From contig CAAFTS010000129.1 of NCBI GenBank assembly GCA_900765975.1, positions 1 through 31,696 of the forward strand: a DNA stretch of 31,696 nucleotides. The letters run 5' to 3'. A model generated the notes under the pieces. The model did no database searches. It saw only the letters and a program-made list of their open reading frames with translations, and was not told the origin of the DNA. This DNA is from Lachnospiraceae bacterium (GTDB taxonomy: Bacteria; Bacillota; Clostridia; Lachnospirales; Lachnospiraceae). Shown piece after piece: positions 1-31,696 of this stretch. The position numbers and the translations under genes are program-made. The stretch's first letter is position 1. Each line of letters starts with the position of its first letter.

Positions 1-2
1 AG

Positions 3-212
3 CATCTCGTTGCGGGCGTCGTGGGATCTGTTTATATCGCTCGTACAGATTTCTACAGTGAGGGAACAATCCCGCTTCAGACACTGAGAGCTGACATTGA
101 TTATGGATTCGCAGAAGCTGACACAACTTACGGAAAAGTCGGTGTAAAGGTTTGGATTTACAAAGGCGAAGTTCTTCCGACTAAAGGTAATAAGGAAGGG
201 AGCGATAAATAA
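3..212 (+). CDS. rpsC: 30S ribosomal protein S3, C-terminal fragment (cut by window start)
   Basis: Only the last ~69 codons are present. From about residue IARTD (near position 36) to the TAA at 210-212 the translation matches the conserved S3 C-terminal domain, with [13 protein letters not shown] and [16 protein letters not shown]3 is part of the mRNA entry site of the 30S head. The first ~30 bases do not encode the expected SGRLGGAEIAR-type stretch in any frame, so there is probably a sequence error or small indel at the edge; the GTG at 21 is not a real start. The stop overlaps the rplP ATG by one base (TAATG), implying translational coupling. Confidence 0.9.
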
Positions 213-649
213 TGTTAATGCCAAAAAGAGTTAAACGTCGTAAACAATTTCGTGGTACTATGAAGGGAAAAGCTTTAAGAGGTAACACGATTTCATATGG
301 TGAATACGGTATTGTTGCTACAGAACCTTGTTGGATCCGTTCCAACCAGATTGAAGCAGCCCGTATTGCTATGACACGTTATATCAAGCGTGGTGGTAAA
401 GTTTGGATCAAAATCTTCCCAGACAAACCGGTAACAGCAAAACCAGCAGAAACTCGTATGGGTAGCGGAAAAGGTGCATTAGAGTACTGGGTAGCAGTTG
501 TAAAACCAGGTCGCGTAATGTTCGAGATCGCAGGAGTATCCGAAGAAGTAGCTAGAGAAGCTCTGCGTCTTGCAATGCACAAATTACCTTGCAAATGCAA
601 AATCGTTTCTCGCGCAGAATTAGAAGGCGGTGATAACAGTGAAAATTAA
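212..649 (+). CDS. rplP: 50S ribosomal protein L16
   Basis: The 145-residue product begins [15 protein letters not shown] and contains the family hallmarks [29 protein letters not shown] and [19 protein letters not shown]16 lies near the peptidyl-transferase centre and the tRNA elbow in the 50S subunit. Length is normal for the family (about 137-145). The ATG at 212 overlaps the rpsC stop; a purine-rich GGAAGGGAG lies 9 nt upstream. The 3' end overlaps the start of rpmC by 11 nt, the usual S3-L16-L29 arrangement. Confidence 0.98.
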
Positions 650-839
650 TACATTTGTAAACGAATTAAGAGGAAAATCCGTAGAGGAATTGAATCAGGA
701 ATTAGTAGCTGCTAAGAAAGAGCTTTTTAACTTGAGATTCCAGAATGCGACAAATCAGTTAGATAACACAAGCAGAATTAAGGAAGTAAGAAAGAATATT
801 GCTCGTATTCAGACTATGATCACAGAAGCTGGAAGATAA
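639..839 (+). CDS. rpmC: 50S ribosomal protein L29
   Basis: This 66-residue protein contains the L29 signature [19 protein letters not shown] followed by a helical hairpin ([15 protein letters not shown]). L29 sits at the peptide exit tunnel and contributes to docking of trigger factor and SRP. I chose GTG 639 because AAGGCGGTG lies a proper distance upstream and homologues begin MKINxF; the in-frame GTG at 630 would add three non-conserved residues. The start lies within the end of rplP, so translation is probably coupled. Confidence 0.95.
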
Positions 840-892
840 TAGGCAGTGATTAGCGACTTCCCTATAAAAAGAATTCGAAAGGAGTAGCAACT

Positions 893-1150
893 GTGGAAGA
901 AAGAAATTTGAGAAAAACACGTACTGGCAAGGTTGTCAGCGATAAAATGGACAAGACAATCGTTGTTGCAGTTGAAGACCACGTTAAGCATCCGCTGTAT
1001 AAGAAGATTGTAAAGAGAACTTATAAGCTGAAAGCTCATGACGAGCAGAACGAATGCCGCGTTGGTGATACAGTAAAAGTTATGGAAACAAGACCGCTGT
1101 CTAAAGATAAGAGATGGAGACTTGTAGAGATCGTAGAAAAGGCAAAATAA
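893..1150 (+). CDS. rpsQ: 30S ribosomal protein S17
   Basis: The 85-residue product has the S17 OB-fold signature: [19 protein letters not shown] near the N-terminus and [19 protein letters not shown] after it, ending with [21 protein letters not shown]17 is a primary 16S rRNA-binding protein needed early in 30S assembly. It starts with GTG at 893, eight bases after an AAAGGAG ribosome-binding site. The 53-nt gap from rpmC shows no obvious promoter, so it is read from the upstream operon promoter. Confidence 0.97.
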
Positions 1151-1191
1151 TTGCTTTACATTTGTGAGTAGATTAAAGGAGGTTTACCTGC

Positions 1192-1560
1192 ATGATACAA
1201 CAGGAAAGTAGACTTAAAGTAGCCGATAATACAGGCGCAAAAGAGCTGCTGTGTATCCGCGTGCTTGGCGGTTCTACAAGAAGATATGCCAACATCGGAG
1301 ACGTAATCGTTGCAACTGTTAAAGATGCAACACCAGGCGGCGTTGTTAAAAAAGGTGATGTTGTGAAAGCAGTTGTCGTTCGTTCTGTAAAGGGTGCACG
1401 TCGTAAAGATGGTTCCTACATCAGATTCGATGAAAATGCTGCAGTTATCATCAAAGATGATTTGAACCCACGTGGAACACGTATTTTTGGACCAGTAGCT
1501 CGTGAGCTTCGTGAGAAACACTTCATGAAGATCGTTTCTCTGGCTCCGGAAGTACTGTAA
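1192..1560 (+). CDS. rplN: 50S ribosomal protein L14
   Basis: A complete 122-residue L14 begins [19 protein letters not shown] and contains [23 protein letters not shown] and [10 protein letters not shown]14 forms an intersubunit bridge with 16S rRNA and is the docking site of the silencing factor RsfS. The ribosome-binding site AAAGGAGGT at 1175-1183 is close to ideal. The TAA stop is immediately followed by GGAGGT, which serves rplX. Confidence 0.98.
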
Positions 1561-1574
1561 GGAGGTGCGTAAGA

Positions 1575-1889
1575 ATGTCAACTATGAAGATTAGAAAAGG
1601 TGATACTGTAAGAGTAATCGCCGGAAAAGATAAAGACAAAGAAGGCAAAGTTCTTGCTGTAAATAAAAAAGACGGAAAAGTTCTGGTTGAAGGCGTTAAT
1701 ATGCTGACAAAGCACACAAAACCGAGCATGGCTAATCAGAATGGCGGTATCGTTCATCAGGAAGGACCGATTGATATTTCTAACGTAATGTATGTTCATA
1801 AAGGACAGACAACAAGAATCGGTTTCAAGATGGATGGAGACAAAAAAGTTCGTGTTGCAAAATCAACAGGCGACGTAATCGAAGACTAA
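1575..1889 (+). CDS. rplX: 50S ribosomal protein L24
   Basis: The 104-residue product has the N-terminal KOW motif ([18 protein letters not shown], about residues 9-26) and the conserved [21 protein letters not shown]24 initiates 50S assembly and lies near the tunnel exit. GGAGGT at 1561-1566 sits 8 nt before the ATG. An alternative in-frame ATG three codons later would also keep the family sequence, so the exact N-terminus is uncertain by 3 residues. Confidence 0.97.
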
Positions 1890-1913
1890 TTTTGAGGAAG
1901 GAGGTCCAGAACT

Positions 1914-2453
1914 TTGAGTAGACTGAAAGAAACATATCAGAATGAGATCGTTGAAGCAATGATCAAAAAATTTGGATATAAAAATAAAATGGAAGTGCCG
2001 AAGCTTGATAAGATCGTTATCAACATGGGCGTAGGCGAAGCAAAAGACAATGCAAAAGTATTGGAGTCTGCAATTGCTGATCTTGAGAAGATTTCAGGAC
2101 AGAAAGCAGTTGTGACAAGAGCTAAGAATTCCGTAGCAAACTTCAAAATCAGAGAAGGTATGGCTATTGGATGTAAGGTTACACTGAGAGGCGAAAGAAT
2201 GTACGAATTCGCTGATCGTCTGATCAACCTTGCACTTCCGCGTGTACGTGACTTTAGAGGTGTAAACCCGAACGCATTTGACGGAAGAGGTAACTACGCA
2301 CTTGGAATCAAGGAACAGCTTATTTTCCCAGAAATCGAGTACGATAAAATCGACAAGGTAAGAGGTATGGATGTAATTTTCGTTACAACTGCCAAAACTG
2401 ATGAAGAGGCACGTGAGCTTCTGAGACAGTTCAATATGCCGTTTGCAAAGTAA
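1914..2453 (+). CDS. rplE: 50S ribosomal protein L5
   Basis: The 179-residue protein contains the L5 signatures [20 protein letters not shown]-like [18 protein letters not shown] and [21 protein letters not shown]5 binds 5S rRNA and contacts P-site tRNA and S13. The start is TTG at 1914, supported by AAGGAGGT at 1898-1905; no ATG or GTG is available in frame before conserved sequence begins. Length is exactly that usual for Firmicutes. Confidence 0.97.
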
Positions 2454-2468
2454 TTAAGGAGGAGAATC

Positions 2469-2654
2469 ATGGCAAAGACATCTATGAAAATCAAACAGCA
2501 GCGCAAACCAAAATTCTCTACAAGAGAATATAATCGCTGCAGAATTTGTGGCCGTCCGCATGCATATTTGAGAAAATATGGTATCTGCCGTGTTTGCTTC
2601 CGTGAACTGGCATACAAAGGTCAGATTCCGGGAGTTAAGAAGGCAAGCTGGTAG
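2469..2654 (+). CDS. rpsN: 30S ribosomal protein S14, zinc-binding type (type Z)
   Basis: The 61-residue product is the short zinc-ribbon form of S14: [20 protein letters not shown] supplies the CxxC-x12-CxxC ligand set, followed by [19 protein letters not shown]14 is in the 30S head. The short Cys4 form, as opposed to the ~89-residue zinc-free form, is typical of Firmicutes, and its presence in the operon means this is the primary copy. AAGGAGG lies immediately upstream of the ATG. Confidence 0.97.
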
Positions 2655-2697
2655 ACCGCAAGCAACTTAATTAAGTATAGAAGGAGGATACATCCAA

Positions 2698-3099
2698 ATG
2701 ACAATGAGTGATCCAATTGCAGATATGCTTACAAGAATACGTAATGCAAATACTGCTAAACATGATACAGTTGATGTTCCTGCATCTAAAATGAAAATTG
2801 CAATCGCAAACATTCTTTTGGATGAAGGATACATTGCAAAATATGATATCGTAGAAGACGGAAGCTTCCAGACAATTCATATCACATTGAAATATGGTGC
2901 TGATAAGAATGAGAAAGTTATCTCTGGTCTGAAGAGAATTTCCAAACCGGGTCTTCGTGTATACGCAAACAGCGAAGATATGCCGAAGGTACTTGGCGGA
3001 CTTGGAACAGCTATCGTATCTACAAACAAAGGTGTTATCACAGACAAAGAAGCAAGAAAACTCGGCGTAGGCGGAGAGGTACTGTGCTTCGTTTGGTAA
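2698..3099 (+). CDS. rpsH: 30S ribosomal protein S8
   Basis: The 133-residue S8 starts [20 protein letters not shown] and ends with the typical [23 protein letters not shown]8 is a primary 16S rRNA-binding protein in the platform; in E. coli it is the translational repressor of the spc operon. The ribosome-binding site AAGGAGGA is 9 nt from the ATG. A second in-frame ATG two codons later (MSDPIAD) is also possible. Confidence 0.97.
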
Positions 3100-3115
3100 G
3101 CACGGAACTGGTCTG

Positions 3116-3176
3116 GGGAGAAAGACTCCCGAATGCAACTGAAAACAGAGCGGACAAAAGCATCCGTTCCGAAAAT
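3116..3176 (+). other. rpsH-rplF intergenic hairpins
   Basis: The 103-nt spacer between rpsH and rplF is long for this operon. It contains GGGAG-AAAGA-CTCCC at 3116-3130 and a weaker CGGA...TCCG hairpin near 3152-3170. Neither is followed by a T-tract, so they do not look like intrinsic terminators. They could affect processing or mRNA stability; this is inference. Confidence 0.35.
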
Positions 3177-3202
3177 TTAAGTTAAAATAGGAGGATAAAG
3201 GT

Positions 3203-3745
3203 ATGTCACGTATAGGAAGACTGCCAATCGCAATTCCAGCTGGAGTAACAGTGGAGATTGCTGAAAATAATGTAGTGACTGTAAAAGGTCCTAAAGGAAC
3301 TCTTACAAAAGAGCTTCCAGTAGAAATGGAAATCAAACAGGAAGGCGAAGAAGTAATCGTTACAAGACCAAATGATCTCAAGAAAATGAAATCTCTTCAT
3401 GGTCTGACAAGAACACTGATCAACAACATGGTTGTTGGTGTTACTAACGGATATGAAAAAGTTCTGGAAGTAAATGGTGTTGGTTACAGAGCTGCAAAAT
3501 CTGGAAATAAATTAACATTAAACCTTGGATATTCTCATCCAGTAGAGATGATTGATCCGGAAGGTGTTGAGACTGTTCTTGAAGGACAGAATAAGATTAC
3601 TGTAAAAGGTATCGATAAAGAAAAAGTTGGCCAGTACGCTGCTGAAATCAGAGATAAGAGAAGACCGGAGCCATATAAGGGCAAGGGAATCAAGTATGCT
3701 GATGAAGTAATCAGACGTAAAGTTGGTAAGACAGGTAAGAAATAA
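3203..3745 (+). CDS. rplF: 50S ribosomal protein L6
   Basis: A 180-residue L6 starts [15 protein letters not shown] and contains the two repeated L6 domains and the conserved [21 protein letters not shown] and [30 protein letters not shown]-terminus. L6 is at the base of the L7/L12 stalk near the sarcin-ricin loop. AGGAGG at 3189-3194 lies 8 nt before the ATG. Length and termini are normal. Confidence 0.98.
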
Positions 3746-3762
3746 TTAAGGAGGGTGTGAAA

Positions 3763-4131
3763 ATGGTTAGTAAAAAATCAAGAAGTGAAATTCGTAGAAA
3801 AAAACACATGAAATTACGTAACCGTTTCAGCGGTACAGCTGAAAGACCGCGTTTAGCTGTGTTTAGAAGTAATAATCATATGTATGCACAGATTATTGAT
3901 GATACAGTTGGAAACACTCTGGTTGCAGCTTCCACTCTTCAGAAAGACGTGAAAGCAGAACTTGAGAAAACTAACAACGTTGATGCTGCAGCATATCTTG
4001 GAAAAGTAATTGCTGAGAAAGCAAAAGAAAAAGGTATTACAGATGTTGTCTTTGATAGAGGCGGCTTTATATACCAGGGTAAAATTCAGGCATTGGCAGA
4101 CGCAGCAAGAGAAGCTGGGTTGAATTTCTAG
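3763..4131 (+). CDS. rplR: 50S ribosomal protein L18
   Basis: The product is 122 residues: [20 protein letters not shown], then [20 protein letters not shown] and the C-terminal [25 protein letters not shown]18 binds 5S rRNA with L5. I prefer ATG 3763 over GTG 3757: AAGGAGGG ends at 3755, leaving 7 nt to the ATG but only 1 nt to the GTG. Confidence 0.97.
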
Positions 4132-4147
4132 GAAGGGAGAACACATA

Positions 4148-4657
4148 ATGAGACAGGAACGTATTGATGCTAGCCAGTTAGAGTTAGAAGAAAAAGTGGT
4201 ATCAATCAAGCGTGTTACCAAGGTCGTAAAAGGTGGTCGTAACATGAGATTCACAGCTTTAGTAGTTGTTGGCGATGGTAAAGGCCATGTTGGTGCAGGC
4301 TTAGGAAAAGCTACTGAAATCCCGGAAGCTATCCGTAAAGGTAAAGAAGATGCAGCAAAGAAATTGATTGAAGTTGCACTGGATGAAAATGATAGTGTAA
4401 CACATGATATTATCGGTAAATTCGGAAGTGCTTCTGTACTTTTGAAAAAAGCTCCAGATGGTACTGGAGTAATCGCCGGAGGTCCGGCACGTGCGGTTAT
4501 TGAGTTAGCAGGTATCAAGAATATCCGTACAAAATCTTTAGGATCTAACAACAAGCAGAATGTAGTACTTGCTACAATCGAGGGTCTGAAGAACATCAAG
4601 ACTCCGGAAGCTGTTGCTAAACTTCGTGGTAAATCAGTAGAAGAGATTGTGGGCTAA
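4148..4657 (+). CDS. rpsE: 30S ribosomal protein S5
   Basis: The 169-residue product shows the S5 N-terminal dsRNA-binding-type domain ([36 protein letters not shown]) and the C-terminal domain with [19 protein letters not shown] and [12 protein letters not shown]5 with S4 and S12 controls decoding fidelity; spectinomycin-resistance changes map to the loop near residues 20-30. AAGGGAGA lies about 8 nt before the ATG. It follows rplR after 16 nt. Confidence 0.98.
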
Positions 4658-4675
4658 TTATAGGAGGTAATTAGA

Positions 4676-4858
4676 ATGGCAAATTTAAAAGTTACACTTG
4701 TAAAGTCTACCATCGGTGCTGTGCCGAAGCATAGAAAAACTGTTGAAGCTTTAGGATTAAAGAAGTTAAACAAAACAGTTGTATTACCTGACAATGCAGC
4801 AACAAGAGGTATGGTACAGCAGGTTAGACATTTAGTGAAAGTTGAAGAAGAAGCATAA
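4676..4858 (+). CDS. rpmD: 50S ribosomal protein L30
   Basis: The 60-residue product begins [20 protein letters not shown] and continues [20 protein letters not shown] with the C-terminal [16 protein letters not shown]30 is a small protein of the 50S subunit near helix 38, specific to some bacterial lineages. AGGAGGT at 4662-4668 precedes the ATG by 7 nt. Length matches the family (about 60). Confidence 0.97.
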
Positions 4859-4884
4859 TCATAAATAGATAAGGAGGTAATATC

Positions 4885-5325
4885 ATGGACTTATCAAGTT
4901 TGAGACCGGCAGACGGTGCAAAGCAGAGTGATAATTTCAGAAGAGGCCGTGGACATGGTTCAGGAAACGGTAAGACAGCCGGTAAAGGTCACAAAGGTCA
5001 GAAAGCACGTTCAGGCGGCACAAGACCAGGCTTTGAAGGTGGTCAGATGCCTTTGTATAGAAGAATACCTAAGAGAGGATTCAAGAACAGAAACTCTAAG
5101 AATATCGTAGGTATTAACTTAGGCGCACTTGAAATCTTCGAAGATGGAGCAACAGTATCAGTTGAAACATTGATTGAAACAGGTATTGTAAAGAATCCAA
5201 GAGATGGTGTGAAAATTCTTGGAAATGGTGAGTTGACAAAGAAACTGACAGTTCAGGCAAATGCTTTTAGTGCATCTGCAGCTGAAAAGATTGAGGCACT
5301 TGGCGGAAAAGCAGAGGTGATCTAA
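4885..5325 (+). CDS. rplO: 50S ribosomal protein L15
   Basis: The 146-residue L15 has its Gly/Arg-rich N-terminal tail ([20 protein letters not shown]), the conserved [18 protein letters not shown] and a globular C-terminal domain. The tail threads into 23S rRNA. AAGGAGGT precedes the ATG. Its TAA stop shares one base with the secY ATG (TAATG), so SecY synthesis is probably coupled to L15 translation. Confidence 0.97.
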
Positions 5326-6677
5326 TGCTAAAGACATTACGAAGAGCGTTTAGTATAGAAGATATCCGTAAGAAATTATTCTACACATTGATGATGCTTA
5401 TCGTTGTAAGACTAGGTTCCCAACTGCCGACACCAGGCGTGAACCCAACCTATATTCAGAACTTTTTCGCGAACCAGACCGGTGATGCATTCAATTTCTT
5501 TGATGCATTTACCGGAGGTTCCTTTACAAACTTTTCGGTGTTTGCATTAAGCATTACACCGTATATTACATCTTCTATTATCATTCAGCTTCTTACTATT
5601 GCAATTCCGAAATTAGAGGAAATGCAAAAAGAAGGGGCAGATGGTAGAAAGAAACTTGCAGCAATCACACGTTATACAACAGTCGCAATTGCGTTGATTG
5701 AGTCAACAGCAATGGCAGTTGGATTTGGACGTCAGGGATTGTTGGTAGAATATAATTTTGTAAATGCTGCAATTGTGGTATGTACACTGACAGCAGGGTC
5801 GGCTTTCCTTATGTGGATAGGTGAGCGTATCACAGAAAAAGGTGTTGGAAATGGTATTTCAATCGTTTTGTTGATTAATATTATTTCACGTGTGCCAGAA
5901 GATCTGGTAAGACTGTACACACAGTTTATTCAGGGAAAAACAGTAGCAAAAGGTATTCTTGCAGGTGCGATTATTGTTGCGATTCTGTTAGTGGTAGTAG
6001 TTTTTGTTATTGTTCTGCAAGGTGGAGAAAGAAGAATTGCCGTACAATATTCTCAGAAGATTCAGGGAAGAAAGACATACGGTGGACAATCTTCACATAT
6101 TCCGCTTAAAGTAAACACAGCAGGAGTTATTCCGGTAATCTTTGCATCATCATTGATGCAGACACCGATTATCATTGCTCAATTTCTTGGAAAAGGAAAT
6201 GGAACAGGAATCGGAAGTCAGATTCTTCGCGGATTAAACTCAAATAACTGGTGTGATCCAGACAATTTAATATATTCAATAGGACTTGTTTTTTACATTA
6301 TTCTTACAATATTCTTTGCATATTTCTATACATCGATTACATTCAATCCGTTGGAAATTGCAAACAATATGAAGAAGAGCGGTGGATTTATTCCGGGAAT
6401 TCGTCCTGGTAAGCCAACCACAGAATATCTGACACAGATCCTTAACTACATCATCTTTATTGGTGCATGTGGACTGGTTATTGTTCAGGTAATTCCGTTC
6501 TTCTTTAATGGTGTATTTGGAGCAAATGTTTCATTCGGCGGAACATCTCTGATCATTATCGTAGGTGTTGTACTTGAGACAATCAAGCAGATCGAATCAC
6601 AGATGCTTGTTCGTAATTACACAGGATTTTTGAATAACAAGGGCAATTCTATGAAAAACAGTTTCCTTGGATACTAA
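5325..6677 (+). CDS. secY: Preprotein translocase subunit SecY
   Basis: This 450-residue polytopic membrane protein is the central channel of the Sec translocon. Visible hallmarks are RLGSQLPTPGVNP in the first periplasmic region, the cytoplasmic QGGERRIAVQYSQKIQGRK loop, the SSHIPLKVNTAGVIPVIFASS segment and the cytoplasmic C5 loop GFIPGIRPGKPTTEYL that contacts SecA and the ribosome. About ten hydrophobic segments are evident. It is somewhat longer than the ~430 typical of Bacillus because of a C-terminal extension and a longer periplasmic loop (about residues 290-315). The start overlaps the rplO stop; AGAGGTGAT just upstream lies inside rplO. Confidence 0.97.
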   Translation: MLKTLRRAFSIEDIRKKLFYTLMMLIVVRLGSQLPTPGVNPTYIQNFFANQTGDAFNFFDAFTGGSFTNFSVFALSITPYITSSIIIQLLTIAIPKLEEMQKEGADGRKKLAAITRYTTVAIALIESTAMAVGFGRQGLLVEYNFVNAAIVVCTLTAGSAFLMWIGERITEKGVGNGISIVLLINIISRVPEDLVRLYTQFIQGKTVAKGILAGAIIVAILLVVVVFVIVLQGGERRIAVQYSQKIQGRKTYGGQSSHIPLKVNTAGVIPVIFASSLMQTPIIIAQFLGKGNGTGIGSQILRGLNSNNWCDPDNLIYSIGLVFYIILTIFFAYFYTSITFNPLEIANNMKKSGGFIPGIRPGKPTTEYLTQILNYIIFIGACGLVIVQVIPFFFNGVFGANVSFGGTSLIIIVGVVLETIKQIESQMLVRNYTGFLNNKGNSMKNSFLGY

Positions 6678-6695
6678 AAAAATATTTAGCTCGCT

Positions 6696-6778
6696 GTGCT
6701 TTTCCGGATAGGGAAAGCGCAACGGGTTAATGTCATATTATGAAGAATTCGCATGTAAGCGGTCAGAACACATCCGCT
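6696..6778 (+). other. secY-adk intercistronic hairpins
   Basis: The 129-nt gap contains a stem of about 10 bp: GTGCTTTTCC at 6696-6705 pairs with GGGAAAGCGC at 6711-6720 (one G-U) around a GGATA loop. A weaker AGCGG/CCGCT hairpin is at 6758-6778. No T-tract follows either one. A role in processing or partial termination between secY and adk is inferred only. Confidence 0.4.
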
Positions 6779-6806
6779 AAATGTTTAAAATGAGGAGGTA
6801 TGCAGT

Positions 6807-7451
6807 ATGAAGATTATTATGTTAGGTGCTCCGGGAGCAGGAAAAGGTACACAAGCTAAGAAGATTGCAGAAAAATATGCAATCCCTCACATTTCTACAG
6901 GAGATATTTTCCGCGCAAATATTAAAAATGGTACAGAACTTGGGAAAAAAGCAAAAACCTATATGGATCAGGGATTGCTTGTTCCTGATGAACTGGTAGT
7001 AGATCTTGTAGTTGATCGCGTAAATCAGGAAGATTGCGCAAATGGATATGTTTTAGATGGTTTTCCAAGAACCATTCCACAGGCAGAAGCGTTGGATCAT
7101 GCATTAAAAGCACTGGGGCAGAAAATGGATTATGCGATTAACGTAGAAGTTCCGGATGAAAATATTGTCAACCGTATGTCTGGCAGAAGAGCATGTGTAG
7201 ACTGCGGCGCTACATATCATATTGTATACGCACCAACAAAGAACGAGGGCATTTGTGATAAGTGTGGCGGCAGTTTGATTCTGCGTGATGATGATAAGCC
7301 AGAAACAGTTTTAAAGCGTCTTGGTGTATATCATGAACAGACACAGCCATTGATCGATTATTATACAAATGCAGGTATTCTTAGAGAAGTAGATGGAACA
7401 ATCGATATTAATGATGTATTTGCAGAGATTGTAAAGATTCTGGGAGAATAA
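6807..7451 (+). CDS. adk: Adenylate kinase, zinc-binding long form
   Basis: The 214-residue enzyme interconverts ATP + AMP and 2 ADP in the cytoplasm. The P-loop [11 protein letters not shown] is at residues 7-17, the AMP-binding segment STGDIFR at 30-36, GFPRT at 85-89, and the LID domain carries C130, C133, C150 and C153, a four-cysteine structural zinc site typical of Gram-positive enzymes. The start has an ideal AGGAGGT. It sits directly downstream of secY, as in most Firmicutes. map, which usually follows adk, is absent. Confidence 0.98.
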
Positions 7452-7454
7452 TAC

Positions 7455-7712
7455 ATGACACTGGAAGCGGGAATGTTTGCGAAAGCAAAAGCAGGACATG
7501 ACAAAAATTGTATATATGTCATTATTTCTGTCAATGATGAATATGTATATCTGGCAGATGGGGATGTAAGACCTGTCTGCCGTCCGAAAAGAAAAAATAG
7601 AAAACACATACAGCCGATCACGAGTGTACGCTGCGAATCTATTACAGATGATCGGGTTATCAGGGATGCAGTGAAAATAAGAAAAGAAATAGAAAAAACT
7701 GGAATTATATAA
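7455..7712 (+). CDS. KOW-domain RNA-binding protein (L14e-like)
   Basis: The 85-residue protein begins [19 protein letters not shown], resembling the KOW/L14e-like SH3 barrel: [19 protein letters not shown] followed by [20 protein letters not shown] basic stretch KRKNRKH follows the barrel. Small proteins of this kind are found between adk/map and infA in many Firmicutes and are annotated as KOW-domain or L14E/L6E/L27E-like RNA-binding proteins; their function is not established. It starts 3 nt after the adk stop without an obvious strong ribosome-binding site except GGGAG inside the adk end, suggesting translational coupling. Confidence 0.8.
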
Positions 7713-7738
7713 GTGCAAAAAGCACAGGAGGATTGAAT

Positions 7739-7957
7739 ATGTCAAAGGCTGACGTAATTGAGATTGAGGGAGTCGTTGTTGAAAAACTTCCAAACGCAAT
7801 GTTTAAAGTAGAGTTAGAGAATGGCCATATTGTTCTGGCACATATCAGCGGAAAATTGCGTATGAATTTCATTAAAATTTTACCAGGGGATAAGGTAACA
7901 TTGGAAATGTCACCGTATGATTTGAGTAAAGGACGTATTGTTTGGAGAGATAAATAA
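7739..7957 (+). CDS. infA: Translation initiation factor IF-1
   Basis: The 72-residue product [20 protein letters not shown] has the S1/OB-fold of IF-1, including [26 protein letters not shown]-like [13 protein letters not shown] and the C-terminal [14 protein letters not shown]-1 occupies the ribosomal A site during initiation. I use ATG 7739, 7 nt after AGGAGG at 7726-7731; the in-frame TTG at 7733 is too close to that site. Confidence 0.98.
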
Positions 7958-7966
7958 AAAAAGCTA

Positions 7967-7996
7967 TTGACTTTGTAGGGAACTTGGTGCTACAAT
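7967..7996 (+). promoter_or_regulatory. Internal sigma-A promoter upstream of rpmJ and the alpha operon
   Basis: TTGACT (7967-7972), an 18-nt spacer and TACAAT (7991-7996) form a good vegetative promoter just after infA. It would allow rpmJ-rpsM-rpsK-rpsD-rpoA-rplQ to be transcribed separately from the spc genes. Confidence 0.7.
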
Positions 7997-8009
7997 ATGA
8001 AATGGTCGT

Positions 8010-8034
8010 TTTTAGGGATAGGTGTGCCCTAAAA
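8010..8034 (+). other. rpmJ leader hairpin
   Basis: TTTTAGGG (8010-8017) pairs perfectly with CCCTAAAA (8027-8034) around a 9-nt loop, within the expected 5' leader of the promoter at 7967-7996. No T-run follows, so it is unlikely to be a terminator; it may be a leader structure or a protein-binding site. Confidence 0.5.
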
Positions 8035-8081
8035 TGCCAGGTAACCTAAGAATCCAGCAAAGGATGGAAGGAGGATTTGAC

Positions 8082-8195
8082 ATGAAGGTTAGATCATCAG
8101 TAAAACCAATCTGTGAAAAATGCAAGATTATCCGTAGAAAAGGAAGTATTCGTGTAATCTGCGAGAATCCGAAACACAAACAGAGACAGGGCTAA
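8082..8195 (+). CDS. rpmJ: 50S ribosomal protein L36
   Basis: This very short gene encodes [20 protein letters not shown] and 17 further residues, 37 in total, ending KHKQRQG. C11, C14, C27 and H32 form the zinc site of the C+ type of L36. L36 is the smallest 50S protein and binds 23S rRNA near domains II and V. AAGGAGGA lies upstream of the ATG. It follows infA as usual, but the next gene, rpsM, begins 593 nt later, which is unusual. Confidence 0.97.
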
Positions 8196-8788
8196 TTCAC
8201 TTAGCAAAGTATTTTTGAGCTTAGTGAGAGGCTTCATCCCAAGCGTTGGCGAGGTATTATCAAGCCTAGGCATAAGGATGGGGTTGATGTAGTGTTTAGT
8301 AATTTAGGCGGCTGACAGTTGACACACCAGGAGGCGTGTAGACTGTTTAATATACAGTAAGGATACATCGCATATCTATCACAGGTACCGGTAGAGTCGG
8401 TGTTCTATTGCGTTAATAGAAATCATATTACGCAAGTGTATATTGCTTAAAATACCCGATTTGTACGGATGTTCACAGGCGAATCGGGAAAGGATGTGAA
8501 TATTCGCATCTGGGCTGGGATATCGGGAGCATATCCCGGTAGGGTATTAGATAGAAAGTAATATCCGCAGCCTCAATTTGGGACAATAGTAGACCATGCG
8601 CAGAATTGGATGGAAATCGATACAAGTTTACTTGTATATCGATTGACAGACAAGAATGCATTTGGCGTACGCCAAACAGCAAGATGGAGTACGAAGTACG
8701 GAATCGAGCTAAAGCATGGCGGAACAAGCCATTGCGTAGCATGGCAAAAAGCAAACAGAGACAAAGAAAGAAAATGGAGGAAAGACAC
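8196..8788 (+). ncRNA. Candidate large structured RNA / leader between rpmJ and rpsM
   Basis: There is no convincing ORF here, but inverted repeats fill the region: TTCACTTAGC/GCTTAGTGAG (8196-8228), ACACACC/GGCGTGT (8322-8339), TTGCGTTAAT/ATTACGCAA (8408-8435), CCCGATT/AATCGGG (8455-8488), GATGTGAATATTCGCATC (8493-8510), GGGATAT/ATATCCC (8517-8537), TATTA/TAATA (8545-8563), AATCGATACAAG/CTTGTATATCGATT (8615-8644), TTTGGCGTACGCCAAA (8661-8676) and GCATGGC/GCCATTGC (8714-8735). Sense orientation with the operon is assumed. I do not recognise a known riboswitch, RNase P, tmRNA, group I or group II intron core. It could be a long leader for rpsM-rplQ (which includes rpsD, whose S4 product represses the alpha operon in E. 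coli), an independent RNA processed from the operon transcript, or a decayed insertion. Confidence 0.5.
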
Positions 8789-9157
8789 ATGGCTCGTATT
8801 GCAGGTGTAGACTTACCAAGAGACAAACGTGTAGAAATTGGTTTGACTTATATTTATGGAATTGGAAGAACAAGTTCAAACCGTATTTTAGCAGAGGCTG
8901 GAGTAGATCCAAGCACTCGTGTCAGAGATTTGACACAGGATGACGTTAAGAAAATCAGTGAGATCATCGACGCTTCTCAGATGGTAGAAGGTGATTTGAG
9001 AAGAGAGATCCAGCTGAACATTAAGAGATTAAAAGAAATCGGTTGCTATCGTGGAATCCGTCATAGAAAAGGACTTCCGGTACGTGGACAGAAGACAAAG
9101 ACTAATGCAAGAACATGCAAGGGTCCAAAGAGAACTGTAGCAAATAAGAAGAAATAA
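8789..9157 (+). CDS. rpsM: 30S ribosomal protein S13
   Basis: The 122-residue protein starts [20 protein letters not shown] and continues [14 protein letters not shown] with the C-terminal [18 protein letters not shown] tail. S13 contacts P-site tRNA and bridges to L5. I use ATG 8789 with GGAGG at 8776-8780. The open frame extends upstream to 8606, but the extra ~61 residues are not conserved S13 sequence and coincide with inverted repeats, so they are not coding. Translation may be affected by the structures just upstream. Confidence 0.97.
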
Positions 9158-9200
9158 TCATTGATAAAATTTGAAGAAAGAAGAAAGTAGGTTAGTTTAA

Positions 9201-9596
9201 ATGGCTAAGAAAGTTACAAAAAAAGTGACAAAAAAACGTGTCAAGAAAAACGTTGAACGAGGACAGGCTCACATCCAGTCATCTTTTAATAATACAATCG
9301 TAACATTAACAGATGCTCAGGGAAATGCTCTTTCATGGGCAAGTGCAGGCGGTCTGGGATTTAGAGGTTCAAGAAAATCTACTCCATATGCAGCTCAGAT
9401 GGCAGCTGAGACAGCAGCAAAAGCAGCATTGGTACATGGTCTGAAGACTGTAGACGTATTCGTAAAAGGACCTGGTTCAGGAAGAGAAGCAGCAATTCGT
9501 GCATTACAGGCATGTGGTATTGATGTAGTAAGTATCAAAGATGTTACTCCGGTACCGCACAACGGATGTCGTCCACCGAAACGTAGAAGAGTCTAA
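9201..9596 (+). CDS. rpsK: 30S ribosomal protein S11
   Basis: The 131-residue product has a lysine-rich N-terminus ([20 protein letters not shown]) and the S11 core [39 protein letters not shown] and the C-terminal [19 protein letters not shown]11 forms part of the platform at the mRNA exit. The ribosome-binding site is weaker than those of neighbours (AAGTAGGTTAG, about 7-10 nt upstream). Confidence 0.97.
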
Positions 9597-9629
9597 TCAG
9601 TAACTGTATTCATATAGGAGGAAATTAAA

Positions 9630-10223
9630 ATGGCAGTAAATAGAGTTCCAGTTCTTAAAAGATGCCGTTCATTAGGTATGGACCCAATCTATTTAGGAAT
9701 TAATAAAAAATCTAATAGACAGCTGAAAAGAGCAAATAGAAAAATGAGCGAGTATGGTCTTCAGTTACGTGAAAAACAGAAAGCTAAATTTATCTACGGT
9801 GTATTAGAGAAACCTTTCAGAAACTACTATGCAAAAGCAAAACAGATGGATGGAATGACAGGTGAAAACCTTATGATCCTTCTGGAATCCAGACTGGACA
9901 ATGTAATGTTCCGTATGGGATTTGCAAGAACAAGAAAAGAAGCACGTCAGATCGTTGATCACAAGCACGTACTTGTTAATGGTAAACAGGTGAATATCCC
10001 ATCTTACCTTGTAAAAGCAGGAGATGTGATTGAAATCAAAGAGAAACACAAAGGATGCCAGAGATACAAAGACATTCTGGAAGTAACAGGCGGAAACATG
10101 ATTCCTGACTGGTTGGAAGTAGACGCAGAGAACCTGAAAGGTGAAGTAAAAGAACTTCCGAAGAGAGAAGCAATCGATGTTCCGGTTGACGAGATGCTGA
10201 TTGTCGAGTTGTATTCTAAATAA
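9630..10223 (+). CDS. rpsD: 30S ribosomal protein S4
   Basis: The 197-residue product has an N-terminal S4 domain beginning MAVNRVPVLKRCRSLGMDP without the Cys4 zinc site, and an S4 RNA-binding domain LESRLDNVMFRMGFARTRKE-ARQIVDHKHVLVNGK (about residues 90-125). S4 nucleates 30S assembly; in E. coli it represses its own operon by binding the leader upstream of rpsM. In Bacillus rpsD is elsewhere, so its place between rpsK and rpoA here is the clostridial arrangement and makes S4 feedback on this operon plausible. AGGAGG precedes the ATG. Confidence 0.97.
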   Translation: MAVNRVPVLKRCRSLGMDPIYLGINKKSNRQLKRANRKMSEYGLQLREKQKAKFIYGVLEKPFRNYYAKAKQMDGMTGENLMILLESRLDNVMFRMGFARTRKEARQIVDHKHVLVNGKQVNIPSYLVKAGDVIEIKEKHKGCQRYKDILEVTGGNMIPDWLEVDAENLKGEVKELPKREAIDVPVDEMLIVELYSK

Positions 10224-10293
10224 TCTCTGAATATAGCAAAAGGCAGCATCGTATCCCCTCAACATATTTTAACCCATAAGGAGGGTCTGTGTA

Positions 10294-11253
10294 GTGTTTG
10301 ATTTTAATAAACCGAATATTGAAATTACTGAGATTTCAGAAGATAAAAAATATGGACGTTTTGTAGTAGAACCTCTTGAAAGAGGATACGGAACTACACT
10401 GGGCAATTCCCTGAGAAGAATTATGCTTTCTTCTCTTCCGGGAGCTGCAATCAGTTCTGTAAAGATTGATGGAGTTCTGCATGAATTCAGTTCCATTCCG
10501 GGTGTAAAAGAAGATGTGACAGAGATTATCATGAATTTAAAATCATTGGCAATCAAGAATACATCTGAATCAGACGAAGTAAAAACTGCATATATCGAAT
10601 TTGAGGGTGAGGGCGTTGTAACAGGCGCTGACATCCAGACAGACTCTGATATTGAGATTATGAATCCTGAGCAGGTAATTGCTACCTTAAGCGGTGGTAA
10701 AGACAGCAAATTGTACATGGAACTTTCCATTACAAAGGGCAGAGGATACGTAAGTGCAGATAAGAATAAGAGTGATGATTTGCCGATCGGTGTAATTCCG
10801 ATTGATTCCATCTATACTCCGGTAGAACGTGTAAATCTTACTGTAGAAAATACACGTGTTGGTCAGATTACAGATTATGATAAACTGACTCTGGATGTAT
10901 GGACAAAAGGCACAATGCTTCCGGATGAGGCAGTAAGTCTTGCGGCAAAAGTACTCAGCGAGCATCTGAAATTATTCATTGACCTTTCTGAAGTGGCACA
11001 GGCTGCTGAGGTCATGATTGAAAAAGAAGATGATGAGAAAGAAAAAGTTCTAGAAATGAGCATTGATGAACTTGAATTGTCTGTTCGTTCCTATAACTGT
11101 CTGAAGAGAGCCGGAATCAACACTGTTGAGGAACTGACAAATAAGACACCGGAAGATATGATGAAAGTACGAAATCTGGGACGTAAGTCTCTGGAAGAAG
11201 TTCTGGCAAAATTGAAAGAGTTAAATCTTGAACTCAATTCTGGTGAAGAATAA
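10294..11253 (+). CDS. rpoA: DNA-directed RNA polymerase alpha subunit
   Basis: The 319-residue alpha subunit starts at GTG 10294, 8 nt after AAGGAGGG. The N-terminal assembly domain (about residues 1-230) contains [20 protein letters not shown] and the C-terminal domain (about 255-312) contains [20 protein letters not shown] and [19 protein letters not shown], which contact UP elements and activators. A glutamate-rich linker ([14 protein letters not shown]) separates them. Length is typical. Confidence 0.98.
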
Positions 11254-11290
11254 GAAAAAGCATATGCTTAATACTTAAATTTTCTGTCAG

Positions 11291-11336
11291 TAAGCCCGAA
11301 GTGCATGGCAGGAGCATTTGATTAATAAGCCCGAAG
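11291..11336 (+). repeat. 11-bp direct repeat in the rpoA-rplQ spacer
   Basis: TAAGCCCGAAG occurs at 11291-11301 and again at 11326-11336, 35 bp apart, each followed by a TGCAT-containing sequence. The 112-nt spacer also has the palindrome AAGCATATGCTT just after rpoA (near 11258-11269). Function unknown; it may record a small duplication. Confidence 0.6.
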
Positions 11337-11365
11337 ATTGCATAACCAAATGGAGGAATAATAAA

Positions 11366-11902
11366 ATGGCAAAATATAGAAAGCTGGGAAGAACATCCAG
11401 CCAGAGAAAAGCCCTGATCAGAAATCAGGTAACAGCTCTTCTGAATAACGGAAGAATGATCACAACAGAAGCAAAGGCTAAAGAAATCCGTAAGGTAGCT
11501 GAAGGCCTGATCGCTATGGCAGTAAAAGAAAAAGATAATTTTGAAGAAGTTACTGTAATGGCTAAAGTTGCTCGTAAAGATGCAAATGGTAAGAGAGTAA
11601 AAGAAGTTGTAGATGGTAAAAAAGTTACTGTTTATGATGAAGTAGAAAAGAAGATCAAAAAAGATATGCCAAGCAGACTTCATGCAAGAAGAGAGATGCT
11701 GAAAGTACTGTATCCGGTAAAAGAAGTTCCTACAGCAGCTGCTGGCAAGAAGAAAAACACAAAAGAAGTTGATCTTGTAGAAAAACTGTTTACAGAGATT
11801 GCTCCAAAATACGAGAACCGTAACGGTGGTTACACAAGAATCGTTAAGATTGGTCAGCGTAAAGGTGACGCAGCAATGGAAGTACTCATTGAGTTGGTAT
11901 AA
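11366..11902 (+). CDS. rplQ: 50S ribosomal protein L17, extended form
   Basis: The product is 178 residues starting [20 protein letters not shown] with the conserved [20 protein letters not shown] and C-terminal [21 protein letters not shown]17 sits near the tunnel exit. It is longer than the ~120-residue Bacillus form: about 55 residues, roughly 65-135 and rich in Lys/Val (for example [20 protein letters not shown]), are inserted before the C-terminal motif. I set the start at ATG 11366 after GGAGG; an in-frame upstream extension to 11318 is not conserved. Confidence 0.96.
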
Positions 11903-11914
11903 TCGATGTATGTG

Positions 11915-11944
11915 GAGACGAGGTGGAAACCTCGTCTCTTTTTT
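11915..11944 (+). terminator. Intrinsic terminator of the ribosomal protein operon
   Basis: GAGACGAGG (11915-11923) pairs perfectly with CCTCGTCTC (11930-11938) around a 6-nt loop and is followed by six T residues. It lies 12 nt after the rplQ stop and ends the superoperon. Confidence 0.95.
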
Positions 11945-11987
11945 ATTCATCGATTCTCTTGTTTTAATATGAAAATAGGGAATTTGG

Positions 11988-12016
11988 TTGAAAAGGCATA
12001 GTGAAAATGATATTCT
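11988..12016 (+). promoter_or_regulatory. Promoter of the 12053 gene
   Basis: TTGAAA (11988-11993), 17-nt spacer, TATTCT (12011-12016), about 37 nt before the GTG start. Confidence 0.55.
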
Positions 12017-12052
12017 AGTGAATAGAAAATGAAAACCTAGGAGGAAGTAACT

Positions 12053-12997
12053 GTGAAATCAACAGGAAGGAACTATTTTAGAATATTTTTGGCACTTCTT
12101 CTTACAGGAGGCTTACTCTATGCGTTTTACAATGTAATTGATCACCGCATCCAGGGGCGTTCTAATTTGAGGCAGATGGAAGAGATTACAAAGCCTATTT
12201 TAAAATCTGTTCATGATTCTGAGCGAATGGAATGTAATGCCTCTGTTATATTACAGATTGGAGAGGAGAAAAAGGAAGATACTACAAAAAAGATGGGGAT
12301 GATCCACGATTTTCGTCATAGGCGCATGCAAGTGTCTTATGGAGAGTTGAGGGTGATTTTTGAATATGACGGCGATGATTTGCATATTTATTCAAAAGGA
12401 GTTTCACCGATTTACAATAAAAGAGAAATGAAGCTCCAAAGAGTACGGACGGATCAGTGGATTGTATATCCAACAGAAAAAATGTTTGGGTTAAAACAGA
12501 AAAAAGGTGAGAATGACAGGCTCTCTTATGGGTATTTAAATAATAGGAAGTATCTTGTTAAGATTCAGGATGAGGGAAAGGTGCTCATTGGAGAGAAGGA
12601 GTATAAAAAATATAAGGCTGTTGTTCGAAATACATTAAAAGATCCAAGTGTGAAAGAAAATGAAAATGGAAATGGATTCCGTAAAATGCTAAGTGCTCAT
12701 GGGGTGAGTGCAATGGATTTAAAAAAGGAATATCCTCAGGTGTATAAGAAACTGAAAGATATTTATTATAGAGATACAGAAGATTTGTATATTTGGCTGG
12801 ATGAAAATGGTGATATGGCAAGGATCGAAAAGGACTATACTTTTACGTATTATCTCGATGTTATGAAACAGAACTCTGAAAAAATATATGATAAAGTTGG
12901 CCAGTATCAATATCCTAATGTGATATGTCAGCAAAATTATACATACAATCCGACATGTGGAAGAGTGGAAATGCCGGAAAGCTTCGAAGAATTGTGA
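12053..12997 (+). CDS. Membrane-anchored extracytoplasmic protein of unknown function
   Basis: I do not recognise a named family. The 314-residue product has an N-terminal hydrophobic segment (about residues 10-27, FRIFLALLLTGGLLYAFYNV) without a lipobox cysteine, so it is probably a signal anchor with the remainder outside the membrane. The rest is soluble, mostly beta-prone and charged, with tyrosine-rich stretches such as VIFEYDGDDLHIYSKGVSP and DLYIWLDENGDMARIEKDYT, reminiscent of lipoprotein-like beta folds, but this is only an impression. It starts with GTG after AGGAGGA (12039-12045). It has its own promoter and terminator, so it appears monocistronic. The stop codon lies in the terminator loop. 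Confidence 0.8.
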   Translation: MKSTGRNYFRIFLALLLTGGLLYAFYNVIDHRIQGRSNLRQMEEITKPILKSVHDSERMECNASVILQIGEEKKEDTTKKMGMIHDFRHRRMQVSYGELRVIFEYDGDDLHIYSKGVSPIYNKREMKLQRVRTDQWIVYPTEKMFGLKQKKGENDRLSYGYLNNRKYLVKIQDEGKVLIGEKEYKKYKAVVRNTLKDPSVKENENGNGFRKMLSAHGVSAMDLKKEYPQVYKKLKDIYYRDTEDLYIWLDENGDMARIEKDYTFTYYLDVMKQNSEKIYDKVGQYQYPNVICQQNYTYNPTCGRVEMPESFEEL

Positions 12998-13013
12998 GAT
13001 TCTTCGAAGTTTT
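12982..13013 (+). terminator. Terminator overlapping the end of the 12053 gene
   Basis: CTTCGAAGAAT (12982-12992) and ATTCTTCGAAG (12999-13009) form an 11-bp perfect stem with loop TGTGAG, followed by TTTTC. The left arm encodes the last residues of the upstream protein and the TGA stop falls in the loop at 12995-12997. Confidence 0.8.
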
Positions 13014-13035
13014 CTAATTATAAGTGAGGATGAAG

Positions 13036-13863
13036 ATGAGTCAGATAAAGATGATAGGGCTGGATCTGGACGGTACCCTTCTGAATACAAGAAAAGAATT
13101 GACAGATTACAGTAAAAAGGTGTTACAAAAAGCGATTGACGAAGGAATAATCGTTCTTGTTGCGACAGGACGTCCTTATACGGGGATTCCAGAAGAACTG
13201 AGAAACTTTCCGGGAATGCGATATGCATTAACTTCGAATGGTGCGCGGGTACTGGATACGCAGGAAGGGAAAATATTGATCGAAGAGCTTTTACCAAGTG
13301 AAGATGCCATTAGAGCGTTGAAGGTTTTTAGAAAATACGATACAATGCAGGAAATCTATTTTGATGGTCAAGGTTATGCAGATGAAGAAAAAATGGCACA
13401 AATTCAAAGATATCATCACAATCCGCATATGTGGGATTATGTGAGAAAGAGTCGAATTGTAGTTCCAGATATTATTAAGTTGGCGGAACAAAGACAACTG
13501 CCTATGGATAAAATTCAAGGATTGTTTGCGGATATGAGCGAGCGTGAAGCGGCGTGGAAAGAACTAGAGAAAGATCAGAAGCTGGAGTTGGTCGGTTCTT
13601 TGAAATATAATATTGAAGTCAACGCGGCAGGGGTAAATAAAGGAAAAGGCCTTGTAAAGCTGGGACAATTATTGGGAATCAAAAAGGAAGAGATTATGGC
13701 ATGTGGAGATGGAGATAATGATGTGACCATGCTGCAGGAAGTCGGTCTTGGAGTTGCGATGGCGAATGCAGAAGAGTTGGTGCTGCGAGCAGCTGATTGT
13801 GTGACAGAAAGTAACGATGCGGATGGAGTGGCAAAGGCGATTGAGCGATTTGTACTTTCTTAA
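13036..13863 (+). CDS. Cof-type HAD-superfamily phosphatase
   Basis: The ~275-residue protein is a cytoplasmic HAD hydrolase of the Cof/IIB subfamily, which dephosphorylates sugar phosphates, nucleotides or flavin intermediates. Motif I is GLDLDGTLL with nucleophile Asp10, motif II includes VATGRPYTG (about 41-49), the motif III lysine lies in NKGKGLVKL (about 201-209), and motif IV is GDGDND (about 224-229). The cap domain between residues 80 and 190 is C2-type in size. ATG 13036 follows GAGGA; GTG 13024 and ATG 13030 are alternatives. The substrate cannot be predicted. It lies 24 nt upstream of uppP and is probably co-transcribed with it. Confidence 0.9.
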   Translation: MSQIKMIGLDLDGTLLNTRKELTDYSKKVLQKAIDEGIIVLVATGRPYTGIPEELRNFPGMRYALTSNGARVLDTQEGKILIEELLPSEDAIRALKVFRKYDTMQEIYFDGQGYADEEKMAQIQRYHHNPHMWDYVRKSRIVVPDIIKLAEQRQLPMDKIQGLFADMSEREAAWKELEKDQKLELVGSLKYNIEVNAAGVNKGKGLVKLGQLLGIKKEEIMACGDGDNDVTMLQEVGLGVAMANAEELVLRAADCVTESNDADGVAKAIERFVLS

Positions 13864-13887
13864 GTGGGAATGAGAGGAGAAGAAGAG

Positions 13888-14718
13888 ATGTTAGAAGCAT
13901 TAAAAGTAATTATTTTAGGAATAGTGGAAGGGATTACGGAATGGCTTCCAATCAGTAGTACCGGACATTTGATTCTGGTAGAGGAATTCATTCATTTGGA
14001 ATTGAGCAAAGAGTTTGTGGAAATGTTCAATATTGTGATTCAGTTTGGCGCAATACTGGCGGTTATTATGATATATTTTCATAAATTAAACCCATTTGCA
14101 AGGAGCAAAACGAAGAAACAACAGATGTTGACAGTACAATTGTGGATTAAGGTTGCAATCGCAACAATACCGGCGATGATCGTAGGTTTGCTCTTTGATG
14201 ATTATGTAGACGAACATTTTATGAATGCATATGTAGTGTCGGCAATGTTGATTATCTATGGTATTCTTTATATTATCGTTGAAAAGAGAAACGAAAATAA
14301 AACACCTGCAGTGACTAAATTAACACAGCTTACAATTCCTATGGTATTGGCGATTGGTGGATTTCAAGTGCTTGCAATTATTCCAGGAACATCACGCTCC
14401 GGCGCTACGATTCTGGGAGGTCTTTTGATTGGGGCATCACGAGGAGTGGCTGCTGAGTTCACATTCTTTCTTGCGATTCCGGTTATGTTTGGCTGGAGTG
14501 CTTTGAAGATGCTGAAATTCGGCTTTGCATTTACAGCGCAAGAACTTATTTTATTATTACTGGGATGCGCAGTTGCATTTGGCGTGTCAGTATTTGCAAT
14601 CAAGTTTTTGATGCAGTATATCAAGAATCATGATTTTAAGGTTTTTGGTTATTATCGAATCGTACTCGGTGTTATTGTATTCTTGTATTTTGGAATTACA
14701 GCAGTCCTTTCAATGTAA
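13888..14718 (+). CDS. uppP: Undecaprenyl-diphosphatase (BacA/UppP)
   Basis: The 276-residue integral membrane enzyme dephosphorylates undecaprenyl diphosphate to recycle the lipid carrier for peptidoglycan; overexpression gives bacitracin resistance. Hallmarks are EGITEWLPISSTGHLILVEE (residues 14-33) and the second signature PGTSRSGATILGGLLIG (about 166-182), with the catalytic Glu/Ser/His/Arg positions present. Several hydrophobic segments are visible. I use ATG 13888, preceded by AGAGGAGA with 7 nt spacing; the GTG at 13864 would add eight charged residues. Confidence 0.96.
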   Translation: MLEALKVIILGIVEGITEWLPISSTGHLILVEEFIHLELSKEFVEMFNIVIQFGAILAVIMIYFHKLNPFARSKTKKQQMLTVQLWIKVAIATIPAMIVGLLFDDYVDEHFMNAYVVSAMLIIYGILYIIVEKRNENKTPAVTKLTQLTIPMVLAIGGFQVLAIIPGTSRSGATILGGLLIGASRGVAAEFTFFLAIPVMFGWSALKMLKFGFAFTAQELILLLLGCAVAFGVSVFAIKFLMQYIKNHDFKVFGYYRIVLGVIVFLYFGITAVLSM

Positions 14719-14731
14719 AAGTGATAAATTA

Positions 14732-14862
14732 TGCATAACAAATATAAAAATATGCATGTATGGGCGCTAAGATTGCATAAAAATGAATATTTTTAAAAAT
14801 AATTGCATAAAACACTTGAAATTCTGCATAAATGTGCTAATATATAAACATGCCGTGCATAA
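14732..14862. promoter_or_regulatory. Six-copy phased TGCAT operator-like array upstream of the ABC transporter
   Basis: TGCATAA occurs at 14732, 14774, 14804, 14825 and 14856, and TGCATG at 14753, all on the plus strand. Start-to-start spacings are 21, 21, 30, 21 and 31 bp, close to two or three helical turns, so all would face the same side of the helix. The array overlaps the promoter at 14816-14843. The first copy is part of the palindrome TTATGCATAA. A cooperative amino-acid-responsive repressor is a reasonable guess; the protein is not identified. Confidence 0.65.
14816..14843 (+). promoter_or_regulatory. Promoter of the amino acid ABC transporter operon
   Basis: TTGAAA (14816-14821), 16-nt spacer and TAATAT (14838-14843) with a TGC extended -10. 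One TGCATAA copy lies in the spacer and another downstream of the expected start, so binding there should block transcription. Confidence 0.6.
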
Positions 14863-14908
14863 AGATACACGAGTGATATGATTAGTATAGATAAGCGGAG
14901 GTAGAAAA

Positions 14909-15751
14909 ATGAAAAAGTTATTAGCAGTATGTTTGACTGCAACGCTGGTTGTAGGAATGGTCGCAGGATGTGGCAGTAATGCAAAAACAGCAAAAGTAAT
15001 TGAAGTGGATTTGACAAATGAAGAGTATGCATTCGGGGTTGATAAGGATCAGCCGGAACTTCTGGAAGAAGTAAACGCATTTATCAAAGAAATCAAAGAA
15101 GATGGAACATTGGATGAAATCTGTGATAAGTATTTCGGCGGGGCAGAGCCGACTCCTGTAGAAAGTGCAAAATTGGATGAATCCAAAGATCAGCTTGTTG
15201 TTGCTACCAATGCAGCATTTGAGCCATTTGAGTATACAAAGGGTGATGCATTCGTAGGAATTGATATGGAACTGGCAGCTTTATTGGCAGAGAAACTTGG
15301 AAAAGAACTGGTTATCCAGAACATGGATTTTGATGCAGTTTGCCTGTCTGTGGGACAGCATAAATGTGACATCGCAATTGCCGGTTTGACTGTAAGTGAT
15401 GACAGAAAAGAGCATGTAACATTTACAGATTCTTACTATAAAGCATCTCAGCGTTTGATTGTTCCAAGTGAGGATACAACATTTGATGACATGAAAGACG
15501 CAAAGGAAATCGAAGAAAAGTTAAATGAACTGACAAAAGATGATAAGATTGGAGTTCAGCAGGGAACAACAGCACAGAGCTACATTGAGGGCAGCGAAGA
15601 TTTTGGATTTGCAGGACTTCCGGCAACATGTCAGCCATATAAGAGTGGTTCTTTGGCAGTACAGGATATGCTCAATGGAAATATCAAATACGTGATTATT
15701 GATGCGGCTCCAGCTTCAGCGATCACAGAGTCAATCAACGAATTGCAGTAA
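14909..15751 (+). CDS. Polar amino acid ABC transporter substrate-binding lipoprotein, apparently circularly permuted
   Basis: The 280-residue protein has a lipoprotein signal (MKKLLAVCLT...VAGC, Cys21 lipidated) and the family-3 extracellular solute-binding fold. Residues about 30-77 (KVIEVDLTNEEYAFGVDKDQ, then LLEEVNAFIKEIKEDGTLDE and CDKYFGG) look like the C-terminal strand and helices of that fold, which normally end the protein. A linker (78-94) follows, then the normal N-terminal strand QLVVATNAAFEPFEY (95-109), GIDMELAALLAEKLGKELVI, the ligand-binding GLTVSDDRKEHVTFTDSYY (159-177) and GVQQGTT (215-221). The protein ends at NGNIKYVIIDAAPASAITES and INELQ, just where the missing segment would begin. 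The two termini are close in this fold, so the permutation is structurally reasonable. Ligand is probably a polar amino acid. It is first in a three-gene operon. Confidence 0.9.
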   Translation: MKKLLAVCLTATLVVGMVAGCGSNAKTAKVIEVDLTNEEYAFGVDKDQPELLEEVNAFIKEIKEDGTLDEICDKYFGGAEPTPVESAKLDESKDQLVVATNAAFEPFEYTKGDAFVGIDMELAALLAEKLGKELVIQNMDFDAVCLSVGQHKCDIAIAGLTVSDDRKEHVTFTDSYYKASQRLIVPSEDTTFDDMKDAKEIEEKLNELTKDDKIGVQQGTTAQSYIEGSEDFGFAGLPATCQPYKSGSLAVQDMLNGNIKYVIIDAAPASAITESINELQ

Positions 15752-15784
15752 GTTAACCGAAACATAAAAGTACATAAGCAGGTC

Positions 15785-15817
15785 AGAACGGAAAATACGG
15801 ATTGTATTTTCCGTTCT
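15785..15817 (+). other. Intercistronic hairpin between binding protein and permease genes
   Basis: AGAACGGAAAATA (15785-15797) pairs perfectly with TATTTTCCGTTCT (15805-15817), 13 bp, loop CGGATTG. No T-run follows. It probably stabilises the upstream binding-protein mRNA or partly terminates transcription, making binding protein in excess over membrane components, as is known for other ABC operons. Confidence 0.75.
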
Positions 15818-15841
15818 TGGCGCATTTGAGAAAGGATAACC

Positions 15842-16552
15842 ATGGGAAATTTTGGTCTGAAAGTTGATAAGTTTATAGAAATCTTTGTTCAGCAAAATGG
15901 CTATGTGAAAGTAATTCAGGGATTACAGAACACAGTCCTGATTGCTGTGACAGGTCTTATTATTGGGATATTAATCGGTACAGTGATTGCAACTGTTAGA
16001 GTGTTACCGAAGTATAAGAGACTTCCAAGAATATTAAATGGAATCTGTAGTTTTTATGTGGCATTGTTCCGAGGAACCCCAATTGTAGTTCAGTTGCTGG
16101 TTGCCTATTATGCATTGATGCCGATGATTGGGGCAAAGCTTCCGGGGCTGCAGGTTGCCATGATCGTGTTCGGTATGAACAGTGGCGCTTATATTTCTGA
16201 AATTATGAGAAGTGGAATTCAGTCTGTAGACAACGGTCAGATGGAAGCGGGACGTGCGGTAGGTCTGAGTTTTGGAACCAGTATGATAAAGATTGTGATT
16301 CCTCAGGCAGTAAAGAATATTCTTCCGACACTTGGAAATGAGTTTATTGCCTTGATTAAAGAAACATCTGTTGTAAGTTTTATTGCTGTAGCGGATCTTT
16401 ATATGGCATTTAATTATATTGGAACCAATAGTTATGAGTTTATGGTGCCATATCTTGTAATGGCATTGATTTATATTGTACTTGTACTAATTATTACATT
16501 GTTAGTAAGAATCTTGGAAAGGAGCCTGAAGAAGAGTGATAGACGTAATTAA
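15842..16552 (+). CDS. Polar amino acid ABC transporter permease
   Basis: The 236-residue membrane protein belongs to the HisM/GlnP-type permeases. Hydrophobic segments lie near residues 30-52, 65-95, 103-118, 165-187 and 200-226. The cytoplasmic EAA loop, [20 protein letters not shown] (135-154), contacts the ATPase. [11 protein letters not shown] (76-86) is the family motif. It lies between the binding protein and ATPase genes and overlaps the latter by 17 nt. As the only permease gene here, it would act as a homodimer. Confidence 0.93.
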
Positions 16553-17360
16553 TCTGAAAAAAAGTTTTGGGGATCTTGAGATCTTAAAAGGCATCAATAT
16601 CACAATTAATAAAGGGGATATCGTTGCAGTGCTCGGACCGTCAGGTTCTGGAAAAAGTACCTTTCTGCGTTGTCTGAACTGTATGGAAGACCCAACAAGC
16701 GGAAGTATTATTTTCAACGGTGTTGATATTGCGGATATGAAAGTCGATATTAATGTACACCGTCGCCATATGGGAATGGTATTCCAACATTTTAATTTGT
16801 TCAATAATAAAACCGTACTGCAAAATATTATGATGGCGCCGGCATATTTGCAGTGTAAGGATTTGAAAAAGGCAAAAAGACAGAATCGTGTGACGCAGTT
16901 TAAAAATGTGTTCCGCAGTCAAAAAGAAGAGCTGATTCCGATTACAACAACAAAGGAGCAGATTAAAGAAGAGGCAAAGCAGAATGCGTTGAATTTGTTG
17001 AAACGAATTGGTTTGGAAGATAAGGCAAATGTTTACCCATCTACGTTGTCCGGTGGACAGAAACAGCGTGTTGCGATTATTCGTTCTCTAGCAATGAATC
17101 CGGATGTAATTCTTTTTGATGAACCGACATCTGCTCTGGATCCGGAAATGGTGGGAGAAGTACTTGAATTAATGAAAGAGCTTGCCCGCGAAGGCATGAC
17201 TATGGTCGTTGTGACCCATGAAATGGGATTTGCCCGCGAAGTGGCATCAAGAGTTATCTTTATGGATGATGGACAGAGTAAAGAAGAGGCAGCACCGGAA
17301 GAATTTTTTGAGCATCCGAAAGATGAGAGATTAAAAGAGTTTTTATCTAAGATTTTGTAA
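16536..17360 (+). CDS. Polar amino acid ABC transporter ATP-binding protein
   Basis: The 274-residue ATPase has Walker [10 protein letters not shown] (34-42), the Q-loop in [10 protein letters not shown] (80-89), the signature [10 protein letters not shown] (171-180), Walker [14 protein letters not shown] (191-203) and the switch His in VVTHEMGF (225-232). It energises import through the permease encoded just upstream. Compared with usual GlnQ/ArtP-type enzymes (about 240 residues) it has ~35 extra, Lys/Gln-rich residues at about 110-145, between the Q-loop and signature, in the helical subdomain. The start is GTG 16536 inside the permease gene; the GGAG upstream is about 12 nt away, so coupling is likely. 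Confidence 0.94.
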
Positions 17361-17422
17361 TGTATGTGCAGAAACATAATTGCAAAATGATTTTTGAAAA
17401 GTAAGAAAAGTTGTGTTAAAGT

Positions 17423-17469
17423 AAATGCACCCAAAAAGAAAGTGTGAAACTTTCTTTTTGGGTGCATTT
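17423..17469. terminator. Long perfect inverted repeat ending the transporter operon
   Basis: A perfect 21-bp stem has arms 17423-17443 and 17449-17469 with a GTGAA loop. The right arm contains a five-T stretch after ACTTTCT, so an inner hairpin (AGAAAGT/ACTTTCT) followed by T's could act as a terminator; the full repeat is symmetric and may be bidirectional. Confidence 0.75.
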
Positions 17470-17489
17470 CAAACATTCATTGAAGAAAG

Positions 17490-17518
17490 TTTACAGAAAG
17501 TAGTCGGGATGTTAAGAT
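17490..17518 (+). promoter_or_regulatory. Putative promoter of the SfsA-MutY gene
   Basis: TTTACA (17490-17495), 17-nt spacer, TAAGAT (17513-17518), 48 nt before the ATG. The -10 is a modest match. Confidence 0.45.
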
Positions 17519-17565
17519 ATAGAAAAGATAAAATTGCTTTATAGAAATTAAATGGAGTTTTCAAG

Positions 17566-19296
17566 ATGAGATATGAGAGAATTACGCAAGGAAGTTTTCA
17601 AGAGAGGCCAAACCGCTTTCTTGCATACGCAGAATTAGCAGGCAAGAAAGAAGTTATTCATGTAAAGAATACCGGAAGGTGTGCGGAACTTTTGAAACCT
17701 GGGGCGGTAATTTATGTACAGGAGGGTCAGAATCCGGAGCGGAAAACAAAGTGGGATTTGATTGCTGTGGAAAAGGGGGACAGGATCATTAATATGGATT
17801 CCCAGATTCCAAATCGGGTAGTTCAGGAATGGATTGAAGAAGGAAATTTATTTGAGGATGTGCGATTGGTGAAACCAGAGACAACCTATTGTAATTCGCG
17901 ATTTGATCTGTATGTGGAAACCGGTGATAAAAGAAAGATTTTTATTGAGGTTAAAGGTGTGACTTTGGAAGAAAACGGAGTGGTTCGTTTTCCGGATGCA
18001 CCAAGCGAGCGTGCGGTGAAACATTTGGAAGAATTGGGGCATGCAGTAAAAGAGGGCTATGAGGCATACGTCTTTTTTGTTATTCAGATGAAAGGTGTAC
18101 GCTATTTTACCCCGAATCGAGATACCCATCCGGCGTTTTGTGATGCATTAAAACGAGCACAGGCAGCGGGAGTTCATGTGTTGGCATATGATTGTGAAGT
18201 GTCTGCAGACAGCATCGAAGTGAATGAAGAAGTTCCGGTGGTGTTGGGAAGTCCGCTGTTAAAAGAAAGTGTAGAACCGGTGGTTGCTTGGTATCGGAAA
18301 CACCGACGGGATTTGCCGTGGAGAGAACATCCGGATGCCTATCGTGTGTGGGTATCGGAAATCATGCTACAGCAGACAAGAGTGGAGGCAGTGAAACCAT
18401 ATTATGAACGATTTCTTGAGGCGTTTCCCGATGTAGCAGCATTGGCAGAGGCGGAGGAAGATAAACTATTAAAGATGTGGGAAGGGCTGGGATATTATAA
18501 TCGAGTCCGCAATATGCAGAAGGCTGCACAGCAGGTGATGACAGAGCATAACGGGCGCTTTCCACAATCTTATGATGAGATTTTGAAACTGTCGGGAATT
18601 GGTAATTATACAGCGGGAGCAATTAGCTCATTTGCGTATGGAATTGCAAAACCAGCGGTAGATGGAAATGTATTACGTGTAGTATCACGCCTTCTGGCAA
18701 GTGACGCAGATATTATGAAAGCAAGTACGCGTGCGCAGATGGAACGTTTAATAGAAGAGGTTATTCCTATAGATGCTGCGGCAGATTTTAATCAAGGTCT
18801 AATTGAAATAGGAGCGATTGTCTGTGTGCCGAACGGAGAACCGAAATGTGAAATCTGTCCAGTGGCGCATTTATGTAAAGCAAAGGCGCAGAATATTCAA
18901 ATGGAATTACCGGTGAAAACAAAGGCGAAAGCACGCCGGATTGAAAAACGAACGGTATTGATTTTTCGGGATAATGAAACGGTTGCAATCCGAAAACGTC
19001 CGGTAAAAGGGCTGCTGGCCGGATTGTACGAATTGCCAAATGTGGAAGGGCATTTGACAAGAAAAGAAGTGATTGAATATGGAAAAGAGATTGGTTTAAC
19101 TCCGATAAGGGTAAAAAAACTGGCATCTGCCAAACATATTTTCAGCCACGTGGAATGGCATATGATTGGATATGAAGTATTGGTGGATGAATTGGAAAAA
19201 AATTGCAGTGAAAAGATGATCTTTGCCGGCCGGGAAGAGATTGATCGAAAATATTCAATCCCATCAGCATTTGAAGCATACATTGAAAGAAAATAG
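17566..19296 (+). CDS. SfsA-MutY fusion: SfsA-family nuclease domain and A/G-specific adenine glycosylase
   Basis: This 576-residue protein joins two normally separate proteins. Residues 1-227 are SfsA (MRYERITQGSFQERPNRFLA, NTGRCAELLKPG), with PD-(D/E)xK-like residues D114, E128 and K130 and APSERAVKHL. SfsA has been reported as a nucleic-acid-binding protein and probable nuclease. Residues about 232-576 are MutY, which removes adenine opposite 8-oxoguanine: catalytic Glu265 in WVSEIMLQQTRV, HhH SGIGNYTAGA (343-352), catalytic Asp366 in VDGNVLRVVSRL, and a [4Fe-4S] set C420, C428, C431, C437 (C-x7-C-x2-C-x5-C). The C-terminal NUDIX-like domain has the 8-oxoG-reading FSH (526-528). No stop, start or frameshift separates the halves, so the fusion looks genuine. 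The ribosome-binding site is weak (AATGGAGTTTTCAAG). Confidence 0.93.
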   Translation: MRYERITQGSFQERPNRFLAYAELAGKKEVIHVKNTGRCAELLKPGAVIYVQEGQNPERKTKWDLIAVEKGDRIINMDSQIPNRVVQEWIEEGNLFEDVRLVKPETTYCNSRFDLYVETGDKRKIFIEVKGVTLEENGVVRFPDAPSERAVKHLEELGHAVKEGYEAYVFFVIQMKGVRYFTPNRDTHPAFCDALKRAQAAGVHVLAYDCEVSADSIEVNEEVPVVLGSPLLKESVEPVVAWYRKHRRDLPWREHPDAYRVWVSEIMLQQTRVEAVKPYYERFLEAFPDVAALAEAEEDKLLKMWEGLGYYNRVRNMQKAAQQVMTEHNGRFPQSYDEILKLSGIGNYTAGAISSFAYGIAKPAVDGNVLRVVSRLLASDADIMKASTRAQMERLIEEVIPIDAAADFNQGLIEIGAIVCVPNGEPKCEICPVAHLCKAKAQNIQMELPVKTKAKARRIEKRTVLIFRDNETVAIRKRPVKGLLAGLYELPNVEGHLTRKEVIEYGKEIGLTPIRVKKLASAKHIFSHVEWHMIGYEVLVDELEKNCSEKMIFAGREEIDRKYSIPSAFEAYIERK

Positions 19297-19313
19297 CTGC
19301 GAATTTTCGGGAT

Positions 19314-19329
19314 ACAGAGTGCACTCTGT
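19314..19329. promoter_or_regulatory. Perfect 16-bp palindrome before the TetR gene (operator or weak terminator)
   Basis: ACAGAGTGCACTCTGT is a perfect palindrome just upstream of the -35 at 19334. It is followed by TTTCTT, so it could end the mutY transcript, but its symmetry and position also suit an autoregulatory TetR operator. Confidence 0.5.
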
Positions 19330-19333
19330 TTTC

Positions 19334-19362
19334 TTGTGCTTACGGAAAGATTATGATATACT
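19334..19362 (+). promoter_or_regulatory. Promoter of the TetR-lipid kinase genes
   Basis: TTGTGC (19334-19339), 17-nt spacer and TATACT (19357-19362), 40 nt before the ATG. Confidence 0.6.
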
Positions 19363-19402
19363 ATGAATCATCATTGAGGCAAATAAAGGAGTACGGTCAT
19401 TT

Positions 19403-20005
19403 ATGAGCGAGAAGATAGAATTATCCAAACAGCAACAGAAGTCGAAAGCGACGAAAGAAAAGATTTTTCAGGCGGCGAAAGCGATTTTAAAGAAAAAAGG
19501 GTATGAGGAACTGTCGATTAAAAATATTTGTGAAGAGGCAGGCGTATCAAACGGGAGTTTTTATCACCATTTTAAGACGAAGGATGATTTGCTTTCTTAT
19601 TATATTGAAGAACAACCAAGTATTAATCCAGATGTGCTAGAGCTTCCGGAAAATGCATCTGAGGCAAAAGAGGCGATTATTCGGGTATATCTGAATTATG
19701 TAGAGTATTGCGAAGAATTGGGAGTAGAGTTTATGGCTGGATATTATGACACAAAGAATCAAGCGCTGAACGTGGCTATTCGAACGGAAAGACCATACCC
19801 AATTGTAACGGTACAGAATTATGTAGAGAGAGCGGTTGAGGCTGGAAAAATTCGGATTGACGGGGAAATCGAAGGCTTTACAACAGATATACGTATGATT
19901 GTAATCGGAAATGTATTTGAATGGTGCCTACGCAATGGAGAAGTTGATTTTAAAGGAAACATGCGACGTTCGTTGGGACGCTATCTGGACAGTACAATTT
20001 GGTAA
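19403..20005 (+). CDS. TetR/AcrR-family transcriptional regulator
   Basis: The 200-residue protein has an N-terminal TetR DNA-binding domain: TKEKIFQAAKAILKKKGYEE (17-36), the HTH around SIKNICEEAGVSNGSFYHHF (38-57) and the KTKDDLLSYY that follows. The C-terminal ligand domain is divergent and contains EYCEELGVEFMAGYYDTKNQ. The effector is unknown. It is immediately upstream of a diacylglycerol-kinase-family gene (18 nt to its preferred start) and probably controls the lipid genes and itself, perhaps through the palindrome at 19314-19329. GGAG in AAAGGAGTACG lies upstream of the ATG. Confidence 0.92.
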   Translation: MSEKIELSKQQQKSKATKEKIFQAAKAILKKKGYEELSIKNICEEAGVSNGSFYHHFKTKDDLLSYYIEEQPSINPDVLELPENASEAKEAIIRVYLNYVEYCEELGVEFMAGYYDTKNQALNVAIRTERPYPIVTVQNYVERAVEAGKIRIDGEIEGFTTDIRMIVIGNVFEWCLRNGEVDFKGNMRRSLGRYLDSTIW

Positions 20006-20023
20006 GTGTATGAGGTACGAAAG

Positions 20024-20947
20024 ATGAAATATACATTTATAATCAATCCAAAATCACGTTCAGGGAAGGGGCTGGTTCTCTGGAATCTATTAAAGCCGGA
20101 ACTGAAAAAAAGACAGATTGCCTGTGAAGTATTTTATACAGAATATGCAGGGCATGCAACAAAGATTGCAGAGGAAGTTACGGCAGATGGAAAAGAACAT
20201 ACAGTAGTTGTAATGGGAGGCGATGGCTCGATTTGCGAAGTGCTGACTGGAATTAAAGATTGCAGTAAAGTGATTTTAGGGTATATTCCGACTGGTTCGG
20301 GGAATGATTTTACAAGAGAAATGAAGCTTCCTACCGATCCCAGAGAGGCGTTTGAGCTAGTTTTGAATCCGAGGAGAATTGCTTTTATGGATGTAGGCGT
20401 TGTGAGGAACGGAGAGAAAATCTGGAGATTTGGTGTGAGTACAGGAATTGGTTATGATGCAGCTGTCTGCCATAATGTGGAAAAATCAAAATTAAAGATC
20501 TTTCTAAATAAAATGCATCTGGGACATTTGGCATACCTGGGAGTTGCACTGAGACGTCTGTTTAAAAATCCTTTTTATGAAATGGATTTGGAACTGGATG
20601 ATGGGGAAAGAATGCATTTTCATAATGTATACTTTGTGGCAGCTATGAATCAGCCGTATGAAGGAGGAGGTTTTCGTTTTTGTCCGGATGCGAAGACGGA
20701 TGATGGGGCGTTGGATGTGATTGTTGTTTCCAATCTTCCAAGATTAAAAGTGTTAGTGTTATTGCCTACTGCATTTTGGGGAAAGCATGTAAGATTTAAG
20801 GGCGTGGATGTTTTTCGATGCAAGAAAATTGTGATTCATGCAAATGCGAAAGCGGCGATACATGCAGACGGACAGCCAATTGCAGTAGAGCAGGTTTTGG
20901 AAGCTGAAATAATCCCACAACAGTTGCGAGTAATCCTTCCGGAATAA
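20024..20947 (+). CDS. Diacylglycerol kinase family lipid kinase
   Basis: The 307-residue cytoplasmic enzyme belongs to the DgkB/YegS/LCB5 family, which phosphorylates diacylglycerol or related lipids with ATP. Motifs: FIINPKSRSGKG at the N-terminus, the nucleotide-binding GGDGSICEVLTG (about 65-76), PTGSGNDFTR (about 89-98) and the C-terminal KAAIHADGQPI. Residue spacing and length fit. I use ATG 20024, preceded by GAGGTA; the GTG at 20006 directly abuts the TetR stop. The gene pairs with the TetR regulator and a PAP2-family gene, suggesting a membrane lipid phosphate module; the exact lipid is unknown. Confidence 0.9.
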   Translation: MKYTFIINPKSRSGKGLVLWNLLKPELKKRQIACEVFYTEYAGHATKIAEEVTADGKEHTVVVMGGDGSICEVLTGIKDCSKVILGYIPTGSGNDFTREMKLPTDPREAFELVLNPRRIAFMDVGVVRNGEKIWRFGVSTGIGYDAAVCHNVEKSKLKIFLNKMHLGHLAYLGVALRRLFKNPFYEMDLELDDGERMHFHNVYFVAAMNQPYEGGGFRFCPDAKTDDGALDVIVVSNLPRLKVLVLLPTAFWGKHVRFKGVDVFRCKKIVIHANAKAAIHADGQPIAVEQVLEAEIIPQQLRVILPE

Positions 20948-20991
20948 AAGAAAATAAAGTGAAAGATTTTGTTAAGGTTTCATGAAATTTA

Positions 20992-21020
20992 TTGTTGTTG
21001 TATAGAAATCGTGCTATAAT
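20992..21020 (+). promoter_or_regulatory. Promoter of the PAP2 gene
   Basis: TTGTTG (20992-20997), 17-nt spacer and TATAAT (21015-21020) with a TGC extended -10, 32 nt before the ATG. Confidence 0.7.
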
Positions 21021-21052
21021 CGGAAACAGTTGATAAAGGGAGTGTTCAGTAT

Positions 21053-21733
21053 ATGAACTTAAAAGAAAAAGCATTTGGACTGTTGAAGAAATATAAACAT
21101 GCGTGGGTATTTAGCTATGCATTGCTGTATATGCCTTGGTTCTTATACCTAGAAAAGCACGTTACAAAAGATTTTTATGTGATACATTCGGTGATTGATG
21201 ACTATATTCCGTTTGTAGAATATTTTATTATTCCATATTTAATATGGTTTATTTTTATTGCAGTTGTGTTCCTGTATTTCTTTTTTACAGATGTTCAAGG
21301 ATTTTATAAACTGGCAAAACTAAGTTTTATTGGAATGACAATTTTTTTAGTTATTTCGACTTTGATGCCGAATGGTTTGATGTTGCGTCCGTACGTGTTT
21401 CCACGGGAAAACCTGTGTACAGATTTAGTAAGGTGGTTATATCAGACAGATACACCGACTAATGTATTTCCTAGCCTTCATGTATTTAATTCTCTGGCCG
21501 CATGTATTGCGATTCATGAAAGTCAGGAACTGCGGAAACACAGGGCGGTACAGTGGAGTGCGTATGTGTTGGCAGCTACGATTATATTGGCAACAGTATT
21601 TTTAAAACAACACTCGGTAATTGACGTGATGGCTGCTTTTGTATTGGCGTACGCTTTGTATCAGTTTGTGTATGTGCCGGTTCCGCAGGGGACACGCCAG
21701 CTGGTTAGAAAAACAGCTTATCAGGGGAAATAA
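21053..21733 (+). CDS. PAP2-family membrane phosphatase / phosphotransferase
   Basis: The 226-residue polytopic protein has about six hydrophobic segments (near 20-35, 56-78, 92-107, 142-155, 168-184, 190-208). PSLHVFNS (140-147) and KQHSVIDV (185-192), with His143, His187 and Asp191, match PAP2 motifs II and III; motif I seems reduced to LRPYVFPREN (111-120). This resembles the inositolphosphotransferase/AUR1-like branch of PAP2 proteins. The active site would face the outside of the membrane. The neighbouring lipid kinase fits a lipid-phosphate role, but the substrate is unknown. It has its own promoter, so it is separately expressed. Confidence 0.87.
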   Translation: MNLKEKAFGLLKKYKHAWVFSYALLYMPWFLYLEKHVTKDFYVIHSVIDDYIPFVEYFIIPYLIWFIFIAVVFLYFFFTDVQGFYKLAKLSFIGMTIFLVISTLMPNGLMLRPYVFPRENLCTDLVRWLYQTDTPTNVFPSLHVFNSLAACIAIHESQELRKHRAVQWSAYVLAATIILATVFLKQHSVIDVMAAFVLAYALYQFVYVPVPQGTRQLVRKTAYQGK

Positions 21734-21745
21734 GAAATAACGGAT

Positions 21746-21776
21746 TTTATATTTGTATATAAATTCGAAATATAAA
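21746..21776 (+). other. AT-rich inverted repeat upstream of trpS
   Basis: TTTATATTT (21746-21754) and AAATATAAA (21768-21776) form a 9-bp inverted repeat just before trpS. No T-box features (such as the AGGGTGGNACCGCG element) are visible in this short leader, so tryptophan-dependent control of trpS by a T-box is not supported. Confidence 0.35.
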
Positions 21777-21813
21777 TACGATGAGGATAGAGGAAGTAGG
21801 AGGAATAAAGAGA

Positions 21814-22896
21814 ATGGGTAAGATTATTTTGACAGGGGACCGGCCGACCGGAAGACTGCATGTGGGGCACTATGTTGGTTCGTTGAAGAGGAGAGTTGAG
21901 CTGCAGAATTCCGGAAAGTTTGATGATATATTTATTATGATTGCAGATGCACAGGCATTGACAGATAATGCAGATAACCCGGAAAAAGTGCGTCAAAACA
22001 TCATTGAGGTTGCGCTGGATTATCTGGCATGCGGATTGGATCCGGAAAAGTCTACACTGTTTATACAGTCCCAGATTCCGGAGCTTTGTGAACTGTCTTT
22101 TTATTATATGAATTTGGTGACAGTATCCAGACTGCAGCGAAATCCTACTGTGAAATCAGAGATTCAGATGCGTAATTTTGAAGCCAGTATACCGGTTGGG
22201 TTCTTTACATATCCAATCAGTCAGGCTGCCGATATTACAGCGTTTAAGGCAACGACAGTTCCGGTTGGAGAAGATCAGCTGCCAATGTTGGAACAGACGA
22301 AGGAAATTGTAAGAAAGTTTAATTCTGTGTATGGAGATACATTGATCGAACCGGAGATTTTGCTGCCGGATAATAAGGCATGTCTCCGTTTACCGGGAAC
22401 AGATGGAAAAGCAAAGATGAGTAAATCACTTGGAAATTGTATTTATTTGTCAGAGGAACCGGATGAGATTCAGAAAAAGGTATTTAGCATGTTTACAGAT
22501 CCGACACATATTAAGGTGAGTGATCCGGGTAAATTGGAAGGAAATACGGTATTTACGTATCTGGATGCATTTTGCAAGGATGAATATTTTGCTGAATTTT
22601 TACCGGAATATCAGTCATTGCAGGAGTTGAAAGATCACTATACACGTGGAGGTCTTGGAGATATGAAGGTGAAACGATTCCTGAACCATGTTCTTCAGGC
22701 TGAGTTAGAACCGATTCGTAATCGCAGAAAAGAGTATCAAAAGGATATTCCTTATGTATATGAGATTCTGAGAAAGGGCAGTGAGAAAGCAGAAGCTGTT
22801 GCTGCACAGACATTGAAAGAAGTAAAAGAGTCTATGAAGATTAATTATTTTGATGATGTGGAATTGATTCAGAGCCAGGCTGAGAGATTTTCATAG
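21814..22896 (+). CDS. trpS: Tryptophan--tRNA ligase
   Basis: The 360-residue class Ic synthetase charges tRNA-Trp. The HIGH-type motif is [10 protein letters not shown] (11-20), the KMSKS loop is [10 protein letters not shown] (199-208), and [23 protein letters not shown] and [22 protein letters not shown] are typical of the clade with the longer central region. I use ATG 21814, with TAGGAGGA 8 nt upstream; the in-frame ATG at 21781 would add 11 non-conserved residues. Confidence 0.95.
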
Positions 22897-22939
22897 ATAG
22901 AGAGCGGATGGAACAATAAATATAAATATAAGAGAAAAG

Positions 22940-22977
22940 GCGCCTTGTGGGATATTCCTGCAAGGCGCTCTTCTTAT
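22940..22977 (+). terminator. trpS terminator
   Basis: GCGCCTTG (22940-22947) pairs with CAAGGCGC (22961-22968), loop of 13 nt, followed by TCTTCTTAT. Confidence 0.8.
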
Positions 22978-22984
22978 CATATAA

Positions 22985-23017
22985 AATAAAAAAACCTGTA
23001 AGATAATCTTACAGGTT
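22985..23017 (-). terminator. tRNA-Arg terminator
   Basis: On the minus strand AACCTGTAAGA pairs with TCTTACAGGTT and is followed by a T-rich tract (TTTTTATTTTAT). The arms are at 23007-23017 and 22993-23003. It lies directly after the tRNA 3' end and converges with the trpS terminator. Confidence 0.85.
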
Positions 23018-23018
23018 A

Positions 23019-23092
23019 CGTGCGCGAGAAGATTCGAACTCCCGACCTTCTGGTCCGTAGCCAGACGCTCTATCCAGCTGAGCTACGCGCAC
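23019..23092 (-). tRNA. tRNA-Arg (anticodon ACG)
   Basis: The minus strand reads GTGCGCGTAGCTCAGCTGGA from 23092 and folds as a cloverleaf: acceptor GTGCGCG/CGCGCAC, D-arm with AGCTCAGCTGGATAGAGC, anticodon stem TCTGG/CCAGA with loop CTACGGA, and T-arm with GTTCGAATC. The anticodon is ACG, read as ICG after deamination, decoding CGU, CGC and CGA. Discriminator G at 23019; CCA is not encoded. 74 nt. Confidence 0.97.
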
Positions 23093-23122
23093 AAGTGTGA
23101 AATGTCGTTCACAACGTATGTT

Positions 23123-23151
23123 ATTATATAATAAGAGTTGCAGTATGTCAA
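23123..23151 (-). promoter_or_regulatory. Consensus promoter of tRNA-Arg
   Basis: On the minus strand: TTGACA (23151-23146), 17-nt spacer and TATAAT (23128-23123), both perfect consensus, 31 nt upstream of the mature tRNA. Confidence 0.9.
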
Positions 23152-23204
23152 GTGATTTGAAAGAAAAAAATAAAAAAATATATTTTGATTGAAAACTTAG
23201 AAGG

Positions 23205-23242
23205 AGCCAGTCTCTAAAGCAAAATCTGAAAAGAGACTGGCT
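23205..23242 (-). terminator. Hairpin downstream of the phosphofructokinase gene
   Basis: AGCCAGTCTCT (23205-23215) pairs perfectly with AGAGACTGGCT (23232-23242), 16-nt loop. On the minus strand it is 25 nt after the pfp stop. The adjacent sequence is CCTTCTAAG with T-rich sequence only further on, so it may be a weak or factor-assisted terminator. Confidence 0.55.
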
Positions 23243-23267
23243 TAGGAAAATTATGTGAAAATATAAT

Positions 23268-24500
23268 TTATCTTTCTCGGAACAGATGTCTCGGAATACC
23301 GTCAACAACTACCGGGGATACATCACCCTGGATCAATGGACGAACATAGTTGATAAATTCTTCTGTTACATAATCGCCTTCTTCATTTACCCATTCTCTA
23401 GGAACAAGTTTTTCGTCGTTGGCAATTTTATGCACATCTTTGACTTCAGTACCGGCCTGATATGGATCGTCAGACAATCTCTGTAAAACAACCATTTTTC
23501 CTGAATCTCCCTCATCTGCGGCTTTGACTGCGGCTCCACCTACTTGATAAGCCTCCAAAATATCAACGCGAGAAGAACAGTGGGATGCGGCACGTTGCAA
23601 GGTACTTAATTCGATTGCGCGGGTTTTACATCCGATTTCACCTGCTATATAGCTTGCTAGGTAGTTTGCTGTACCGGAGAGCTGTTTGTGACCAAACGCA
23701 TCAACAAAATCAAGACTCTGCCCAAGTTCACAGACATAACGACCGTCGGCAAGGCGAATACCTTCGGAAACAGCAACTACAACAGACGATCGTTTCTCTA
23801 AAAGTGTTTTTACCTTGTTGCCGAATTGTTCTACATCAAAAGGCAGTTCAGGTAAATAAATCAAATCTGGACCGTTACAATCTTCACCTTGAGCAAGCGC
23901 TGCGGCACCGGTCAGCCAACCGGCATTACGTCCCATAATTTCAACAATAGATACAAGTCCCTTATTGTATTCCAGACAGAAACTATCTCGGATGATTTCT
24001 TTTACAGATGTACCGATATATTTTGCAGCACTACCATAACCAGGAGTATGGTCTGTTAATGCAAGATCGTTATCAATGGTTTTTGGACAGCCTACAAATC
24101 TGGTGGGGAAACCGGTGATAATTGCATAGTCTGATAATTTCTTGATTGTATCCATAGAGTCGTTGCCGCCGATATAGATGAATGCCTCAATTTCGAGTTT
24201 TTCCAGAATCGCAAAAATCTTATCATATACAGCCCGATCTTCGTGAATCTCTGGGAGTTTATAACGGCAAGAACCGAGAAAAGCGGCTGGGGTTCTTTTT
24301 AATAGTTCGGCATCCAGTTCTGTTGTGATGTATTCTGAAAGATCAATATATCTTTCTTGCAGCAAACCTTGAATACCATGTAGCATTCCGTATACTTTTT
24401 TAGCCCCGCGGTCTTTGGCAGTGCGGAAGACTCCTGCGAGACTTGAGTTAATAGCGGCAGTAGGTCCTCCTGATTGTCCGACAATTACATTACCCTTCAT
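23268..24500 (-). CDS. pfp: 6-phosphofructokinase, PPi-type (diphosphate--fructose-6-phosphate 1-phosphotransferase)
   Basis: The 410-residue cytoplasmic enzyme phosphorylates fructose 6-phosphate. GQSGGPTAAIN (8-18) begins the nucleotide/phosphate-binding region, GGNDSMDT is at 111-118, PKTIDND at 139-145 and IMGRNAGWL near 187-195. Lysine in PKTIDND, rather than Gly in PGTIDND, is the hallmark of PPi-dependent enzymes. The usual second aspartate of GGDD is Asn113 here, as seen in some PPi-type clades. PPi use is inferred; ATP use is not excluded. On the minus strand GGAGGT lies 7 nt before the ATG. It is monocistronic. Confidence 0.9.
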   Translation of the reverse strand: MKGNVIVGQSGGPTAAINSSLAGVFRTAKDRGAKKVYGMLHGIQGLLQERYIDLSEYITTELDAELLKRTPAAFLGSCRYKLPEIHEDRAVYDKIFAILEKLEIEAFIYIGGNDSMDTIKKLSDYAIITGFPTRFVGCPKTIDNDLALTDHTPGYGSAAKYIGTSVKEIIRDSFCLEYNKGLVSIVEIMGRNAGWLTGAAALAQGEDCNGPDLIYLPELPFDVEQFGNKVKTLLEKRSSVVVAVSEGIRLADGRYVCELGQSLDFVDAFGHKQLSGTANYLASYIAGEIGCKTRAIELSTLQRAASHCSSRVDILEAYQVGGAAVKAADEGDSGKMVVLQRLSDDPYQAGTEVKDVHKIANDEKLVPREWVNEEGDYVTEEFINYVRPLIQGDVSPVVVDGIPRHLFRER

Positions 24501-24528
24501 ATATAATACCTCCGAATCGATTGTTATA

Positions 24529-24544
24529 TTTCACTTTAGTGAAA
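24529..24544. promoter_or_regulatory. Operator-like inverted repeat in the pfp leader
   Basis: TTTCACTTTAGTGAAA has 7-bp arms. On the minus strand it falls just after the expected transcription start of the promoter at 24558-24586, a typical position for a repressor site. Confidence 0.5.
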
Positions 24545-24557
24545 ATGACATACTAAT

Positions 24558-24586
24558 AGTTTAGTGCATTTTGAACAATTTGTAAA
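24558..24586 (-). promoter_or_regulatory. Putative pfp promoter
   Basis: On the minus strand: TTTACA (24586-24581), 17-nt spacer, TAAACT (24563-24558), 57 nt before the ATG. Confidence 0.5.
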
Positions 24587-24663
24587 TGAAAAAATAGAAA
24601 AAAGAGTGAAAAATAAACAAAACATGCAAAATTATAAAAATAATAGAAACATGAAAAAAATAC

Positions 24664-24692
24664 TTGCATTTTAAAATCAAATCGATTATTAT
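24664..24692 (+). promoter_or_regulatory. Putative promoter of the pseudokinase/Ig-repeat genes
   Basis: TTGCAT (24664-24669), 17-nt spacer, TATTAT (24687-24692). The ~290-nt gap between pfp and this gene is very AT-rich and otherwise holds only the pfp promoter and operator; a leader of about 90-100 nt separates this promoter from the coding start. Confidence 0.5.
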
Positions 24693-24792
24693 ACAAATAC
24701 TCTGATTACAAATTCTGGAAAATCTGTTTTTCATAATCGGTTCTGATTGGAATTTTCAAAAGTTTGTGAAGTGATTAGAAAGGGGTGAATAA

Positions 24793-26100
24793 GGCGTTAT
24801 TCTGGCAAATTATGAAGTAATAAGGTTTATAGAGCATGGAAACCGCTGCAGACCAATGATGGATTATGTGGCAGGAGAATTGTTGATCTATCGCATCCGG
24901 AGATGCCCTGATATAGAAAAACAGATTCTATTTCGCTGGTTTCATCAGTTGCTTACGCAGATTGAGCAATATCAGAAATGCAAAAATCAGCAATGCTACC
25001 GTTATGTGAATCCGTATAGTGTATTGATTACCCAGGATGAGCAAATTTTGCTTTTGGATTTGGATGCTGAAAGTAATGCGTTTGTATTGAAAAATCTACA
25101 GAAACGAGCAATGAGAAATCATTTTGTGAAACCAGTGGTTCATATCAAAGAAAATACAAAAATATCTTTAGACTTGTATGGTTATGCGAAGACGATACAG
25201 TTTATTCTGGCTGCCACGTGTGTGGCGCCGTCATTAACCGGTTGGGAGAAACACCGACTGGTCAAACTCATCGATAGATGTCTAAATGAAAATCCAAAAA
25301 AACAATATGAAGATTTACAACAGGTCAAAAGAGACCTGCCAATTGAGAAAAATCCTAAAGAACGAAAAAACAGAAAGTGGATCCTCATAATAAGTCTATT
25401 TGTATTATTAACAGCTCTGCTCTGTGGTTTATATTACAGGTGGACTTTACAGGAGAAATATGAACAGCAGAAAAAATATGAGGAGGAAGTTGGTGTAAGA
25501 CAGAAGGGAAAAGTACCGGAAGAAGAAAACGAAGATGACAAAGCGAGAAACCTGAAAGGTGAATTGGATTCTGAAGATGGATTGGATTCTATGGAAGAAG
25601 AACTTCATGTGATAGAAGAGTATCTCTTGAGAAATACAGTAAAAGACAATCAAGAAGTAATTCGTCAGGGAAAAATACTGCAAAGAAATCTTCTGCGATA
25701 TCTTGCGGCAGCGTATGACAGGGAAGAAGAAAAAGAAAAAGCGCTGGAAACATATCGTGAGCTTTGTGATTTGGAAACACAGTCGGAATATTTACAGACT
25801 GCATATATAAGGAGAATTGCATTAGAAATAGAATTGTTTGAGTACGGAGAAGAAGCGGTTCTGACAGCAAAGGAGGCACAGGAAAAATTTCCGCATTCAG
25901 AGGCGATTGCATTACGATACGCAGAGGCGCTCTGGCTGTGCAGAGAGATTAGTACAGAAGAAAAACAAACGCAGATGCAAGAATTATCTGAGGCTTTTTC
26001 AGCGGTTAGAGAATCAGAGTATTATAGAAACTGGATAAACGAGCAAAACGCAGAAAGAGAAGAAAAGAGGGTTGATGGGGTTGAAAAGAACGGTACGTAG
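24793..26100 (+). CDS. Degenerate kinase-like / transmembrane / helical protein (start uncertain)
   Basis: The open frame runs from 24793 (after TAA at 24790) and reads naturally from ILANYEVIRFIEHGNRCRPM into MDYVAGELLIYRIRRCP, resembling a kinase hinge; YRYVNPYSVLI and LLLDLDAES occupy the places of the catalytic loop and DFG, and LDLYGYAKTIQFILA resembles helix F. HRD, DFG and the Gly-rich loop are missing, so it should be inactive. After ATG 24856 (residue 1 of the 414-residue shorter version) a transmembrane segment (about 175-195) is followed by an acidic stretch and a helical, TPR-like region (about 245-400), presumably outside. No ATG, GTG or TTG occurs in frame before 24856: either ATT/CTG near 24799 is used or a base is missing after GTG 24785. 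EssB/YukC of type VII secretion has the same architecture, but no other secretion genes are here. It overlaps the next gene. Confidence 0.75.
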   Translation, partial: GVILANYEVIRFIEHGNRCRPMMDYVAGELLIYRIRRCPDIEKQILFRWFHQLLTQIEQYQKCKNQQCYRYVNPYSVLITQDEQILLLDLDAESNAFVLKNLQKRAMRNHFVKPVVHIKENTKISLDLYGYAKTIQFILAATCVAPSLTGWEKHRLVKLIDRCLNENPKKQYEDLQQVKRDLPIEKNPKERKNRKWILIISLFVLLTALLCGLYYRWTLQEKYEQQKKYEEEVGVRQKGKVPEEENEDDKARNLKGELDSEDGLDSMEEELHVIEEYLLRNTVKDNQEVIRQGKILQRNLLRYLAAAYDREEEKEKALETYRELCDLETQSEYLQTAYIRRIALEIELFEYGEEAVLTAKEAQEKFPHSEAIALRYAEALWLCREISTEEKQTQMQELSEAFSAVRESEYYRNWINEQNAEREEKRVDGVEKNGT

Positions 26101-27829
26101 ATTGTTTGGGATTAGCTTGTTGATTTTGGCGGCAGGAAGAGCTGTGGCAGCAGATATTCCAGAAGAAGGGGAACGAATAGATGTAACTGCACCGGAAAAG
26201 GTGAAATTTCAATATTCTGATTTTGAGGAAAGAGAGAAGGTGATTTCAAATGAAAAAGTAGAGCTGATTTTGAAAAGTCAAGATAAGGAAAGTGAAGTTG
26301 CCTTCATATATTATGAAATCAGTGATGGAAGAGAGGGGAAATTGGAGGGAACTGAGGGAAGCCTCATATTAGAACCGGAGTTTCGAGGAACTGTAAATGC
26401 ATATGCTGTGGATCAGGCGGGAAATCAGAGTGAAATTTCTACATCAAAAGAAATAATATGTGAGAGTACGACTCCGGAGATTGTGCTAGATTTGCATGGG
26501 ACAGAAGGGTGGAATTGGGACTTTGTTCCGGTTTCTGTTGAAATTCAGGATCAGGAAATTAGCAGTGGATTGCAAAGTGTAAAATGTTATGTAAACCATG
26601 AAGTTGTAATAAACGAACAGATAGACTTGGAGAACGCAGTGAGTTTATGGAATGGGGAGTTTACCGTAGACATTGTTTCATTGAATGGCTCTGGAATTCC
26701 GATTGTGGTTGAAACGACAGATTATGCGGGAAATATTCAAACGGCGAGCCGGCTTGTTTATATTGATAGAAGTTATCCGCAGATAGAGATATCAGGAAGT
26801 TATGATAAAATGATTTCCGGTGAGGGTGTAATTATGGAGATTGTTGCTGCTGATGAAAATATATTGGAAAATGGAAAGATAATGGTGTGGAGAAATCCGC
26901 CAAAACAAGAAAGAAGTCTATATATAGAACAAATGCAGGAACAAGCAGTACCCTGTCAGAAAAATGAGAGCGGAGAGGGCTGTGTCTGGAAGCTTGTGTT
27001 GGAGGAAGATGGAGTATATGAAGTAGAAGTAACTGTGCAGGATGCAGCAGGGCATCAGCAGGTTCTTCATCAGACCTTAACTGTTGATAGGACAAATCCG
27101 ATTATCCGATTTATAGAACAGATGCACGGGACGCATATTCCATATTTTCAATGGAACTATGATGTAAGTGAAATGATAGAAGAGTTTACAGAGTATCAAT
27201 ATCAGATGACTCTAAATGGCAGAATGTATACTTCAGGAACCTATGTGGAAGAGGAAGGAGAAAAACTGTTATCTGTCGATGTGATAGATGCTGCAGGAAA
27301 TCGTTCTACAGCTGATGCGGTTTTTTACATTGATCATACACCGCCGGAGATTCAGGCTTATCAATTAAAAGATGGAGGCATTTATGAAGAAAGTGCGGAG
27401 TTAAATCTGGAAGTTGGAGAACCAGGAGCATATTTAGAAGGAGTATTTATCAACTCTGAAAAGATAAATCTGACAGAGGATAGTCAGATTTTTAGTCAGA
27501 CCTTAGAAGAACCCGGAGAATATATAGTAAGGGCTCGAGCGAAAGATCTGGCAGGAAATAAATCTGAGCTGGAGTTGAAATTTCGTATAGAGAAAAGGAG
27601 CCTGGCAGCAGTACTTTTTAAACCGGTAAAAAAATTACTGAGCGAAGAAGGAAATCAAGAAGAACAGAAAGAAGTGCAAAAAGAAGAACAAAAAAAGGAA
27701 ACTTCGGATATGGAAGGAGGAAAGAGGGGGATGCCGGAAAGGGCAATGGGAATACTACTTTTCACCGGTATTGTGTCAGGCGTTGGAATTGCCGGATATT
27801 ATTTATTGTGTTGTTATAAGAAAAAATAA
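26075..27829 (+). CDS. Surface-exposed membrane protein with Ig-like repeats
   Basis: The ~584-residue protein has a signal peptide (LFGISLLILAAGRAVAADIP), then a series of beta-rich modules each ending in a D-x-AGN type turn: DQAGNQS (~114), DYAGNIQ (~217), DAAGHQQ (~324), DAAGNRS (~406) and DLAGNKS (~492), spaced 80-107 residues, as in bacterial Ig-like domains. A Glu/Lys/Gln-rich stalk (about 525-545) precedes a C-terminal transmembrane helix (about 562-580) and CCYKKK. No LPxTG motif. ATG 26075 lies inside the end of the pseudokinase gene (26-nt overlap), implying coupled expression and probably interacting extracytoplasmic parts. TTG 26081 is an alternative start. Function unknown; ligand sensing or adhesion is possible. 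Confidence 0.82.
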   Translation: MGLKRTVRRLFGISLLILAAGRAVAADIPEEGERIDVTAPEKVKFQYSDFEEREKVISNEKVELILKSQDKESEVAFIYYEISDGREGKLEGTEGSLILEPEFRGTVNAYAVDQAGNQSEISTSKEIICESTTPEIVLDLHGTEGWNWDFVPVSVEIQDQEISSGLQSVKCYVNHEVVINEQIDLENAVSLWNGEFTVDIVSLNGSGIPIVVETTDYAGNIQTASRLVYIDRSYPQIEISGSYDKMISGEGVIMEIVAADENILENGKIMVWRNPPKQERSLYIEQMQEQAVPCQKNESGEGCVWKLVLEEDGVYEVEVTVQDAAGHQQVLHQTLTVDRTNPIIRFIEQMHGTHIPYFQWNYDVSEMIEEFTEYQYQMTLNGRMYTSGTYVEEEGEKLLSVDVIDAAGNRSTADAVFYIDHTPPEIQAYQLKDGGIYEESAELNLEVGEPGAYLEGVFINSEKINLTEDSQIFSQTLEEPGEYIVRARAKDLAGNKSELELKFRIEKRSLAAVLFKPVKKLLSEEGNQEEQKEVQKEEQKKETSDMEGGKRGMPERAMGILLFTGIVSGVGIAGYYLLCCYKKK

Positions 27830-27845
27830 TCACTAAAAAGGGAGG

Positions 27846-27885
27846 ATGCCGGGTAACCGCTTTTGCGGTTCCCGGCATATATTAT
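27846..27885 (+). terminator. Terminator of the Ig-repeat gene
   Basis: ATGCCGGG plus AACCGC (27846-27860) pairs with GCGGTT plus CCCGGCAT (27865-27878), 14 bp with one bulged T and a TTTT loop. Only an AT-rich sequence follows, not a pure T-tract. Confidence 0.75.
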
Positions 27886-28097
27886 GAAAAAGTTTATTCA
27901 AAAATTATCTTGTCGTCCATTTCGATATCAAATGTTTTAATTGATGAATTTAGTATACAAATTAGAAGTGAAGAAAGAATGATAAGAAAATGAAAGATTT
28001 TTGAATGATAAATGAATAAATTATGAACAATAAAATGAATATAAAAATAGCAAAGAAAAGGAAGAAAAATATTTCGAAAAAATTAAGAAAGGGTTAC

Positions 28098-28126
28098 TTG
28101 GAATGAAAAAAGGAATGTGGTATTCT
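28098..28126 (+). promoter_or_regulatory. Promoter of the DUF1700-like gene
   Basis: TTGGAA (28098-28103), 17-nt spacer, TATTCT (28121-28126) with a TGG extended -10, 22 nt before the ATG. Confidence 0.6.
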
Positions 28127-28147
28127 AATTGAAAGAGGAGGAATATG

Positions 28148-28633
28148 ATGACCAGAGAAGAATTTATAACACAGCTCCGTTTGACTCTTCAAGGCAAGGT
28201 AAGCAGTGAAAAGGTACAGGAAAATATCAGTTATTATAATGAATATATAAATGGAGAAATACAAAAAGGGAAAAGTGAGGCAGAGGTGCTTCATCTTTTA
28301 GGAGATCCGGCGCTTCTGGCAAAAACAATCATTGCAGCGGATGATGCAGGAAAGCATCAACAGAGTACAATTTATGATGTGGATGAAGATGGACGCACTT
28401 CTAAAAAGGAAGAATATGATCATGCATCGGAATTTGGTTATTCCGGCGGTGGTAAGATTCATATGTTCCGGATGGATAAGTGGTGGCATAAATTATTACT
28501 TGTTTTAATGGTAATTATGGTAGTGCTTTTCATAGTTGCGGTGGTGACTGGATTGATTCGTATAATTGCTCCATTTGTTTTACCAATTGTAGTAATTGTT
28601 TTAGTTGTAAGGATTTTTAGCAGACGCCGATGA
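28148..28633 (+). CDS. DUF1700-like (HAAS domain) membrane protein
   Basis: The 161-residue protein begins MTREEFITQLRLTLQGKV with the helical HAAS/DUF1700-type N-terminal domain containing SYYNEYINGEIQKGKSEAEV and LLGDPALLAKTII. A polar linker is followed by two close transmembrane segments (about 114-135 and 138-156) and RRR. Such proteins are often encoded next to a PadR-family regulator and have been linked to envelope stress; no PadR gene is present here. I use ATG 28148, 6 nt after AGGAGG; ATG 28145 is 3 nt away. Confidence 0.82.
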   Translation: MTREEFITQLRLTLQGKVSSEKVQENISYYNEYINGEIQKGKSEAEVLHLLGDPALLAKTIIAADDAGKHQQSTIYDVDEDGRTSKKEEYDHASEFGYSGGGKIHMFRMDKWWHKLLLVLMVIMVVLFIVAVVTGLIRIIAPFVLPIVVIVLVVRIFSRRR

Positions 28634-28937
28634 ATTAGAGTTGATGAATTAGAATTGTAAGATATGAAAGAACATAGAAAAGTAAAAGACCGATGGGGGA
28701 GCCATCGGTCTTTTGAGGGGAGTATAAATAATTAATAAGGGGTTGTAGAAAGTCACCTTTCTACAAGCAATAGTATAATATATGGGAAGGAAAAATGCAA
28801 GTAGAATTTTTTGTTCCAACGGAAAAAAGGAGAAAAAAGGAAAAAAAGGAAGAAAAAGTAAGTCTTAAAATGCGTATAAAAACAAAATAATACGGGATAA
28901 TATGAGTGTACCAAAATAATTCAGGAGGGATATACTC
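28634..28937. other. Gene-poor spacer with hairpins
   Basis: This 304-nt stretch holds the terminator at 28684-28714, the hairpin TTGTAGAAAG/CTTTCTACAA (28743-28766) and a lysine-rich 31-codon ORF at 28795-28890 with a GGGAAGG ahead of it that I do not call. A TATAAT at 28774-28779 lacks a good -35. Confidence 0.6.
28684..28714. terminator. Bidirectional terminator after the DUF1700-like gene
   Basis: AAAAGACCGATGG (28684-28696) pairs perfectly with CCATCGGTCTTTT (28702-28714), 13 bp with loop GGGAG; A's precede and T's end the stem. Confidence 0.85.
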
Positions 28938-29108
28938 ATGGCAAAGAATACAAATAGTACAAACAAAAACTCTTACTCATCTTATGCAGATGAACAGAAC
29001 AAGAACTCTAACAAAAACACAACATCTCAGAATAAGAACTGCAAAAATAGTTCTGATAAAAACAGCAGCTCTAACAAAAATAGCAGCAACAGTTCTAACA
29101 ACTATTAA
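28938..29108 (+). CDS. Small Asn/Ser/Lys-rich protein
   Basis: This 56-codon gene encodes MAKNTNSTNKNSYSSYADEQ followed by Asn-, Lys- and Ser-dominated repeats and ends SSNNY. AGGAGGG is well placed before the ATG. There is one Cys (residue 35). Small Asn-rich proteins of this style occur in Lachnospiraceae; some resemble gamma-type small acid-soluble spore proteins in composition, though this one has no clear motif. Composition is too biased for confident homology. It has a dedicated terminator (29156-29192) and likely its own promoter, supporting that it is real. Confidence 0.6.
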   Translation: MAKNTNSTNKNSYSSYADEQNKNSNKNTTSQNKNCKNSSDKNSSSNKNSSNSSNNY

Positions 29109-29155
29109 TTATTATAATTTAAAAAGAGTGGTTTGGTACAGGAAAAGCAGTGTAG

Positions 29156-29192
29156 GACAGAGTAAAGTTGAACTTTACTCTGTCTTTATTTT
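29156..29192 (+). terminator. Terminator after the small Asn-rich gene
   Basis: GACAGAGTAAAG (29156-29167) pairs perfectly with CTTTACTCTGTC (29173-29184), then TTTATTTT. Confidence 0.9.
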
Positions 29193-29224
29193 ATAGTAAG
29201 ATATTTACAAAAGAGGTAGATAAT

Positions 29225-30370
29225 ATGAAATATTTAGAGTTAATTGCACCCTGTCATTTTGGACTGGAGTCTGTATTGAAAAGAGAAATCTTAGATCTTG
29301 GATATGAAATTTCAAAAGTAGAAGATGGCAGAGTCACATTTTTGGGAGATGCCGAGGCTATTTGCCGGGCAAATATTTTTCTTCGTACGGCAGAAAGAAT
29401 TTTGCTGAAAGTAGGAGAGTTTAAAGCAGTTACATTTGATGAATTATTTGAAAAAACAAAAGCGTTGCCATGGGAAAACTATATACCTGTAAATGGAAAG
29501 TTCTGGGTAACAAAGGCTGCATCAGTCAAAAGCAAGTTGTTTAGTCCTTCTGACATTCAGTCTATTATGAAAAAAGCAATGGTAGAAAGAATGAAGTCTA
29601 GATATCATCAAGAGTGGTTTCCGGAGGATGGAGCATCGTATCCTGTCCGGGTTTTTCTGATGAAGGATATGGTTACGATAGGAATTGATACTTCCGGAAT
29701 CTCATTGCATAAACGGGGATATCGTCAGATGACCGCAAAGGCTCCGATTACAGAAACTTTGGCCGCGGCATTGATTATGCTTACTCCTTGGAGAAAAGAT
29801 CGGATTTTGGTGGATCCTTTTTGTGGAAGTGGAACATTTCCTATTGAAGCGGCCATGATTGCTGCAAATATAGCACCAGGTATGAATCGCTCTTTTACTG
29901 CGGAAGAATGGGTTAATCTGATTCCGAAAAAGCTCTGGTATGAGGCGGTTGAAGAGGCGCAGGAATTAATCAACGAGGATGTTCAAGTGGATATTCAGGG
30001 CTATGATATTGATAGTGATGTGATTAAGGCAGCTCGGAAAAATGCTGAAGATGCCGGGGTTGGACATCTGATCCATTTTCAACAGAGACCGGTCAGTGAA
30101 CTTCGCCATCCAAAAAAATATGGGTTCATTATTACAAACCCTCCATATGGAGAACGGTTGGAAGAAAAAGAAACGCTGCCAAAATTATATCGTGAGTTTG
30201 GTCAGAGTTTTCAAAAGTTAGATAGTTGGTCAGCGTATATGATTACCAGTTATGAAGATGCTGAACGGTATTTTGGGAAAAAGGCAGATAAAAACCGTAA
30301 GATTTATAATGGAATGATTAAGACCTATTTTTATCAGTTTATGGGACCGAAACCGCCGAGACGAAGTTGA
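29225..30370 (+). CDS. THUMP-domain class I SAM-dependent RNA methyltransferase (RlmL/YpsC-like)
   Basis: The 381-residue protein begins MKYLELIAPCHFGLESVLKR. An N-terminal ferredoxin-like/THUMP RNA-binding region (about 1-155) is followed by a methyltransferase domain with motif I DPFCGSGTFPIEAAM (about 197-211) and motif IV NPPYGERL (about 305-312), the signature of N-methylation of guanine in rRNA or tRNA. The likely activity is 23S rRNA m2G methylation by homology with E. coli RlmL's N-terminal half and B. subtilis YpsC. I use ATG 29225, with GAGGT upstream; the longer open frame to 29168 runs through the terminator and is not conserved. Confidence 0.9.
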   Translation: MKYLELIAPCHFGLESVLKREILDLGYEISKVEDGRVTFLGDAEAICRANIFLRTAERILLKVGEFKAVTFDELFEKTKALPWENYIPVNGKFWVTKAASVKSKLFSPSDIQSIMKKAMVERMKSRYHQEWFPEDGASYPVRVFLMKDMVTIGIDTSGISLHKRGYRQMTAKAPITETLAAALIMLTPWRKDRILVDPFCGSGTFPIEAAMIAANIAPGMNRSFTAEEWVNLIPKKLWYEAVEEAQELINEDVQVDIQGYDIDSDVIKAARKNAEDAGVGHLIHFQQRPVSELRHPKKYGFIITNPPYGERLEEKETLPKLYREFGQSFQKLDSWSAYMITSYEDAERYFGKKADKNRKIYNGMIKTYFYQFMGPKPPRRS

Positions 30371-30401
30371 GAAACTGAGATAGATGACAGAGGATAAAGA
30401 G

Positions 30402-31031
30402 ATGGAAAAGAGAATTGTATTTGCAACAGGAAACCAAAATAAAATGACAGAGATCCGGATGATTTTAAAAGATCTTGGTATGCCCATATTTTCAATGAAA
30501 GATCTTGGAATTGATGAAGAGATTGTGGAAGATGGTATTTCCTTTGAAGAAAATGCAGAGATTAAAGTACGAGCAATCTCAAGATTGCTGCCGGATGATA
30601 TTATTCTGGCAGATGATTCTGGATTGGAAATTGATTATTTGGATGGGGCACCTGGGATTTATTCTGCAAGATTTGCCGGTGAGGACACTTCATATGATAT
30701 CAAGAATCGGATTTTTCTAGATAAGCTGGAAGGAGTTCCGGATAAAGACAGAACGGCACGTTTCGTCTGTGCCATTGCAGCTGCATTTCCGGATGGAGAG
30801 GTGCAGACAGTGCGTGGAACGATCGAAGGGCAGATTGCACATGAAATAGCCGGTGAAAATGGATTTGGTTATGATCCGATTTTTTATGTGCCGGAATACG
30901 GATGTACAACAGCTGAGATGGATCCTGATAAGAAAAATGAATTAAGCCATAGAGGTAATGCGTTGCGGGCGATGCGCGCGATTATTGAAACAAAATATAG
31001 AGAAGATGAAGGTAAAAATGAAACATTATGA
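30402..31031 (+). CDS. rdgB: XTP/dITP diphosphatase (RdgB/HAM1 family)
   Basis: The ~209-residue cytoplasmic enzyme hydrolyses XTP, ITP and dITP to monophosphates and pyrophosphate, keeping non-canonical purines out of nucleic acids. Motifs: FATGNQNKMTEI (N-terminus), ADDSGLEIDYL with metal ligands, GIYSARFAG, GFGYDPIFYVP and SHRGNALRAM. ATG 30402 follows AGAGGA with 7 nt spacing; ATG 30384 would add six residues. Its TGA overlaps the next ATG (ATGA). Confidence 0.93.
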   Translation: MEKRIVFATGNQNKMTEIRMILKDLGMPIFSMKDLGIDEEIVEDGISFEENAEIKVRAISRLLPDDIILADDSGLEIDYLDGAPGIYSARFAGEDTSYDIKNRIFLDKLEGVPDKDRTARFVCAIAAAFPDGEVQTVRGTIEGQIAHEIAGENGFGYDPIFYVPEYGCTTAEMDPDKKNELSHRGNALRAMRAIIETKYREDEGKNETL

Positions 31032-31510
31032 GGGTGTTGATTGTAAGTGATACCCATGGGAAGCATGGTAATCTGGATCGTGCGTTGGAGCGTGCCGGAC
31101 ATATCGATGTTTTTATCCATTTGGGGGATGTAGAGGGCGGCGAAATCTATATAGATGCAGTTGTAGAATGCGAGAAACATATCGTGAGGGGAAATAATGA
31201 TTTCTTTTCGGATTTGCCGAGAGAAGAAGAGTTTATGCTCGGATCAAAGCGAGTGTTTATTACGCATGGACATAATTATTATGTTTCGCTTGATCCGGAA
31301 ACGATTAAAGAAGAGGGAAGAGCTCGTAAAGCAGACATCGTAATGTATGGCCATACGCATAAGCCGTATATGGATGTGCAAGAAGATATTACAGTTTTGA
31401 ATCCGGGAAGTTTATCATATCCGCGCCAGGAAGGCAGAAAAGGCAGTTTCATGATTTTGGAAATGGATGAAAATGGAAATTGTGATTACAAACAGCTTTA
31501 TATAGAATAA
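31028..31510 (+). CDS. YfcE-like metallophosphoesterase (phosphodiesterase)
   Basis: The 160-residue protein has all metal-binding motifs of the MJ0936/YfcE family: SDTHGKHGNL near the N-terminus, HLGDVEGG, RGNNDF, ITHGHNY and YGHTHKPYM, plus NPGSLSYPRQ. Family members are Mn-dependent phosphodiesterases with broad activity in vitro; the native substrate is unknown. It overlaps the rdgB stop by 4 nt, so translation is coupled. The rdgB-yfcE pair is a common clostridial arrangement. Confidence 0.92.
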   Translation: MRVLIVSDTHGKHGNLDRALERAGHIDVFIHLGDVEGGEIYIDAVVECEKHIVRGNNDFFSDLPREEEFMLGSKRVFITHGHNYYVSLDPETIKEEGRARKADIVMYGHTHKPYMDVQEDITVLNPGSLSYPRQEGRKGSFMILEMDENGNCDYKQLYIE

Positions 31511-31518
31511 CAGCCTGA

Positions 31519-31605
31519 AAAAGGTGCAAGAATCCTCGTGTTAGAGCGGGGCATAGAAGACATTAAACCGCGTATGTGCAAGCAAAACGTGGTTTATGAC
31601 CTTTT
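31519..31605 (+). terminator. Branched stem structure after the phosphoesterase gene
   Basis: AAAAGGT (31519-31525) pairs with ACCTTTT (31599-31605), enclosing CCTCG/CGGGG (near 31533-31551) and TAAACCGCG/CGTGGTTTA (31564-31572 with 31588-31596, one G-U). The T-rich right arm could end the operon. It could instead be a small structured RNA; I recognise no known class. Confidence 0.45.
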
Positions 31606-31654
31606 AAATTTGGTGTCATAAATTAAAAAAATTAAAAAAATATAAAAATAATTG

Positions 31655-31683
31655 TTGACATTGAAAAAACTATGATATATAAT
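31655..31683 (+). promoter_or_regulatory. Consensus promoter firing out of the window
   Basis: TTGACA (31655-31660), exactly 17 nt, TATAAT (31678-31683): perfect sigma-A consensus, with A-tract-rich upstream sequence resembling an UP element. The gene lies beyond 31696. Confidence 0.9.
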
Positions 31684-31696
31684 AACAAATGCGTCA

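Follow-up and report, generated by a model that had tools for sequence, protein, structure and literature searches.

A probable S4-type leader RNA with a candidate two-state design between rpmJ and rpsM in a Lachnospiraceae alpha operon

Background

Why does a ribosomal protein operon carry 593 nt between two of its genes? In the window analysed here, a stretch of 31,696 nt from a Lachnospiraceae bacterium (GenBank assembly GCA_900765975.1, contig CAAFTS010000129.1, forward strand), the genes called around this interval are adk, infA, rpmJ, rpsM, rpsK, rpsD, rpoA and rplQ, and the operon runs in the order rpmJ-rpsM-rpsK-rpsD-rpoA-rplQ. The gene rpmJ (ribosomal protein L36; 8082–8195, plus strand, TIGR01022) stops at 8195, and rpsM (S13; 8789–9157, plus strand, TIGR03631), the first cistron downstream of the interval, starts at 8789 behind a Shine-Dalgarno sequence, GGAGG, read on the plus strand at 8776–8780. 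The presumed ligand, S4, is encoded in the same operon by rpsD (9630–10223, plus strand, NF003717). Known S4 leaders are structurally unrelated RNAs that regulate ribosome supply.

A first-pass annotation had described the interval as a densely structured region inside the alpha operon with at least ten inverted repeats and no supported open reading frame, placed where relatives usually have a short spacer. It had considered a large regulatory leader, an embedded RNA species or an unknown selfish RNA. Here we address which of these readings fits the interval, and how its parts may work.

Methods

Intervals between rpmJ and rpsM were collected from 198 sequences, including non-Lachnospiraceae, and yielded 175 distinct intervals, 130 of which were at least 120 nt long. 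Six fetched loci yielded no interval, among them three repeat loci that lie far from rpsM. Both anchors of the core were present in 78 of the 130 intervals, and 61 of these 78 entered the P2 and energy tests; the swap test of strand B and tail used 44 of 47 rows. Alignment A1 (MAFFT, 28 sequences, not fitted to structure) omits five long leaders and locus L141, and A2 comprises 17 of its 28 rows. In alignment A4, MAFFT misaligned helix P4 and the tail between groups, and for that reason a second model was not made from it. The covariance model of the upstream module was designated R1. Covariation in a structure-fitted alignment of 49 sequences was judged by an in-house tree-based null, with 200 alignments simulated and 10,011 column pairs examined. 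Pairing-probability sums were compared with mononucleotide-shuffled nulls in 78 leaders for P7 and 61 for P2.

Results

The interval is structured on both strands

The minimum free energy of the interval was −185 kcal/mol, compared with −143.7 ± 6.4 kcal/mol in 100 dinucleotide shuffles, none of which was as low (z = −6.43), and the predicted fold contains more than ten hairpins; the dense structure and the inverted repeats of the first-pass annotation were thus confirmed. The minus strand was also unusual (z = −6.18), so that the strand must be decided by comparison, not by energy. A hidden gene was rejected, as the open reading frames at 8473–8826 (minus strand) and 8610–8810 (plus strand) had no family match in NCBIfam; the absence of a supported open reading frame holds for these two of the three frames, the third being 8573–8788 (minus strand, 71 aa).

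A promoter-like site (TTGACT, 18 nt, TACAAT, with TG preceding TACAAT; 10 of 12 letters agree with the consensus) at 7967–7996 on the plus strand, upstream of rpmJ, is a possible start of the rpmJ-rpsM transcript, to judge from its sequence. Promoter-like sites in the scanned region were not in excess (3 found, mean of 4.4 in shuffles), and an internal promoter was rejected because the sites were weak and not more numerous than in shuffles. The 12-mer CAAACAGAGACA at the 3′ end of rpmJ recurs before the rpsM ribosome binding site (8170–8192 and 8747–8762 in the window), and does so in L001 and L105 as well; this is perhaps a partial duplication of the rpmJ end, or chance.

Long intervals prevail in the family

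The expectation of a short spacer in relatives proved wrong here. Among 89 intervals sampled from the family, which are those with the best rpsM matches and not a random draw, 77 were at least 120 nt long and 75 measured 200–550 nt; long intervals prevail, and the region is not absent in relatives. An interval of about 20 nt is typical of Paenibacillus, and 27–47 nt were found in some Lachnospiraceae. The 593 nt of the window were the longest among the intervals measured. The closest rpsM in the genome collection, 97% identical, belongs to Mediterraneibacter agrestimuris (locus L001), where the interval is 504 nt.

A copy of the S4-Clostridia motif lies in the interval

At the Rfam gathering threshold the region had no match. 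With an E-value threshold, the S4-Clostridia leader motif (RF03140) emerged at 8488–8581 on the plus strand with 35.9 bits and E = 3.6e-7. Since this score lies 1.6 bits below the cut-off of 37.5, the window copy is called ortholog-like and sub-threshold and is, as far as its sequence tells, not a listed member. Model positions 1–55 aligned in full, with GAAAGG followed by the two consensus hairpins. According to the fold of 8437–8595, these are P5 (8492–8499 with 8504–8511) and P6 (8512–8517 with 8568–8573), the latter enlarged by P6a and P6b. The match is placed upstream of rpsM-rpsK-rpsD-rpoA-rplQ, as in the family, and among 14 loci scanned, L010, L013 and L017 exceeded the cut-off at the same place.

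RF03140 was above cut-off in 54 of 299 Lachnospiraceae genomes and at E ≤ 0.01 in 77 of them, with no match in 14 control genomes. At class level it was found at E ≤ 0.001 in 5 of 291 genomes, including G199 and G219, which were already in the family draw; the class-level match L253, whose fetched locus has neither rpsM nor rpmJ, was read as a false positive. Matches to HOTAIR_2 and Afu_304 were read as chance. The E. coli-type alpha leader (RF00140) reached 17.2 bits (cut-off 38, E 0.2), and besides RF03140 and this weak match there were no Rfam leader families in the window.

The motif is the 3′ part of a larger, covarying RNA

Directly 5′ of RF03140, and overlapping its opening, positions 8302–8493 form a conserved module with covarying stems, for which Rfam (15) reported no family; its conserved blocks are visible in the alignment of relatives. 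The near-invariant motif GGCGGCTG (8307–8314, plus strand) has the core GCGGCTG (8308–8314), which is present in 106 of the 130 intervals of at least 120 nt, against about 1.7 expected from mononucleotide shuffles. This core is presumably the complement of CAGCCGC in the conserved 530 loop of 16S rRNA, an observation of little weight, since a chance match is possible for any 7-mer and L101, L112 and L113 carry variants of the motif.

On the plus strand, the module comprises helix P1 (8314–8319 with 8342–8347) with hairpin P1b (8322–8327 with 8334–8339), together spanning 8314–8347; helix P2 (8349–8356 with 8437–8444; 8349–8444), seen in folds and pairing sums and enclosing a variable arm, P3; and helix P4 (8455–8464 with 8479–8488; 8455–8488), which ends in the first G of the GAAAGG (8488–8493) that opens RF03140. 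RNAalifold on A1 gave 18 pairs, 10 of which changed on both sides in at least one sequence, compared with at most 6 in controls with slid partners. In this alignment 96.0% of cells were paired (at most 43.2% in the slid controls), and double-change cells numbered 69, compared with 22.9 in shuffles; further pair types were no more numerous on A1 than in its shuffles (260/500). One P1 pair was C-G in 14 and U-A in 14 sequences; another was G-U in 26 of 28, which favours the plus strand. In the 49-sequence alignment, double changes occurred in 18 of 25 pairs, and the tree-based null left three pairs at E < 0.05, all inside the proposed structure: 8459–8484 and 8457–8486 in P4, and 8316–8345 in P1. 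With stems that covary and a region that is present in relatives, the reservation of the first-pass annotation on these two points falls away.

R1 had 42 matches in 41 of 299 Lachnospiraceae genomes, with a single match in 40 of the 41. The exception, G222, has two R1 matches and two rpsM loci on different contigs, from a mixed assembly or a real duplication. Of the 42 matches, 37 were checked and adjoin rpsM, four more overlap an RF03140 match, and the remaining one is in G216. R1 and RF03140 occur together in 30 of the 41 genomes, where they overlap by exactly the 6 nt of GAAAGG in 28 and lie about 77 nt apart in two. An RF03140 match within a larger covarying RNA, upstream of rpsM in the 37 of 42 R1 matches that were checked, gives good support to the earlier suggestion of a large regulatory leader, and we consider the core (8302–8588) very probably an S4-type leader.

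One strand has two candidate partners

Strand B (TGTATATTGCTTAAAAT; 8437–8453, plus strand), identified from pairing comparisons and folds, lies directly 5′ of P4 and is common to P2 and an alternative helix, P7. In P7, according to duplex energies and folds, positions 8441–8451 of B pair with the tail behind the S4 motif (TTTGGGACAATA; 8577–8588, plus strand), with A8583 bulged. B occurs in three forms, TATATTGCTT (group I, including the window), TAATATTGCTTAA (group II) and ATTACTTATTG (group III), and the tail varies in step with them. In 44 leaders, B and its own tail had a mean duplex energy of −6.37 kcal/mol, compared with −3.38 ± 0.27 for shuffled tails (lowest of 200 rounds, −4.11). 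Tails swapped between groups I and III gave means of about −3.3 and −3.0; for group II B strands, the tails of group I were better partners than those of group II (−7.08 versus −6.00), and few evolutionary events underlie the cross-group argument for P7.

For P7, the pairing-probability sums averaged 10.3 in group I, 10.9 in II and 7.9 in III (5.1, 5.5 and 2.5 with shuffled tails); for P2, they averaged 8.6, 7.5 and 6.8 (null, 5.7, 3.8 and 4.8). Some individual leaders were no better than the null, for example L024, L051, L151, L174 and L181 for P2, and L144 and L160 for P7. P2 hardly varies within group I and so shows little covariation of its own. Among the downstream stretches compared, the tail ranked first as partner of B in only 40 of the 78 leaders (group I, 19 of 45); with some 36 downstream windows per leader, chance would give about 2. 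Uniqueness of the duplex was thus not upheld, and this was counted against the switch. On visual inspection the tail also pairs with the 5′ strand of P2 in groups I and II, though not in III, an observation that was set aside uncounted.

When 8437–8595 was folded alone, P7 closed P4, P5 and the enlarged P6; when the upstream strand was included in the window fold, P2 formed in place of P7. The predicted energies in the window are −95.1 kcal/mol for the P2 state and −92.2 kcal/mol for the P7 state. P2 was favoured in 51 of 61 leaders, with mean gaps of 4.1, 0.5 and 3.9 kcal/mol in groups I, II and III, and these predicted gaps fall within the error of the energy model. Loci L249–L251 have almost nothing between rpmJ and B and little more than the P7 junction before rpsM. 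The minimal leader L250, without the upstream module, folds as the P7 junction, with a z of only −2.15. P7 with P4–P6 therefore seems to be the core, to which the upstream module was apparently added as a competitor.

Dispersed elements flank the core

Between the leader tail and the ribosome binding site, 8594–8745 (plus strand) resembles the three-hairpin Clostridiales-1 RNA (RF01699), and the z for 8593–8775 was −7.46. Positions 8594–8719 scored 35.3 bits (E 1.4e-6, 176-base search), below the Rfam cut-off of 48, and RF01699 was not reported at E ≤ 5 in a 901-base search of the region. The sub-motif AGATGGAG..CGGAATCGAGC had seven sites in 6 of 200 family genomes and none in the control. 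The site in L255 (genome G086) also lies between an S4 leader and rpsM and had no RF01699 match; two others matched RF01699 at 38.7 and 31.8 bits. In the genus of genome G001, 10 of 12 genomes had RF01699 matches, seven of them above cut-off, with up to 102 in one genome; 16 other leader-bearing loci had none at E ≤ 0.05. L001 holds a shorter stretch with the same closing stem as the window element, which may be a decayed copy older than the split of L001 and the window; its locus (L081) gave no RF01699 match. RF01699 has been described as probably an RNA, probably not cis-regulatory and probably not a riboswitch (PMC2864571).

At the other end, a dispersed hairpin repeat (CACTTAGC..GCTTAGTG) occupies 8198–8226 (plus strand); a pattern search found such hairpins in 11 of the 12 genomes from the genus of G001 and none with the reversed pattern. 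Another, degenerate hairpin of this kind (TTGGCGAGG..AAGCCTAGG; 8246–8270, plus strand) had two weak matches elsewhere in G001 (E 0.046), and similar ones lie on the other strand in L003. The ACTTAGC..GCTTAGT hairpins have a U-U mismatch, which the search pattern imposed, and a possible tandem G-A pair; they often lie close together, and each genome in the genus of G001 has between 0 and 18 exact matches to the pattern. Sites include 8198–8270 of the window and G001:C14:51218-51425, with further ones in G205 and other genomes. We know of no family name for them. An embedded RNA species, as envisaged in the first-pass annotation, is thus partly borne out by the likeness of 8594–8719 to Clostridiales-1 RNA, at a score below the Rfam cut-off, and by the dispersed hairpins at 8198–8270.

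Another conserved motif, ACACATTTCAG followed by a hairpin and GCTG, was found in 26 of 130 leaders of at least 120 nt (one mismatch allowed), upstream of rpsM in L004, L005, L009, L017, L032, L100, L133, L166, L194 and L197, and occurs with or without the S4-Clostridia core. Among the loci scanned in Rfam (L166, L194, L100), only L100 has another match nearby, Alpha_RBS at L100:1693-1794 (23.2 bits, cut-off 38, E 0.036). The motif is possibly another regulatory domain.

Discussion

The 593-nt interval is a mosaic of an S4-Clostridia match, an upstream module, a Clostridiales-1-like element and dispersed hairpins; the last two we read as insertions and not as parts of a switch. For the core (8302–8588) we lean towards a cis-acting, two-state S4 autoregulatory leader inside the alpha operon, and an exchange of P2 and P7 seems, by a modest preference, to be how it works. 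In the absence of free S4, strand B would be held by the upstream strand in P2, leaving the tail single-stranded and rpsM translated. Excess S4 would bind the junction of P4, GAAAGG, P5 and P6 and stabilise P7, which would close the junction and displace P2. The stretch upstream of the ribosome binding site would then be unavailable, and rpsM-rpsK-rpsD-rpoA-rplQ would be repressed. Sequence comparison shows that the module is conserved and linked to rpsM, that P1, P1b and P4 covary, and that P2 and P7 recur in divergent groups. We infer S4 as the ligand from the presence of rpsD in the operon and from the established role of S4 as ligand elsewhere, as described in PMC7247131 and PMC10931766; which way the switch works, and that it controls translation, is likewise our inference. 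The distance from tail to Shine-Dalgarno sequence, about 190 nt in the window genome, weakens simple steric occlusion here.

In the loci L249–L251, little exists beyond the P7 junction, as which L250 also folds, so the upstream module is not obligatory. The S4 leader could then be the known 55-position hairpin motif, with P1–P4 a static scaffold or part of another regulator, and P7 closing the junction without a switch. Of the 52 intervals of at least 120 nt in which the two core anchors were not found, 37 also have a GCGGCTG-type start, 18 of these together with ACACATTTCAG, so the module may be a separate element; however, some of these intervals (L001, L011, L022) are anchor misses. Because B is usable by P2 and by P7 in all three groups, at close predicted energies, we consider a static scaffold rather unlikely.

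The two-state S4 leader must also be weighed against a real leader with another ligand (e.g. S13, S11, L17 or an RNA) or one that acts on transcription, which we judge distinctly improbable. The assignment to S4 is by precedent only (PMC7247131), and E. coli S4 is described as associating with RNA polymerase and acting in antitermination (PMC10931766). On the other hand, rpsD lies within the operon, S4 of both E. coli and B. subtilis autoregulates via RNA leaders according to PMC10931766, and 7700–9250 holds no plus-strand intrinsic terminator. The flanks do hold dispersed elements, as would be expected if the 593 nt in their entirety were a single selfish or mobile RNA, or the remains of an intron or insertion sequence, yet we give this very little credence: for the core it is already largely refuted by the single match in 40 of 41 genomes and by the 37 matches, of 42, that were checked and adjoin rpsM. 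The Rfam search of the region returned no intron or insertion-sequence family, and the phage and plasmid collections held no similar DNA, so that both an intron and an insertion sequence were rejected. The unknown selfish RNA of the first-pass annotation is not needed for the core.

Beyond this locus, we offer tentatively that Lachnospiraceae alpha-operon leaders may be modular ribosomal-protein switches, in which the widespread GCGGCUG module would give an expression platform, P2, that competes with the S4-binding P7 junction for B. The sensing half would vary by lineage (S4-Clostridia junction or ACACAUUUCAG domain). Mobile RNA of the Clostridiales-1 type would be tolerated in these leaders and may be put to new use there, as a further domain placed between the sensor and the ribosome binding site. 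If the two-state leader is real, a complete S4-Clostridia domain with a closing and a competing helix would make ligand, site and switch testable in one abundant gut family, and the Rfam model, which now covers about the 3′ third of the RNA, would be enlarged. Lying between the leader of an essential operon and its ribosome binding site, the Clostridiales-1-like element offers a natural test of whether elements of this kind are neutral passengers.

Within Rfam 15 and the open-access literature (without supplementary alignments), PMC7247131 was the sole paper found to describe this leader; the name S4-Clostridia also appears in the Rfam 14 paper (PMC7779021). As described by Eckert and Weinberg 2020 (PMC7247131), the S4-Clostridia leader (RF03140) resembles the window RNA in its place upstream of rpsM-rpsK-rpsD-rpoA-rplQ and in the GAAA at the 5′ end of the motif, followed by hairpins. 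It differs in that the Rfam model has 55 positions starting at GAAAGG, whereas here these make up the 3′ portion of a longer RNA that also has P1, P1b, P2 and P4, the 3′ tail has its partner, B, upstream of the model, and P6 is enlarged. The B. subtilis rpsD leader (PMC10931766, PMC7247131) is likewise described as a case of S4 autoregulation in Firmicutes, but there rpsD lies apart from the alpha operon, and PMC7247131 gives the Firmicutes S4 leader as not present in Clostridia. The E. coli alpha-operon S4 leader (RF00140), in the account of PMC10931766, shares the operon position, the presumed repressor S4 and a change of mRNA conformation; its site is a pseudoknot that includes the ribosome binding site, whereas the S4 domain of the window lies upstream of it. 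Clostridiales-1 RNA (RF01699) shares the closing stem and three-hairpin layout of 8594–8719, but the window element sits inside an operon leader, between S4 domain and ribosome binding site. The leader is thus of an ordinary kind, namely an S4 leader where one is expected; it appears new in extent, with a conserved upstream module and a candidate two-state design, and it is unusual in carrying a dispersed RNA element before the ribosome binding site of an essential operon.
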